Positions 1 to 64,000 of a DNA stretch of 64,000 nucleotides are shown here, piece by piece. This stretch comes from Schlesneria paludicola DSM 18645 (GTDB lineage: Bacteria; Planctomycetota; Planctomycetia; Planctomycetales; Planctomycetaceae), in the NCBI GenBank assembly GCA_945876035.1, contig CAMCMU010000016.1:1-64000 (forward strand), written 5' to 3'. The notes below the pieces were generated by a model, which made no database searches, was not told where the DNA came from, and worked only from the letters and a program-made list of their open reading frames with translations. Each line of letters starts with the position of its first letter. Position 1 is the first letter of the stretch. Both the position numbers and the translations under genes were made by a program.

Positions 1-723
1 CCGTGAAAAAGATTCTCATTTTCAACGCGTGAGTTTCTCTTCACCGGGAGATCGCGTGAAAGACGAGCGTTTGAATGCCCGTCGGTTTTGTTCATCGAGA
101 GCATTCCAAATGGTGAGCCATTTTTTTGAACGGTCTCACTCATGGTTCAACACGCCGATTTAAAAAAACGTCCACACTCCTGTTCATCAAACCTTCAACA
201 GACAGGCGGCTTCAGAGTTTGACACTTGGGAATCGGTTTTCCATGCGACGAGTATGCCCATCGCGGCGGGGCCGTCCGTGTCGGATCGGAAACAATCAAC
301 AGCAGACGTTTTCCAGAGTCTTCATCAACGGGGGATGTGGATCAACCATTTTCGCAGTTGCATTGTTCGCGGGAGAGAAACGTCGAACCTGAAACCTACC
401 GGTTTTGAGCCGACGGAGCCCACCCCAAGAATGCGGAAGAATTGTTTCGGCAAATGAGATCCGCTGGTCAGCGTCGATGACTGCGTTCACTTGGGCCGAG
501 AATATTGGCGGACGACCGGTCCGGTCTCCGCGGCGCAAAATGAATCTATCACTACCCAGGTTGAGTGGGATCGGCTACGCTTCCCTGCTGCGCGCGACTT
601 CTTGGATCATGAGTCGCATTCCGAAAACGTGGGTTTCGGAACACCGTTGACGTTCCGCGATCTTGTGGTCGATGCCCTGTTTGGCATCCATAATAATTCT
701 CGAAAAAAGACAGGGTACTGTTC
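1..723. other. Intergenic, no gene recognised
   Basis: Short overlapping open frames occur on both strands, but none resembles a protein family I know and none has a convincing ribosome binding site. The part nearest the SNF2 gene presumably holds its promoter. I see no repeat, tRNA or clear terminator. Confidence 0.5.
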
Positions 724-3700
724 ATGACGTTATCGGAACTGCTGGAAGGCAAGTTTCGTGGCGATATTCGCTTTCGAGGAGCTGCCTACATTCAGGCCGA
801 GCGTGTTTCGGTGATCCGCGTGACGGCCGACCATCTGTTCGCGGTCGTCAGGGACGGTGTCGAATTTCAGACACAGATCAGCCGTGACGAAGGGTCGCTA
901 CGGATGACGTGTAACTGCGTTGGAACTTCCGCCAACCAGAGCGGAAACCCACATTGCAAGCACCTGTGGTCCACGATCTTGTCTGCTGATAATGGCGGGT
1001 ATGTTTCCGCTTTGCTCAAGCCCGGTTACTTTCCAGAATTCGTGGCTGAGAACAATGAACCGATGACGTTTACCGACGACTTGGTAGACTGGGAAGATGT
1101 CGATGATGCTGACGCTGCCGCACCTGCAAGACGCTCAACAAAGTCGCAAACAGACGACCGAGAATCCACCCCTGCGAAAGCCTCTCCGCGGATAAAGGAG
1201 TGGGAGACACGACTGGGAGAACTTCGCAAAGAGATGCAAAGCGAAGATTCGTCCATTTCCCAAGCCGGTCGTGAGCGACAGGTGTTTTACGAGATTGATG
1301 CCGACGCCAGCGAAGAAGCGGGGCTGATCGTTATCCAAACGTCGCAGAGGCAACGTCGCGCGAATGGCGAATGGGGTAAGCTGAAGCCGCTCAAGTTACG
1401 TCCAGGCCGATTCGAAGAAATCAACGACGACGAAGATCGCCGGATTTTGGCACACATCGTCGGCGGCACGCCCGATCGAACATCCCTCTCCGGGCAGGTT
1501 GCCGACAACTTTGCCGCATTCCGATACCGCGTTCCACATGACTTATGTCAGTTGCTGCTGCCTGCGATTTGTGCGACAGGGCGGATCCGATTGCTAGGAG
1601 ACGATGAACGAGTCACGGAAACTCTTGCTTGGGATGAGGGCGAACCGTGGGAACTTTGTCTGGTCGTCGAATTTCAAGAGGAACAACAGGTCTGGAAACT
1701 GCGAGGCACTCTGCGTCGAGGTAAAGAAAAACTCCCCCTCAGAGAACCTGTTCTAGTGGTTCCGGGCGGCATCGCCGTGACGGATACCCAGATTCGACCT
1801 TTTCAGGATTTCGATGCGTACCCTTGGGTCACGTTGCTGCGCCGGTCAGACGACTTTCAGGTGGCTGCGGGAGAAGAACATGCCTTGGTTGATCGATTGC
1901 TCGATATGCCTGCACTGCCGAAACTCGAGTTGCCAGATGAGTTGCGACTGGAAGAGATCGTCATACAACCCCAACCCATTCTGGTGGTCCATTCACCGGG
2001 TCGGTCTCGTTGGCATCAGGATCGGCTGAAGGCGGAAGTTTTGTTTGACTATGATGGGACCTCTGTTCGTGGGACCAGCAGTCAATGGGCTATTGTTCAA
2101 CGAAAGGCCAATCGTTGCCTTGTCCGAGACCGCTCTACCGAAGCGATGGCTTGGTCGCAGTTGCAGGATCGGGGATTCCGACGTCTTCTGGATCAACGCC
2201 GAGGTCAACACGATGCAGAGATCGCCGCTCGGGATCTGGCTCCCGCTGTTCGTGGGTTGATTGCGGATAGCTGGCAAGTACGAGCCGACGGAAAACAGGT
2301 TCGACAGCCGATCGATCTCAAATTTCAAATCAAATCGAACATCGACTGGTTTGAACTGCATGCGGACGTCGACTTTGGCGGCGCCCGTGTGACATTTCCA
2401 GAGCTCCTTGCAGCGTTGTCTCGGGGCGACGGTACGATCATTCTCGATGATGGCTCGTTAGGGATTCTCCCGGAAGAATGGATGCAGCGCTATAGTCTCC
2501 TTGAGGGACTAGGGGTAGCGGAGGGCGAGCATTTACGATTTACGAATGTTCAGGTGGGAATCGTGGATGCACTGCTGCTGGGGCAACCTTTTGTGGATTA
2601 CGACGCACGCTTTATTGAAGTGCGAGAGCGTCTGGCAGCCTTCGAGGGAATTCAAACAGAAAAAGAACCGCCTTCGTTTCAGGGCGAATTGCGGCCCTAT
2701 CAACGAGACGGTCTCGGATGGCTCAAGTTCCTCAATGAGTTTCAATTCGGCGGTTGTCTCGCCGATGACATGGGACTCGGGAAGACGATTCAGATTCTGG
2801 CATTTCTTGAAGGGCGACGCAAATCGAGTAAGACACGTCGCACCACACTGGTCGTTGTTCCCAAGTCATTGATGTTCAATTGGCGACAAGAGGCGCAAAA
2901 ATTCACTCCAGACATTAAGGTCCTCGAATACGCGGGTCTCGATCGAGCCAAGTTACGCGAGGATTTCGGGGAATTCGATTTGATCCTGACGACGTACGGG
3001 ACGTTGCGACGCGATATTCTGCAGCTGAAGGAAGTGGCGTTTGATTACGTGATTCTCGATGAGGCTCAAGCGATTAAGAATTCGTCGTCTCAAATTGCCA
3101 AAGCGACTCGACTCCTGCAGGCTCGACATCGTATCGGTTTGAGCGGAACCCCCATCGAGAATCATTTAGGTGACTTGTGTTCAATTTTCGAGTTTCTCAA
3201 CCCGGGAATGTTGGGCCGCAGTTCGGCGTTCAAGCTGCATGCAGCCGACCCCGAAAATATCGAGACTCGACGCATCTTGGCGGATGGTTTGAAACCGCTG
3301 ATTCTGCGACGCACCAAACGTAGTGTCGCGAGTGAACTTCCCGAAAAGTTAGAACAAACACTCTATTGTGAAATGGGTCCGGATCAACAGCGATTGTACG
3401 ACGAACTGAAGTCGCACTACCGCGATTCACTCTTGGGAATTATTGCGGACCAAGGTTTAGCCAAATCGAAAATGCATGTGCTTGAGGCGCTTTTGAGATT
3501 GCGTCAGGCCGCTTGCCACCCCGCCCTGCTCAACAAATCGACCAACGAAGAATCCAGTGCGAAATTGGATGTCCTGATACCGCACCTTGAGGAATTGATC
3601 CAAGAAGGGCACAAGACGCTGGTCTTCTCGCAGTTCACGAGTATGTTGGCAATCGTCAAAAAACACCTTGATAAGAAGGGGGTCAATTACGAGTATCTTG

Positions 3701-4062
3701 ATGGGCAGACACGTGATCGAAAAGAACGCGTTGAACACTTTCAATCTGATGACAAATGTGGAGTGTTCCTCATCAGCCTCAAAGCCGGTGGATTGGGCCT
3801 CAATCTGACGGCTGCTGATTACGTCTTCATCCTTGATCCCTGGTGGAACCCGGCTGTAGAAACACAGGCCATCGATAGAGCTCATCGTGTGGGTCAAACA
3901 AGGCCGGTGTTTGCCTACCGGCTAATCTGTAAGGGGACTGTTGAAGAGAAAATTGCTGAGCTTCAGCAACAAAAAAGAGAACTCGCTGACGCCATTCTTG
4001 AACAAGATAATTCGATCCTGCAGAGCATGACGGCAGACGATCTCAAGTTGCTCCTCTCGTGA
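724..4062 (+). CDS. SWIM zinc-finger SNF2-family helicase/ATPase
   Basis: A 1112-residue double-stranded-DNA-dependent ATPase of the SNF2 (Swi2/Snf2, superfamily 2) type, the bacterial RapA/HepA-like group thought to remodel DNA- or RNA-polymerase-bound complexes. Near the N-terminus C63-x-C65 ... C78-x-H80 forms a SWIM zinc finger. A long linker region follows, then the ATPase: the Walker A sequence DMGLGKT lies near residue 684, the DEAQ Walker B box near 780, and the motif VI segment AIDRAHRVGQTRPV near 1050. These motifs are all intact and the length fits bacterial SWIM-SNF2 proteins. It has no co-directional close neighbour and seems monocistronic. No strong Shine-Dalgarno precedes the ATG. 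Its target in the cell is not evident from the sequence. Confidence 0.93.
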   Translation: MTLSELLEGKFRGDIRFRGAAYIQAERVSVIRVTADHLFAVVRDGVEFQTQISRDEGSLRMTCNCVGTSANQSGNPHCKHLWSTILSADNGGYVSALLKPGYFPEFVAENNEPMTFTDDLVDWEDVDDADAAAPARRSTKSQTDDRESTPAKASPRIKEWETRLGELRKEMQSEDSSISQAGRERQVFYEIDADASEEAGLIVIQTSQRQRRANGEWGKLKPLKLRPGRFEEINDDEDRRILAHIVGGTPDRTSLSGQVADNFAAFRYRVPHDLCQLLLPAICATGRIRLLGDDERVTETLAWDEGEPWELCLVVEFQEEQQVWKLRGTLRRGKEKLPLREPVLVVPGGIAVTDTQIRPFQDFDAYPWVTLLRRSDDFQVAAGEEHALVDRLLDMPALPKLELPDELRLEEIVIQPQPILVVHSPGRSRWHQDRLKAEVLFDYDGTSVRGTSSQWAIVQRKANRCLVRDRSTEAMAWSQLQDRGFRRLLDQRRGQHDAEIAARDLAPAVRGLIADSWQVRADGKQVRQPIDLKFQIKSNIDWFELHADVDFGGARVTFPELLAALSRGDGTIILDDGSLGILPEEWMQRYSLLEGLGVAEGEHLRFTNVQVGIVDALLLGQPFVDYDARFIEVRERLAAFEGIQTEKEPPSFQGELRPYQRDGLGWLKFLNEFQFGGCLADDMGLGKTIQILAFLEGRRKSSKTRRTTLVVVPKSLMFNWRQEAQKFTPDIKVLEYAGLDRAKLREDFGEFDLILTTYGTLRRDILQLKEVAFDYVILDEAQAIKNSSSQIAKATRLLQARHRIGLSGTPIENHLGDLCSIFEFLNPGMLGRSSAFKLHAADPENIETRRILADGLKPLILRRTKRSVASELPEKLEQTLYCEMGPDQQRLYDELKSHYRDSLLGIIADQGLAKSKMHVLEALLRLRQAACHPALLNKSTNEESSAKLDVLIPHLEELIQEGHKTLVFSQFTSMLAIVKKHLDKKGVNYEYLDGQTRDRKERVEHFQSDDKCGVFLISLKAGGLGLNLTAADYVFILDPWWNPAVETQAIDRAHRVGQTRPVFAYRLICKGTVEEKIAELQQQKRELADAILEQDNSILQSMTADDLKLLLS

Positions 4063-4440
4063 CCTGTTTGCAAAAAAATATCAGACTTGGCGAATCAGCG
4101 TTCCAATTTTGGTGTGAACCTGCCATAAATAATGCCACTTCAGTAGGCATTGGACCTGCTGGAATAGGAAGATCAATGTTGCACCGCCGATCTACGTTTC
4201 GATCCGTTCTCCCGCAGAGTTTTCCTCTGACATGGCCACGGATAGAGATGTCGTTGGCGTTGCTCGGTATGACACAGGTCTGTTTGCTATAGCGAAGTGG
4301 AAAGAGGCGTCGGGATCTCTTCACCACCGCGTTGAAAGCTGCGGAACGTTACCACCGAATGTGCGGCGATCTTTCCCGCTGTGATTTTGCAGCGGAGGTC
4401 ACGTGTTTAGAGGGCCGGAATGGCCTGCAAAAGGACGACG
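4063..4440. other. Intergenic, 5' region of the RRM gene
   Basis: No gene seen. A small hairpin (arms 4376-4381 and 4390-4395, 6 bp, 8-nt loop) lies about 45 nt before the RRM start codon and falls in its probable 5' untranslated region. It could influence mRNA stability or translation, but nothing in the sequence proves a function. Confidence 0.35.
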
Positions 4441-4815
4441 ATGAGCAACAATTTGTACGTGGGGAATCTCTCTTTTAGTTGTACTGCTGACGATCTACGC
4501 GAGCTGTTCAGTCAGCACGGCAATGTTTCATCAGCACAAGTGGTTTCGGATCGAGAAACAGGCCGTTCACGCGGCTTCGGATTTGTCGAGATGGCAGATG
4601 GCGGTGAAGCGGCTATCGCCGGTCTCAACGGTACCGACTTCCAAGGGCGTTCACTGACCGTGAACGAAGCCCGTCCTCGTGAAAGTGGTGGTGGCGGTGG
4701 CGGCCGCAGTGGCGGTGGTGGACGCAGTGGTGGCTACGGTGGCGGTGGCGGTGGCGGCTACGGTGGCGGTGGCGGTGGCGGTGGACGCAGTGGTGGCGGT
4801 GGTGGCCGTTACTAG
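4441..4815 (+). CDS. Glycine-rich RRM RNA-binding protein
   Basis: A 124-residue cytoplasmic RNA-binding protein: one RNA recognition motif (residues about 4-80) followed by a low-complexity tail of Gly with scattered Arg, Ser and Tyr (RGG-like). RNP2 is LYVGNL at 5-10 and RNP1 is RGFGFVEM at 44-51, both with the expected aromatic residues. This architecture matches the cyanobacterial and planctomycete Rbp family, often cold-induced and thought to act as RNA chaperones. The start was placed at 4441 rather than the in-frame ATG at 4420, because AAAGGACG lies just before it and the RRM begins there. The tail is encoded by a near-perfect GGT/GGC repeat, so its length is likely to vary between strains. 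A strong terminator follows. Confidence 0.92.
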   Translation: MSNNLYVGNLSFSCTADDLRELFSQHGNVSSAQVVSDRETGRSRGFGFVEMADGGEAAIAGLNGTDFQGRSLTVNEARPRESGGGGGGRSGGGGRSGGYGGGGGGGYGGGGGGGGRSGGGGGRY

Positions 4816-4846
4816 GATTGGCAATTCACCGGACACAAATTAAGCA

Positions 4847-4890
4847 AACGCCTTCAGGCTCCCGACAGCCTGAAGGCGTTTCGCTTTCAG
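4847..4890 (+). terminator. Rho-independent terminator of the RRM gene
   Basis: A perfect 14-bp stem (4847-4860 with 4867-4880) has a 6-nt loop and is followed by a T-rich stretch interrupted by C and G. It lies 32 nt after the RRM stop codon. Confidence 0.85.
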
Positions 4891-6139
4891 GTCGTTGAAA
4901 TCCATTTTTGAAACAGTCAAATTGCGGGCAGACGAACGACAATTTTGGAAGACCACTGTGTCTTCAACCGTCGCCGAATGGCACTAAAAAATAGTGCTGA
5001 TCGAGAGTGCCGTTTTCGACAGATTCCATACGAGCACTCCTTGTTATCAGCCACGAATCGCATCCCACATCTCTTCGGATCACTGTTCCGCGTTAGCATT
5101 TGCCGGCAGTGAATGAGTGAAAATCCTCGAGCAGATCGAATGCCACGTCAGCTCAATCAGCCTTTTTTGAGTGCCACGGAACGACTGTTTCGGCGGTGAC
5201 ATGCACTCTTGGTTCGGAACGATTCGCCTCCGGATCTCATTCAGGTGACGACTTGAACGGCCGGATGAGATCTGCGGATCAGCCTGTTGGCAGACTCGCC
5301 CCCAACGGAATTCGATGGCAAAATTTTGGCAGCCACTGCGAAGTGATCACTGCTCAAACCGGAAGTCCGAGACTGTTGATCACCTATTTGAAGCCGTCGT
5401 AACCGTCCAGCGAGCGACCTCGCAATCATCCGCACGGTCTACCATGCGGATGAGGTAGAAAAACGCAGGTTATTGATGGTGTCGGTAGAAGAATTCTTCT
5501 GGGCCGGGGCAGGAGTGAGCGCGTGCAATGAATTCTGTGAAGAGGCCATAACCGCGTTAGCGATTCTCGTCTGTCGGATGGCCGATCCGGAATCGCTCAG
5601 ACTCCGCGAATCGAGTCGTCGGACGAATTACGAGAGCCCACTAAGTCATTCGTCCGTAAGAAACACAAACTGGCTGATGCTGGATCTCATGATGACGGTG
5701 ACCGCTACGGTCTTGCGTTCCCCACGTGACAGGTAAGGAACGAACGCGACTCCGCGCCAGATGGACTCGCCCAGTGCTCATCCCCCAAGGGGAATTCTGC
5801 CAAGTCGAGCGTGACACATCGTTCAGGCAGCTCAATCCGTTTTGGGGGGGGACATCAATTCCTGATTCCCCCACAATCTTTAAGCGGATTACGCCAGATC
5901 GAATGCGGTAGAATCGGTTCGGTCTACTAGCCCATGATTTGCCGAGCCACGGGAATGACTCGGCTTGGGACGCCAGCAGGACGTATCGATATCACCCGGT
6001 CTTGCACCCACGACGAAGCTCCATCAAATCACAACGAGACCACGTGGGTGCACGCGACTTCCATTTGATGAGGCTCCAAATACACGTAGCACAGATACGC
6101 TCGAAGTGGTCTGCTTGGAGGGGGAACTAACGATCGAGA
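4891..6139. other. Long intergenic region, no gene recognised
   Basis: About 1.25 kb with only short overlapping frames on both strands. Translations of all the longer ones resemble nothing I know. It separates the RRM gene from the 3' end of the RNA polymerase cluster. It may be decayed coding DNA, like the gaps at 23.5, 31.5 and 50.5 kb, but here no relict could be identified. Confidence 0.4.
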
Positions 6140-6170
6140 TTGCCTCTTGTCTCACCAAGAAAAGAGGCAA
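6140..6170 (-). terminator. Possible 3' hairpin of the rpoC transcript
   Basis: A perfect 9-bp inverted repeat (6140-6148 with 6162-6170, 13-nt loop) lies about 80 nt beyond the rpoC stop. There is no T-run after it on the minus strand, so it is at best a weak intrinsic terminator or an mRNA 3' end structure. Confidence 0.35.
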
Positions 6171-6232
6171 ATTGAGGAGAATTCTTTCCGACAAAGAGGT
6201 TCAAGGCAAGTGGAAGGGATGCGACCACGAGT

Positions 6233-6278
6233 CAGGCTCATTGAGCAGGCTCATTGAGCAGGCTCATTGAGCAGGCTC
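6233..6278. repeat. 13-bp tandem repeat spanning the rpoC stop codon
   Basis: The unit caggctcattgag occurs three times in perfect register (6233-6245, 6246-6258, 6259-6271), plus a 7-nt partial copy (6272-6278). The rpoC stop codon (6251-6253, minus strand) lies inside the second copy. Because 13 is not a multiple of three, each copy is read in a different frame. Confidence 0.95.
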
Positions 6279-9200
6279 GCTCTGGCAGCCAAAACCCGGT
6301 CTCGTTCCGCATAAATTTCTGCTAAGGCTTCAGGCCTGATACGCACTTCCGACTGTTGATGAAGACTGAATCCGGTTCCCGCTGGGATCAAATGACCCAA
6401 AATCACATTTTCTTTGAGTCCGACCAAGTTATCAATCTTTCCGGCAATCGCGGCCTCCGTCAAAACTTTGGTCGTTTCTTGGAAGCTGGCTGCAGAAATA
6501 AAACTCTCACTTTGAACAGCAGCCTTGGTGATACCAAGTAATTGAGTACTGGCCGTCGCCAACATCGGCGGTGCCGACTTTATTAAACTGGCGCCGGACG
6601 CCTCCAACTCGCGATTGACCTCTTCCAAGACCTCAATCGGAGCGACATCACCCTCTCGAAATTCGGAATCGCCAGGATCCGTGACACGGCGACTCGACTG
6701 AAGAGCTTGGTTGATCCGCCGAAACTCGAGGCGATCAATCAAGACACCCGGCAGCAAGGACGTGTCGCCGACATCATCCACTTTGACTTTCCGCAACATC
6801 TGCGAGATCACAATTTCGATGTGCTTGTCGTCGATGGCAACTCGCTGGGACCGATAGACCGTTTGGATTTCATGCAGCAGATACTGTTCCACAGCCTCTT
6901 CACCGCTGACTCGAAGAATGTCATGCGGCACGAGCGGGCCACGAACCAACGCATCACCGGCACGTACGGATTCCTTGGCATGAACGAGGAGTTGTTTCCC
7001 GTGCGGAATCGAATGCTCCATTTCGGTGCCGTCTTCAGCCCGCACGATAATCACTCGTTTTCCACGTTTTTTCTCCGCGACAAGCTCTACCTCACCATCA
7101 AGTTCCGCGATAATTGCCGGCTCTTTAGGTTTGCGTGCTTCAAACAATTCGGTCACTCGTGGCAGTCCGCCTGTAATGTCTTGGGTTCCAGCCGATTCAC
7201 GTGGATTTTTAGCAAGAACAAAACCGGCTGAAACGATTTGACCTTCTTGGACTTCGATACTGGCTCGCTCAGGCAGGTAGTAAAAATCGAGTATCTTGCC
7301 AGTGGTGTCTTCCAAAATGATCTGAGGATGCAAGTCGCCCTTGTGCTCAATAACTGTCCGTCGCATGTTTCCGTTCGAATCCTTTTCCGAACGAATCGAC
7401 TGACCTTCCACTAAATCTTCGAAGCGGACCCGTCCACCGACTTCACAGAGGATTGGTACGGAATGCGGATCCCAATTGCACAGAACCTGCCCAGCCTCGA
7501 CCATGTCCATTTCCGCGACAGCGAGAACGGCTCCACTAGGAATTGTGTACTTTTCCAGTTCGCGATCCTTCGCATCAACAACGGTGATCTCTCCATTGCG
7601 TCCCAAGACAACGCTCTTCCCCTCGGAATTCACGACGCTTCGAATTCTTGCAAAGCGAACCTTTCCCGCTCGACGGATCTTAATTTCGTCTTCTTCGACC
7701 TCGTGGGACGCCGCGCCGCCGATATGGAACGTACGCATCGTTAGCTGTGTTCCAGGTTCACCGATACTCTGAGCAGCAATAATGCCGACCGCCAACCCCT
7801 CTTCAACCAATGACCCCGTTGAAAGGTCCATTCCGTAACACAGGCGGCACATCCCCAACTCGGCCCCACACGTCATCGGGCTGCGGACTTGGATCCTCTC
7901 CAAGCCCATTTTTTCGATGCTGCGTGCGATATCGACGGTAATCAATTCGTTCTCACCGACGATTAATTCATCGGTTATCGGATTGACAATATTCGTTCGG
8001 CTCACACGGCCGCGAATAGAGTCAATCAGACTGACTTCGACCTTTTCACCACGATAAACAACTCCGCGTGTAATCGTCTTGAGCGTTCCACAGTCATGGG
8101 TCGTGATCACCATGTTCTGACAAACGTCGGCCAATTTGCGAGTTAAATATCCGCTGTCGGCTGTCTTCAACGCTGTATCTGCCAGCCCTTTTCTTGCACC
8201 ATGTGTGGAGCTGAAGTATTCGAGAACCGTCAGGCCTTCACGAAAATTGGCTTTAATCGGTGTCTCAATAATCTCTCCGCTCGGCTTGGCCATCAGACCC
8301 CGCATTCCCGCGAGCTGACGAATTTGCTCCTGTCCACCCCGTGCACCGGAGTCAGCCATGAGATAAATCGGGTTGACATAGTCTCCGCCATCGCGAACAT
8401 CGTTCTTGAAGGCTTCCATCATGGCGCCCCGAATCTCTTCGCTAGCGTGAGTCCACTGGTCCAAAACCTGATTGTAGCGTTCCTGAGCGGTGATGATGCC
8501 GCGTTGGTACAGTTTATCTCGCTTCAGTACTTCCGCTTCAGCCGTCGCAATCACAGATTCCTTATTCGACGGTGTCTTGAGGTCACTGGTGGCAAACGAA
8601 AGTCCACTTTGAGTGGATTCTCTGAACCCGCATTCCTTCATGCGATCCAACAGACGTATTGTCTGCAAACGTCCTAGTTCCAAGTAGCAATCCGAAATCA
8701 CGTTGGCGAGGTCTTTGCTTTTCATCGTGTGGTTATAGAACGCCATTCCGTGAGGTAGAAAATCGTTGAAGACAATGCGTCCCACGCTGGTCTCGACGAT
8801 TCCTCCAAGTGCCTTTTGCTCGCCACCTTCCCCCTTGAGTCGTCTATCCTTGGGCAATCGGATTTTCACGGTCGTGTGCAGAGTCACTTTGCCTTGTTGA
8901 AGAGCCGCATGCATTTCCAACGTTGTGGCAAAAATGATGCCGTCCCCTTTTCGGTCGGCTTTTTTCAGAGTTAAGAAGTAGCAACCCATCACAATGTCTT
9001 GTGACGGACTGATAATCGGAGCACCATTAGAGGGACTGAAGATGTTATTGGTAGACATCATCAGTGTTGTTGCTTCAACTTGAGCCTCAATCGACAACGG
9101 AAGATGCACGGCCATCTGGTCACCATCGAAGTCGGCATTGAAGCCTCGGCAGACCAGCGGATGTAAACGAATCGCATTTCCTTCAACGAGCGTCGGCTCA

Positions 9201-10504
9201 AACGCCTGAATGCCCATTCGATGCAACGTTGGTGCTCGGTTCATCAACACGGGATGATTACGGATGACTTCTTCAAGAATATCCCAAACCTCTTCTTCTC
9301 GCCGCTCTAGCATCCGTTTGGCGCTCTTAATCGTATCGGCATGTCCCAATTCTTTAAGCCGACGAATAATGAACGGCTGATACAGTTCTAGGGCGATTTT
9401 TTTCGGAAGCCCACACTGATTCAGTTCCAGCGTCGGTCCAACAACGATCACACTCCGTGCGGAATAGTCGACCCGCTTACCAAGCAAGTTCTCTCGAAAC
9501 CGGCCTTGTTTTCCCTTGATCATATCTGTCAGAGATTTCAGCGGTCGATTCGATGAGCCCAGAACCGGTCTCTTACAGCGATTGTTGTCAAACAGAGCAT
9601 CCACAGATTGCTGGAGCATTCTTTTTTCGTTGCGGACGATTACTTCGGGTGCATTCAGGTCAACCAATTTTTTGAGGCGATTATTTCGATTGATGATCCG
9701 TCGATAAAGATCATTCAAATCACTCGTGGCAAAATTGCCAGAGTCAAGAAGTACGAGCGGCCTCAAGTCTGGAGGGATGACCGGTATGCAGTCCAGTACC
9801 ATCCATTCCGGCTTGTTCGGACTGTCCCGCAACGACTCGGTAATTTTCAAACGCTTGATCAGATCTTTTTTCTTCTGCTGACTGTTTGTTGTTTTTAGTT
9901 CCTGTCTCAACTGCGAGGAGGCACCGACTAAGTCAAACGAAGTCAACATCTTTTTAATGGCATCCGCACCCATTTCAATTTCAAATGTTGTTTCCCCGTA
10001 CTTCGAACGGGCATTGCGAGCCTCCTCCTCAGAGAGAAGTTGGCCCTTACGAAGCGGTGTGTCTCCAGGATCGATAACGATGTAGTCTTGGAAGTAGATG
10101 ACTCGTTCCAATGCTGTGGTCTTGACGCTTAAGAGCGCACCAAGACGGCTTGGCATGGATTTGAAAAACCAAATATGAACTACTGGTGCGGCCAATTCGA
10201 TATGACCCATGCGTTTGCGTCGAACGCGGCTATGCGTCACTTTTACGCCACAACGATCACAGATCATCCCTTTATATTTCATTCCGCGGTATTTGCCACA
10301 AGCGCATTCCCAGTCCTTTTCTGGGCCGAAAATGCGTTCACAAAACAAACCTTCCCGTTCCGGTTTGTAGGTCCGATAGTTGATCGTCTCCGGCTTTTTC
10401 ACTTCGCCGAACGACCAACTTCGTATGTCATGCGGACTCGCGAGACCGATTCGGATTGCCGAATATTCGTTGACGCGGTCGTATGTGCCTTCGGTAGAAT
10501 TCAC
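6251..10504 (-). CDS. rpoC: DNA-directed RNA polymerase subunit beta'
   Basis: A 1417-residue beta' subunit, essentially full length for a bacterial enzyme. It forms the active-site cleft of RNA polymerase together with beta. The N-terminal zinc-binding Cys cluster is visible (WECACGKY ... CDRCG, residues about 65-90), and the catalytic Mg2+ loop NADFDGD lies near residues 455-461. The second Cys set, in the segment around [15 protein letters not shown], is also present. The start is GTG at 10504, with AGGAA six nt upstream. It follows rpoB by about 105 nt on the same strand and ends the cluster. The usual next genes rpsL, rpsG and fusA are absent. The last codons and the stop come from a 13-bp tandem repeat. 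Confidence 0.99.
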
Positions 10505-10609
10505 AGAAGATTCCTAAGATACGCAAATTGCGGACAGAGTGTTCAATCGCCAAACCTCAGATCACCTGATCGTGGTTTCGTTGCTGGAAGTTGCCAGCGT
10601 TGGTCCGAT

Positions 10610-13600
10610 TCAGCGGTTAGATTTTTCAAGTTGCAGATTGAGGCAAAGACCACGGATCTCGTTATTCAACACCTCAAAACTGGCCGGTGTTCCAGCCTCT
10701 AACGTGTTCTCACCCTTGACCATTGATTCGTATATTTTCGTCCGCCCCTCGACGTCATCGCTCTTGACCGTCAATAACTCTTGAAGAATGAAAGCCGCGC
10801 CGTAAGCCTCCAAGGCCCACACTTCCATTTCACCAAATCGTTGACCACCAAATCGAGCTTTACCGCCGAGCGGTTGTTGTGTAATCAGTGAATAGGGTCC
10901 GGTCGCTCGTGCATGGACCTTATCCTCAACCAAGTGGTGTAACTTCAGCATGTATATGTAGCCGACGGTCGTCTTTTGATCGAACGCGTCGCCCGTTCGT
11001 CCGTCATATAACTGAGCTTTACCGTCCTCGGGTAGCCCCGCTTCCTTGAGCATGTCGATAACGACTTCTTCAGACGGGCTATCGAATACCGGACATCGAA
11101 CCTTGAACTGCAATTTTGCCGCCGCCCATCCGAGGTGTGTTTCTAGAATTTGCCCGACGTTCATTCGGCTAGGCACACCGAGCGGATTCAAAATGATGTC
11201 GATCGGCGTCCCGTCCTCCAAAAATGGCATGTCCTCAACCGGAAGAACTTTCGAAATAACACCCTTGTTTCCATGGCGTCCGGCCATTTTGTCGCCGACG
11301 GATATTTGTCGTTTTGATGCGACATAGACCTTGACCATTTGTAACACGCCGCTCGGCAATTCATCGCCCCGCTTCATCGTATTCAGCCGCTGGTCCCGCA
11401 AATCGATGGCCTCTTCGACTGGAGACCAGTGTTCTTTAATGGCGCGTCGGCACTCCGCACGTTTCTGCGGACTGGAAATCTCTATCAATTCAAAGTTTCT
11501 GGTGAATTTCTGGGCGAAAGTGCTGATTTTTTTCGTGTCGGTCAGGGAGTGAATTTCTTCGCCATTCTCGTCCTTTAAATGCTGGCCCCATGCTTTATCA
11601 AATTCCCGTGCGAACACCAAGAATTTTTCTGAGACGGCAACATTCCCAGACTCTTCGAGGGCTGCTATTTCGGCTTCAAACGCTTTACGTTCGACGTCAC
11701 TCAGACTCATTCTCCGTGAAAATCGTTCGGCATGGATCACAATTCCTTCGGTTCCGCTTGGGACCTCCAGTGATTCATTCTTAACATCTTCCCCAGCCCT
11801 GCCGAAGATCGCGTGGAGTAATTTTTCCTCTGGCGTGAGCTCCGTTTTCACCTTGGGTGACACTTTCCCTACTAAAATGTCTCCCGGGGAGACGCGTGTT
11901 CCGATTTGGACGACGCCCCCTTCGTCAAGATTCTTTAATGCCTTTTCACTGACATTCGGGATGTCTCGGGTGAACTCTTCTCGTCCTAATTTTGTATCGC
12001 GGACTTCCACATCGAATTCATCAATATGAATCGAGGTATAAACGTCTTCCTTAACCAGACGCTCCGACAGAATGATCGCATCTTCAAAGTTGAAACCTTC
12101 CCACGACATGAATGCGACCAAGACATTTCGTCCCAGAGCCAACTCACCATTGGAAGTGGCAGCGCTATCACACAGAATTTCGTTCTTCCGGACGCGTTGT
12201 CCAACTTTGACGATTGGACGCTGATTCAGGCACGTTCTTTCATTGAGACCCGTGAATTTACGCAGAGAATAGATCCGGTCATCGACATCGATACGACAAC
12301 TATCAACGTAGGTGACTTTTCCGGCTTTCTCGGCTCTCACGACCATTCCGGAACATTCCGCAACAGCCAACTCTAGCCCTGTACCAACCAGCGGCGTCTC
12401 TGTGATCAGTAGAGGCACCCCTTGCCGCTGCATGTTCGATCCCATCAACGCGCGGTTGGCATCATCGTGTTCCAAAAATGGAATTAAGCCTGCGGAAACA
12501 CCGACCATTTGACAGGAGGAGACATCCGTATACTGGATCACGTCAGAGGATACCCAAGCGACGTCATCGTGATGACGTGCCATGACTCGAGGATCTGCGA
12601 TCGCCCCCGCTTCTATCAAGGTGTCTGCCGGCGCGATGAATACGGTTGATTCCTCATCGGCGCGGAGCCAATTGACATCGTCGCTGATGCGTCGATTTTT
12701 GACGACTCGATACGGCGTAATCAGGAAGCCATAATCATCAATCTTGGCGAAAATGCTCAAACTCGAAATCAAACCAATGTTGGTTCCTTCCGGAGTTTCA
12801 ATCGGGCAAATACGCCCGTAATGCGAGATGTGAACGTCCCGAACTTCGAAACCAGCGCGTTTTCGATTCAATCCGCCAGGGCCTAGAGCACTCAACCGAC
12901 GTTCGTGGGTCAGCGTGGCAAGCGGGTTAGTCTGATCAACCACTTGCGACAGTTCGCCGCGACCGAAGAAGTAATCGATCGCTGCTGAAACACTCTTGGG
13001 GTTGACCAACGTGCGTGGCGCCAAATCCTCGGCATCTTTTAAACTCATACGCTCTTGGACAGTTCGTCGCAACTTCAAAAAACCTTTGCGAATCTCATCG
13101 GCGGCCAATTCATCGATCGTCCTTAGTCGTCGATTCCCCAAATTATCAATATCATCGACATGGGCGGTATTTTCGCCCGTCCCTAATTTCGTCACGTATT
13201 TCACGGCGTTAACGACGTCCTCCGGACGTAATGTCATCTCTGTATCGGGGATGGTTTGATCAAATTTGCGATTGACTCGAAAACGGCCAACCCGTCCTAG
13301 GCGATACCGATTGACATCGAAAAATTTCTCGTGAAAGAGCTCTGTTGCTTTCTCGAGTTGAGGCGGATTGCCCGGCCTCAATCGTTGATAGATCCGTAGT
13401 AATGCATCTTCGTGAGAAGACGTTGGATCCTCCAGAATACTCATTAAAGCCAGACTATTCGAAGGATCGTCAATAAACTCGACAGTTTTGATTGCCGCCA
13501 GCCGTATCTGTTCAATCAGGGGCAGGGTCAATTCCTGACCTAATTCAGCGATAATTTCTCCACACCGTTCGTGTCCGGCGGGATAGACAATGTCCGTTGC

Positions 13601-14323
13601 GGCAGTTTTACCAGTCAAGATATCTGCAACATCTGCTCGGTTCGATTTGACAACCGTGGTCGTATAGAACAGCCTCACGAGCGATGCACTGTCACCGAAC
13701 TCTGGTGATAAAGCTCGCAAAAACGTCATAGCGGGGAATCGACCACTCTGATCAATTCGCACACCCAGCGTGCCTCGCTTGCTGACGACAATTTCTATCC
13801 AACTTCCTCGCTCGGGGATCACTCGGCAAGAATATTGTTTTCGCTCTCCGGGCTCAGAATTCTGTACGAAATCGACCCCCGGTGATCGGTGCAATTGGCT
13901 GACGACAACTCTCTCCGAGCCATTGATGATGAATTCGCCTCCACCAATCATGATCGGCATATCACCGAGATAAACCTCTTCCTCAATCGTCGTTTCAGAC
14001 TTCAACCGTAACCAAACGCGAAACGGCATCCCATAGGTCAGTCGCAACTGTCGACATTCCAAGGAGGAATAGCGGGGCTTTCCAAGTTCGTATTTAACAT
14101 ATTCTAAACGGTATCTCCCGTCGTAAGATTCCACCGGGAATATCTCCCGAAGAATTGCTTCTAATCCCCAATCAGCACGACTGGCGGAATCGACCGATGC
14201 CTGTAGAAACTTGGCATAAGAGATCGTCTGTATTTCCGTCAAATCAGAGATTTGAAATTGTTTCGAAGAGCCGAATGTTCGGATCTCGCGGGTACTGATG
14301 ACACGCTCACTTGGTATTGCCAT
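10610..14323 (-). CDS. rpoB: DNA-directed RNA polymerase subunit beta
   Basis: A 1237-residue beta subunit with the conserved lobes of the family. The rifampicin-binding cluster I is recognisable near nucleotides 12850-12965. Residues equivalent to E. coli Q513, D516, H526, R529 and S531 are kept, but positions 508, 510, 514, 515 and 527 differ (R, E, V, V, E). The segment after it ([16 protein letters not shown]) and the C-terminal [19 protein letters not shown] segment are typical. The ATG at 14323 (MAIPSERV) was preferred to an in-frame ATG at 14371 because the protein family begins here. There is no strong Shine-Dalgarno. It lies between rplL and rpoC, the standard bacterial order. Confidence 0.98.
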
Positions 14324-14546
14324 ATAAATTATTTTCAGTACAAAACGGAGACGGTAGTTCGACTGACTCACCTAATGCCGCGAAAATCGCCGTTGATAGT
14401 TCGTGTGTCGAACGTTATCCAAAGCGATCAGGTGAGTAACGGGGAGCAGCACTGAATCGAATGGATCCGGAAAAAACGACTAGGCGCGGAGCAACCCTGC
14501 TGATGCATGACCATCGGCAAGACGTCCGCGACCCGTTTTTTTTAAA

Positions 14547-14945
14547 TTATTTTACTTCGCAGGTAGCACCCGCTTGGTCCAGCTCAGCCTTAAGTTTTAA
14601 GGCATCTTCTTTGGCTAGGCCGGTCTTGATTGCCTTAGGAACGGCTTCAACCGCGTCTTTCGCCTCTTTCAGACCGAGACCGGTCGCCGCACGAACAACC
14701 TTAATGACGGCGATCTTATTTTCGCCAAAGCTCGTCAGTACGACATCAAACTCGGTTTTCTCTTCGACGGCAGCCACCGGTGCTGCTCCGCCTGCCGCGC
14801 CTCCGCCGCCCATCACGACGCCAGCTGGCTCAATCCCGTGAACAGTACGGAGATAGTCGCTTAGCGATTTGGCTTGAAGCAATGTCAGGCCGACGATCTG
14901 ATCACCCAACTGCTGAATATTCGACTCGTAATTTACTTCCGACAT
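14547..14945 (-). CDS. rplL: 50S ribosomal protein L7/L12
   Basis: A 132-residue stalk protein: N-terminal dimerisation helices (residues about 1-35), a flexible Ala/Gly-rich hinge (about 38-60) and the C-terminal factor-binding domain with [16 protein letters not shown]. It recruits EF-Tu, EF-G and other GTPases to the ribosome. The start at 14945 has GAGAGGA upstream and gives the usual family length, so the longer frame from 14996 is not used. It lies downstream of rplJ, with an apparent intrinsic terminator in the 166-nt gap between them, and upstream of rpoB. Confidence 0.97.
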
Positions 14946-15056
14946 ATCTAAATCGTCCTCTCGTTCCAAACTCACCAACTCAAACAAACACAACAAAATA
15001 AGAAGCAGAGACCACGTCCCGACCTCAATCGCCGACCGTACTTCATGAATATCTTT

Positions 15057-15080
15057 GAAAAAACAGTTTTTTGAAACTGT
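15057..15080 (-). terminator. Terminator or attenuator between rplJ and rplL
   Basis: On the minus strand a perfect 7-bp stem (15074-15080 with 15063-15069, 4-nt loop) is followed directly by five U (15062 down to 15058). It lies about 30 nt after the rplJ stop. A complete terminator here would reduce read-through into rplL-rpoBC unless a promoter follows, so it may act as an attenuator. Confidence 0.6.
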
Positions 15081-15111
15081 GGTCGCTCATTTGAAGAATT
15101 ATCTATCGAAA

Positions 15112-15627
15112 TCAATCACGCGAGGCAACCGATTGAACCTGTGACGCGACAGCTTGGTAACTGCTGGCAATTGACGAGGCAAGTGACGTACCAGGCGACA
15201 GGCAGTAGCCCGAGATTTGCGAAATCAATTCCAATCTTCCTGGACTCTTGCTCAAGGCTTCAACATCACTTTGATTCAGCGGATGCCCGTCCGCAATCCC
15301 TCCGCGAATCTGCAGGTCTTTGTTTTCCAGGACACACTTCGCCATAAATTTCGACAAAGTCACAATGTCGTCATGTCCGAAAACAACAGCCGAGGGACCG
15401 ACGAGAACTTGGCCCGCACAGGTGATCCCCAACTCTGCCAGAGCACGTACCGCCACGGCATTTTTTACGGTCAGAAGATTGATTTTCGACTCAGCCATAT
15501 GCAATCGCAGTCGATTCATGGTAATCGCGTTGACGCGTGAGGCGTCCACGACCAACATGTCGGGACCGAACGACTCAATGGCCGTTCGAATCGTATCGAT
15601 CATTAATTTTTTAACTTTTCTACTCAT
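15112..15627 (-). CDS. rplJ: 50S ribosomal protein L10
   Basis: A 171-residue protein that anchors L7/L12 dimers at the base of the ribosomal stalk. The N-terminal segment MSRKVKKLMIDTI and the RNA-binding body with the LLTVKNAVAVRAL segment fit the family, and the length is normal. It is 28 nt downstream of rplA on the same strand. In many bacteria L10 represses its own operon by binding a leader upstream of rplJ, but I could not confirm such a leader in this short gap. Confidence 0.96.
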   Translation of the reverse strand: MSRKVKKLMIDTIRTAIESFGPDMLVVDASRVNAITMNRLRLHMAESKINLLTVKNAVAVRALAELGITCAGQVLVGPSAVVFGHDDIVTLSKFMAKCVLENKDLQIRGGIADGHPLNQSDVEALSKSPGRLELISQISGYCLSPGTSLASSIASSYQAVASQVQSVASRD

Positions 15628-15655
15628 GTTTTTTAACCGTTCCGATTGTGCGTCA

Positions 15656-16360
15656 TCAAATCGATACTGTGATGCAAGGGGTCATTGTCCCAACAACCCC
15701 GACTCGCTTGAAGTACTGACCCTTCGATGTGGATGGCTTGAGCGACCGCAAATATTGAAGCAGTGCTTGGAAATTTTCTGTTAACATTTGTTCGCTAAAC
15801 GACAACTTACCGATGACACAATGAACGTTGCCGCCGGTATCACATCGAAATTCAACTTTTCCAGCCTTGTATTCTTTAACGACCGCAGCAACATTCTGAG
15901 TGACAGTACCGGCCTTGGGAGACGGCATGAGTCCGCGAGGGCCTAATATTTTTCCGAGTGGCCCGACGACCCCCATCATGTCCGTAGCAGCAATGGCGAC
16001 GTCGAAATCGAGCCACCCACCCTTGACTCGCTCAGCCAATTCACGACCACCCACGACATCTGCGCCAGCGGCCAAGGCTGCTTCTGCATTTGCCCCCTGT
16101 GCGAACGCGATGACCCGCTGACTTTTTCCGATGCCATGAGGCAATACGATCGAACCACGAACGATCTGATCGGCCTGCCTAGGATCGATTCCCAGACTGA
16201 CACAAAGCGACACCGTCTGGTCAAATTTACAACGCCCGAGTTTTTCTGGCATACCGCCCTCGAGCGATTGCAATAACCGGACTGCTTCGACCGCCGGCAG
16301 AGCACTCTGATTGGCAGTCACCGACAATTGATGTTTCATTCGTTTCGAGTAGCGATGCAT
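15656..16360 (-). CDS. rplA: 50S ribosomal protein L1
   Basis: A 234-residue L1 protein, binding 23S rRNA at the mobile L1 stalk next to the E site. The hallmark segment GPLGKILGPRGLMPSPKAGT is near the middle, and VEFRCDTGGNVHCVIGK follows, both typical. The start is uncertain: GTG at 16369, ATG at 16360 and ATG at 16339 are all in frame. I chose 16360, which gives the usual length. It follows rplK by about 29 nt. Confidence 0.96.
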   Translation of the reverse strand: MHRYSKRMKHQLSVTANQSALPAVEAVRLLQSLEGGMPEKLGRCKFDQTVSLCVSLGIDPRQADQIVRGSIVLPHGIGKSQRVIAFAQGANAEAALAAGADVVGGRELAERVKGGWLDFDVAIAATDMMGVVGPLGKILGPRGLMPSPKAGTVTQNVAAVVKEYKAGKVEFRCDTGGNVHCVIGKLSFSEQMLTENFQALLQYLRSLKPSTSKGQYFKRVGVVGTMTPCITVSI

Positions 16361-16389
16361 CACGGTCACTTTTCAGAAAAGACTACAAA

Positions 16390-16824
16390 TCACTCCGCAA
16401 CTCGTATTCCCATACTACGCGCGGTTCCAGTTATCATTCGATAGGCTTGTTCATGACTGCGGGTGTTCAGATCTTCAAACTTAGCCTTCACGATCTCTTT
16501 GACCTGAGCCACCGTGACCGTTCCAGCCACAGTCAACTTCGCATTGGGTGCGCCTTTGGCGATGGCAGCAGCATGCTTGAGTAACACGGAAGCTGGCGGG
16601 CTCTTCAGGACAAAAGTAAAGCTGCGATCTTCAAAAATCGAGACGACGACGGGAACGATCATTCCATTAAGATCGCGTGTCTTTTCGTTAAATTGAAGGA
16701 CAAATTGACCTAAGTTAATTCCATGCGGTCCGAGAGCGGTACCAACAGGGGGTGCGGGTGTTGCCTTTCCGCCCGCAATTTGAACCTTCACCTGAGCCTT
16801 CAGCTTTGCGGCTTTTTTAGCCAT
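16390..16824 (-). CDS. rplK: 50S ribosomal protein L11
   Basis: A 144-residue L11 protein, part of the GTPase-associated centre with 23S rRNA. The N-terminal proline-rich segment PAPPVGTALGPHGINL and the C-terminal segment LNTRSHEQAYRMITGTARSMG are conserved. The start at 16824 gives the family length; the frame extends upstream to 16881 only as a non-homologous extension. It follows nusG by 57 nt, in the standard nusG-rplK order. Confidence 0.98.
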   Translation of the reverse strand: MAKKAAKLKAQVKVQIAGGKATPAPPVGTALGPHGINLGQFVLQFNEKTRDLNGMIVPVVVSIFEDRSFTFVLKSPPASVLLKHAAAIAKGAPNAKLTVAGTVTVAQVKEIVKAKFEDLNTRSHEQAYRMITGTARSMGIRVAE

Positions 16825-16881
16825 GATTTTTGAATCCCGTTCGATGAATCTTAACCACCAACTGAACTTAAACGCAATCAA

Positions 16882-17442
16882 TTACGAATTTTCAACCTGC
16901 CAAGACTCAAGGTCAACCGGCGTTGGTCGACCGAAAATTTCGATCAATACGGTAACCTTGCCTGTACTTTCGTCCACGGTATCAATCATCCCCGCGAACC
17001 CTTCGAAAGCCCCTTCTTTAATCTTTACCGAATCACCACCCTTAAATCCGCATTTCATTACTGCGGCCTGAGGGGCAGTTGTCGCCTTCAGAGACAGAAT
17101 CCGCTCGATCTCAGCATCCGCCAAAGGCTCTGGGTGACCGGAAGCGCCCGTGAAATCTCCGACACCGCCTGTATTCCGCACCAAAAACCAAGTATCTTCG
17201 TTCAGAATCATTTGAACGATCAAATACCCGGGAAATAATTTCTGCTCTGTGATCCGCTTTTTTCCCGCTTTATTTTCGACGATCTTCTCAACGGGAACAA
17301 TGATTTCCCCGAACTGTTCGTCGTAGCCATCGCGTTTGACGCGTCTGGCCAACGTATCGCGTACAGACTTTTCGCGATTACTCTGCACCTTGACGACGTA
17401 CCACTTCATTTCGGTACATTCGATGTTCGCAAAGTCTTTCAT
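16882..17442 (-). CDS. nusG: Transcription termination/antitermination protein NusG
   Basis: A 186-residue protein with an N-terminal NGN domain ([18 protein letters not shown]-polymerase contact) and a C-terminal KOW domain (residues about 130-186, with [17 protein letters not shown]) that contacts Rho or ribosomal S10. An in-frame ATG at 17409 (MKWYVV) would give 175 residues and is an equally plausible start; neither has a clear Shine-Dalgarno. It lies between secE and rplK as in most bacteria. Confidence 0.97.
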
Positions 17443-17546
17443 GATCTGTTCGTTCTAGGGCCTGCCGCAGCGATCGTCGAGGAAATTTCGCGTTGATGAA
17501 TTTACTAAAACAGGTGTTGGCTAACACTTGATAAACCAAAAACAAA

Positions 17547-17981
17547 CTATTGCAAATTCAAGATGGACATGGCCCTCAGCACCGTTTGCCAGATAATATC
17601 ACACATAAACAAGTACACACTCAGCGTCAACATGACGACCAAAACAACAACCGTCGTCTGCCGCAATTCTTCCCAAGTGTTCCACGTGACTTTTGTAGAT
17701 TCCAACTGCACATCAATCAAAAATTCTACGAACGGCGCATACTGCACCACTCGAGAACAGAGCCATAATCCTAGGAGGAATGTCGTTCCCGAACACATGA
17801 GTGCGGTGTTTGTCCCGGACGCTGGATTGAGGATAAGATACATCCGCTGCGAGAGAACCGCTACGACGACTAAGCCAACCAATAGCGTCACGCGCCGTAC
17901 CAACCGCCCCTGATTGGGTTTGTATCCGTGAAACCCAATTAAACATCGGAAAAAAGAGCTGTCTTGTGCTGTAATTCGCAT
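17547..17981 (-). CDS. secE: Preprotein translocase subunit SecE (three-helix form)
   Basis: A 144-residue membrane protein. The conserved SecE core is at residues about 90-131: the amphipathic segment ESTKVTWNTWEELRQTTVVV followed by the last membrane helix, which clamps SecY. Two extra hydrophobic segments precede it (about 31-45 and 59-78), so it is a longer form like that of E. coli rather than the one-helix type. AGGAAT precedes the ATG. Its position between tRNA-Trp and nusG is conserved widely and supports the call, although SecE sequences diverge fast. Confidence 0.9.
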   Translation of the reverse strand: MRITAQDSSFFRCLIGFHGYKPNQGRLVRRVTLLVGLVVVAVLSQRMYLILNPASGTNTALMCSGTTFLLGLWLCSRVVQYAPFVEFLIDVQLESTKVTWNTWEELRQTTVVVLVVMLTLSVYLFMCDIIWQTVLRAMSILNLQ

Positions 17982-18047
17982 TATTCCTGATCATCCGTGG
18001 ATGCCCGACACAAACTCATTAGAGCGCCGAATTAACGGTCACAATAT

Positions 18048-18120
18048 CACGGGCGGAGGGACTTGAACCCCCAACACCTGGATTTGGAATCCAGTGCTCT
18101 GCCAATTGAGCTACGCCCGT
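18048..18120 (-). tRNA. tRNA-Trp (anticodon CCA)
   Basis: A 73-nt cloverleaf on the minus strand: 7-bp acceptor stem ACGGGCG/CGCCCGT, D-arm with AGCTCAATTGGCAGAG, anticodon CCA in loop TTCCAAA, T-arm with GGTTCAAGTCC, discriminator G. The 3' CCA is not encoded. It lies between rpmG and secE, a placement seen in many bacteria. Confidence 0.97.
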
Positions 18121-18147
18121 CAATGGCGTTCAGCCACAATAAACGAT

Positions 18148-18303
18148 TTATTTTTTTCTCGTTTCTTTACAGAGCGTATGCTTGCGAAGACTGCTGTTAT
18201 ATTTTTTTAACTGCAATCGCTCGGTGCCTTTGGTTTCTTTGATGATGCGATACTCGCGTTTGCCGGTTTCGGTGCACTCAAGCCAAACGAATTCACGAGC
18301 CAT
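18148..18303 (-). CDS. rpmG: 50S ribosomal protein L33
   Basis: A 51-residue L33 starting MAREFVWLECTETGKREY and ending with lysine- and arginine-rich residues, a normal size for this large-subunit protein near the E site. AAGGGGCAGG lies just upstream of the ATG at 18303, which rules out the longer frame from 18351. Of the four Cys of zinc-binding L33 forms it has only two (ECTE and LCKE), so it is probably a zinc-independent or degenerate form. It lies between tuf and tRNA-Trp. Confidence 0.94.
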   Translation of the reverse strand: MAREFVWLECTETGKREYRIIKETKGTERLQLKKYNSSLRKHTLCKETRKK

Positions 18304-18408
18304 TACCTGCCCCTTTCTAGGTCGTCGTATTTCCTTACCAGCGGCCAGCAACAGCGACAGGTAAAAACGCGGAATCGAAACAGCCTGCGTACGGGATATT
18401 TACGGAAA

Positions 18409-19605
<1,197 letters not shown>

Positions 19606-19712
19606 TTCTTAACGACCTCATTCTTTTTATTGATGTTCGTGACTCTAAATCCAAAAATCGAACCCACTTACTGGCTGCTCAGCATTCTGCCTGCGTCCAA
19701 CTACGCCAACGA

Positions 19713-19785
19713 AGCTGCCGATGGGACTTGAACCCATGACCTCGTCCTTACCAAGGACGTACTCTACCAACTGAGCTACAGCAGC
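19713..19785 (-). tRNA. tRNA-Thr (anticodon GGT)
   Basis: A 73-nt cloverleaf: acceptor GCTGCTG/CGGCAGC (one G-U pair), D-arm TAGCTCAGTTGGTAGAGT, anticodon GGT in loop TTGGTAA, T-arm GGTTCAAGTCC. The discriminator is U, not the A common in bacterial tRNA-Thr. The CCA end is not encoded. It is the tRNA nearest tuf. Confidence 0.97.
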
Positions 19786-19979
19786 ACACCGAGCCCTAAG
19801 GATGATCGAAGCGAAGTCGTTTGTCAACCAAGCGGTACGCACAACACACGCGGCAAAACCGCTTCCTACTGAAAAAATGTCAAACGGACGCCAAGTACGG
19901 CAGACGTCTCAAGGCCGGAATTCATCGTTCTCAGCCGCCCTGTGACCAAAAAAAATTCAGCCTGCCAAGAACATTAAAA

Positions 19980-20050
19980 AGCGGGTGATGGGAATCGAAC
20001 CCACGTGGCCAGCTTGGAAGGCTGGAACTCTACCATTGAGCTACACCCGC
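19980..20050 (-). tRNA. tRNA-Gly (anticodon TCC)
   Basis: A 71-nt cloverleaf: acceptor GCGGGTG/CACCCGC, D-arm TAGCTCAATGGTAGAGT, anticodon TCC in loop CTTCCAA, T-arm GGTTCGATTCC, discriminator U. The CCA end is not encoded. Confidence 0.97.
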
Positions 20051-20098
20051 AGGCAGTTGCCTCAAACATTTTCTGGAAAACTTAAGCGTTATTAAAAA

Positions 20099-20180
20099 TG
20101 GCGGGAGCAGGATTCGAACCTGCGAAGGCATTGCCACCAGATTTACAGTCTGGCCCCTTTGGCCGCTCGGGTATCCCGCC
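20099..20180 (-). tRNA. tRNA-Tyr (anticodon GTA)
   Basis: An 82-nt class II tRNA with a long variable arm: acceptor GGCGGGA/TCCCGCC, anticodon GTA between CAGACT and AATCTG, T-arm GGTTCGAATCC, discriminator A. The CCA end is not encoded. Confidence 0.97.
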
Positions 20181-20230
20181 AACTAAGCCCAGCTTCTGAA
20201 TCACCGAATTTACCGCGTCAGAAAAGGCAA

Positions 20231-20302
20231 AGCTAGCGGTGGGATTTGAACCCGCAACCACCGGTTTACAAAACCGGTGCTCTACCGTTGAGCTACGCTA
20301 GC
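20231..20302 (-). tRNA. tRNA-Thr (anticodon TGT)
   Basis: A 72-nt cloverleaf: acceptor GCTAGCG/CGCTAGC, D-arm TAGCTCAACGGTAGAGC, anticodon TGT in loop TTTGTAA, T-arm GGTTCAAATCC. The discriminator is U and the CCA end is not encoded. It is the first gene of the tRNA-tuf transcription unit. Confidence 0.97.
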
Positions 20303-20321
20303 CACGAAAACGCATTGTAAT

Positions 20322-20394
20322 CTCCTCTAAAATACAGCAACCGAGCATCAGTCCGCAAGAGCGCCGCAGTTCGGTGCGATAAAGATTTTAGAGG
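20322..20394 (-). promoter_or_regulatory. Candidate promoter of the tRNA-tuf operon with inverted repeat
   Basis: On the minus strand a -35-like TTGCGG (20358-20353) and a -10-like TATTTT (20334-20329) are 18 nt apart and end about 27 nt before the first tRNA. A perfect 10-bp inverted repeat (20324-20333 with 20385-20394) brackets the -35 box and overlaps the -10 box, so it could be an operator. Both readings are by eye against sigma-70 consensus. Confidence 0.4.
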
Positions 20395-21553
20395 CGATGT
20401 GGTCGGAGGAGCGTCACGTTTCACGATCCGGCATATCGCCCGCGTGTGTGCGTGGGGGGGGGCGAAACGATTCAAGATCTCCTATTTTATTTAGGAATCA
20501 ATCACCGTCACGGACATGCTGCAGTGCGATTGCCGTTTAGTTCTACGAGGTGAAAATGAGGAACGCCAGTCGATGGGGTATCCGAAGGCTAGAACCGACG
20601 GACGTGGGCATTTCTGGATCGGTTCATTCTGGACACAGCGGAGACTGCGGGAATTCGAGACTTTCGCTCGGATTGCGAACAAGCCCAAAGCTGTGAGGTG
20701 TGTGGATCGTCTGTGGCGAGAGAGACGATTCGGAGATTTTTGGAGGGGAATCAGCATGCTCAGCGGCCGCGTCGAACAGGGCTTCACCGGTTGCAATCGT
20801 CCGGCGGAATCGATTCATGATATGGTAAATTGTCTTCGATTTTTCAGACAGGATTCCGTAGCGGTGAGTCGGGTGGCGAGCGGATCGATATGACGACCGA
20901 CGTGTAGATCCGTCATTTCTCACGATAAGATTTCCGTGTCATCCCGAACACGGACTGCTTGCAGATTCGGGGACGTTGATGGACTCTTTGTTTCAGCAGC
21001 CGCGATTCACGGTCGTCGCAATCATGTCGGATTTCGCATTGCGTTCGGCCTCATTCTGTGTTGAAAGGCAGGTTGTCGCGGGGATTCTAAGTGCTGGCCC
21101 GGAGGGAACGCGAGATGCAGATTTTTCTTGCCCAGGAGATCATCGACGTCTTGGAAGGCAGCGACTCCACTCAAGTCCGGTTGTCGTTGCATGGCGAATA
21201 GCGAAAGCCGGAGACGATATCGCCCACGCATGGACGACATCCATCGCGCAGACAAATTTCTCCCCGCCGGAACGTGATTCCTCAGCGAGTCCGGCAAGTC
21301 GTGCGTGACGAAGCAACCGCTCTCCCAAGAATCTGCTTGTGTTGTCAGACGGACTGTGATTGCTTGCCTCAATTACGGTGGCGACAAGACTCGAGCCACA
21401 GGAATACCACTCAGCCTCCGCTGAATGACCGACTTCGTTACCGGGGAACTCGACTTCCGTCCGCAAGACAGATCGGGTTGTGGATCAACGACGGGCTGAG
21501 CGTTCCGTTTCGGGGCTCACATTGAGGGCAGAGGCTCGCTCGCCGGCGATTTC
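20395..21553. other. Long intergenic region, no gene recognised
   Basis: About 1.1 kb between the start of the tRNA-tuf operon and the end of the MFS gene. Both strands carry open frames of 60-125 codons, but none resembles a known family or has a good ribosome binding site. Some could be relicts of a lost gene. Confidence 0.4.
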
Positions 21554-22849
21554 CTAAATCTCTCTCGGTGCCTCGGATGCAAGCGAATCTCGAAACGTCT
21601 CCCGCAAACGCAGGATCACGACCAAAGAGACAAGTGCCGAGGCCATCATGTAATAGGCAGGGGAAAGGTCGTCGTGGGTACGTTCAACAAGAAAGGTCAA
21701 GACCATCGGCGTTGTTCCGCCGAGGATACCAGAGCAGAGATTATAGCTAATGGACAACGCGCTGCAGCGGACATGTCCCGGGAAGGCTTCGACCATGGTC
21801 ACCGGCACGACTCCCAAAAACAGCCCGAGCAGTATGGCGAATCCCATTTGGCCAAACAGAATCAACAAAACATTGGGGTGGTGCATCGCCCAGAACAAAG
21901 GCTGAGAAAACAGCAGGACGCCGACAACCGATCCGAAAAGGATGGGTTTCCGTCCCCAGCGGTCGGAGAGGGCACCCGCGAATGGGATCAGTACCAGCAA
22001 AACAATCATGTTCAAGGTATTAATGCTCAGGGCTTCCGAGGAGCTAATATGGACGACTTGTTGCAGATACGTGACCAGGTACACGAAAACGGTGTAAAAG
22101 CTGACCGCATTCAGGACGTTCAACCCGGCGATCCGCAACATCGCTCGCCATTCGCTGCGGAATGCCTCCAAGATCGGCGATCGAGTGGCTTGCGGAACTT
22201 TTTGGATCGCGATCGGCTCAGCGATCTGTTCCCGAATGTACAACCCCGCGATGCCGACCCCCAGTCCCAAGATGAACGGCACGCGCCAGCCCCAGGCGTG
22301 AATGGCATCGGCCGACAACAGCGAGGTAAGCAGGGCTCCCAGTGCCGAACCCAAGACCATTCCGGCCACCGCTCCGAACGCACTCCAACTGCCGGCGAAG
22401 CCGCGTTGATTTGGTTCGGCGGCCTCGACGAGGAATACAACGGAGGTCGTGTATTCACCTCCGACCGAAACTCCCTGCACCATTCGCAAGATCACCAGCA
22501 GCACTGATGCGGTCACGCCGATCTGGGAGTAATCCGGCAGAACGCCGATTAGGAAGGTCGGGATGGCCATCGTAATTACGGAAGCGGTGAGGGCCGCTTT
22601 GCGGCCAATTTTGTCCCCGATATAGCCAAACACCAAGCCGCCGATTGGCCGCATCAGGAAACCTGCGGCAAACACGCCGAACGCCGCGATGAGTGAGGTG
22701 TTAGGGTCATTCGAAGGAAAGAAGTGCCGACCGATGATCGGTGCGAAATAGCCGTAAACGGCGAAGTCGTACCATTCCATTATGTTCCCGACAAGGCCCG
22801 CCAAAAACGTCCGACGGCGTAAGGCGATGACCTGTTTTTCTTCCATCAT
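21554..22849 (-). CDS. MFS metabolite:proton symporter (MHS/ProP-like)
   Basis: A 431-residue inner-membrane transporter with about twelve hydrophobic helices. The segment NIMEWYDFAVYGYFAPIIG near the N-terminus and the loop 2-3 motif GYIGDKIGRK are typical of the metabolite:H+ symporter subfamily (ProP, ShiA, KgtP relatives), which import organic acids or osmolytes with protons. The loop 8-9 copy, GALSDRWGRKP, is also present. The substrate cannot be told from sequence. The start at 22849 has GGGTGA just upstream; a TTG nine nt earlier is less likely. It stands alone between two long non-coding stretches. Confidence 0.9.
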   Translation of the reverse strand: MMEEKQVIALRRRTFLAGLVGNIMEWYDFAVYGYFAPIIGRHFFPSNDPNTSLIAAFGVFAAGFLMRPIGGLVFGYIGDKIGRKAALTASVITMAIPTFLIGVLPDYSQIGVTASVLLVILRMVQGVSVGGEYTTSVVFLVEAAEPNQRGFAGSWSAFGAVAGMVLGSALGALLTSLLSADAIHAWGWRVPFILGLGVGIAGLYIREQIAEPIAIQKVPQATRSPILEAFRSEWRAMLRIAGLNVLNAVSFYTVFVYLVTYLQQVVHISSSEALSINTLNMIVLLVLIPFAGALSDRWGRKPILFGSVVGVLLFSQPLFWAMHHPNVLLILFGQMGFAILLGLFLGVVPVTMVEAFPGHVRCSALSISYNLCSGILGGTTPMVLTFLVERTHDDLSPAYYMMASALVSLVVILRLRETFRDSLASEAPREI

Positions 22850-23467
22850 GTCACCCAATATTCCTGCAGATAATCTTGTCCCCGTCGGCCGTTGGCAATG
22901 GCTCTACCCAATAGCGAGATACGATTATCGGGCCGGCTCCACGGAAATCGCAAGCTCGAATGAAGGCAAGAGTGTCGTTGGCTCCGGATTCCGATGACAT
23001 CTTTCGGTCAATCGCGTAGCCTAGGCGACTGCAACGAAATTGGGATGGAACACTGCAGCATCGATTTTGGGAGCAGTGCATTCGTGGGCGATCAGACCAA
23101 GCCCCTCAACCTTTCTAGATGCCCGTGCGGATCTAGAAAAGTAACCGCGACGAGCTTGATCTGCTCAAGACATTTGGCATGTCGTAAAGACGGGTCTCAG
23201 CGTCCGCCGCCGTTTGCATTGGCGAAAACAACGGCCACCGGTTTGTTGCAACAACGGCCACGGCGGCGGACCGCGGTACAGCAGAATTTTCCTCACGTTC
23301 GGATGCCGACCGTTAGCGGTTGAGTCCGGTCGACAGGTTCGGCCTTCTTTTCTAGGAGTCGCCTTCCTAAGAGCCTGTTGAACAAGGCACTGAGGGAGGA
23401 CGGAAACAACACCCCGCAGATCCATCAAAAACTGATGAGTGCGCAGCTTGACTCCGTTTGATTTCCC
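22850..23467. other. Intergenic with a nested inverted repeat
   Basis: No gene recognised. A perfect 12-bp inverted repeat (23202-23213 with 23260-23271) encloses 46 nt that contain the 12-bp palindrome ttgttgcaacaa and two copies of acaacggccac. The structure is GC-rich and has no T-run, so it is not a standard terminator. Confidence 0.45.
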
Positions 23468-23850
23468 CTAGGTAGCAATTTCCCGCTCCAACATGTCCTC
23501 GTAGTAAATGTGGCACTTTTCCTCGGCCTCCCTCTCCGCGTCCGAGTCGCCAAACTCATCTCGGATATGAAAACATGTGCCGTAAGCCCCTCAACAGCGA
23601 TGTTCCAGGACGTAGACATCTTCGATTTGGTGAAGTTCGATAGCCGCTTTGAGGTGATCCTCGAAGGTTTTTTCCAGTGACTGTAATCGACGGGATTTCC
23701 GTTGCCGTCCTTGGCTCCCGGGGCACCGAGGGCCGCACCTGCAAAAACAATGTATCATAACCTTTTTCCAAATTGTCGTGTCTCATGAAATGCACGATGT
23801 CGTCGCGCAGACGAAAATCCATGCAACTCAGCCGAAGGACCTTTCCGCGT
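23468..23850 (-). pseudogene. Decayed beta-carbonic-anhydrase-like gene
   Basis: Read on the minus strand, three frames together give a coherent protein. The first piece is VLRLSCMDFRLRDDIVHF, with the zinc-site Cys and Asp-x-Arg of beta carbonic anhydrases. The second contains AGAALGAPGAKDGNGNPVDY. The third runs from TFEDHLKAAIELHQIEDVY through VLEHRC to GAYGTCFHIRDEFGD, ending EREIAT and a stop at 23468-23470. The second shift lies in a run of six A and would be repaired by one more A. Where the family has His-x-x-Cys (HRDCGAY), the frame reads HRC, stop, GAY, so the second zinc Cys codon is now TGA. The 5' end of the gene was not found. The intact enzyme would hydrate CO2. Confidence 0.75.
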
Positions 23851-24168
23851 GGAGGCGCGATTATGACATGTCGTGTCCCGAAGTCAGACGCATCATCGTC
23901 ATTCTCATTGTTTCCGCGAGTCACCCTTCGGCGGCAGAACGATCGCACTCGTCGAGACTCGATCATTGACCTCTCGTTGGAAATGCTCGACGTTGCGACT
24001 TTCGGGCATTGATTTGTTTGACCGCCGATTATTGAAAGTCAGAGCGTAAATCATTCGATTCACCTTGAAACAACCCTCAGATCATTGAGGCGGAAAATTT
24101 TCAAGACCACCGATTTGGCTTTTTGGGGAGCCCTCATATGGCGGCACGAGCCATGAATCGGAGGAATC
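23851..24168. other. Intergenic, no gene recognised
   Basis: This lies upstream of the carbonic anhydrase relict and may contain its lost 5' end and promoter. Nothing else is recognisable. Confidence 0.35.
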
Positions 24169-24258
24169 ATGACTGACCGTAAACGACTTCTAGATCGATC
24201 CGCTACATCGGCCATGGGCCTGGCGATCCTTCGCATGGACAGTCCTTGTGTCTCCTGA
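24169..24258 (+). pseudogene. Possible remnant of a Tat-type signal peptide gene
   Basis: An excellent ribosome binding site (GGAGGAATC directly before ATG) starts a 29-codon frame that begins MTDRKRLLDRSATSAMGLAI and then stops. The start resembles planctomycete twin-arginine leaders of the form TDRRxFLxRSA. I infer that the 5' end of a gene for an exported protein survives while the rest is lost or cut off by the TGA. A real short peptide is the alternative. No homologous continuation was seen in the next 300 nt. Confidence 0.3.
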
Positions 24259-24839
24259 TCCAGGGGAAATAAGTGGTGATTCTCAGGGCATTACGAGGCG
24301 AGATTTTCCAGAGTGTATTCCTTGTATCTACGTCTGGACCTCATCGATTCCGTCGATCTCTCTGATTGATTTTTCGGGCGTGTTGATCGACAACGCGCAA
24401 CTCACAAGCCGTTGAAGCGGTAACAGTTGTCTACAAGGATCGAGACGGTCTGACCCGAAAAATGGGGAGGGGATCGGGGGGGGGCATCTGGCGTCGGGAT
24501 CGAATTGCACTACCGGTTTCGTATCCTCGGCGAATGCGGTCGGAGCTGTTGAAGATAGCGACGGGCAAAACTGTTTCTCCCCGTTGCTGCGAGTCGGTCA
24601 TCGGGAGAAGGGATTGGACCGCGTGACCTGTACAAGAGATACTCGCCCTTTGAAATTGTTGGACGAATACTTTTTTTTGGGCGGATAAAGGGGCACAATC
24701 GTGCATTGCGTGACTCGCCGATTCCGCGAGTCACATTCGTGGTTTGCAACGCCGGAATGTTCCACAGAGGATTGCCGCAGTCACCGAGAAATGTCCACTC
24801 ACGTTCGGTGGATCGATATCTCGAACGGAGGGACGCGCC
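24259..24839. other. Intergenic, no gene recognised
   Basis: There is a run of G around 24474-24485 and only short frames. The 3' part carries the promoter and the GGAGGG ribosome binding site of the zinc-ribbon gene. Confidence 0.35.
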
Positions 24840-25040
24840 ATGAGCGACGACTGGGACGACGACGGCTATATCGACTGCCCCTTTTGTGGCAAAACCATGC
24901 TTGAAGATGCCGAGTACTGTCCGTCGTGTGATCGTTGGTTGACCAGTGAGGGCTTGCCGAAACAGGATCCGCCACTGTGGATCATCATTGGCATCGTGCT
25001 CTGTTTGGGGATCACTCTGACGTGGATTCTGAGTCCGTGA
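24840..25040 (+). CDS. Small zinc-ribbon single-pass membrane protein
   Basis: A 66-residue protein: an acidic N-terminus, a four-Cys zinc ribbon (CPFCGK at 12-17, then CPSCDRW about ten residues later) and one C-terminal membrane helix (WIIIGIVLCLGITLTWIL). GGAGGGACGCGCC precedes the ATG at 24840, which fixes the start; the upstream in-frame ATG at 24744 is ignored. Similar ribbon-plus-helix proteins are common and mostly uncharacterised. The gene ends 24 nt from the convergent cytochrome gene. No function is proposed. Confidence 0.75.
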   Translation: MSDDWDDDGYIDCPFCGKTMLEDAEYCPSCDRWLTSEGLPKQDPPLWIIIGIVLCLGITLTWILSP

Positions 25041-25064
25041 AGGGTGGTAGGATGACACGGACTC

Positions 25065-26468
25065 TTACAGCGTCTTGAGGTACTCCAGCAACGCCCGCTT
25101 CTGCTCGTCGTCCAACTTATTGGGAAACGTGTGGCCCGCAGGGCTCTTGCCGGGAAGTGTTGTGTCAAAATAACGGCGGCGATGCGCCGCGGACTTCACG
25201 GTTGAGGGGACTTTGTCGAAGGTCTTGATCTCCAGTCCTACATTCTGTCTGTCGTACCCGTCTTCGGTTCGCTTCCAGACGATGGGACGAGCGTCCGGAT
25301 AGAGAACGTGCCACAGTGTGGGAACCGATCCGTTGTGAAAATACGGGGCACTGGCCCAAATCCCATCGAGGGGCGGGGCCACGTATCCGACGGGATCGAG
25401 ATCGACGAGGTCCGCGCCAAACCGGCTGATCCAACCGTCCTTGACCCACTGGAGATGTTCCCGAGTCAGCGACCGAAAACGCAGTGGATCGGTTCCCACG
25501 TCCTGCAGATCAATCGTTACCTGATCGTACTTGCTTTCGGAGCCGTAGCTCCCGTGGCAGCGGGCACAGTGACTGAAGAAGACGGGTTCGCCGATGGAGG
25601 CGAGTTCGCGGTCGATCTGGAACGGATACCTTGGTGGTTCGAGCGACTCGATCCAGGCCAGAATATCGGCGAACTGAGGTTCCCACTCGGTGAGCGTTGC
25701 GAGGGAGACTCTTGGCAATAAGAGGAACTGCATCAGGGGTCGAGGCGTCTTGGGAGCGTGACCGTCCGCATAGAGAGATCTCTTCTTACGGACGTTCCAG
25801 AATGGTGGCGCATCGAGATCATGATGGATCAGCGGCGGGAGTTTGCGGTTGGTGTCCACGCTCATGTCAGGATTGCGGTACGTTCCCAGGACGACTCCAA
25901 AAATGACGGCATTTGTGGTCCCATCGGTTGTACTGAGCGGAAGCTGTAACGTCGCCAAATCCAGATGCGAGAGCTTCTTTCGTTGTTGCAGTTTGATCAA
26001 TCGGACGTCCTCCGTCAGTGTCTGCAACGCGATATGAGAATTCGGCAGACCCGGGATTACGTGTCCTGCGACCTTGCCTCCGTGACAGGCCAAGCAGTTC
26101 ATGGTCCACGTTCCTTGCTCATCAAGAACGTATCCGAGCGGCTTCGATTGATGTGTGCTGCGGCCCTGTTCCGCCGCGTCCTGTCCAGCCTCCGCTGTGT
26201 CCGTGATCAGGCCGTAATACGAAAATGTCAACCGGCGTCGCATCGCGGCGTCTGCTTGTCCGGCCGCCGACCGTTCCGGTTCGGGCCATGTTGTCCAAAG
26301 TTTTCCGAGGACCTCCTCATCGAAATCCGGGGGCAGAAATGGATGCGTCCGTAGCGCGCGAAATCCTCGCGCGGCGGGCGACTGATTCTCAGCCAGCGAC
26401 AACGCGTCTGCTGAGAGTAACAGCAAGCACGTCGAGAAGAGCAACACGGAACGCGACGGGAGTGACAC
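25065..26468 (-). CDS. Exported di-haem cytochrome c protein
   Basis: A protein of about 467 residues with an N-terminal signal peptide (hydrophobic segment SVLLFSTCLLLLSADALS) and two c-type haem sites, CLACH near residue 125 and CARCH near 301. The C-terminal domain, with the segment APYFHNGSVPTLWHVL, is like the di-haem peroxidase/thiol-oxidase superfamily, in which a cytochrome domain is shared by many periplasmic redox enzymes. It probably works in the periplasm on an unknown electron donor or substrate. The start is GTG at 26468 with AAGGTGG upstream; GTG at 26477 is possible. It converges on the zinc-ribbon gene and diverges from the fructose-bisphosphatase gene. Confidence 0.85.
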   Translation of the reverse strand: MSLPSRSVLLFSTCLLLLSADALSLAENQSPAARGFRALRTHPFLPPDFDEEVLGKLWTTWPEPERSAAGQADAAMRRRLTFSYYGLITDTAEAGQDAAEQGRSTHQSKPLGYVLDEQGTWTMNCLACHGGKVAGHVIPGLPNSHIALQTLTEDVRLIKLQQRKKLSHLDLATLQLPLSTTDGTTNAVIFGVVLGTYRNPDMSVDTNRKLPPLIHHDLDAPPFWNVRKKRSLYADGHAPKTPRPLMQFLLLPRVSLATLTEWEPQFADILAWIESLEPPRYPFQIDRELASIGEPVFFSHCARCHGSYGSESKYDQVTIDLQDVGTDPLRFRSLTREHLQWVKDGWISRFGADLVDLDPVGYVAPPLDGIWASAPYFHNGSVPTLWHVLYPDARPIVWKRTEDGYDRQNVGLEIKTFDKVPSTVKSAAHRRRYFDTTLPGKSPAGHTFPNKLDDEQKRALLEYLKTL

Positions 26469-26669
26469 GAATTCCACCTTCGAAGGATCCGCCAGATTTC
26501 AATGACCGCCGGATTCTAGTCGAGACACCGAGGCAGGCGAGTGGAATGTACACTCGAAAACGCGGATGGGCGACTTGAGGTGCAGATCCCGCTAGACTCT
26601 GGGCACGTGCCGATGTCCTCCACAACACGGGACCGATTCCATGTTCCTTGAACGTGAGCCCGAATTGCC

Positions 26670-28640
26670 GTGAATCCGATCCGAGATGTTGAACCGACTC
26701 GTTACGAATTGACGCTCCTCCGGGCGTTGGCTCGGGAGTTCCCGAACATCGATTCGGCATTCGCTGAGATCGCGCGGTTGTCGGCGGTACTCACGCTCCC
26801 GAAGGGGACCGTACACGTCATCAGTGACATTCACGGTGAAGACAAAAAGCTGCGACACGTCATCAACAATGCTTCGGGAACGCTGCGACCACTGGTCGAA
26901 CGCCTGTTTCAGCAGCGAATGGAACCTTCGCAGTTCCAAGAGTTCCTGACGCTGATCTTCTATCCGGCCGAGGTCACGCAGCGGCTGCAGACGACTCTGA
27001 CCGATCGCGAGGAACTGCGCACCTTCGCGCGGCGGACGCTGCGGCACCAGTTCGAGTTGGTGCGAGTTCTCGCATCACGCTACAGCCTGAAACGTACGAT
27101 GCAGGTCTTTCCTCGGGAGTACACGGATCTGTTCTCCGAGATTCTGCATGAGCGGTTTAATGAACGCGGCCACGAGTTCGTTGAGGCGATCGTCGATGAG
27201 TTGCTGTCGCGTGGCCGAGCTTTGTATCTGATTCACATCACAGGCCGACTCATCCGTAACCTTGCGATTTACGAACTGATTATCGGCGGCGACTGCTGGG
27301 ATCGTGGTTCACGAGGCGACCGTGTCGTCGACTACCTGCGGAACCAGCCAAACGTCTCGTTCATCTGGGGCAACCACGATATGGCCTGGCTCGGTGCCGG
27401 GTTGGGGCATGAGGCCTTGATCTGCCAAGTGCTGCGCGTCTCGCTGCGATACCGTTGTCTCGGTCAACTTGACGAGGGCTACAGTATCCCGCTCACACCA
27501 CTAGAACATCTGGTCCGCACGGTCTACGCTGACGATCCGGCGGTCCACTTCCAGCCGAAGCATGGCGGGATGCGTGAGGATCTAATCGTGGCTCGGATGC
27601 AAAAGGCGGCAGCCATCATGCAATTTAAGGCTGAAGGGCAGATGCTGCTGCGGCATCCGGAATGGGAGCAGGAGCACCGTCGTCTGCTTCACCGGATCGA
27701 TCATACCCACGGGACGATTGCCGTCGATGGGGTGACGTATCTCTTACAAGACCGCCTGTTCCCGACGATCGACCCAGCCGATCCGTACAAGTTCTCGCCC
27801 GAAGAACAGGTGTGTCTAGAGCGGTTGAAGCACTCGTTTACTCATAGTCAAAAGCTTGGAGAGCACTTGCGGCACATTGTCAGTAACGGCTCGATGTATC
27901 TGCGACGAGACGACCATCTGATCTTTCACGGCTGCGTTCCCTGTGATCCGCGTGGCGAGTTTCTACCGATGGTGATTGAGGGCGAACCATTCAGCGGCCG
28001 GGCGATGTTCGATGCCATCGAGCGGGTGGTCATCCGGGCGATGGAGACGCGGCAGGAGCAGGACCTCGATCTGCTGTGGTACTTGTGGAGCGGGCCACGT
28101 TCGCCCCTGTTCGGGAAGGACCGCATCGCAACGCTCGAACGCGACTTCATCAACGACAAAACCACACACCACGAGACCAAAGATCCGTACTTCGCCCTGA
28201 TCCACGAGCCGTGGTTCTGCGAAAAGGTGCTCCACGAGTTCGGCGTCGATCCCGCCCGTGGACTGATCGTCAACGGCCATGTCCCCGTAAAAATCGAGGA
28301 GGGTGAATCGCCGATGAAACGCAGTGGAAAGGCGATCACGATCGACGGAGCGTTCTCGGAAGCCTACGGTGATCACGGCTTCACGTTGGTCCTCGAATCC
28401 GGCCGAACGGTGCTCGCCAAACATCATCACTTCGAGTCGGTCGATGCCGCCGTACGAAACGGATTGGACATCGTCCCCAGCATCACCGTCGTCCGCGAAT
28501 GGGACCCTCCGCGCCGCATGGCCGATACGGAACGCGGCGACCAGTTCCGCTGTGATATCACCACGCTCGAACGCCTGATCGAACACTATTGCAACAACGA
28601 CCTGCGTCAGGATGATTGGAGACAGACCGGTCCGTCGTGA
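26670..28640 (+). CDS. fbp: Fructose-1,6-bisphosphatase class III
   Basis: A 656-residue cytoplasmic enzyme that hydrolyses fructose 1,6-bisphosphate to fructose 6-phosphate in gluconeogenesis. It has the calcineurin-like metallophosphatase signature in order: DIHGEDKKLRHVI near 53, GGDCWDRGSRGD near 206 and GNHDMAWLGA near 234. This identifies the class III (Firmicutes-type) family, not class I or II, and the length is right. The start is GTG at 26670 with no strong ribosome binding site. It diverges from the cytochrome gene and ends before a strong hairpin. Use of the class III enzyme points to relationships outside proteobacteria. Confidence 0.95.
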   Translation: MNPIRDVEPTRYELTLLRALAREFPNIDSAFAEIARLSAVLTLPKGTVHVISDIHGEDKKLRHVINNASGTLRPLVERLFQQRMEPSQFQEFLTLIFYPAEVTQRLQTTLTDREELRTFARRTLRHQFELVRVLASRYSLKRTMQVFPREYTDLFSEILHERFNERGHEFVEAIVDELLSRGRALYLIHITGRLIRNLAIYELIIGGDCWDRGSRGDRVVDYLRNQPNVSFIWGNHDMAWLGAGLGHEALICQVLRVSLRYRCLGQLDEGYSIPLTPLEHLVRTVYADDPAVHFQPKHGGMREDLIVARMQKAAAIMQFKAEGQMLLRHPEWEQEHRRLLHRIDHTHGTIAVDGVTYLLQDRLFPTIDPADPYKFSPEEQVCLERLKHSFTHSQKLGEHLRHIVSNGSMYLRRDDHLIFHGCVPCDPRGEFLPMVIEGEPFSGRAMFDAIERVVIRAMETRQEQDLDLLWYLWSGPRSPLFGKDRIATLERDFINDKTTHHETKDPYFALIHEPWFCEKVLHEFGVDPARGLIVNGHVPVKIEEGESPMKRSGKAITIDGAFSEAYGDHGFTLVLESGRTVLAKHHHFESVDAAVRNGLDIVPSITVVREWDPPRRMADTERGDQFRCDITTLERLIEHYCNNDLRQDDWRQTGPS

Positions 28641-29292
28641 GCGACATCGGGGGCCCCGAGGAGGGCTGATTGGAATGCGTCAGACTAGCACATGGGGCAG
28701 GCGTAGAGCGGGTCAATACGACCTCGCGGCAGGCATTGAGACTTTCGGCCGCCGTTTGAATGTCCACCGAGAGGCCGGCCGGTCACACGCTTTTCGGTGA
28801 CCGGACGGCCTCTTCATTACCGATCCTCAGAATAAAAGCGGTCGACGTCGTTTCAAATCATTGCGGTCCGCGATTCGCGTCTCATGATTGAGCCCCTCGA
28901 TGGATTTTCCGCCTGCTCTCCGGATCGGATAGGACACGAGTTTAGGCCCGTGAAGCGATTGCTCGTCGCCATCAAAACTAGACTCTGGGGTGGTCGCCTT
29001 CTCGTCGTTTTCGAGGCCGGGTGGCGGCTGCCCACTAATTCTCGGTAGCATGTCGCGACCAGAGTCTGAGAGCCAATTTCCATCAGGGTTCACGCCACTC
29101 GGTCAAACAGTATCGGAACAGGCGGGCCCTCGAAAATCTCGCAACACGAAGCACGCAATAACTCCGCAAGATCAGACTCAGTCGTAGGAAATCGGGTCTA
29201 TTTCGACAGAGTGAGCGATCCCTTGTTTCTCCATACATGGCCAACACACTTCGACTCGTCCACTTTCCGGAAACACAGAAATTTTCAAAAAA
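28641..29292. other. Intergenic, holds one terminator only
   Basis: Apart from the hairpin at 28771-28812 I find no gene. A minus-strand frame of 88 codons (28827-29093) matches nothing known and lacks a ribosome binding site. Confidence 0.4.
28771..28812 (+). terminator. Terminator-like hairpin after fbp
   Basis: A 16-bp stem with one mismatch (28771-28786 with 28797-28812, 10-nt loop containing TTTT) lies 130 nt after the fbp stop. The following ttcattac is only weakly T-rich, so termination is likely but not certain. Confidence 0.6.
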
Positions 29293-31149
29293 ATGTGTGT
29301 TCGCCTCACACGCCGAAAAATGGCTCTCAGCCGCCTGCAGCTGACCGTTGCCTTGTTGGCCCTGTGCCTGCCGCTGCCTGGCTGCTTCCGAGCGAAAGAC
29401 TCGAATGCGATGGCCACGGGAGACAAGGCATCGTCATCGACCACGGAGCGTGCGATCGGCGATTCTGAGCAATCAGCAACAGTCCACTCCGCGGATGTGA
29501 TCATCGTCGGTGCCGGGATTTCGGGATTGTCAGCAGCACTGGAGCTCGGACGAGGTGGAGCCAACGTCACTGTGGTTGATATGTCGTCCGTATTCGGTGG
29601 ACATGCCGTGATGTCTCAGGGGGCGATCAGCATTGTGGCGACACCCGCTCAGGCTGCGGCAGGTATTCAGGATTCGCCGCAACTGGCGTTTCAGGATTTT
29701 CACAATTGGGGTGGTGATCCGGACTCGGACTGGGTGCGGTATTACGTCGAGAATTCCCGCGGCGAGATCTACGACTGGTTGGCCGAACTGGGTGTGCATT
29801 TCTCTGAAGTGTTGGCTTCTTCTGGCAACTCGGTCGCACGGGAACATCAGCCGCTGGGACGTGGGATCGGACTGGTGACTCCGATCTATCGGGCATGCCT
29901 CGAACTAGACACGATTGACTTCACTTGGAATAGCAAAGTCGAACAACTTGTGACAGAAGCGGGTCGTGTGGTCGGAGTCCTGATTCGCGACATGCGGACT
30001 GGAAATGAACGGGAGTTGCGTGGTCGGGCGGTCGTGCTGGCGACGGGCGGGTTTCAAAGCAACCTGGACATGGTGCGAGAATTCTGGCCTGCCGAGTTTC
30101 GTTTTCCCGAACGGATTCTGGCCGGTTCCGGGATGAATTCCGTGGGGCATGGTCATCACCTCGCTCAGGCCGTCGGCGGCGATCTCGTTCACATGGATTA
30201 CCAGTGGAATTACTTTACGGGCCTGCCAGATCCGCGTTATCCTGGCAGCAATCGGGGGCTGAATGCGACAAACCTGTACGGTATTCTGGTGAATTCTGAA
30301 GCCAAACGTTTCGCAAACTTCCATGGCTGGGCTAAGGAGGTCATGCCCCTGTTCCTCAAGCAAAAGCAGATCACCGTCTGGTGCATTTTTGATGAGGCCA
30401 GCAAACCCTTCTTCAATGTCTCGGGATCGGACTGGGGCGACTTCAAAAAAATTGACACGCTGATCCTACAAAATCCGGATCTGGTCAGCCGAGCGGAGAC
30501 TCTCGAACAACTGGCAGAAAAAGCAGGCCTACCAGCAAAAAGCTTGGTCGAGACAGTGACGCGTTACAACGAACTGGTGGAGCAGGGCGACGACCGTGAT
30601 TTCGGTCGCTTTGGTCCAGGAAAGTCGGCATTTTCAAACAGTGCTTCACCACGGATCGCCATGCCTCCGTTTTACGCCATGCAAACATTTGCCCTGACTC
30701 GCAAGAGCATGGGTGGCGTGGCGATAGACCGACAAACTCGAGTTCTCGATACGCGGAAGCAACCCATTCCTGGACTGTATGCAGTGGGTGAATTGGCCGG
30801 CTTGGCCGGCATCAACGGCAAGGCGGCTTTAGAGGGAACATTTCTAGGTCCCTGTATTATGATGGGCCGCGTGGCCGCGCGATCTCTGTTGACAGAACTT
30901 TCCATACCACCTCAACAGACCGCCAACGCCGCTTTGCGTTGCGTGGATTGTCACGACATCCCCGACCTGCTCTCCAAGCCGCGACCTGGCTATTGGCACT
31001 TCGAAAAAGTTCATCGGGTTACCGAAGAACGGAACCTCGACTGTCGGCATTGCCACAGCGATCTGACACCGTATCGAGTGGAATACCATACGATCGACCG
31101 TCAGTCGTTGAATGCGAGTTGTGTTGCGTGCCACGTGGCGCAGGAATGA
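29293..31149 (+). CDS. Lipoprotein flavocytochrome c (FAD_binding_2 + C-terminal haems)
   Basis: A 618-residue exported redox enzyme. An N-terminal lipoprotein signal ends in LPGC with Cys31. The flavoprotein domain (about 65-520) has the Rossmann motif VGAGISG (72-78) and the segment LYAVGELAGLAGINGKAAL typical of the fumarate reductase / urocanate reductase / KstD fold. The last 70 residues hold three haem c sites: CVDCH at 550, CRHCH at 584 and CVACH at 610. In the known flavocytochromes c3 and UrdA the haem domain is at the N-terminus, so this order is inverted. It probably passes electrons to or from a membrane quinol chain outside the cytoplasm, acting on an unknown unsaturated or saturated organic acid. 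An ATG at 29320 is an alternative start. Confidence 0.88.
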   Translation: MCVRLTRRKMALSRLQLTVALLALCLPLPGCFRAKDSNAMATGDKASSSTTERAIGDSEQSATVHSADVIIVGAGISGLSAALELGRGGANVTVVDMSSVFGGHAVMSQGAISIVATPAQAAAGIQDSPQLAFQDFHNWGGDPDSDWVRYYVENSRGEIYDWLAELGVHFSEVLASSGNSVAREHQPLGRGIGLVTPIYRACLELDTIDFTWNSKVEQLVTEAGRVVGVLIRDMRTGNERELRGRAVVLATGGFQSNLDMVREFWPAEFRFPERILAGSGMNSVGHGHHLAQAVGGDLVHMDYQWNYFTGLPDPRYPGSNRGLNATNLYGILVNSEAKRFANFHGWAKEVMPLFLKQKQITVWCIFDEASKPFFNVSGSDWGDFKKIDTLILQNPDLVSRAETLEQLAEKAGLPAKSLVETVTRYNELVEQGDDRDFGRFGPGKSAFSNSASPRIAMPPFYAMQTFALTRKSMGGVAIDRQTRVLDTRKQPIPGLYAVGELAGLAGINGKAALEGTFLGPCIMMGRVAARSLLTELSIPPQQTANAALRCVDCHDIPDLLSKPRPGYWHFEKVHRVTEERNLDCRHCHSDLTPYRVEYHTIDRQSLNASCVACHVAQE

Positions 31150-31468
31150 TCTGGGATCCCGTGAGATCTTGGCACCTGACCACCAATGGTGCAGAGAGTC
31201 TCGCCGAGTTCTGCTGGCACGAGTGACGTCCCAAGACGCTTTGTGAAGGGCTTGGCGATCGCCGAAAAACACGTCATTGGTCAACAACATCACGATGGGA
31301 ATCAGGTCATCGACCGCTCGGATGGACTTTTGATGAGCCTGTGACAGGTTGCTTCGTCGTCGGTTGGAAGCTCTGTGTTTTATCCTCGAGGCAAGGACAG
31401 CAAGCGATCGTCTTCGGCCGCAACAATCCCACAGCGTCACCAAAGTCCCCGCCGCTGAATAACTCCAG
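31150..31468. other. Intergenic, no gene recognised
   Basis: This lies between the flavocytochrome gene and the decayed SGNH hydrolase. Only short frames occur, and no terminator is evident. Confidence 0.35.
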
Positions 31469-32020
31469 TCACCGTTTGGAAACTACTGTGGGAGAAGACG
31501 ACTTTGCTTCTATTGGTTTGGAGGTCATTCCGAAAACACGGAGCATGTTCGGCGTGATGACATTCGTGCAACCCGCGGCGTTTGGATGAATCCCATCGGG
31601 GAACAGACTCGAAAAATTGTTTTGGGTCGGCTTTCAAACTCTTTGACTCGTGGGGGTCATGATCGATGAGTGTCAAGTGGCGCTCAGTCGCAATGTCTCG
31701 ATACATCTGGTTGTACGCCTCAAATTCCGGTCGCGCCGTCAAGTGAACTCCTGTTGGCGGATTCATCACCATCGGAATCATGTCGCAAGACGTGTTGGCC
31801 AGAATCAGACGATCGACCATGATTACCAGATTCGAACGCGTTTGTGACACGGGCATCGAGGTTCTCCGATCCCCACTGTGACCACATCTTTGATTGTCCG
31901 CTGTTGACGACCGTCGCGTTGGCTCAGTTGCTCTGCACCGTGTCCTACCCAAACGCCTCTTGCCGTCAGACTTGTTCCATAAGTCACCACGGTCTGTTTT
32001 TTGTCCGCCTCACGGTTGGG
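31469..32020 (-). pseudogene. Decayed SGNH/GDSL-type esterase gene
   Basis: Three minus-strand frames read in turn give an SGNH hydrolase. First comes the nucleophile block QTVVTYGTSLTARGVWVG, then SKMWSQWGSENLDARV in a second frame. The third frame has SNLVIMVDRLILANTSC, MIPMVMNPPTGVHLTARPEF and RHLTLIDHDPHESKSL. A last shift gives LFPDGIHPNAAGCTNVITP, with the catalytic Asp-x-x-His, and a stop at 31469. The block III segment with the catalytic Asn, expected between the second and third pieces, is not visible, so a deletion is likely as well as at least three frameshifts. The intact protein would be an exported carbohydrate or lipid esterase. It is non-functional as read. Confidence 0.75.
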
Positions 32021-32637
32021 AGATCAGTTCGCTCTTCTCCCCACTTGACTGACAATCGAAGAGAATCGAAGAAGAACGGCGGAACCTGCGGTCGAGACGC
32101 TGCGTGTTTTGAATCTGCCTGAACGATTCCGAGGTTAACCGCGGTGCCGCGAATCTCGTCGCCATGAGACACCAGCACCAGCGGTCTTGAGCCAAACTGT
32201 TTGGTTGCCACAGCGATCAGTCAACGTCTCCGTGACACCCGCCGTTAATGAGGCTGTTCGATGTTCGGAAGTCGTACGACAAAAAAACCTCAGCTGTCTC
32301 ACACGCGGAGATCATTGGCTGATCCCGGAACGTGAAGGGTGAGACAGGTCTTGCCGGCGTTCCGTATTGCCTGACGATCATTCGTATCCGAAAACAGGAC
32401 TAGACCTTGCCGTGTGGAGAGCCGTTTCGGGTGGCCGTGGTGGCCAGCGAGAATCCGTCAACCGCTCCCGCACCGTGCCAACTCCAGCCCCCATGTTTCT
32501 GCAATACCCCACGCGTTGATATCACTATTCCAACTCTGTGCGGGTGCGGAGTTGGGTCGATGGACAAGTTCAAGACACTCGATGACGGATCCGGCGTAGA
32601 GCGTGCGTGTTGTGTGATCCACTCCGGAAACGCCGTT
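32021..32637. other. Intergenic, no gene recognised
   Basis: This is upstream of the SGNH relict on the minus strand. The first 200 nt may contain its decayed signal-peptide region. The rest shows short frames only. Confidence 0.35.
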
Positions 32638-35600
32638 TCATTCGGGTGACAATTTATTCAGTCGTCTCTTCAGCAAACCGTCGAGTTTGTTTTCAAGCAA
32701 CCCCTCAAGCGCGGTGCCGCCCACTTGTTTTGCGATGTCTTTCAGAATACGCATGTCGGGGCGCGGTCGAGAAAGCGTCCCGCCGACGGGAATACGAATC
32801 GACTTTCCTTTTAATCCCTTCAATAATTTGCGGTCGGCAACCCAATTGTCCGGGATAGCGACATCAATAATCAGATCGAGTGTTTCATCCATTCCAACGG
32901 AACCGCTGGTCTGGAACATCACATCTTTGATCTGGAAGACAATGGTGTCGTGGCGAATGCGTCCCTCCGCAAGATGGAAAGGAATTGTTTGATCGGGCAT
33001 CTCCATCCAGATGCGATCGCGCGCCGGGGGGAGTGCAGCACGCTGGCGGATCAGGGATTGAATGCGATCGATCAGATCGATCAACTGCATGGAAAATGGC
33101 CCGGGGCGAACCTGTGCGGTGTGAATGGCAACGACCCCACTCATCTCACCCGTTGACGGAGTCATCATCGGCAACGAGCCGTCGACAAGATCAAGCGACA
33201 CTCGACCGTCGATCTCCGCCGCATCGGCCAGTAACGGGAGTACATACTTGAGCCAAGATCTGCACAGGGCCGGCGACAAGCGGACTTGATCAATCACTTT
33301 TTCCTCTGGTAGAGAAATGATTGCCGGTGACAGATCCAGTCGAATCTGTGGCGAAAAACGCAGATGTCCTTCGCTGACGACGGTATCGAGCAGAGCCAAT
33401 TGGCAAACCCCCCTTTCGAGCGTCGCCGACACGTCTGCAGGTCCTGCCATCAGTCCATAAAGACGAGCCGAAGTCCAGCCGATTCCTGCTTGGCCCGCGA
33501 GGTCGGACAGTCCGGAGATTGTGGATCCGTCGGGGGGTGTCGAACCCTGAGGATCGCGTGCGTGATTCGGAATCGAAACGGGGGTTGTCGGAGCCTGACC
33601 GGATTGCGTCGTGACCAGATTCGCCGACAGGCTTCCCAAGGACCCCCGCAGTGAAAAGGATCGTTGACCTTTGCCGGATAACTGAACATCCTGACCCAGT
33701 GATTCACCGAATCTCTGAATCAAAACATCCCAGTCGTATTTGAACTCTCCTGTCAGATCAACGCGTTGTGTGCCCGAAGCCTTCTGCAACGTTCCTTGGG
33801 CATCCATTGCGAAGCCCTCGGCAGCGATCAACGCCGTATTAAGCTGCAGATCATCGGACGCACTGTCATAGGCACATTGTCCGGCGATTCGCAAATTCGG
33901 TTCATTCCACAAGACATCCCATTGAGGTTTTTGACCGATCGCAGTCCTTGGCGTCGAGACGACGAAGTTTTGAATCGTTGTGTCGAGATCACCACGCGAA
34001 ATTTGTCCGTCTTCGGTAAAACGGGCGTTCCCCTCTAACGCACCGGCGAAGTGATACACCGCAGTTGTCGATCGGGGATTCGTCCAGCGGGAAATTTTGT
34101 CGAGATCGGCACGATACCCCGTGTTGCCGGACAGACGCACGAGGCCCCCGGCTGGTGTCAATCCGATCGCCAAATTCTCGATGCGACAGGAAATTGCACT
34201 GCAGGCCAACGTGGAGAGAGGGGAAGACCATTCCAGTTCTGCGAACTTCCAGACTCCCGACGTTTCCCATTGGAGCAAAGGTTCCATGGCAATCCACTCA
34301 GGACCGCGTGCCTCAAGCCCCTCGATAGAGACGGATACGTGTTTCACTTCCACGTGTTTGATGGCGGCGACAAGATTCGCTTCCAGCGTAGTGTTCCCAC
34401 GGAGACTCCATCCGGAGAGGGTCCCGAATGGCCGGATTCGATTCTGCCATGTCTCCAGATTCCCGCTGAGATTCACGGTCACAGGCAACGCCGTCACGGG
34501 AGATGTCTGATGAAATTTCAGAGGCTCGGTCAATGCGGCAGACATCGCATCGTCACCACTCATCAGCCGTAGCGTTCCGGAGTCGATTTGCCGAAGATGT
34601 GTTTCACCGTCCGTGAACCCCACGGCCGTCCCGACCAGTTCGAGATGCTTTTCTTCCCAGACGTTGTCCGACGAGACATTCCATTGGAAGTCGTCGAGTT
34701 GAACCGTTGTGGTCATCGAAATTTGGTCGTGCAAATCACGTGTGATCGTTCCGCTCGCCTGTATTTGGCCAGCGATCCTGTCTGCGCCAAGATCGACGAA
34801 CCGCTCGAGTTTTTTTGCTAATTGTGTTAAATCACCTGTCGCCGTGAGATGCGCGTTCGTCCATGTACCGCCGCCCGAAAGGTTCAGGAATTCCGATCGG
34901 CAGGACAGTTGATCGATGACCAAGGATCCCTCCTGTCGAGACGCTTGAATGTTAGCGATCAAAGGATTTTTCCATGCGATGGACTGGCCGAGATTCAACG
35001 CTTCTAGACCGGAGAGCGACGCGTCACCCTCCCAACGTCTCAGACCGTCTGTTTCTTGACCCTGTAATTTAAGCTCAAGGCGACCGGCCGTGATTTGGGT
35101 CCCCTGCCGAATTCGCAGGGTTTGTGGCAGGATCAGGGCGAGTTTTTTCAGATCCACGAATCCGGAAATCTGAAAATCGTCTTCCTCCGCGGCTGTTTCC
35201 ACGACATGAAAACCGGCCGGTTCCGTGAACGCCGTTCTCGGGATGACTCCCGTCGCCGATAATTCACTCACATCGGTTGAGAGTTTGGCATCATCGAGGA
35301 CAATCCGATCGTTTTGACTCAGCACATTTCCACGGAAAGTGATCCCCTCCAGCACAATTCGGTCATTCTTCAACAGCGTCAGTCCAGCCAACCGAAACTG
35401 CTTCACGGCGAGCGTACCGCTCCATCCCCAATCGAACGATTCCTCGGTTGGCAGAAACTCGACATTCGCATCCGCATCGAGATCCCCCGCCAACTCAGCG
35501 AACCGCTCGAACCGTGTGAGCAATGGCCGCAGTTTGTCTAATTTCCATCCCTGAGCCTGAAGACGGATCTGCCGACGATCCGTGGTCGCAACATCCCCGG

Positions 35601-36333
35601 GCTGTGCCGCGGTCCGACTCAAGCGAACGGATAACCAATCGGATTCGGTCGTTCCTCCCCGACTCTGAGCGGATGTTTCCAATTTTGGTTCCAAGATCGC
35701 CGGTGGTACGTCCCCGACGGTCAACTCCAAAACATCGATTCCAGCACTCGTCGAAGTCATCACTAAAGAGATCGGCGCAATCGTGGTCCGACAACTGAGA
35801 GTCTTGTCGGCAAGCTCAATTCGAGCATTGACAATCGCCAGTTCGAAAGCCGGAATCGGTGTGCCGCTCGACGGACTAGAGTTGAGCTCTGTCAAGAGAT
35901 TTTCGAAATTTGAGCTGTCATTCGCAAGGGCAACATTCACAACCGGATCGAGCACGTTAATCCGTCCCAAATTATTGGGCCGGGTGCACAGGGTCCAGAG
36001 TGTCTCGACCGTCGAGAACTGTTTGACCTGCAACAGGACCTGAGCATCGCGATCCTCAACTCGAATCCCCTTCACGACGAGGGGGGACGCCCAGCCGAGG
36101 GACGTTTCGCCGATTTCTACGGTGCCAGAAAACGTGGGCAGAATCAGTTTGACAATTCGTTGCCGCAACGACGTTTTTGCGATAAGGCTTGGTGCGAACC
36201 AGACGGGTGCTGCCAGCACCGCAGCAAGAATTCCCAGCCGCACAATCCTACGACTGCTGCCGGAGCGGATTGTGGGAGTTTCTTTGGTATTGAGGGCGAT
36301 TGGTTCGGAATTTTCTTTGGTGGGGACTGCCAT
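32638..36333 (-). CDS. AsmA/TamB-like large envelope protein
   Basis: A 1231-residue protein with one N-terminal membrane helix (residues about 28-52) and a very long, beta-rich periplasmic part. The repeated pattern of short amphipathic strands and the C-terminal part (a segment near 1090-1190 with MQLIDLIDRIQSLI and GGTLSRPRPDMRILKDIAK) fit the AsmA/TamB/YhdP group of bridge-like proteins, which are proposed to move lipids across the envelope. The length is typical. It is followed on the same strand by no close gene; the DUF1080 gene lies 57 nt upstream of its start on the same strand, so the two may be cotranscribed. The family call rests on architecture and C-terminal resemblance. Confidence 0.78.
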   Translation of the reverse strand: MAVPTKENSEPIALNTKETPTIRSGSSRRIVRLGILAAVLAAPVWFAPSLIAKTSLRQRIVKLILPTFSGTVEIGETSLGWASPLVVKGIRVEDRDAQVLLQVKQFSTVETLWTLCTRPNNLGRINVLDPVVNVALANDSSNFENLLTELNSSPSSGTPIPAFELAIVNARIELADKTLSCRTTIAPISLVMTSTSAGIDVLELTVGDVPPAILEPKLETSAQSRGGTTESDWLSVRLSRTAAQPGDVATTDRRQIRLQAQGWKLDKLRPLLTRFERFAELAGDLDADANVEFLPTEESFDWGWSGTLAVKQFRLAGLTLLKNDRIVLEGITFRGNVLSQNDRIVLDDAKLSTDVSELSATGVIPRTAFTEPAGFHVVETAAEEDDFQISGFVDLKKLALILPQTLRIRQGTQITAGRLELKLQGQETDGLRRWEGDASLSGLEALNLGQSIAWKNPLIANIQASRQEGSLVIDQLSCRSEFLNLSGGGTWTNAHLTATGDLTQLAKKLERFVDLGADRIAGQIQASGTITRDLHDQISMTTTVQLDDFQWNVSSDNVWEEKHLELVGTAVGFTDGETHLRQIDSGTLRLMSGDDAMSAALTEPLKFHQTSPVTALPVTVNLSGNLETWQNRIRPFGTLSGWSLRGNTTLEANLVAAIKHVEVKHVSVSIEGLEARGPEWIAMEPLLQWETSGVWKFAELEWSSPLSTLACSAISCRIENLAIGLTPAGGLVRLSGNTGYRADLDKISRWTNPRSTTAVYHFAGALEGNARFTEDGQISRGDLDTTIQNFVVSTPRTAIGQKPQWDVLWNEPNLRIAGQCAYDSASDDLQLNTALIAAEGFAMDAQGTLQKASGTQRVDLTGEFKYDWDVLIQRFGESLGQDVQLSGKGQRSFSLRGSLGSLSANLVTTQSGQAPTTPVSIPNHARDPQGSTPPDGSTISGLSDLAGQAGIGWTSARLYGLMAGPADVSATLERGVCQLALLDTVVSEGHLRFSPQIRLDLSPAIISLPEEKVIDQVRLSPALCRSWLKYVLPLLADAAEIDGRVSLDLVDGSLPMMTPSTGEMSGVVAIHTAQVRPGPFSMQLIDLIDRIQSLIRQRAALPPARDRIWMEMPDQTIPFHLAEGRIRHDTIVFQIKDVMFQTSGSVGMDETLDLIIDVAIPDNWVADRKLLKGLKGKSIRIPVGGTLSRPRPDMRILKDIAKQVGGTALEGLLENKLDGLLKRRLNKLSPE

Positions 36334-36390
36334 GCTTGTAGCCGCCTAGGAACATTGAAATCAAAACATCGTCATGCGGTTGAAATCCGC

Positions 36391-37713
36391 TCACTCCTGA
36401 GCCTGCGGCTTGATCAAGATGTTGCGGAACTCCACCGCATCGCCGTGGCCAGCGAATCCGAAAAATCCGGTGGTTCGAGTCTTGCCCGGATGCGGTTTAT
36501 TCTCGAGGTAGTCCGTGATCTTGCTCAGGTCTGTATCCAAGAGGGGGGTTCCATTCAATTCCACCGTCACCTGTGATCCGATGACGGTGACTTGTTGATA
36601 ATTCCATTCACCGACGGGTCGGAGATAGCCCCGAGCTGCAGCGGCCATGCCGTATGCCGATCCATGCGTTTGCCGTGGGTCGATGCTGGCGTATTGCGGC
36701 GATTCCGTATCGAGGATCTGCAGTTCACACATTCCCGTGTACGCGGGATCGCCTTCGCCGGGATACCGAATTGCCAATCCATTGTTTCCACCCGCAGGCA
36801 GTTTGAATTCGAAATGGACCGTAAAATCGGCGTAGGCTTCTTTGGTATACAGCACCCCTGCCTGACCTTTTCTGCAACGAATCGCACCGTTTGCAACCTC
36901 ATAGCTGTTGAGGTTTCCGGCCCAGCCGGACAGGTCCTGACCATTGAACAGCGATGTCAAGCCGGCCGGGTTTCTGGAGAGCAGACGCGTCGCTTCGTCG
37001 TTGAGGATCTCTCGAATGAAGATATTTTTCCAGCGGATCTCGGCCCCGTGAGTTTGCAGCTGGATCGGCCCCTTCCGAACGAGTGGTATGACACGATCGT
37101 TGTCGAAGTAGTTTTCCAGAATCGCATGATCGACCACGAGTTTGTCGTTCAAATGGACTGTCGTTCGAGCTCCGATTTGGACAATATGAAAACGGTTCCA
37201 CTCGCCAAACGGTTTGTCAGCGTGCACGAGCGGATCTTTTCCCGGCGTTCCCGGGCGATTGTTCCAAAGTCCTCCCGATCCTTTGTCGCTGCCGTGCTTG
37301 AACGCCGCCGTATTTGTGGAGTCCCAAATTTGGATTTGTGGAGTCCCCTTCAAATAAACGCCGCTGTCAGCTTGGGCGACGGTTTTGTAGTCAATCCACA
37401 GTTCATAGTTCTCGAAGTCTTGATTGGTGGTCAGAAAAAGTCCATGGCCATCATTGACCAATTCGGGATCTTGGACGTTCCAATGTTGAGTCACGTCTTG
37501 CAGACTCTGGATCCGCTTGGTTTGGCGTTCTTGGTCCGTCTGCGATGCGATGCGGCGAGGATCTTCTGTGGTGCCTCCATGCCAGCCCGCTAGGTCTTTT
37601 CCGCTAAAAAGAGCCGTAAATCCGACCGGTGGCTGATTGTCGGTCGCAAATGCACAGTCCGGCATCATCAGAGCCAAGGTGAATCCAAAACAGGCAACAG
37701 ATCGAATCGTCAT
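36391..37713 (-). CDS. Exported protein with two DUF1080 domains
   Basis: A protein of about 440 residues with a signal peptide (1-24) and two copies of the DUF1080 (3-keto-disaccharide hydrolase) fold, a concanavalin-like beta sandwich abundant in planctomycetes. Copy 1 begins FTALFSGKDLAGWHGG near residue 33; copy 2 begins LTSLFNGQDLSGW near 250. Such proteins are linked to polysaccharide breakdown in the periplasm, but most members are untested. AGGAG lies seven nt before the ATG at 37713; the GTG just before it is a weaker start. It precedes the AsmA-like gene by 57 nt. Confidence 0.9.
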   Translation of the reverse strand: MTIRSVACFGFTLALMMPDCAFATDNQPPVGFTALFSGKDLAGWHGGTTEDPRRIASQTDQERQTKRIQSLQDVTQHWNVQDPELVNDGHGLFLTTNQDFENYELWIDYKTVAQADSGVYLKGTPQIQIWDSTNTAAFKHGSDKGSGGLWNNRPGTPGKDPLVHADKPFGEWNRFHIVQIGARTTVHLNDKLVVDHAILENYFDNDRVIPLVRKGPIQLQTHGAEIRWKNIFIREILNDEATRLLSRNPAGLTSLFNGQDLSGWAGNLNSYEVANGAIRCRKGQAGVLYTKEAYADFTVHFEFKLPAGGNNGLAIRYPGEGDPAYTGMCELQILDTESPQYASIDPRQTHGSAYGMAAAARGYLRPVGEWNYQQVTVIGSQVTVELNGTPLLDTDLSKITDYLENKPHPGKTRTTGFFGFAGHGDAVEFRNILIKPQAQE

Positions 37714-37941
37714 CACGGAACTCCTAAATGCTATTCGAAATAGTAATCTCTATTTATGTTTCGAAAGAATGATTGTGTGAGCACCAAGCGTAGGATCGTA
37801 CCCGCAGTCCTCTTCGGAAATCGAAAATCGGGATCCGTGATTGAGGCACAATAAATTGCCAGGCCTATCCCATTCATCCGCAGCGAACGGGCGTTTCCAA
37901 CAGGAAATTGACAGCGGATTTTCGCCTTTTTCTCCTTCTCA

Positions 37942-39069
37942 TTAAGACGGACAATCGGTGGGAACGGGGGGCAAATTCACGGACTTCATGAACTCACCCA
38001 GTAAGACTGTCGCATAGCTCCCACTGGGCAAAGAGAACGAAAACCGCAACCCTTCCGCGTCGGGAGAGACAATCAATTCACCGGGTCGGACCACATAAGG
38101 ACGTCGCGTTCCCGTCATCAAGTTGAGAAACTTTGCGAAGTGTTCCGGAAGCAGACCGCTACGCTCCAGTAACTGTTGTTCGCGTTGCAGCGGCACACCT
38201 TCCGGTTCACGCATTTTTGGGCCAAACATAGGGCCCGTGACCGCCGTCTCACCGAGATCGTAGCGGGGTTGCTCGGTGTGGATGTCCGCAGCGACGAACT
38301 TGCCGCCGGAGGCAACGACCTCCATCACATCGCCAACCATGACGGTGTTCAATAACCGGTCATTCAATCGCTCGGCCAGCGCGTGGTTGAACAGATCCGA
38401 CTGCACTGCGGACAGTGACATACGACGCAGAAAACGTCGTTGTGGCTCGGGAATGTCCCGCGAACGTTTTTGCCCTGACAACAGGTCGAGTCCCAGTTTC
38501 AACGTCTCCCCGTTGTGACCGAAACGCTGCTGCCCATAATAATTTGGAAAACCGCACTTCCGAACTCGATCGGCGATCGCCAGAGCCGGTGCGAGGGCCT
38601 CCGCGGAGTCGATGTCGCGAATCAGAATGGAAAATCGGTTTCCACGCAGATGCCCAGTCCTTAATTTGTTGTTGTGTCGCGCCGACTTGAGGACTTGGAT
38701 CGATTCTGTGCCGAGTTTCTCGATCAGATCCGCATATTTCACCGGCACCGAAAGGTACTGCCGAGTCACGGCACGGCGGTCCTTGACTCCTGCGACGCCG
38801 ATGTCTCCGAGCGGGCAACGCAATGTGCGTCCTACATGGCTGATCAGATCCGCACCCGCAACGTCTCTTTTTTCGATCCAGAGAAAGAGATGTTCACCTG
38901 AATCGACGGGTTCATATGCCGGGATTTCTTCGACGACGAAATCTTCCGGACGTTCTTTCCACCGACCGCCAGTGCCAGGCAGATTCTCCGTCAAGTACGG
39001 CAGTTCTGTCTGCTGCTGTAGAGACGACGGCTCCCCTTCGAAGTGTGTTTCATCGTGGTCATCGATCAT
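37942..39069 (-). CDS. truD: tRNA pseudouridine(13) synthase TruD
   Basis: A protein of about 375 residues converting U13 of tRNA-Glu and other RNAs to pseudouridine. The catalytic segment GVKDRRAVTRQYLSV carries the active Asp, and the N-terminal RPEDFVVEEIPAYEP and the segment GFPNYYGQQRFG are signatures of the family. The TRUD insertion domain follows. The start at 39069 (ATG) is nine nt after GAGAG; a TTG just upstream is also in frame. It diverges from rsmD. Confidence 0.95.
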   Translation of the reverse strand: MIDDHDETHFEGEPSSLQQQTELPYLTENLPGTGGRWKERPEDFVVEEIPAYEPVDSGEHLFLWIEKRDVAGADLISHVGRTLRCPLGDIGVAGVKDRRAVTRQYLSVPVKYADLIEKLGTESIQVLKSARHNNKLRTGHLRGNRFSILIRDIDSAEALAPALAIADRVRKCGFPNYYGQQRFGHNGETLKLGLDLLSGQKRSRDIPEPQRRFLRRMSLSAVQSDLFNHALAERLNDRLLNTVMVGDVMEVVASGGKFVAADIHTEQPRYDLGETAVTGPMFGPKMREPEGVPLQREQQLLERSGLLPEHFAKFLNLMTGTRRPYVVRPGELIVSPDAEGLRFSFSLPSGSYATVLLGEFMKSVNLPPVPTDCPS

Positions 39070-39190
39070 CAAAATACTCTCGCTCGTTTAATGGATCGTC
39101 CTTGACGGTCTCTGATCGTACGGCCTACGCTGTCTCCCGAAGGACCGTCAGTCAATCCGATTGTTTTCTTAATGCAAGTGATACACACGC

Positions 39191-39826
39191 ATGCGAATCG
39201 TAGCGGGACAGTTGAGACGACGAAAGCTGCTGGTCAATCCCGGCACCACCACACGGCCAATCACAGACCGCGCCAAAGTGATGCTCTTTGATTACATCCG
39301 CGATTTCATGCCCGGTCAAAGCGTGTTAGACGTCTTTTCGGGAACGGGGTCACTGGGATTCGAGGCTCTCAGTCGCGGCGCAAAAAGCGCAGTGTTTTGT
39401 GAACACGATCATCGTGCGCACCAATTGTTGGTGCAGAATGTCAAGCAATTGGGTGTCGAAGACCGCACTCTCTGCTGGAGAACGGACTGTCTCCGATGCT
39501 CATTTAAAGCCAGAGGCGACGAGGGTTGGTATCCTTACGGCGTGATTTTTTTTGATCCTCCCTACGAAAAAATTAAGCAGCTCAAAGTCGGTTCGCCGAT
39601 GTATCGATCGTTGCTGCGTTTGGCACGCGACGAATTGTCAATCACGAATGCGTTGCTGGTTCTCAGAACTCCCGCGGAGAGCGTTTTTGAAATTCCGAAC
39701 GGATGGCAAAGGCAGCGTGTGGTCTCCGTCAGCGGAATGGACATGCATCTGTTTCGAAAACAGGCCGTGGCAGAGCCAATGTCCACCGATGACGACACGG
39801 ATTCGGGATCAGAATTCGAACAATAA
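39191..39826 (+). CDS. rsmD: 16S rRNA (guanine966-N2)-methyltransferase
   Basis: A 211-residue SAM-dependent Rossmann methyltransferase modifying G966 in helix 31 of 16S rRNA. It has the start MRIVAGQLRRRKLLV, the SAM motif VLDVFSGTGSLGFEALSRG and the catalytic FFDPPYEK (D/NPPY). The Asp- and Glu-rich C-terminal tail is an extension. It is divergent from truD with a gap of about 120 nt. No clear Shine-Dalgarno. Confidence 0.93.
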   Translation: MRIVAGQLRRRKLLVNPGTTTRPITDRAKVMLFDYIRDFMPGQSVLDVFSGTGSLGFEALSRGAKSAVFCEHDHRAHQLLVQNVKQLGVEDRTLCWRTDCLRCSFKARGDEGWYPYGVIFFDPPYEKIKQLKVGSPMYRSLLRLARDELSITNALLVLRTPAESVFEIPNGWQRQRVVSVSGMDMHLFRKQAVAEPMSTDDDTDSGSEFEQ

Positions 39827-40527
39827 ATCGTCCCGCTGCCGCGGAAGGGGTTTGTGCTGCTCCGCGTCCTCGAAAGAGACGTTCAGGAGGGCCATGGTGA
39901 ATCCTCCTGCTCCGGAGGACGATGACCGTTCAGCCAGTGCCCAGCAACCCGCCGGCTAACAATCCGGCGCCCGTATCGAATGTCAGTACTGCCGCGAGGA
40001 AGCGATTCATTCGCCCGCACCATGACCCGGGTCGAAACGTGGGAACGGAGGCCGGATTCTGCAACAGACTTGTCGCAGGGTGACCAGACTTGTCGCAGGG
40101 TGACACTGTGAAGATCCCGCTGGAATCGTGGTCACATCTTGATCGAGATGGTTTCGATCCGTGTCATTTCGGTCTTCTTTCGTTTTGTTGTTTTGTTCCC
40201 ATGGTGCGAGACATTCGCTATTCACATACACGTTTCCCGCAAAGCCGGACAAAATTGCAGGCGTGCAATTACAGAAAAGTTTTTTCATCGAAGGATTATC
40301 ACCGTGAGTGCGACAGGGGAAAACGTCTCGGACATTCGGTGGTTTGCATTTCGGACTCGGTGACAGGGGATTGAGGCCCTTTGCCTGCCGCGGTTCCTCG
40401 TGTGCGCTAGTTGACAGACGCATCTAAAGTGTCATTATCAGCCAAGAATCACAGGGGTTTATGGCAACGAGAATAGTGGACGGCTTGGTTCAGCCGTGTG
40501 GTTGTTTAGGGTTCTTGAAGGAACAGC
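39827..40527. other. Intergenic with a 20-bp direct repeat
   Basis: No gene recognised. It contains the tandem repeat at 40065-40104. The 3' end carries GAAGGAA, the ribosome binding site of the next gene. Confidence 0.45.
40065..40104. repeat. Two perfect tandem copies of a 20-bp unit
   Basis: The unit cagacttgtcgcagggtgac occurs at 40065-40084 and again immediately at 40085-40104. It lies in non-coding DNA. The exact duplication suggests a recent slippage event or a doubled binding site. Confidence 0.9.
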
Positions 40528-43101
40528 ATGCAAATTCAGTTGAATCAGCCTGTTTTCTGTCGGCAGACTCTCCTTGGGGTTTTGGCTTTCGGAGCGTGGA
40601 TGGCAAGTCAGTTACAGGCGGCGCCGGCCACGGGACGATTTATCGACAAAGTCTTTCGCGATGACTCGGGCGAGCACAAGTACGTTGTTTTTGTTCCGGC
40701 AGCCTATCGCGCAGACACACCATCACCGGCGATCGTGTTTCTGCACGGCGCGGGCGAACGGGGAAACGAGAATCGCATGCCACTCACGGTGGGACTCGCC
40801 CCATTCGTGCAAGCACGAGCTCAGACCTTTCCATTCATTGTCATTTTCCCTCAGTGCGAAACGACTGACGGTCGAATTCTCGAATCGTGGCAGAGCAATT
40901 CCGCCGACGGCCGACGTGTCTTGGCTATTCTTGAGGCGGCAGAGAAGGACTATCGAATTGATGAGCGTCGCGTGGTGTTGACGGGTTGGTCGATGGGAGG
41001 TTACGGAGCGTGGAGCCTTGCCGCTGCGGAGCCGTCTCGATGGTCGGCCGTTGTTCCCCTTGCGGGAGGTGGTGATATCAGCCGAGCCGCGTCTCTAAAA
41101 AATGTGAATCTCTGGTGTTTTCATGGCGGGAAAGATGTGCTCGTGAGTGTGGAGGAAAGTCGTCGGATGGTCGAGGCCGTAAAGTCAGCGGGTGGAAATC
41201 CTCATTACACGGAACTTCCGGAAATGGGACACGATATCAGCGAAGCGGTCTACGGAAACGACGCATTGGTCGAATGGATGCTTGCTCCCCAAACAAAACC
41301 TACCGATTTAGGACCACTCACCGTCAAGCCCGTTGCAGCGATCAATGTTCCATTTGTTCCCGCCGTCGAAATGCCGGAAGCCGTTGGATTTCGCCTTGGC
41401 AACGATGCTCTAGCCGCTCTGGCGTATGCGATTCCCCAAAAGATTCCCAAAAATCTCCTCGCCGGATCGCTGGCCGATATGTATGACAGTACGAATGTCC
41501 AAGGGAGGCAGTTCAGCATTCAATTCTCAGGAATTTCGTACAGCGGCTCCGTGCAAAGGGTCCTCGTGAAGGGACTCGGTCGTGACAGGCTGTCTGTCCA
41601 GATTGGAATTCGGGATGTGGCGTTGATCATCGGTGGAACTTACGTCACCGGGGCGAGTCACGCTGCTCAAGCCGGTCCCATCTCGATCATCATCGGACAG
41701 CGTTACCCCGTCTGGCTTAATCTTGAGGTTACTCCCTCTATTGTGGATCGGAAGATTCGTCTGAAATCGATCGGTGCGAGCTTTCAGATTCCGGATGACA
41801 ACTGGTATGTCACCAGTCCCGCCGGTGTATCAACGCAAGGGTTTGGAATGACCGAAGGGGCTGTCTCGAGCGGTCTGACCAACGGTCTCTATGGGAGCAA
41901 GGGACGTATTGAGAACGAGGTCCGTGCCATCGCACCCGGTCTCGTGAAGCAGCTCGAAGAATTCCTGATCGTTCCCAATACCGAAACGACATTGTCAGGC
42001 TTCTGGCCTTTACCCATCACGCAGCCTCGGTTGAAAATCTATCCTGAGCATATTGCAACGGACGAAAATGGGGTCACGCTCGTTGTCGGTTTGACGGCTG
42101 GCAGTCTGAATCCGTTTGTTCCGTCTGCGCCGTTAAAGCAGATCGCTCCCTTGGGGATATCGCTCACAAACATGGCCTCGGATAAGGCATTTCACCTTTC
42201 GATTGCCCCTCAAATATTGGAACCGCTGACTCAAATGGTCGTCGAAACAGACCTGACAAAGCTGGATCTGCTCGACATTCCAGAACCGCTGTTTGCTAAG
42301 CTGGCCGATCGCTCAAACTTGCAGGTGCTGATTCCCGATTTGAAACGGTACGGAGACTCCCTGCAGGTGCGTTCGACCTTGCGCATTGTCAATCCGTTGC
42401 AGATTGGTTCGACGTCACTTCCGGCATCCGAGGGGGGGGTGAAGCCATTTGAGTTGAAGGTTCCCGGGCTTAAAATTCGGGTGGCCATCAAGACCGATGC
42501 AAATCAGTCTCAGTGGCAACCGTGTGTCGATTTTGACTTGAACGTTTCCGAGATGATCTCGGTGTCTTTGCGCAAGCCGACCCATGATCTCAGGCGGATT
42601 CACCGTAACCGCCTGACGGCATCGACGATCCACGGAACCGCTCATTTCGTGGAGGGCTATCCGACAAAAGATCGAACGATCCATGCGGCGGCCTATACCG
42701 AGCAGTTTCTGGCAAGTTGGCAGGCGTACAACGCGGGAGAAATGGTCTCGGAAACAGATGTTCCAGACTTGATTTTCGGGGGCGCCAAGCTCCGACTCGA
42801 TGCGATCGACTGGAACGCACCCGCCCTCGATGTCTCCTTTCATCTGGCACACATCAAACTCACGAATCTCTCCCCAGAAAATTTCGCCTATGAGACAAAG
42901 GCCCCCACAGGCGACTGGGGCGAAACGTTGACCTTGAAACCGGGCGATTCCCATGAGTTCGAGCTTCCGTACCCGCTGACCTATCGCCACGGTGGTTCAA
43001 GCGGTTCGGAGTTCTATACCTTGCCGGTCGGGTCACACTCCGAATTTCGGGTTCCTTTGACAGGTGGCTCCCCAAAACTTTTCGCCGCCAAAAAGCCCTG
43101 A
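40528..43101 (+). CDS. Secreted alpha/beta hydrolase with large unassigned C-terminal part
   Basis: An 857-residue exported protein. Residues 1-32 are a signal peptide. Residues 35-275 are an alpha/beta hydrolase of the esterase / PHB-depolymerase-like type: HGAGERGN oxyanion region near 73, nucleophile in GWSMGGYG (Ser155), Asp203 and His235 (MGHDI). The remaining 580 residues are not a hydrolase: they alternate short amphipathic strands and contain two or more similar beta-rich stretches (about 285-430 and 455-600), somewhat like tubular lipid-binding (TULIP) proteins. That last comparison is only an impression. GAAGGAA lies five nt before the ATG. It converges on hisD and seems monocistronic. 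Confidence 0.75.
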   Translation: MQIQLNQPVFCRQTLLGVLAFGAWMASQLQAAPATGRFIDKVFRDDSGEHKYVVFVPAAYRADTPSPAIVFLHGAGERGNENRMPLTVGLAPFVQARAQTFPFIVIFPQCETTDGRILESWQSNSADGRRVLAILEAAEKDYRIDERRVVLTGWSMGGYGAWSLAAAEPSRWSAVVPLAGGGDISRAASLKNVNLWCFHGGKDVLVSVEESRRMVEAVKSAGGNPHYTELPEMGHDISEAVYGNDALVEWMLAPQTKPTDLGPLTVKPVAAINVPFVPAVEMPEAVGFRLGNDALAALAYAIPQKIPKNLLAGSLADMYDSTNVQGRQFSIQFSGISYSGSVQRVLVKGLGRDRLSVQIGIRDVALIIGGTYVTGASHAAQAGPISIIIGQRYPVWLNLEVTPSIVDRKIRLKSIGASFQIPDDNWYVTSPAGVSTQGFGMTEGAVSSGLTNGLYGSKGRIENEVRAIAPGLVKQLEEFLIVPNTETTLSGFWPLPITQPRLKIYPEHIATDENGVTLVVGLTAGSLNPFVPSAPLKQIAPLGISLTNMASDKAFHLSIAPQILEPLTQMVVETDLTKLDLLDIPEPLFAKLADRSNLQVLIPDLKRYGDSLQVRSTLRIVNPLQIGSTSLPASEGGVKPFELKVPGLKIRVAIKTDANQSQWQPCVDFDLNVSEMISVSLRKPTHDLRRIHRNRLTASTIHGTAHFVEGYPTKDRTIHAAAYTEQFLASWQAYNAGEMVSETDVPDLIFGGAKLRLDAIDWNAPALDVSFHLAHIKLTNLSPENFAYETKAPTGDWGETLTLKPGDSHEFELPYPLTYRHGGSSGSEFYTLPVGSHSEFRVPLTGGSPKLFAAKKP

Positions 43102-43141
43102 TTTTCGAGGACCTGTGATCGGCACAATGTCCCCTCAGAAG

Positions 43142-43163
43142 TCACAACAGGTCCCCGTTGTGA
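43142..43163. terminator. Hairpin between convergent genes
   Basis: A 7-bp perfect stem (43142-43148 with 43157-43163, 8-nt loop) lies in the 113-nt gap between the hydrolase and hisD ends. Neither strand shows a T-run, so it is at best a weak bidirectional terminator. Confidence 0.35.
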
Positions 43164-43214
43164 TAGGAGTTGCCCTGTGGAGGGTCAGCACCTTGGACAA
43201 CGGAGTCGCAACAA

Positions 43215-44582
43215 TTACGTGTCTTCCAGGCGGATCTTGACGCTGGCACTGTGTGCCGTCAGGCCCTCGACTTCGGCAAGACGGCATAAGTCATCGGCGG
43301 CATCGTCGAGGGCATCACGGTTGTAGCAGATGACGCTGCTTCGTTTGAGAAAATCATTGACACACAGGCCGTTTGCAAATCGAGCCGTTCCCCCTGTCGG
43401 CAGAACGTGTGACGGTCCGGCAATGTAGTCTCCGACGGCGACGGGTGTGTTGTGGCCCAGAAAAATGGCCCCCGCATTTTGAATCTTTCCAAGGATTGAC
43501 TCCGGATCATTCGTGGAAATATGTAAATGCTCGGGTGCCAGCAAGTTGGTCAGCTCAATCGCTTGTGCCGCATCTTTTGTCAGGATCAATGCGCCATAGT
43601 CGTTAAGACTGGCAAGTGCCAGATCTCCCCGTGGCAGGTTTGCCAGCTGCCGGGTCAATTCCTTGCGGACCTCTTCAATCAGCGGACCATGCCACGTCAT
43701 GAGCACCGAGGAACCCGGATTATGCTCTGCTTGCGACAACAAATCAGCGGCCACAAGTTTTGCGTCTGCCGAATCATCCGCCAGCAGAACGATTTCACTG
43801 GGACCTGCGATGCTGTCGATATCCACGTCGCCGAAAACGTACTGTTTTGCCAAAGCGACAAACAAATTGCCCGGGCCAACAATCTTGTCCACTCGCGGAA
43901 GGCCTTGGACTCCATAAGCCATGGCAGCGACGGCCTGCGCACCACCAACCCGATAGACCTCGGTAATTCCGACTTCCGCACACGTTGCAAGCATGGCCGG
44001 ATTGTATCCCCCGAATTCGGTGGGTGGCACGACAACCGCAATTTCTTTGACACCGGCGACTTTCGCCGGAATCGCCGTCATCAAAACGGTCGATGGATAG
44101 GCTGCTGATCCACCAGGAACACAAATACCGACGCGTTTCAGCGGCAAATAGCGTTGCCGCAACTCAACGCGACTCGTTCCATTCTGTCTCACCAGCCGGA
44201 CGTCTTCGTGCAAAATCGCCTGTTGAAACTCCGTGATGTTTCCGATGATCGTTCGCAGCGTATGAAGCAATGCAGGACTGGCAGCCGCCTGCGCGGCGGC
44301 CAGTTCTTCTGTGCTGACCCGCATGCTGTCCAGTGTCAACTCCTTCTGATCCAGTCGAGATGTGTATTCCAGCAACGCCTCCAAGCCACGATCACGTACC
44401 TCCGAACAAATCCGTTGTACGACAGCGCGTGGAGAGAGCGGCTCGCCAAACAAGGCGATGGTCCGCTGCCGGCCGGCTGCCGAGACGATGTCGCCACGAG
44501 GACTCAACTTCCGTCGCAACTCAGCTAACGTCGCCTGGGGATCCTCCGTCAGGCAATCAATTGTCAAAATATTCAAATTCAC
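43215..44582 (-). CDS. hisD: Histidinol dehydrogenase
   Basis: A 455-residue zinc enzyme that oxidises L-histidinol to L-histidine, the last two steps of histidine synthesis. It has the family segments VGICVPGGSAAYPSTVLM, IAGPSEIVLLAD, LLSQAEHNPGS (zinc-binding Gln and His), LLAPEHLHI (catalytic Glu-His) and GPSHVLPTGGTARF. The start is GTG at 44582 with AAGGA six nt upstream; this gives the normal length, and the upstream frame to 44684 is discarded. No other his gene is nearby. It diverges from the threonine aldolase gene, with 222 nt between the two starts. Confidence 0.96.
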   Translation of the reverse strand: MNLNILTIDCLTEDPQATLAELRRKLSPRGDIVSAAGRQRTIALFGEPLSPRAVVQRICSEVRDRGLEALLEYTSRLDQKELTLDSMRVSTEELAAAQAAASPALLHTLRTIIGNITEFQQAILHEDVRLVRQNGTSRVELRQRYLPLKRVGICVPGGSAAYPSTVLMTAIPAKVAGVKEIAVVVPPTEFGGYNPAMLATCAEVGITEVYRVGGAQAVAAMAYGVQGLPRVDKIVGPGNLFVALAKQYVFGDVDIDSIAGPSEIVLLADDSADAKLVAADLLSQAEHNPGSSVLMTWHGPLIEEVRKELTRQLANLPRGDLALASLNDYGALILTKDAAQAIELTNLLAPEHLHISTNDPESILGKIQNAGAIFLGHNTPVAVGDYIAGPSHVLPTGGTARFANGLCVNDFLKRSSVICYNRDALDDAADDLCRLAEVEGLTAHSASVKIRLEDT

Positions 44583-44804
44583 AATAGTTCCTTGTTGTGT
44601 TTCCGCCTCGATCTTTTTGCCACAACGGATTGAGCGATCGCCTTGATGGCCGTGTCGGATCTGCAAGATGTCGACGGTCGTCATCCAACGACAAGGGATG
44701 TTATATTATAATGCCGAAGCGGACTTTTCTCACGCGTGCAATCACTGACTCGTACAACTTTAACTCGAGACGAATTCCATGTGGGACAAGGGAGCAACCA
44801 AGCA

Positions 44805-45890
44805 ATGACATCCGAGATAATTGACTTACGCAGTGATACGGCCACGAAACCAACCGCAGGAATGCGGCGGGCGATTTTCGAAGCCGAAGTCGGCGACGAT
44901 TCTTTGGGCGAAGATCCCACCGTGAACCACCTCGAAGAGATCGTCTGCGAACTGCTCGGCAAGGAGGCTGCCGTGTTCAATTGTTCGGGGACGCAGTCGA
45001 ACCAAATGGCCATCCGCGCTCATTGCGATCAGGGAGACGAATTTCTCATCAACGAAACGGGGCATATCGTCAATTATGAAGCGGGCGGAGCCGCCGCGCT
45101 CAGCGGTGTTTCGGCGAGAATCCTTCGCGGGGAGGGAGGATTGCTGGACATCGCCGATCTGGAAGGAACAGTCCGGCCAAAAAAAATGAACTACTGCGTC
45201 ACGCGGCTTGTCTGTGTGGAAAATACAACCAATCATGGTGGCGGTCGTGCTTGGCCCTTGGAGCAAATGAATCGCGTTGCCACCTGGGCTCACCAAGAGG
45301 GTTTAAAGGTTCATGTCGATGGGGCGAGGCTTTTCAATGCCTGTGTCGCAAAAAATTATTCCGCGAGGGAGTTTGTCGCACAAGCGGATTCGGTGTCGCT
45401 CTGTTTTTCGAAGGGGCTTGGATGTCCGATGGGTTCGATGCTCGCCGGAGACGCCGCGACCATGCACCGCGCTCGTCGAGCAAGAAAATTGTTTGGAGGA
45501 GCACTGCGACAGGCTGGCATGATGGCTGCCGCGGCAATCTACGCCTTGGAACATCACATCTCGCGTTTAACGGAAGATCACAACAATGCACGTTTTTTTG
45601 CCGAACAACTCGCGGGAATCCAAGGTATCACGATTGATCTGGAAATTGTTGAATCGAATATCGTCTTCTTCGAAATTGATCCGAAGTATGGATCTTCGTC
45701 GCAGTTGTGCGAACAGCTGATGGCCCGAAATGTCAAAGTGGGACCATTCGGACCACAGCGTTTGCGTGCCTGTACACATCTTGACGTAACTCGTGAACAA
45801 ATTCAGCACGCGGCAATGGCGGTACGAGAATGCGTCAAAGAAGGCTCTGCCCAGACCGGGAGGGTCGCTCAGTTTGCCGGCAGTTACTAG
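44805..45890 (+). CDS. ltaE: Low-specificity L-threonine aldolase
   Basis: A 361-residue PLP enzyme, fold type I, cleaving L-threonine or L-allo-threonine to glycine and acetaldehyde. The start MTSEIIDLRSDTATKPTAGM, VDGAR (171-175) and the PLP lysine in FSKGLGCPMGS (Lys203) are all present. GGGAG lies upstream of the ATG at 44805; the longer frame from 44736 has no homology. The family also includes other beta-hydroxy amino acid aldolases, so substrate range is not certain. Confidence 0.93.
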   Translation: MTSEIIDLRSDTATKPTAGMRRAIFEAEVGDDSLGEDPTVNHLEEIVCELLGKEAAVFNCSGTQSNQMAIRAHCDQGDEFLINETGHIVNYEAGGAAALSGVSARILRGEGGLLDIADLEGTVRPKKMNYCVTRLVCVENTTNHGGGRAWPLEQMNRVATWAHQEGLKVHVDGARLFNACVAKNYSAREFVAQADSVSLCFSKGLGCPMGSMLAGDAATMHRARRARKLFGGALRQAGMMAAAAIYALEHHISRLTEDHNNARFFAEQLAGIQGITIDLEIVESNIVFFEIDPKYGSSSQLCEQLMARNVKVGPFGPQRLRACTHLDVTREQIQHAAMAVRECVKEGSAQTGRVAQFAGSY

Positions 45891-45984
45891 GCCAAAGACC
45901 GTCGGTTAGAGCATCGTCGTGCAAGTTCCGCCGATCCCGTTCCGAGCGACGGTTCCATTCGGACGTTGTCTCGCCGGATCACGG

Positions 45985-47160
45985 TCAGAGGCCCGCACAA
46001 AATCGGTAATAGACCTCTGCCGCCTGCCGCAGTTGAGCAATCTCAATCCATTCGTCTTTGGTGTGCGCTTGTGCGATGTTACCCGGCCCACAAACGACAG
46101 AGGGAATATTGGCTTTTGCAAAACGAGAGGCGTGCGTTCCATAGGGAACACCGACAACCTGCCGCGGACCGGCGACCTGCAAGATGGTCCGCTGCAGACT
46201 CTCCGCGAGTTCCCCATTCCGGTCATCTCCAAGAGGCGCACTCGCAGCGTATGGCGCGTCGTGAATCAACTCGAAATCGACTCGTGCTCGCAGATATTCG
46301 ATAATTTCGTCCTGCACCGATTGGTTGTCCTCGCCAGGAATAACGCGACGGTCGATATCGATGACGCAGCTGTCGGGGACGATGTTGACGCTGCTTCCCC
46401 CGGAGATCAATCCCACACTAAGGGTCGCCGGGCCACAAAGCGGGTGGGCGGGTCTCGACCCAGGGAGCCGAGCGGCATAATCTTCGAGCAGCGTGACGAC
46501 ACGAGCCATTCGGTAAATGGCGTTCATCCCTTCTGTGGGACGGGCACTGTGGCAGGCTCGTCCTTCTGTGCGAAGTTGCCAACGTGTCACTCCGCGATGT
46601 GCGACGACAATGTCGAGTTCGGTCGGTTCCGCCACAATGGCCACATCAGGAGCCTGCGGGCAAAGCCGATAAGAGGCAGAACCGGGACTCCAACTTCCCA
46701 CGAGATGATTGATCCCCAGACTGGTTGCTTCTTCGTCACATGTCATCGACAGGACAACGTTGGCCATGCCCGCCGGTCGTTCCTGAGAGAGTCGCGTAAC
46801 CGCCGCCAGCATGGCCGCAAGTCCCCCCTTCACGTCGCACGAACCTCGACCGTAGACGCGTCCCTCTTTTTCGACCGGATCGAACGGCGCAATCGTCATT
46901 CCATCGATGGGAACCGTATCCTGATGCGCATCCAATAAAATGGTCCTTGTCGCCCTCGTCGAGTCGAGTCGAGTGACAACGTTGGCTCGGCCGGGAGCGA
47001 CTTCAAGCACATCACACGGTAATCCCATCCGCTTCAAATACTGAGCCAGATACTCCGTCAATCGTCCCTCAAAAAAATCGCATCCGGCAACGACGCGTCC
47101 CATGGGGTTCACGCTGGGGATGGCAATCAAGTCTTTCAAAATCGGCAAGGGATCGGCCAT
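45985..47160 (-). CDS. M20 family acetylornithine/succinyl-diaminopimelate deacylase
   Basis: A 391-residue two-zinc amidohydrolase. Metal ligands are in order: H79 in LLDAHQD with D81, D109 in GRGSCDVKGG, and the catalytic E143-E144 in CDEEATSLG. The dimerisation domain lies in the middle. The fold is that of ArgE, DapE and carboxypeptidase G2, so it could hydrolyse N-acetylornithine or N-succinyl-diaminopimelate; I cannot choose on sequence. The start at 47160 has GAGAG upstream. It is convergent with ltaE. Confidence 0.9.
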   Translation of the reverse strand: MADPLPILKDLIAIPSVNPMGRVVAGCDFFEGRLTEYLAQYLKRMGLPCDVLEVAPGRANVVTRLDSTRATRTILLDAHQDTVPIDGMTIAPFDPVEKEGRVYGRGSCDVKGGLAAMLAAVTRLSQERPAGMANVVLSMTCDEEATSLGINHLVGSWSPGSASYRLCPQAPDVAIVAEPTELDIVVAHRGVTRWQLRTEGRACHSARPTEGMNAIYRMARVVTLLEDYAARLPGSRPAHPLCGPATLSVGLISGGSSVNIVPDSCVIDIDRRVIPGEDNQSVQDEIIEYLRARVDFELIHDAPYAASAPLGDDRNGELAESLQRTILQVAGPRQVVGVPYGTHASRFAKANIPSVVCGPGNIAQAHTKDEWIEIAQLRQAAEVYYRFCAGL

Positions 47161-47640
47161 GATGCTCTCTTTCGCCTCGTATGAGATGAGTACTGCTTCT
47201 GGAAATGGGGTCTCGTCGGAGGCCACGGTTCTTCTGAGGCGACCTCGCTATTCGGCACACAGGCCGTGGAGTTATCTCCCCGAGTTGGAATGCCGGCCGT
47301 CGATGCGATCGACGAATGCCAACGAGAGAGGCTATTCGACGACGGCCGTGACCGCAAATCATCAACGTGGGGGGACGATGATTTACAGGCACGGCAGCTG
47401 ACGCGAGTCTCACCGTTCCGAAAAACGACATCCGAGGCACGTCGTTTTTTGAGCATCGGCAGCAAGACTTGTCAGGGAATCCGATCCGGTCGAACTTCCG
47501 ACGTCGGCTCGCCCCTCAGCCCGTTCAAAGCCCGGCGGGGTGTTGCTGAAAAGGCAGAGACAGAGCCGCGCGTGAATGCGATTTGAAAATGTGAACGTTG
47601 ACTCTTCAACGCCGCTCAGCTTTGCCATCGCAGGGGGATA
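47161..47640. other. Intergenic, upstream of the retron-like locus
   Basis: No gene recognised on either strand. It contains one strong hairpin (47421-47450) and leads into the structured segment starting near 47641. Confidence 0.45.
47421..47450. terminator. Bidirectional terminator-like hairpin
   Basis: A perfect 9-bp stem (47421-47429 with 47441-47449, 11-nt loop) has A-runs on one side and T-runs on the other, so it could act on either strand. It could insulate the retron-like locus from upstream transcription. Confidence 0.5.
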
Positions 47641-47657
47641 GCGATAAGATACATCGC

Positions 47658-47836
47658 GCCGACTCGTCGGTCGCACAAGCTCGATTCGCGCGTCCTTGAT
47701 GCGGACGTGTCGAATGCTGCGGGGATACCCCGCGGTCGCTGAAATGTTCTTGATTCGTGGTGTGAATTGCTGACGTGGTGGACCACACCACATCAACAAT
47801 TCGCTACAGGATCGGTTGTGCGGCTCACGGGTCGGC
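47658..47836 (+). ncRNA. Candidate retron msr-msd RNA
   Basis: As plus-strand RNA this 179-nt segment folds into one closed domain. Closing stem: 47658-47678 with 47816-47836, 21 positions, of which 17 are Watson-Crick, 3 are G-U and 1 is C-C. Inside are three hairpins: 47684-47715 (5 + 5 bp around a small internal loop), 47717-47735 (8 bp, 3-nt loop) and 47762-47804 (19 positions with two C-A mismatches, 5-nt loop). In a retron the closing stem is a1/a2, the G just after a1 (47679) is the branch G, the short hairpins are msr and the long one is the template msd. The two C-A mismatches become G-T pairs in the DNA copy. The RT gene starts 114 nt downstream on the same strand. A further small hairpin (47641-47657) lies just outside. 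All pairing was done by eye, with no energies. Confidence 0.6.
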
Positions 47837-47950
47837 CACGTTTTGTGTGTTGAGTTGTTGTTCGGATTTCATTGATTTCGCATCTTGTAATGTGTGCGGC
47901 GATTCATTCTACCAAGAACTGTTTCCCAGCAAGTCCCGGGATGTGAGTAC

Positions 47951-49321
47951 ATGGCGTTCTTCGCAGGGTTGCTCCGCTGGCTTGGCTGGAACCTAGCCCC
48001 TGCCAATTCGCAAGAGGATCGCTCGGCGGCGCAGTCTCGTGCCGGTCAATCCGATCCTGTGGGTGGTCAACCGGACAGAGAAAAGAAAACAACATCCGTC
48101 ACTTCGACGGATGGCCGAGTCTGTGCACACACTCGTTCACAGCGTCGTCCACAACTCTACGCCACCCGATCCGCCAAGCCTCGAAAAGACGCTGTCCGAT
48201 TGAGATCGGACGTTTTAGAGGTGTCTGGTGCCGCACCCTATCGATACGCCCGTTTTGGGTCGGGCACAGGTCGACATCTCGACCTGAGTCAGGACGGAAA
48301 GGAAGGCCGTTTGCGGCAACGCGGGCTCCCGATATTTCACACTCCCGAGGAATTAGCTGAGTGGTTGGGGCTTCCGCTGAAAAAAGTTGCTTGGTTGGTC
48401 CATCGATTCACCGACGGGCGACCCGCCAGCCTGGATCAGGCACACTATCATTTCAGTTGGCGAAAGAAGAATGCGGGCGGGTGGCGACTCATTGAATCAC
48501 CCAAGCAGACATTAAAATATGCTCAAAATAAGATTCTTCGCGAAATTCTTGATCACGTCCCAGCCCATGCGGCGGCTCATGGTTTTGTGTGCGGAAAGTC
48601 CATTCTGACGAATGCTCGGCCTCATGTGGGACAGGCGACGCTGTTAAAGTTGGACCTCGCTAATTTTTATGCGACGGTCGGATTTTCTCGCGTGACGGCG
48701 CTGTTTCGTTCGCTCGGTTATTCCCGTGAAGCCGGGATTTGGCTGGCGCTCCTGACGACATCTGCCATCCCGGGAAACATGGCCTTTCCCGGTCAGGATC
48801 CGTATGCCTTCGAGCCCTATTTGCGTCGGCATTTGCCCCAAGGGGCATCGACATCCCCCGTCTTAGCGAATTTGTCGGCCTACCGACTCGACATCCGATT
48901 GGCGGGATTGTCGAAGTCGTTCGGTGCCAGTTACACGCGTTATGCCGACGATTTAGCAATTTCGGGGCCCGCGGAATTTGCACACGGCCTTAGACTTTTC
49001 ATTCCACTGGTACAGCAAATTATTCGCCAAGAACGTTTTCGTTCGAATCACTCTAAACGCCGAGTCCTACGGGCAAATCAAAGGCAGTCGATTGCCGGGG
49101 TGGTAGTGAATGAACGGATTAATATTGCTCGCGAACACTTCGATCGACTCAAAGCCATATTGACCAACTGTGTTCGACAGGGACCGTCCACGCAGAACCG
49201 CGAGAACGTTGCCGATCTCAAGTCACATCTTCGAGGTCGCGTTGCACACGTGCAACAATTGAACCCCACACGGGGTGAAAATCTGCTGAGACTCTTCAAC
49301 CGCATTGATTGGAGCCATTGA
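47951..49321 (+). CDS. Retron-type reverse transcriptase
   Basis: A 456-residue RNA-directed DNA polymerase. An N-terminal extension of about 120 residues has no recognised domain. The RT core has: GWRLIESPKQTLKYAQ (about 177-192), GFVCGKSILTNARPH (211-225) with the retron region X motif NAxxH at 221-225, motif A LDLANFY with catalytic Asp235, LPQGASTSPVLAN (295-307) and the YADD box at 331-334 (Asp333, Asp334). Retron region Y normally has VTG; here it reads IAG at 381-383, followed by VVVN. No maturase or endonuclease domain is present, which argues against a group II intron. The pattern is closest to myxobacterial-type retron RTs, which also carry N-terminal extensions. The start at 47951 was chosen over an in-frame ATG at 47894, because the latter lies closer to the structured RNA; the support is weak. 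Confidence 0.85.
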   Translation: MAFFAGLLRWLGWNLAPANSQEDRSAAQSRAGQSDPVGGQPDREKKTTSVTSTDGRVCAHTRSQRRPQLYATRSAKPRKDAVRLRSDVLEVSGAAPYRYARFGSGTGRHLDLSQDGKEGRLRQRGLPIFHTPEELAEWLGLPLKKVAWLVHRFTDGRPASLDQAHYHFSWRKKNAGGWRLIESPKQTLKYAQNKILREILDHVPAHAAAHGFVCGKSILTNARPHVGQATLLKLDLANFYATVGFSRVTALFRSLGYSREAGIWLALLTTSAIPGNMAFPGQDPYAFEPYLRRHLPQGASTSPVLANLSAYRLDIRLAGLSKSFGASYTRYADDLAISGPAEFAHGLRLFIPLVQQIIRQERFRSNHSKRRVLRANQRQSIAGVVVNERINIAREHFDRLKAILTNCVRQGPSTQNRENVADLKSHLRGRVAHVQQLNPTRGENLLRLFNRIDWSH

Positions 49322-49330
49322 AATTTTGAG

Positions 49331-50026
49331 ATGATCAACTTCATGACATTTTTCCTACCGGGGCGATTGCTACAGCCGTTGCTGAAGCCGGTGATCAGAC
49401 TATTTCTGGGTGTTGTTGCCATTCCTTTTTTTCGTCTTTTCGTCCGCCGAGTCGTCAAGGTTCAAGAGATAAACCAGGAACTCGAAAAAGACCTCGAGCA
49501 GTGGTTTCGTGGTGCGTTGTTGTTGTTAATCGCCACGAAAAATATGGAAGAATCCCTGTTCAGTTGGGTGACGCAGGAAACACTCGACGGGCCGCTTTTC
49601 TTGGCCGGGCGATTGCTCTTGGCCATCAGTGTGGTCGAGGGCATGCCCGACCAGTCTTTGTTTGCTTTGATTCATCCTGGACCGCAGCCGCCGAAATTCA
49701 AACAAAAACAAATTGTTTGGAGTTTGATCTGCTACATCCCACAACTGTTCAAAGGAATCATTTGCCAACACCTAAACCGATCATCACCGGTCTTCGCTAT
49801 TCTGGCGGTCTTGGTTGCTGGAAAGATGGGTTGGATCTGCTATGGAATCGCGTTGGCTCAGTATCTGTTGATCGGCCTTGTCACTTCCCGAGACAAGGCC
49901 TTGAATGTCCTTCAAAGATTTGATGCGGCGGTTGATGGACAACGTCAACGACTGGAATCTGAACTGAAACGTCAAACGGAATCTCGAAAACTCAGAGAGG
50001 CAGGCACGCACGAAGGCAAGGTGTAG
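49331..50026 (+). CDS. Membrane protein of unknown function, candidate retron effector
   Basis: A 231-residue protein that I do not recognise. It has a hydrophobic N-terminus (19-38), shorter apolar stretches (57-69, 88-102) and a hydrophobic C-terminal half (128-146 and 154-185, probably two or three membrane helices). It ends in a charged Arg/Glu/Gln-rich tail (about 190-225), possibly coiled coil. It starts 9 nt after the RT stop on the same strand, so it is very likely cotranscribed with it. Membrane effectors are known for some retrons (for example the two-helix protein of Ec48), and this gene is in the right place, but that function is inference only. The ATG at 49331 is preceded by a weak ribosome binding site. 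Confidence 0.7.
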   Translation: MINFMTFFLPGRLLQPLLKPVIRLFLGVVAIPFFRLFVRRVVKVQEINQELEKDLEQWFRGALLLLIATKNMEESLFSWVTQETLDGPLFLAGRLLLAISVVEGMPDQSLFALIHPGPQPPKFKQKQIVWSLICYIPQLFKGIICQHLNRSSPVFAILAVLVAGKMGWICYGIALAQYLLIGLVTSRDKALNVLQRFDAAVDGQRQRLESELKRQTESRKLREAGTHEGKV

Positions 50027-50035
50027 GGTCTACAC
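50021..50035 (+). terminator. Small hairpin at the end of the retron-like operon
   Basis: A perfect 6-bp stem with a 3-nt loop (50021-50026 with 50030-50035) overlaps the stop codon of the membrane protein gene. There is no T-run, so it is weak evidence for a transcript end. Confidence 0.3.
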
Positions 50036-50226
50036 GCACGTGTCGTCTCTCCGATGCGGATCGTAGTGCCCTCTCGATCCTGATCCGGTCGACTCTCGGT
50101 CACGTGTGGAAAGCGGCGGAGGATTGACCGCGTTCCAGTCCCTCTGGAATTTTTCTGAAATTTCGTACACGCCGCCGCGACAGGAGCAAGAGGATCTGGC
50201 TCAACCCGTTTCTGCGTCTCAGCAAT

Positions 50227-51031
50227 ATGCGGGAATTGCCACGTTTCGCTGCATTCCTTTCGGAACCGATCGGTTCCGATGTGGCGATCCTTGGCATTCC
50301 GGATGGCGGGTCAGTGTCATACCGCAGCGGGACTCGGTTTGGACTCCGAGCAATTGGGGCACAATCGTTGTTTCTGTGGGGCTACAACAACGCGCAAAAC
50401 GTCGCGTCCTTGACCCAGCTGAAGATCGTTGATTTGGGGGACGTCGCTGTGGTGCCTCCGGATATTCGGGCGACTCACCGCGCCATTGAACTTGCCGCTA
50501 CTGCGTGCCCATGCCAAGCAATACGGTCTGCCGGCCGTGATTCACTTCGATGCTCATCCGGACACTTGGGACAGCGAGTATTCTGGTCAGCCCGACAGTC
50601 AGGGCACTTCCTTATCAACGCGTCAGAGAGGAAGGGTTGATTGATACTTAGGTCTCTGTGCAACTCGGGATTCGCGGTCCGACGGCTGGTCCACAGGATT
50701 ACACGGAGGCTCTGAAACTCGGGGCACGAATGATGACGCGAGAGGAGTTGCATCGCCGCGACTTTCAGGACGTCCTGCAGGAGATCCATGCAATCGTTGG
50801 AGGCCGAAGGACCTACATCACGCTCGATATTGATGTCATCGATCCGGCCTTTGCGCCAAGTACGGGAACATCGGAAATCGACGGGCTTTCTAAATATGAT
50901 AGTGCCAATGGATTCGCGGTCTGCGTGGGCTGAACTGGATTGGATCTGATCTGGTCAAGGTCTCTCCGCCATTTGATCACTCGGACATCACCGCGATCCT
51001 CGCCGCCAATCGGCCATTTGAATTTCTTTGA
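50227..51031 (+). pseudogene. Decayed agmatinase/arginase-family gene
   Basis: Reading three frames gives a ureohydrolase. Frame 1 starts MRELPRFAAFLSEPIGSDVA and includes ILGIPDGGSVSYRSGTRFG and [15 protein letters not shown] second frame has [20 protein letters not shown] and [16 protein letters not shown] (the manganese motif DAHxD). After another shift and an in-frame TAG follow VQLGIRGPTAGPQDYTEA, TYITLDIDVIDPAFAPSTGT (the second manganese motif) and, after a last shift, DLVKVSPPFDHSDITAI, ending with a stop at 51029-51031. The stretch with the GGDHS metal motif, expected between frames 1 and 2, is missing, so a deletion of about 30 codons joined the frameshifts. The intact enzyme would split agmatine or a related guanidino compound. 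Confidence 0.82.
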
Positions 51032-51258
51032 TTGTTAGTCGCCTAGGCTTGATCCCTTTTTAAATTGATCGCCGGCCCGAGTGACGTGTGTTTTGGGATC
51101 GATCATCAACGCTAGTCGGTCAGAGTCCACAGCTTGGTGATTTCTAGGCCCCGTCCCGAATGTGTCATCGTCATTGCAGTCGGACGTTTTTTCGAGCAGA
51201 CTCAAAAAACTTATTGGCGAACGAGACGTTTTTCATCCGCGCACCAAGGGTCCTTTCC

Positions 51259-52968
51259 ATGAATTCCAGATGTATTCACCATTGGTGTCAATTGCCTTTG
51301 ATCATGCTTGCCGTTTTGCTCATGTCGCAGGCCGTGACAGCGGCGTTCAGACCCAACGTGGTTGTCATTCTCGCAGACGACATGGGATTTTCGGACTTGG
51401 GTTGTTATGGCGGCGAAATCGAGACACCCAATTTGGATCGACTCGCAGAAAACGGTCTGCGGTTCACTCAATTTTACAATACGGCACGGTGTTGTCCGAC
51501 CAGAGCGAGTTTGTTGACCGGGCTCTATCCACATCAAGTCGGTGTCGGACACATGACGCGAGACATGGGTCTGGATGGATATCGAGGAGATTTGAACAAA
51601 ACAGGGGTTACGATTGCTGAAGCTTTGCGCCCCGCCGGCTACAGAAACTACATGCTCGGCAAATGGCATGTCACCCGTCACTCACAGCCCAACGGTCTAA
51701 AACACAACTGGCCAAGGCAACGCGGTTTCGACCGATTTTATGGCACGATCACAGGCGCAGGGTCCTACTTTGATCCGGGTACGCTGACACGTGATGACGA
51801 GATGATTTCGCCATTAGCGGATAAGGAATACTCTCCGGAAACCTATTACTACACAGATGCTCTCAGCGATCACGCTGTCCGCTTTGTTTCGGAGCACGTC
51901 CGTGATCACTCGGAAAAACCCTTCTTTTTATATTTAGCCTACACCGCGGCCCATTGGCCATTACACGCTCTCGCGGTCGACATCGAAAAGCAGAAAGGAA
52001 AATACGATGCGGGTTACGATGCGATTCGAAGCACACGGTTTGAAAAATCCAAAGCGCTCGGTGTGATCGATCCGCGATGGAGTCTGACACCAACAAAAGG
52101 TGTTTGGTCAGAGGTAGAGCACAAACAGTGGGAATTACGCGGGATGGAAGTGTATGCCGCGATGATCGATTCCATGGATCAGGGAATTGGTCGTCTCGTT
52201 GATGAATTAAAACGGTCAGGACAGTTCGATAACACCTTGATTCTGTTTCTTCAGGACAATGGTGGCTGCGCCGAAGACAATGGCCGTTCTGCAACAACCG
52301 TTCGCGGCGAAAAACCAATTCTTCCTACAATTCCCAGGACCGATGTCCTGACCGTCGTGACACCGAAACAGACGCGAGATGGATGGCCCACACTGACGGG
52401 GCCGACAAACATGCCGGGTCCGAGAGACACGTATATGGCCTATGGTGATGCCTGGGCAAACGTCAGCAATACCCCTTTTCGGGAATACAAGCACTGGGTC
52501 CATGAGGGGGGGATTTCCACGCCCCTGATTGCGCATTGGCCCGATCGGATCCACGACACGGGTGCACTCCGGCATCAGCCGGGCCACGTCATCGACATCA
52601 TGGCCACGGCCATCGACATTGCCGGTGCGACATACCCTAACACGTACCAAGGACATCCGATCCGATCACTGGAAGGCCGCAGTTTAGTCAGCGCTTTCGA
52701 CAGCAAACCGATCGACCGTGACGCACTCTTTTGGGAACATGAGGGGAGTCGTGCACTGCGAGTCAGCCAGTGGAAAATTGTCGCAAAAGGGCCGTCCGCG
52801 CCGTGGGAGTTGTACGACCTTGAGGCGGATCGAACGGAAACACACGATCTTGCGTCCTCCGATTCAGATCGCGTGAAATTGATGGTCAGGAAATGGGAGA
52901 CGATCGCTCAACGAACCGGCGCGATCCCGTGGATTTGGACACCACAGTACGAACAACCTGTTGAATAA
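51259..52968 (+). CDS. Exported sulfatase (arylsulfatase family)
   Basis: A 569-residue enzyme hydrolysing a sulfate ester. The signal peptide (about 1-29) precedes the sulfatase domain. Calcium is bound by D40-D41 in ILADDMG. The formylglycine motif is CCPTR at 78-82: Cys78 would be converted to formylglycine by the FGE enzyme before export. LLTGLYPHQVGVGHM and the C-terminal segment PWELYDLEADRTETHDLA are typical. Sulfatases of this kind are numerous in planctomycetes and act on sulfated polysaccharides or glycans; the substrate is unknown. The start at 51259 fits the signal peptide; the longer frame from 51160 does not. The decayed agmatinase gene is just upstream. Confidence 0.93.
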   Translation: MNSRCIHHWCQLPLIMLAVLLMSQAVTAAFRPNVVVILADDMGFSDLGCYGGEIETPNLDRLAENGLRFTQFYNTARCCPTRASLLTGLYPHQVGVGHMTRDMGLDGYRGDLNKTGVTIAEALRPAGYRNYMLGKWHVTRHSQPNGLKHNWPRQRGFDRFYGTITGAGSYFDPGTLTRDDEMISPLADKEYSPETYYYTDALSDHAVRFVSEHVRDHSEKPFFLYLAYTAAHWPLHALAVDIEKQKGKYDAGYDAIRSTRFEKSKALGVIDPRWSLTPTKGVWSEVEHKQWELRGMEVYAAMIDSMDQGIGRLVDELKRSGQFDNTLILFLQDNGGCAEDNGRSATTVRGEKPILPTIPRTDVLTVVTPKQTRDGWPTLTGPTNMPGPRDTYMAYGDAWANVSNTPFREYKHWVHEGGISTPLIAHWPDRIHDTGALRHQPGHVIDIMATAIDIAGATYPNTYQGHPIRSLEGRSLVSAFDSKPIDRDALFWEHEGSRALRVSQWKIVAKGPSAPWELYDLEADRTETHDLASSDSDRVKLMVRKWETIAQRTGAIPWIWTPQYEQPVE

Positions 52969-53110
52969 GGTCTTGAGGCGGGGCGAGGCTCCCGCTAGGC
53001 CGCGATCAACAAGCGACTCGAGCTGCGTCGATTTCAAGAGGCGGAGAGGTGCACTGCTGGAGCGGCCGTTTGGTAGGCAATCCGAGAAAATCAGGGGGGA
53101 GGAATGCATT

Positions 53111-53611
53111 TCATGGTTTCGGCAGATGCGGCGGAGCGAATTTTATTTTTTCGACAAAACGGGCCACTTGTCGCGTTTGAGGATCCAATCGGCCGGTGCA
53201 ATTCGAAATTGCTTTAACGACGTAATGGTAATGCGTCTCAAAGTCGGCATCAATTTCGACCTCAACATCTTTCGTAAGCGGGTTTCCCGGACGGCCAATG
53301 ATTCGCAGAATTTCCTGATTCAGGCGTACGAATGCCGCATCGTCAGTACCCAGATTTTTCGAACCGAGCGTCAGTTGCGTCAACAAACCCTCGCGGTCCG
53401 AACGAAGCCCAACTTTGATTTCCGGCAGGTTCAGTTCTAACGACTGTGTCGAACCGGGAGCAGCAATTGGCAAATTGATGTCGAAGTTTCCTTCGGGAGC
53501 GGTGATCTTCAAATTCAGCATGAAGAAGATCAATAGCAGAAAGACAATGTCGATCATGGGGGCCATGGGAATATCGACTTTTGATGGCGAACTGATTTTG
53601 GCGAGCTTCAT
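53111..53611 (-). CDS. ExbD/TolR-family biopolymer transport protein (second copy)
   Basis: A 166-residue protein with one membrane helix after a short cytoplasmic N-terminus (VDIPMAPMIDIVFLLLIFFML, residues about 13-33) carrying the essential Asp in PMIDIVFLLLIFF. The rest is a periplasmic domain. With an ExbB/TolQ-type partner it forms a proton-driven motor. AAGGGA lies six nt before the ATG at 53611, which makes it a better start than 53617. It is the last gene of the TPR-ExbB-ExbD-ExbD cluster and 47 nt after the first copy. Confidence 0.85.
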   Translation of the reverse strand: MKLAKISSPSKVDIPMAPMIDIVFLLLIFFMLNLKITAPEGNFDINLPIAAPGSTQSLELNLPEIKVGLRSDREGLLTQLTLGSKNLGTDDAAFVRLNQEILRIIGRPGNPLTKDVEVEIDADFETHYHYVVKAISNCTGRLDPQTRQVARFVEKIKFAPPHLPKP

Positions 53612-53658
53612 CCACATTCCCTTTCATTCGGCCGTGCTAACTTGGACTCGAGGGAAAT

Positions 53659-54135
53659 TCATCTGTCGACGGATGTGGCACGCAACGAATACTTCGTAAA
53701 TCCCGTCATCTGACACTTCTTAATCAACTCCTGTACCAGACCGGAAGGGACTTCCGCATCCGCTCGAATTAACACGGTTGTCTCAGCCAAGGCTTGTTTG
53801 CCGTGAGTCTTTTCAATGACGCGTCTCTCCGATTCAAGATCCGGACCAATGTGATCGACCTCAATGTTCCTTTCGTTGTAAAAAATCGTTGGCGTGCGAT
53901 GGATGATCGTGCCATCGATTCTTCTATTAAAACCCAGATTCAGGACGAGTTCGTGTTCGGGTTTCACTTCGGGAGGCTTGGCGAGAATATCGAGGGGAAG
54001 CTTGATTCGCTCATCCGCCTTGGTGTTTTCAAAATTGATCGCGATCATAAAGAATGTCAGTAACTGAAACACCACGTCGATCATCGGTGTCATATCGAGT
54101 TCGACGTGAGTCATGTCCATCTTGCGAGGCTTCAC
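53659..54135 (-). CDS. ExbD/TolR-family biopolymer transport protein (first copy)
   Basis: A 158-residue protein with the same layout: membrane helix LDMTPMIDVVFQLLTFFMIA with the conserved Asp and a periplasmic domain containing LNLGFNRRIDGTI. The start is GTG at 54135 with GGAG seven nt upstream; a TTG at 54162 and an ATG at 54120 are in frame but less likely. It lies directly after the ExbB gene and before the second ExbD gene, so two unlike ExbD proteins could form a mixed motor. Confidence 0.82.
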   Translation of the reverse strand: MKPRKMDMTHVELDMTPMIDVVFQLLTFFMIAINFENTKADERIKLPLDILAKPPEVKPEHELVLNLGFNRRIDGTIIHRTPTIFYNERNIEVDHIGPDLESERRVIEKTHGKQALAETTVLIRADAEVPSGLVQELIKKCQMTGFTKYSLRATSVDR

Positions 54136-54182
54136 CGGATTTCTCCAACTTGAAAAACGCAATTCATCATCACTACGAACGA

Positions 54183-55121
54183 TTACTGCGCGGAGTCACC
54201 TGCAAACTTGGTGTCCGACGGTTTGCCGATGCCTTGAAAGTTCTTCATCAGGTTCGTCGCAACAAACCCACTCTCCATCAGAAATCGAGACAGGCGATTT
54301 CTGTAAAGGGTGTAAAAGATGATCGCGGGTATGGCAACAACCAATCCTTCGAGTGTTGTGAATAGTGCCGTCGCGATACCATCGGCCAAGTCTGACGGTT
54401 TTGGTGACGTGATCGAGGTCGCAATCACCTGAAAGCTCAAAACCATTCCTTGAACGGTTCCCAGTAGACCCAGCATGGGGGCGATCGAGCCGATCAGAGA
54501 CAAATAGCCGATCTTGTGTTCCATCGCCATCGTTTCGTCTTCCGCCACTTCCATCATTCCCGCTTCAGCCTCCTCGTATCCACGCGACAATCGTTCCATC
54601 CCCGCCGTCAGTACTCGACCGATGAACGAGTCGTTTTGTCGGGCAGATTCGTATGCCCCTTGATAATCCTTGGACTGCAATCGCTGTTCAAATTCCTCAA
54701 CAAATGATCCCGGCAAGTAATTGTCTCGGCGCAATTGCAGGCCAATCATCATGATGATTGAGACCATCACAAAGGACACAAGCATGATCAGAAATCCAAA
54801 GATCCCAGACGCACGAATCATCCAGCCGAGAAATGACTCCATCGGTTTCGTGGGATTGGTTTCGCTGCCAGATCCCGGATTTATTTCTGAACCACTGTCG
54901 TCAGACGTTCCCGACGCAGTCGAGTTGATGGTGTCTTGGCCGATACTGACCGACCAAGAACAGGCTATGACGGTGAACGCTAGCAATAGAGTCAAAACCG
55001 GACAGCAGTCGCCGAGTCGATGGGTGCGCTTCAATTCGATCCTCCTCACTGTGTTTTTTCTCCAGAACTGGCGACTCTCGTGGAGTCGAACGCTCTCAGG
55101 AATTGGGAAACGAGTCATCAT
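54183..55121 (-). CDS. MotA/TolQ/ExbB proton channel family protein
   Basis: A 312-residue inner-membrane protein. A signal-like N-terminal helix (residues about 35-60) and a Ser/Gly-rich periplasmic linker precede the core: a helix (about 92-125), a cytoplasmic part with GMERLSRGYEEAEAGM, then the last two helices with IGLIGSIAPMLGLLGTVQGM-like sequence (SLIGSIAPMLGLLGTVQGMV). It pairs with the two ExbD proteins as the proton-conducting part of a Ton/Tol-like motor. The gene is 72 nt downstream of the TPR gene and 48 nt before the first ExbD start on the same strand. Confidence 0.9.
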   Translation of the reverse strand: MMTRFPIPESVRLHESRQFWRKNTVRRIELKRTHRLGDCCPVLTLLLAFTVIACSWSVSIGQDTINSTASGTSDDSGSEINPGSGSETNPTKPMESFLGWMIRASGIFGFLIMLVSFVMVSIIMMIGLQLRRDNYLPGSFVEEFEQRLQSKDYQGAYESARQNDSFIGRVLTAGMERLSRGYEEAEAGMMEVAEDETMAMEHKIGYLSLIGSIAPMLGLLGTVQGMVLSFQVIATSITSPKPSDLADGIATALFTTLEGLVVAIPAIIFYTLYRNRLSRFLMESGFVATNLMKNFQGIGKPSDTKFAGDSAQ

Positions 55122-55192
55122 TGCAGCCTTTGCCGAAAATAGGCAAACCGCAGGGATTCTAAAGCCACAACCGATCTCTGGCTAGCAGGCCA

Positions 55193-56257
55193 CTAGTTGG
55201 TGGGACTGGTCTCAGCCAATTTCTTTCGCCAAACGCTATTCGGATACTTTTGAACAAGTTTCATTTCTGTATCAGTGGCACGATCTGGCAGTTGCACGAG
55301 TTTCCAAACTTTGCTGAGGTTGAATAGGGCCTCCGCATGAAAGTCCGCCTCTTGAGGGAATAAGATATCCACGTGTAAGTAGGCGAGTGCAGCCTCTTTG
55401 CCTCGTCCCAACGTTTGCAATGCATTCCCCTGAAGACAATAGGCCTCGGCTTGGATTGGTCCGTCGTCTGCGGGAGCGTTGTCGGTGATCACTTCCAAGA
55501 TGTTTAACGCTTCTGCGCAGCGTGCCATGACAATCAGCGTGCGAGACTGTCCTAGTAACGCCTCGTATTTGCGAGATTGTTCGATCGTGGAATCAGTTGC
55601 CGCCGTCGCAGCGGCGGCGGAAAATTGTTGGATCGCATCGTCCAGCTTTTTGTCAGCGACTAAAATGCGGGCCAAAAATATTTTGGCGAGCAACTTGTAT
55701 TCGTTCCACGGTGCTTCGGCGACGATGTCAAAGGATTCCTTGGCGCTGGCGAGATCGCCTCGTGCAAGTTGAATCTGACCCAAGAGTCCGACGGACTCGA
55801 AATAGCGAACGTGGTTAGGGCTCGATTTCTGAATAGCCAGCAACGTGTGAATTGCCTCTTGCTGCTTGTCCGGATCAAACAAGGCTAGTCGTGCTGTGGC
55901 TCGGGCGATTGAATAATCAATCTCCGCACGCAATTCATTACTCGGCGTCTTGGTTTCCGCTTTGGATTTGGTATAGCGTTGTAAGGCGGATGCGTACTTG
56001 CCTCCAGTCTCGTCAATATTTCCTAACCTCAAATCACCACTCGCGCCGTCCCATTCGATGGCGGAGATGTCGTTGGCCTGAACGGCTTCCGATTCGCCAA
56101 CCGATTTCTTGACGGTGAATCCCGTCTGGGACATTCCTGTAATTGTGCCCCCCAATTTTTTCCCGTTGCTCTTGCGTGTCACTGTATCAACGGCTGACAA
56201 CTGCGAGGCGAAGAGCATCACCGTGACGACACCAGAAATAAACGGATCTCTTTGCAT
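55193..56257 (-). CDS. Exported TPR-repeat protein
   Basis: A protein of about 354 residues with an N-terminal signal peptide (about 1-24), a beta-rich first part (TRKSNGKKLGGTITGMSQTG) and then several tetratricopeptide-like helical pairs (about 120-350), for example YALQRY-like and LGRGKEAALAYLHV segments. It is probably periplasmic and acts as a binding scaffold for the ExbB/ExbD motor encoded next. A GTG at 56305 gives a longer frame without a signal peptide at its N-terminus, so I prefer the ATG at 56257. The family call is from repeat pattern alone. Confidence 0.72.
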   Translation of the reverse strand: MQRDPFISGVVTVMLFASQLSAVDTVTRKSNGKKLGGTITGMSQTGFTVKKSVGESEAVQANDISAIEWDGASGDLRLGNIDETGGKYASALQRYTKSKAETKTPSNELRAEIDYSIARATARLALFDPDKQQEAIHTLLAIQKSSPNHVRYFESVGLLGQIQLARGDLASAKESFDIVAEAPWNEYKLLAKIFLARILVADKKLDDAIQQFSAAAATAATDSTIEQSRKYEALLGQSRTLIVMARCAEALNILEVITDNAPADDGPIQAEAYCLQGNALQTLGRGKEAALAYLHVDILFPQEADFHAEALFNLSKVWKLVQLPDRATDTEMKLVQKYPNSVWRKKLAETSPTN

Positions 56258-56354
56258 AGCAGCAATATTTTCTTCTTGGTCATCCGGCCGGATGATCTGT
56301 GCCACCGGTATTCAACGAACCGAGACAGCCCCATCCAATCAATCGGCCGACAAC

Positions 56355-57146
56355 TTAGGGAAGGCGGTCGGAGGCTCCCCAGTAATTTTGGGCATCGATC
56401 GCGATCAATTCGTGAAACGATCGGACGACTACTTCGCGTCCGTAATCCAACCCCTCGAACAGTTCGGAATCGACTCCATCAACCGGCCCCTTGGCATGAA
56501 GCATGATTCTAACCTCGTCAAGATCCTCCGCTGTTTGGCCAGAATCATGACGAAATTTGATGGCCAGAGTCCCGCGTTCGGCAGGTAGGGGAAACTCCCA
56601 TCGGCCTTTGTAGCCTTGACTATCAGCATCCCAGACAGCCAACGGCACAGGTTGCCATAACCGAAAGAAGGACCAATCGCCAGTCGTCACCCAGACCGTT
56701 CCTTGCGGAATACGGTTGACGTAGCGGATCGACCAGCGTTTTGGCGAGAGGCGGCGTTCAGTTCCTGGTGTCACTCGCCGAATGGCATCTAAGGCGGTTA
56801 CAAATCCGTCACGAATGGTCTCATATCTCGGATATCGCTCTCCCTGATGCCCAATCCATCCGTATGCAAATCCGCACGATGTCAGTCGCACGGCGCGGTC
56901 ACCCATGACGTTCTCGAGTTGTCGATCATGGCCAGGAGTATCATCCGCGACGGTCTGCCATGAACCGAACCATTCCGCACCGAGAGATTCTCTCAAGGCC
57001 GTTGGATCGACTTCGAATTGCTCAAGGGAATCGACAAAGTCAACGCCCAACCAACATTCAATCAGCGGTGGATGGGCATAGTCTGGCGGTGTCAGGTGCG
57101 AACTACCGCTGACGAAACCGTAACGTACGGGAAGAGTTGTTGGCAT
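56355..57146 (-). CDS. TIGR04255 family protein
   Basis: A 263-residue cytoplasmic protein. The N-terminal YAHPPLIECWLGVDF, the central SPKRWSIRYVNRIPQG and the C-terminal FHELIAIDAQNYWG pattern fit the TIGR04255 family, which is sporadically distributed in bacteria and has no established function. AAGGAT lies just before the ATG at 57146, which rules out the longer frame from 57224. It is upstream of the TPR gene on the same strand, about 100 nt from its start, so it may be in the same unit. Some relatives lie in toxin-antitoxin or defence loci, but nothing shows that here. Confidence 0.68.
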   Translation of the reverse strand: MPTTLPVRYGFVSGSSHLTPPDYAHPPLIECWLGVDFVDSLEQFEVDPTALRESLGAEWFGSWQTVADDTPGHDRQLENVMGDRAVRLTSCGFAYGWIGHQGERYPRYETIRDGFVTALDAIRRVTPGTERRLSPKRWSIRYVNRIPQGTVWVTTGDWSFFRLWQPVPLAVWDADSQGYKGRWEFPLPAERGTLAIKFRHDSGQTAEDLDEVRIMLHAKGPVDGVDSELFEGLDYGREVVVRSFHELIAIDAQNYWGASDRLP

Positions 57147-57406
57147 ACAGATCCTTGTCACAGGGGATCGCGAACAGCCACGCGCTGTTGCCACGGCTTG
57201 GAATCCAACGAGGCTAAACAACAAGGCAGCGGTCGTTGAACGGGTCGAAAAAAATATCTTGTGTGTGTTGGTTCACTCTACTGGATATCCCGAGTGGTTT
57301 CCAGAATCGATTTTCTTGGACGACGAAAACATGTGTTGACATCTGCCGCGGAACGCGGCAAGCAGCCGACACATTCCGCAACCTCATTTAAAAAAGGCTT
57401 TGGAAT

Positions 57407-60400
57407 TCAGTCCAAAAACACAAATTCGTTCGTTAGCAACAATCCGTGTATGAAGTGTTTCCATTCCGCAGGTGACGGCTGATGCCCCAAAAATTCTTCC
57501 GAAAATCGCAATTCTTCGCCTGACGGAGAGCGGGCGAAGAGTATCCGATAGAGTCGTCTCACGCGGGACAATTTCTCGGATTCACTATTCAGGTCGAATC
57601 GTTGCGACACCAATTCGCCAACGGTTTCGGTGAGCGAGCCATTCATCAAAAAAAGAGCCTGCGGTGAGATTGTTGTGGTCTCTCGAGACGAACTCGTTGC
57701 CGCGGAACTGGGAAAGTCAAAGACACTCAAAAGACTCGGCGGATTGGCTCGGTCGAGGAAGGCGTAAACGGTCCTTCGGAAATGGACTGTCCCGTCGAGA
57801 ATCGGAATCGGCGGGCCTCCGATCCGATCGTCTAATCGATCGGTCACAAATAAAAGGGCATCGCGCGTCTCTTCGAAATCAAGGCGTTGGCGATTGAAAT
57901 GAGAAAGCCAGTAGTTTTCCACATCGTCATCGAACGAAGCATTTGGCTCGCTTGATTGCTGGTAGACGCTGGTCGTCATCAGAATTCGGTGGAGACGCTT
58001 GAGTGACCAGCGATTGGAAAGGGTCGTGTTCGTCGGAGTCCCTGCGGGGAGCGACAATCCCCGGTCGCCGAGATGTTCTGGCCCTGCGTCCACCCCGGCG
58101 CTCACATCCCTGTCGACAGTGGAAATTCTCTTGCCGACGAACTCTTGGCTCAACCAATCCAAAAGTTCGGGATGAGTCGGCGGTTCACCTCGTAATCCGA
58201 AATCACCGGGTGTGCGCACCAAGCCCGTGCCGAAGTGATTTTGCCAAACGCGATTCACCATGAATCGGGACGTCAACGGATTCGCAGAATCGACAATGGC
58301 ATGAGCCAACTCAAGCCGACCGCTACCACTCGTAAACGGCTTGCGCGTATCCCCCGTAAGAACCGACAAAAATTGCCTGGGAATGGCGACTCCGAGGCGA
58401 TTCGGATTCCCCCGAATGAAGATCGAGGGGTCAAACAAGACACTATCCTGAAGAACCATCGCTCGTGGGGGGGCTCCGGGACCGTTGATAAGCCACTGTT
58501 CGACCTCCGCCAGATGTTTCTTGAATTCGCCCTGAGCAGCACGATCCGGGAAGAGCGATACGAATCCCCAACCGGCAAACATCGGTGGCACCGTTGCGGG
58601 AGATGACTCTCCATACAACTCCAGACGCAATTCTTCTGCGTCAGCATCCTCGAGCCGTTCTGGAGTCTGGCGTTTCAGGATCAGCGATTCTTGAATTTTT
58701 GACTGCCATGTTTCATGAATCGATTTCAGTAAGTCGCCATATCGCTGGGCGACATCGATGAGCGTTTGTGGCCACGATGGCTGGCTGAGTGCCGTGACAA
58801 GCAACGCATTGAATCGGGTCGTCGAGAGCGGCTCGTTAGAGGCAGATTGTGAAACGGCCCGTTGCATGCACGCGGCCGCCTCCGCCGCAAATCGATCCTC
58901 AGGAACGGTGGACAACTCCAGCCAAATCCCCCACACGGGATGAGTCGCTGCAGTCTGCTCGACGTCCTCGTGACGAGGTCTCCTTTCACGGCCAGCGAGC
59001 GCGTTCAAATAGGCCTGCCATCGGACGATCATGGCCGGATTGATGTCCCCCGGGTCGGCAATCACCATGAAGTCATCCGTGGGAGGTTTTTCATTAGCCG
59101 TCTTCGCGGCCAACAGGTAGTCACCGACACGCGTGCGCGCTCCCTCCACAAGAGCGCTGAGCTTCTGCTGGACAAAGTCGTCCACTCCCTGTTGTCGTAA
59201 CGAAAGTTCAATCGAAAATCGACGATCGGCGGGTGTGTCGCGAGGAGCTGAAATCAAGGGGAGCACCAGCGGTTCGCTGGTGCTCCGAAAGACGCCGTAC
59301 AGGGAATAATAATCCGCCGTCGGAATCGGGTCATATTTGTGGTCGTGGCAGCGGGCACAGGTCACCGTGAGCCCCAACAAACCACGAGTCACCACGTCAA
59401 TCCGGTCATCAACGATGTCATGAACATTGCCCATAAATCGGCTGCCGACGGTCAGAAACCCCATCGCCGCTAGGCGGGGGTCGATTTCGTCCAGCGCATT
59501 CAAAGAATCTTTTTTCAAAAGATCGGCCGCCAACTGCTCCATCACAAATTGCTCATACGGCTTGTCCTCGTTCAGCGACTTAATGACATAATCGCGATAG
59601 GTATAGGCCCAGGGGTAAGCGGTTTCTTCAAAGGGGATCGGACCCTTGGTATCCGCATAGCGGGCCACATCCAACCAATGTCGTCCCCAGCGTTCTCCGT
59701 ATTTTGGGGAGGCCAACAAGCGATCGATTAACCGATCAAAGGCATCGGGCGTCGGATCCCCTTCAAATGCAGCGACCTCCTCAGGAGTGGGTGGAATTCC
59801 CAGCAGATCGAACGTCGCCCGCCGAATTTGTGTGTGTCGCTTCGCCATCGGTGCACGGAGCGATTCGCGATTCGCGCGCCGTGGAAGCGATTGCGAAAGG
59901 TGGCGCATTTGCTGCTCGAGCACAAACCGATCGACGGGTGTTCGTGACCACGCGTCGTGGTCACTGGTGGGAATGGCAGGGGCGCGTACCGGTTGAAATG
60001 ACCAGTGGGCTTTCCACGCCTGCTCAACCGCCGAACCAGAACGCTCTTGTGTCCACGGAAGGCCAAGATCAATCCACTGGATAAGCATGGCAATTTGTTG
60101 AGGTGAAAGACGTCCGTTGGGAGGCATCTGAATATCACCTTCGTGGCGTACCACATGAACCAGAAGGCTGCCAGAACCGTCTCGCAGTCGCACCGCATTA
60201 CCACGGTCTCCTCCCTGGAGAACAGCTTCTCGAGAATCCAGTCGCAGGCCGGACTCGGCCTTCTTCTCTCCATGGCAATTCCAGCATTGCGAGGCAAGAA
60301 CCGGACGGACATGCTTTTCGAAAAGCTCAATTTGCTCAGCGGAAAAAACAGGCTCTTCGGCCGCGTCCGTCTTCCATTCAAAAGCGATCGCCACGCCCCA

Positions 60401-60523
60401 CAAAAATCCGGCACCGATGATTCGTCGGAGAAAGGCCGAATCCTGTCTCACCGACGGACATCCATCTCCCAGCTTGGCGAAAGCCTTCTTGATTACAACA
60501 AATAAGTTGCCGGTCTGAGTCAT
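57407..60523 (-). CDS. PSD1 domain protein with DUF1549/DUF1553 and cytochrome c domain
   Basis: A 1038-residue exported protein of the planctomycete-specific PSD1 type. After an N-terminal helix (about 36-50) comes a cytochrome c domain with CWNCH (80-84) and a segment with MPPNGRLSPQQIAMLIQWIDLG. DUF1549 follows (about 185-420) and then DUF1553 (about 700-1010, with FMVNRVWQNHFGTGLVRTPG). Such proteins are thought to help degrade polymers in the periplasm. They usually sit directly before a DUF1501 gene; no DUF1501 gene is present here. Confidence 0.93.
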   Translation of the reverse strand: MTQTGNLFVVIKKAFAKLGDGCPSVRQDSAFLRRIIGAGFLWGVAIAFEWKTDAAEEPVFSAEQIELFEKHVRPVLASQCWNCHGEKKAESGLRLDSREAVLQGGDRGNAVRLRDGSGSLLVHVVRHEGDIQMPPNGRLSPQQIAMLIQWIDLGLPWTQERSGSAVEQAWKAHWSFQPVRAPAIPTSDHDAWSRTPVDRFVLEQQMRHLSQSLPRRANRESLRAPMAKRHTQIRRATFDLLGIPPTPEEVAAFEGDPTPDAFDRLIDRLLASPKYGERWGRHWLDVARYADTKGPIPFEETAYPWAYTYRDYVIKSLNEDKPYEQFVMEQLAADLLKKDSLNALDEIDPRLAAMGFLTVGSRFMGNVHDIVDDRIDVVTRGLLGLTVTCARCHDHKYDPIPTADYYSLYGVFRSTSEPLVLPLISAPRDTPADRRFSIELSLRQQGVDDFVQQKLSALVEGARTRVGDYLLAAKTANEKPPTDDFMVIADPGDINPAMIVRWQAYLNALAGRERRPRHEDVEQTAATHPVWGIWLELSTVPEDRFAAEAAACMQRAVSQSASNEPLSTTRFNALLVTALSQPSWPQTLIDVAQRYGDLLKSIHETWQSKIQESLILKRQTPERLEDADAEELRLELYGESSPATVPPMFAGWGFVSLFPDRAAQGEFKKHLAEVEQWLINGPGAPPRAMVLQDSVLFDPSIFIRGNPNRLGVAIPRQFLSVLTGDTRKPFTSGSGRLELAHAIVDSANPLTSRFMVNRVWQNHFGTGLVRTPGDFGLRGEPPTHPELLDWLSQEFVGKRISTVDRDVSAGVDAGPEHLGDRGLSLPAGTPTNTTLSNRWSLKRLHRILMTTSVYQQSSEPNASFDDDVENYWLSHFNRQRLDFEETRDALLFVTDRLDDRIGGPPIPILDGTVHFRRTVYAFLDRANPPSLLSVFDFPSSAATSSSRETTTISPQALFLMNGSLTETVGELVSQRFDLNSESEKLSRVRRLYRILFARSPSGEELRFSEEFLGHQPSPAEWKHFIHGLLLTNEFVFLD

Positions 60524-60692
60524 GATTCATTGCCTCGTCGGTCATTGGTCGGCGTCTGGCCAGGGTGGAAGTTCCCCATTTCGGTGTTCCGACAGAAAAT
60601 GAATTCTGCTGCATCATTCGACAGGGGGCAAACATCTCGTACTTGGCCATGGTTGAGACAGGTCGCGGTTTGAAATTTGAAACAGGCCGATT

Positions 60693-62012
60693 TTAAATGG
60701 GCTCAATCGAGGACTGTCTACTGATCAATTCAATACGGAGTCGTTGAATGCGTCGAGCATCTGCGGCAAGGATCGTCAACCGCAATTGCTCCCAGTGGAT
60801 GGATTCTCCGGCTACGGGCATTTTGCCGATTTGTGAGAATGCAAAACCTCCAATTGTATCAAACCCGTCTCCGCTTTGAAGTCCGTAATCGAAGCGTCGA
60901 TTCAATTCGTCCAGACGAACGCGTGCATCGACTTCAACGATCATCGGCGAAACTTCGCAGATATCTTCATCTGGCTGACCGCCGTCGACGTCGTACTCAT
61001 CGGCGATCTCGCCCACAATTTCTTCGAGAATGTCCTCCATCGTCACCAGTCCCGACACACCACCATACTCGTCATTGACGATTGCGATGTGAATCTTTTG
61101 TCGCTTCATCAGTTCCAGTAAGGCGGGGATCCCTGTGGTCAGAGGGACGTGAATGGGTTCGCGAATGAGATCCCGAAGGACGGCAATGGGTCCACCGATT
61201 TCCGGCGGCTCGAATGCTTTTAAGAGGTCTTTCGCATAGAGTATTCCAAGGATATCATCCGTGGAATCGCCAATCACCGGCATTCGCGAATGTCCGGATT
61301 CAATCAACATTAAGCGGGCCTCTTCGAGCGTGCAGTCGGCATGCACACATTCCATTTCTGTGCGAGGAGTCATAATCGCTCCGACATCTTCGTCCTGAAT
61401 CTGCATCACGCGTGAGATCATCGCCGTTGAGCCAGATTCCAAGACGCCCTCCCGTTCGCCTTCACCGACAACAGATCGAATGTCCTCTTCTAAAACCGAC
61501 GCATTGTCGGATTGTGGTTCCGCGCGGCCGGCCAAGCGATGTGCGTACCGATCCAGTTGATCGGCGATCCAGAGTGCTGGGCGAAGAATCGTCTGTAACC
61601 ATTCGATCGCAGGCCAGCAGCGGCAGAGAAACGATTCGGCCGCGATCCGCGCAATCGTCCACGGCAACACATCGGCGGCGAAAAATGTGAGAATCGTGAA
61701 GCCGGCATATTGCAGCACAAACTTCCATGCGATTCGCCGAGTCGGATCTCCGTCGGCCACCCGAGGCCATCCAATCCAGATGCATAGCACTGCGGCCAGG
61801 ACCAGTGTGACGCTGGTTAATAAAAATTCCATGGCGAGTAACGCCGGCCCCTGCTGCTTCAGGATCCGACCGAATCGGTCAGGAACAGAACGCTCCTTGC
61901 AAAGGGTCTCGAGTCGACTGTACGAAAAATCTCGCATGGAATCGCATCCGAGTGCGCTCCAAAACGCGAGCAACCATAAGACGACCACAATGGCAGGTAA
62001 AATCAATGACAT
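60693..62012 (-). CDS. CorC/HlyC-family protein with CNNM and CBS domains
   Basis: A 439-residue membrane protein: an N-terminal helical CNNM-like part (helices about 1-20, 60-90, 95-125), a tandem CBS domain pair (about 190-320, with IMTPRTEMECVHADCTLEEA) and the CorC/HlyC C-terminal domain. The family affects divalent-cation homeostasis, perhaps Mg2+/Co2+ export, but proof is limited. The start ATG overlaps the ybeY stop by one base (TGATG), which indicates translational coupling. It is the third gene of the 7TM-HD, ybeY, corC run, a combination found in many bacteria. Confidence 0.9.
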   Translation of the reverse strand: MSLILPAIVVVLWLLAFWSALGCDSMRDFSYSRLETLCKERSVPDRFGRILKQQGPALLAMEFLLTSVTLVLAAVLCIWIGWPRVADGDPTRRIAWKFVLQYAGFTILTFFAADVLPWTIARIAAESFLCRCWPAIEWLQTILRPALWIADQLDRYAHRLAGRAEPQSDNASVLEEDIRSVVGEGEREGVLESGSTAMISRVMQIQDEDVGAIMTPRTEMECVHADCTLEEARLMLIESGHSRMPVIGDSTDDILGILYAKDLLKAFEPPEIGGPIAVLRDLIREPIHVPLTTGIPALLELMKRQKIHIAIVNDEYGGVSGLVTMEDILEEIVGEIADEYDVDGGQPDEDICEVSPMIVEVDARVRLDELNRRFDYGLQSGDGFDTIGGFAFSQIGKMPVAGESIHWEQLRLTILAADARRIQRLRIELISRQSSIEPI

Positions 62013-62575
62013 CAGGTTTCCAATCCTGTCGGAACAAGTTGCCATCGAGAAAGTAATGCGCGTTCTCTGGCACGCATCAACGGGCGGGAGTCATCCGTCG
62101 TGTCGTTGTAGCCGCAGAGGTGCAAGATCCCATGAACGAGATAAAGCACTAATTCGTCGTATGCCGACCAGCCATGCACGGACGCTTCTCGGATCGTTGT
62201 TTCGATGCTGATCACAAGCTCTCCTTCCAATCCGTCATCCGTGTTGGGGCAGGAGAGCCCATGGGATGTCATCTCCCGATCGACACGAGCGCTATTTTGG
62301 GGAGCGACTCCCGAATTCTGATTGAGGCCTTCATCCAGTCGGAAGCTGATCACATCCGTGGGGTAGTCATGTCCCAGAAATTCACGGTTGATCCGGCGAA
62401 TTTCCGCATCGCTGACGAGGGCCACCGTCATCGTGGCGGCCGCGACATGCTCTTCGAGAAGAATGTGTGCGACAATATCTCGCAGCCAGATTTCGTCGAT
62501 TGCGAGAAGGTTTTGCTGATCAGCGATTTCGATGCGATAGTTTGACATCGTGTGTAAAGACAGGTGATCAGTCAC
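62012..62575 (-). CDS. ybeY: Endoribonuclease YbeY
   Basis: A 187-residue metal-dependent RNase used in 16S rRNA 3' maturation and ribosome quality control. The family motif is HGILHLCGYND at 148-158: His148 and His152 are kept, but the third zinc ligand, normally His (HGxLHxxGYDH), is Asp158. The start is GTG at 62575, overlapping the upstream TGA by four bases (GTGA); ATG at 62548 is an alternative. Residues about 85-110 form a low-similarity insertion. Confidence 0.92.
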   Translation of the reverse strand: MTDHLSLHTMSNYRIEIADQQNLLAIDEIWLRDIVAHILLEEHVAAATMTVALVSDAEIRRINREFLGHDYPTDVISFRLDEGLNQNSGVAPQNSARVDREMTSHGLSCPNTDDGLEGELVISIETTIREASVHGWSAYDELVLYLVHGILHLCGYNDTTDDSRPLMRARERALLSRWQLVPTGLET

Positions 62576-64000
62576 GCTGTTTTCTGTTCAGGATACTTGA
62601 TCCTGGTGTGGTAAATACCGATCAAAGACTTCGTCAACGAGTCTTGCACGACGGCCAGTTCACTGAGTGTCAGGCGACATTCATCGAATTGGCCATCCAG
62701 CAGACGTTTCATCGCGATTTCGTGAACGAGCGTTTCAATTCTTTTGGGCGTCGGCTCATCAACGGCTCGACAGGCTCCTTCAACAGCATCGGCCACCATG
62801 ACGACGGCAGCCTCTCGGGACTGGGCCTTCGGGCCGGGATACCGATAAGCCGATTCTTGGACGTCCGACCTGTGGTCCGGAGCAGATTCCGCTTGCTTTG
62901 TTGCCTCATGGAAGAAGTACTCGACTAATGTCGTTCCGTGGTGTTGTTCAATGAATTCGATCAGCGGCTCCGGCAAATTGTGTTGCCGAGCCAGTTCGAT
63001 TCCGTCTTTGACATGCCCCATAATCACGAGGGCACTCATTGCCGGGTTGAGTGATTCGTGGCGGCTGATTTCTCCGGCGGTCATGTTTTCGACAAAGTAC
63101 AACGGTTTCAGCATCTTGCCGATATCGTGGTAGTAAGACGCGACGCGACAGAGTAGCCCATTGGCTCCGATGGCGTTGGCCGCCGTCTCGGCGATCGCGG
63201 CTACCGAATTGGAATGACTGTAGGTTCCCGGCGCACGTTGTACCAACTCTTGCAACAAGGGATGCGACACGTCGCTCAATTCGAGGAGGCTGATATCCGT
63301 GACAACACCAAAAATGCGTTCGATGAACGGCAGACTGCCGGAAACGAGGAAACCCGTCAAAAAGCACCACCCGGCTCCTTGTAGACTGATCTTCAGTAAA
63401 CGCGGATCGCTCCAAATGCTGCCGAGTTGCTGATTCTCAAGGATGAAAATTCCCCACATCACAAGCAGATAGGTGACGGCGGTGACGAAACCGACTTTGA
63501 CAAGCTTCATCCGATTGCCGACTTGATTCAGTGAGATGACTGCCGCCGCTACGGCACTCATGAGAACCACGAATTCGCCGACGTTTCTGCCGGTCGCTAG
63601 CGTGAGCGCCAGCGTCATGGAAAAGCCAGACAACGCCGCCAGAACTTGGTTGTAAGCAATTGCCAGAACCATCACGGTGCAAAGCACCGGCAAGGCCTCC
63701 GCACGCCACGGATCGAACGACAGGAAACGGGAGAGAACGACAGAAATAATGACGGCAGCAAAATAGACGGTCAGCCGCCTGATGCTGGTTGCCAGTCGCG
63801 GCTCATTGCGAGTCAAATAGTAACTATTCATGCTCACAAAAACGCTCAGGAGCAGCAACACCGTGAGAACGCGCAGCCCTCGTTCCCCCAAACCGACCAT
63901 TTCCTCAATGGCGTCATATTGTGATTTCAAAATTCCAAGCGTCTCTTCGTCAAGATCCGTACCGGGCGCAACAAGTAGCATGCCCCGTTTGTAAATGTCT
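62572..64000 (-). CDS. 7TM-HD phosphodiesterase, 5' part cut by the window edge
   Basis: The last 470 or more residues of a 7TM receptor with an HD hydrolase domain (PgpH/YqfF family), an enzyme that degrades c-di-AMP in Firmicutes. The visible part starts with the end of the extracellular 7TMR-HDED region (DIYKRGMLLVAPGT), then about seven membrane helices (45-230) and the HD domain: HSNSVAAIAETAANAIG, YYHDIGKM with the HD pair, and EQHHGTTLVEYFF. The frame is open to the window end, so the gene continues beyond it. Whether planctomycetes make c-di-AMP is a separate question. Confidence 0.88.
   Translation of the reverse strand, partial: DIYKRGMLLVAPGTDLDEETLGILKSQYDAIEEMVGLGERGLRVLTVLLLLSVFVSMNSYYLTRNEPRLATSIRRLTVYFAAVIISVVLSRFLSFDPWRAEALPVLCTVMVLAIAYNQVLAALSGFSMTLALTLATGRNVGEFVVLMSAVAAAVISLNQVGNRMKLVKVGFVTAVTYLLVMWGIFILENQQLGSIWSDPRLLKISLQGAGWCFLTGFLVSGSLPFIERIFGVVTDISLLELSDVSHPLLQELVQRAPGTYSHSNSVAAIAETAANAIGANGLLCRVASYYHDIGKMLKPLYFVENMTAGEISRHESLNPAMSALVIMGHVKDGIELARQHNLPEPLIEFIEQHHGTTLVEYFFHEATKQAESAPDHRSDVQESAYRYPGPKAQSREAAVVMVADAVEGACRAVDEPTPKRIETLVHEIAMKRLLDGQFDECRLTLSELAVVQDSLTKSLIGIYHTRIKYPEQKTA

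Follow-up and report, generated by a model that had tools for sequence, protein, structure and literature searches.

Retrons are now viewed as patchily distributed, mobile anti-phage modules that carry toxins, and to our knowledge the first retrons found, those of myxobacteria, are still without a known role. The window analyzed here, a 64,000-nt stretch of Schlesneria paludicola DSM 18645 (assembly GCA_945876035.1, contig CAMCMU010000016.1, positions 1 to 64,000), raises the question whether a structured RNA located directly upstream of a reverse transcriptase (RT) gene forms such a system in a planctomycete, as a first-pass annotation made from the letters alone had proposed. This proposal was supported by the profile matches, motifs and fold of the RT, by a low-energy closing stem in the RNA and by covariation of the stems. 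We put the probability at roughly 0.8 that the locus is a functional retron of the RT_other/RT_outgroup class, solitary and mainly vertically inherited, that forms an RNA-DNA particle with its target or effector elsewhere. In the window, the features from the ncRNA promoter to the membrane-protein gene next to the RT lie on the forward strand.

Positions 47640-47950 were folded using RNAfold, resulting in a low-energy structure of -133.3 kcal/mol that contained the annotated closing stem and hairpins. Shuffled sequences had a mean of -105.0 kcal/mol (z = -5.03) and none of 100 shuffles was as low. The closing stem is formed by the a1 arm (47658-47678) and the a2 arm (47816-47836), whose pairing was indicated by both the fold and covariation. 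Upon recount, its 21 positions comprised 17 Watson-Crick pairs, three G-U pairs (47664/47830, 47669/47825 and 47671/47823) and one C-C mismatch (47668/47826), exactly as annotated. The three hairpins described inside this 179-nt structure were also present in the sequence and predicted by RNAfold, and the distance between the end of the structure and the ATG of the RT at 47951 was indeed 114 nt.

Directly following the a1 arm, in the context ACAAG-C, lies the putative priming (branch) G at 47679, which is invariant in 59 of 59 aligned ncRNAs. In known retrons, the priming base is the G of NAGC at the a1 end (PMC6868368). The base after the putative priming G is C in the window (AAGC) and C, A or T among relatives. 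Msr hairpin 1 (47684-47715), delineated by fold and alignment, differs in length among genera and is nearly missing in some loci (L081, L082). Msr hairpin 2 (47717-47735), CTGCGGGG-ATA-CCCCGCGG, is the best-conserved part of the ncRNA and is likely the RT-binding element. The long msd hairpin (47762-47804), supported by the fold, a structure check in relatives and covariation, is the probable msDNA template. An Rfam search of the window and eight distant loci matched no retron or other relevant family.

Related ncRNA loci were used to assess compensatory changes in the stem arms. A total of 59 loci were aligned using MAFFT, structure not being used in aligning (alignment A1). The tested structure was the RNAalifold consensus of A1 itself, which somewhat favours it over versions with partners slid; paired cells amounted to 94.1% in A1 versus about 40-43% in the slid versions. 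This gap and the counts of compensatory changes are too large to be explained by that bias alone. Covariation was strong, with compensatory changes in 24 of 32 pairs and a score of 0.401 versus 0.168 in shuffles, none of 500 shuffles reaching the observed value. Both sides had changed in 13 of the 17 pairs tested in the closing stem and in all seven tested in the msd hairpin. In msr hairpin 2, 99.8% of the cells were paired and four of eight pairs carried compensatory changes. Across 68 loci, 17 out of 19 a1/a2 pairs (median) are retained and the msd-type hairpin measures 14-30 bp. Since pairing of the msd stem is kept while its sequence varies, its structure appears to be selected. Conservation and covariation in the 59 related loci exclude chance as the source of the structure at this locus.

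The RT gene (47951-49321) encodes a retron-type protein of 456 aa, recognized by profiles, motifs and fold. Translation of the open reading frame confirmed both annotated motifs, NARPH at residues 221-225 (48611-48625) and YADD at residues 331-334 (48941-48952). Among 81 orthologues, YADD was found in all and NA..H in 80. Retron RTs are marked by NAxxH in region X and by the VTG triplet with which region Y begins, from which two of 16 verified retron RTs depart (PMC6868368). The triplet reads IAG in the window RT, a departure that counts against the retron reading, and VTG in most orthologues, the others having VAG, IAG, ICG or ITG. The best PADLOC profiles were RT_other (402 bits), RT_outgroup (380 bits) and, as third-best class, RT_XIII (337 bits); in Pfam, RVT_1 was matched. 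Sequence and fold matches in the PDB were led by retron RTs (Ec86, Ec67, Ec78, Ec83, Eco7 and Eco8), and the top 18 matches of the fold search were all retron RTs. The predicted model had a mean pLDDT of 77.6, with a confident RT core and values below 50 for most of residues 12-64.

DRT RTs are likewise reported to pair with structured upstream ncRNAs (PMC12039810, PMC12483538), and the planctomycete RT might use its RNA as the ncRNA-bearing systems DRT2 and DRT9 do, without 2'-5' retron priming. We consider this very unlikely, as the locus combines several retron hallmarks (PMC6868368): the a1/a2 stem, the invariant G at the a1 end, an msd hairpin separate from those of the msr, NAxxH and a VTG-like triplet. 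Moreover, retron RTs rank first, the NCBIfam Drt2 profile scored 33 bits versus a cut-off of 390 and the DRT2 fold came at rank 22.

The RT starts with a hydrophobic helix (residues 1-13, 47951-47989), identified by translation and comparison with orthologues, for which model confidence is low (pLDDT about 50 at residues 1-10). A short hydrophobic N-terminal helix of the MGLFDFLRRLLFG type was present in 73 of 81 orthologues by strict count; most of the others were clearly alike or truncated, so that the helix occurs in essentially all complete orthologues. It leads into a disordered, R-, P- and S-rich linker of about 63 residues. Apparent true transmembrane helices replace the short helix in one genus (g5; L083, L108), and in RTs of the wider clade its place is taken by an N-terminal region that is longer and apparently globular. 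The helix probably tethers the RT particle to the membrane.

Upstream of the a1 arm, a putative ncRNA promoter was read in the sequence at 47622-47650, consisting of TTGCCA (47622-47627), a 17-nt spacer and TAAGAT (47645-47650). The promoter type of the relatives is TTGACC-N16-TACGAT, with a -10 element that in most cases precedes ncRNA position 1 by 15-16 nt. Promoter scores of at least 9 out of 12 were obtained for 49 of 69 loci versus about 1% of mononucleotide shuffles. At the level of predicted elements, this comparison shows that the ncRNA has its own conserved promoter.

In three species of one genus (g16; G051, G052 and G053), the RT adjoins the gene for a membrane protein discussed below but is not preceded by an ncRNA. 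The only ncRNA detected in these genomes is located on a different contig, where the same pair of unrelated genes flanks it in all three species (L222, 5626-5787; L223, 5759-5922; L224, 5672-5836), with the promoter-like element and the structure intact. An intact ncRNA unlinked from its RT argues for a free-standing RNA able to act in trans. In another genome (G061), two tandem ncRNAs with different msd hairpins (L106, 3935-4079 and 4254-4398) precede a single RT. These arrangements bear on a reading of the RNA as a cis-acting leader of the RT gene, such as a riboswitch, an attenuator or a protein-binding leader, rather than a template. Its position in the 5' region of the RT in nearly all genomes would suit such a leader, but in the g16 species the RNA stands elsewhere with its own promoter and the RT remains at the ancestral place without it. 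The tandem copies also speak against it, and a leader would not be expected to end in a long hairpin whose sequence varies freely. We rejected this explanation on the unlinked g16 copies and regard what chance it retains as negligible.

Distribution of the retron was examined in 170 genomes of the host family, a search of the whole order returning the same 170. An RT relative was present in 153 of these, and about 106, as counted from the results table, carried an orthologue, for which identity is about 48% or higher. A covariance model (R1) was built from 59 upstream regions, and matches with E < 1e-9 were taken as strong. Such ncRNA matches were obtained in 106 genomes, about 104 of which also have an orthologous RT. 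In the two genomes with an RT only (G065, G042) the RT matches were partial, and the two with an RNA only (G035, G037) have a completeness of 74-76%. Homologous RNAs and orthologous RTs occur together in about 41 genera of the family; the window genome carries a single copy of the RT. In a sample of 298 genomes from the class, only the family gave strong RNA matches, those in other families being weak (E 1e-4 to 1e-9). No relative above 45% identity was found in the plasmids and phages searched, nor any in viral contigs by an exact-pattern search, which is a weak test.

In the RT tree, every genus with at least two rows was monophyletic, and the 41 groups required 40 changes, which is the minimum. 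RT distances followed those of the membrane protein at loci where both adjoin (r = 0.68; Mantel test, 0 of 2000). When mapped on the membrane-protein tree, RT presence required four changes among 63 rows versus 14 in shuffles, which indicates that the RT is absent clade-wise. The ancestral gene order consists of a divergent M50-type protease, ncRNA-RT, the membrane protein, MutL and an AroD-type gene, and the number of genera that retain it ranges over 6-19 for the individual genes; the names of the protease, MutL and AroD-type neighbours come from reading the translations. One horizontal transfer is likely: G099 carries the system, its congeners G100 and G101 are without it, and the G099 RT groups with genus g25. 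Taken together, these results show a near-core RT-ncRNA pair that occupies an ancestral locus and was passed on mainly by vertical descent in most genera of the family. This is unusual, since such pairs are normally patchy, mobile and toxin-bearing.

The gene that follows the RT in the window (49331-50026) starts 9 nt past the RT stop and encodes a conserved, all-helical, probable membrane protein of 231 aa, identified as an open reading frame and by an orthologue survey. It had no match in Pfam or PADLOC and no PDB fold match at E <= 0.001; the family is marked by the motif MPDQ.LF..IHPGP. In a tripartite defence retron, as in those with membrane effectors, the RT-msDNA particle would keep this protein inactive until phage sets it free. 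The short spacing, its position after the RT in 19 genera (34 loci), the parallel evolution of the two proteins and the putative membrane helix of the RT would all agree with such an arrangement. The membrane protein is, however, present in 147 of the 170 family genomes, including RT-less genera and many genomes that have neither RT nor ncRNA, and many of the genomes with the RT encode it at another place. Core status would be unexpected for a toxin without its antitoxin, and the MutL and AroD genes also stand in conserved order, which indicates ancestral synteny. A tripartite system with this effector is accordingly unlikely. As a dedicated effector the membrane protein was rejected on its presence in RT-less genomes; it is an ancestral neighbour and a core gene of the family. 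A functional link between the two proteins may still exist, since they adjoin in 19 genera.

Neither a dedicated effector gene nor a fused effector domain was found at the RT, the neighbours being only the genes of the ancestral synteny. Around 86 loci of the wider clade, comprising distant RTs and family paralogues, no neighbour family occurred in more than four loci, as judged mostly from 3-kb flanks, in which distant partners would be missed. This lack of a recurrent neighbour makes the class look solitary. Beyond the first-pass annotation, the pair is near-core and vertically inherited, has no dedicated adjoining effector and contains an RNA that can be unlinked from its RT. In the window, an arginase/agmatinase-like gene further downstream (50227-50933) is seemingly split into two frames (50227-50640 and 50658-50933), representing either a frameshifted gene or a sequencing error.

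For the solitary retron, the following mechanism is proposed. The msr-msd RNA would be transcribed from its own promoter, with a start site presumably close to the a1 stem base. The RT would then recognize the msr, probably via the conserved GGGG-NUA-CCCC hairpin, and would use the 2'-OH of G47679 for priming, as the analogy with known retrons suggests. Copying of the msd hairpin would, on the same analogy, yield an msDNA of roughly 55-80 nt, and the hydrophobic N-terminal helix of the RT would probably hold the particle at the membrane. The most likely role would be that of a constitutive RNA-DNA particle acting in phage sensing or cell physiology, with its target or effector elsewhere in the genome. 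More tentatively, the retron may have been domesticated in the ancestor of most Planctomycetaceae genera, serving a host function rather than toxin-based defence, with a membrane-tethered RT, no toxin partner, a structure-based msDNA and an unlinked ncRNA capable of acting in trans. A defence system that is inherited vertically and has its effector in trans would look the same.

A Myxococcus RT (L218), presumably of the Mx162 type, had 42% identity, and its best profiles were likewise RT_other and RT_outgroup. Myxobacterial retron RTs are extended at the N terminus and their retrons are vertically inherited in myxobacteria (PMC6868368). Like Retron-Mxa1 (Mx162) and Retron-Sau1 (Sa163), the planctomycete system combines an extended RT N terminus with an upstream msr-msd and vertical inheritance (PMC6868368). 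Unlike in both, the extension is a short hydrophobic helix with a disordered linker instead of a globular domain of about 100 aa, and the ncRNA is unlinked from the RT in one genus; the expected msDNA is also much shorter than the 162 nt of Mx162. With the tripartite retrons Ec86 (Eco1), Ec67 (Eco2), Ec78, Ec83 and Eco8, the locus shares the RT fold, NAxxH, YADD, a1/a2 and msr and msd hairpins. These retrons are patchily distributed and carry an effector gene or fused domain, whereas the planctomycete locus has none and is near-core. Retron type XIII gave the third-best profile, below RT_other and RT_outgroup, and the planctomycete RT is without conserved accessory neighbours. RT_other and RT_outgroup, its two best profiles, are PADLOC labels for RTs without an assigned system and provide no effector, mechanism or planctomycete ncRNA. 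We place the locus in this unassigned class, as a solitary retron inherited mainly by vertical descent. No published description of this RT-ncRNA pair was found among the papers searched.

The family is a second bacterial group in which a retron is near-core and has no effector, and offers comparative material on the role of solitary retrons. The planctomycete loci indicate in addition that the RNA is separable from its RT, and provide many new pairs of RT and msr-msd for tools that make single-stranded DNA in cells. Outside the orthologous group, R1 matches (E < 0.01) preceded many of 66 distant RTs as well as several paralogues in the family, and msr hairpin 2 likewise recurs ahead of distant RTs. 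Those distant RTs that have a related ncRNA scored 435-535 bits to the RT_other/RT_outgroup profiles. Upstream of the myxobacterial RTs tested, R1 gave a weak, partial or no match; the Myxococcus and Pyxidicoccus RTs showed the same PADLOC ranking, with RT_other/RT_outgroup first. Family paralogues of the RT (L111-L130) have about 38-46% identity; several have a diverged ncRNA upstream, and none has an obvious effector gene. Related, apparently solitary RTs were also observed in Acidobacteria, Proteobacteria, Verrucomicrobia, Actinobacteria and Myxococcota (L157-L221); in many of these, a homologous ncRNA precedes the RT core by about 300-500 nt.
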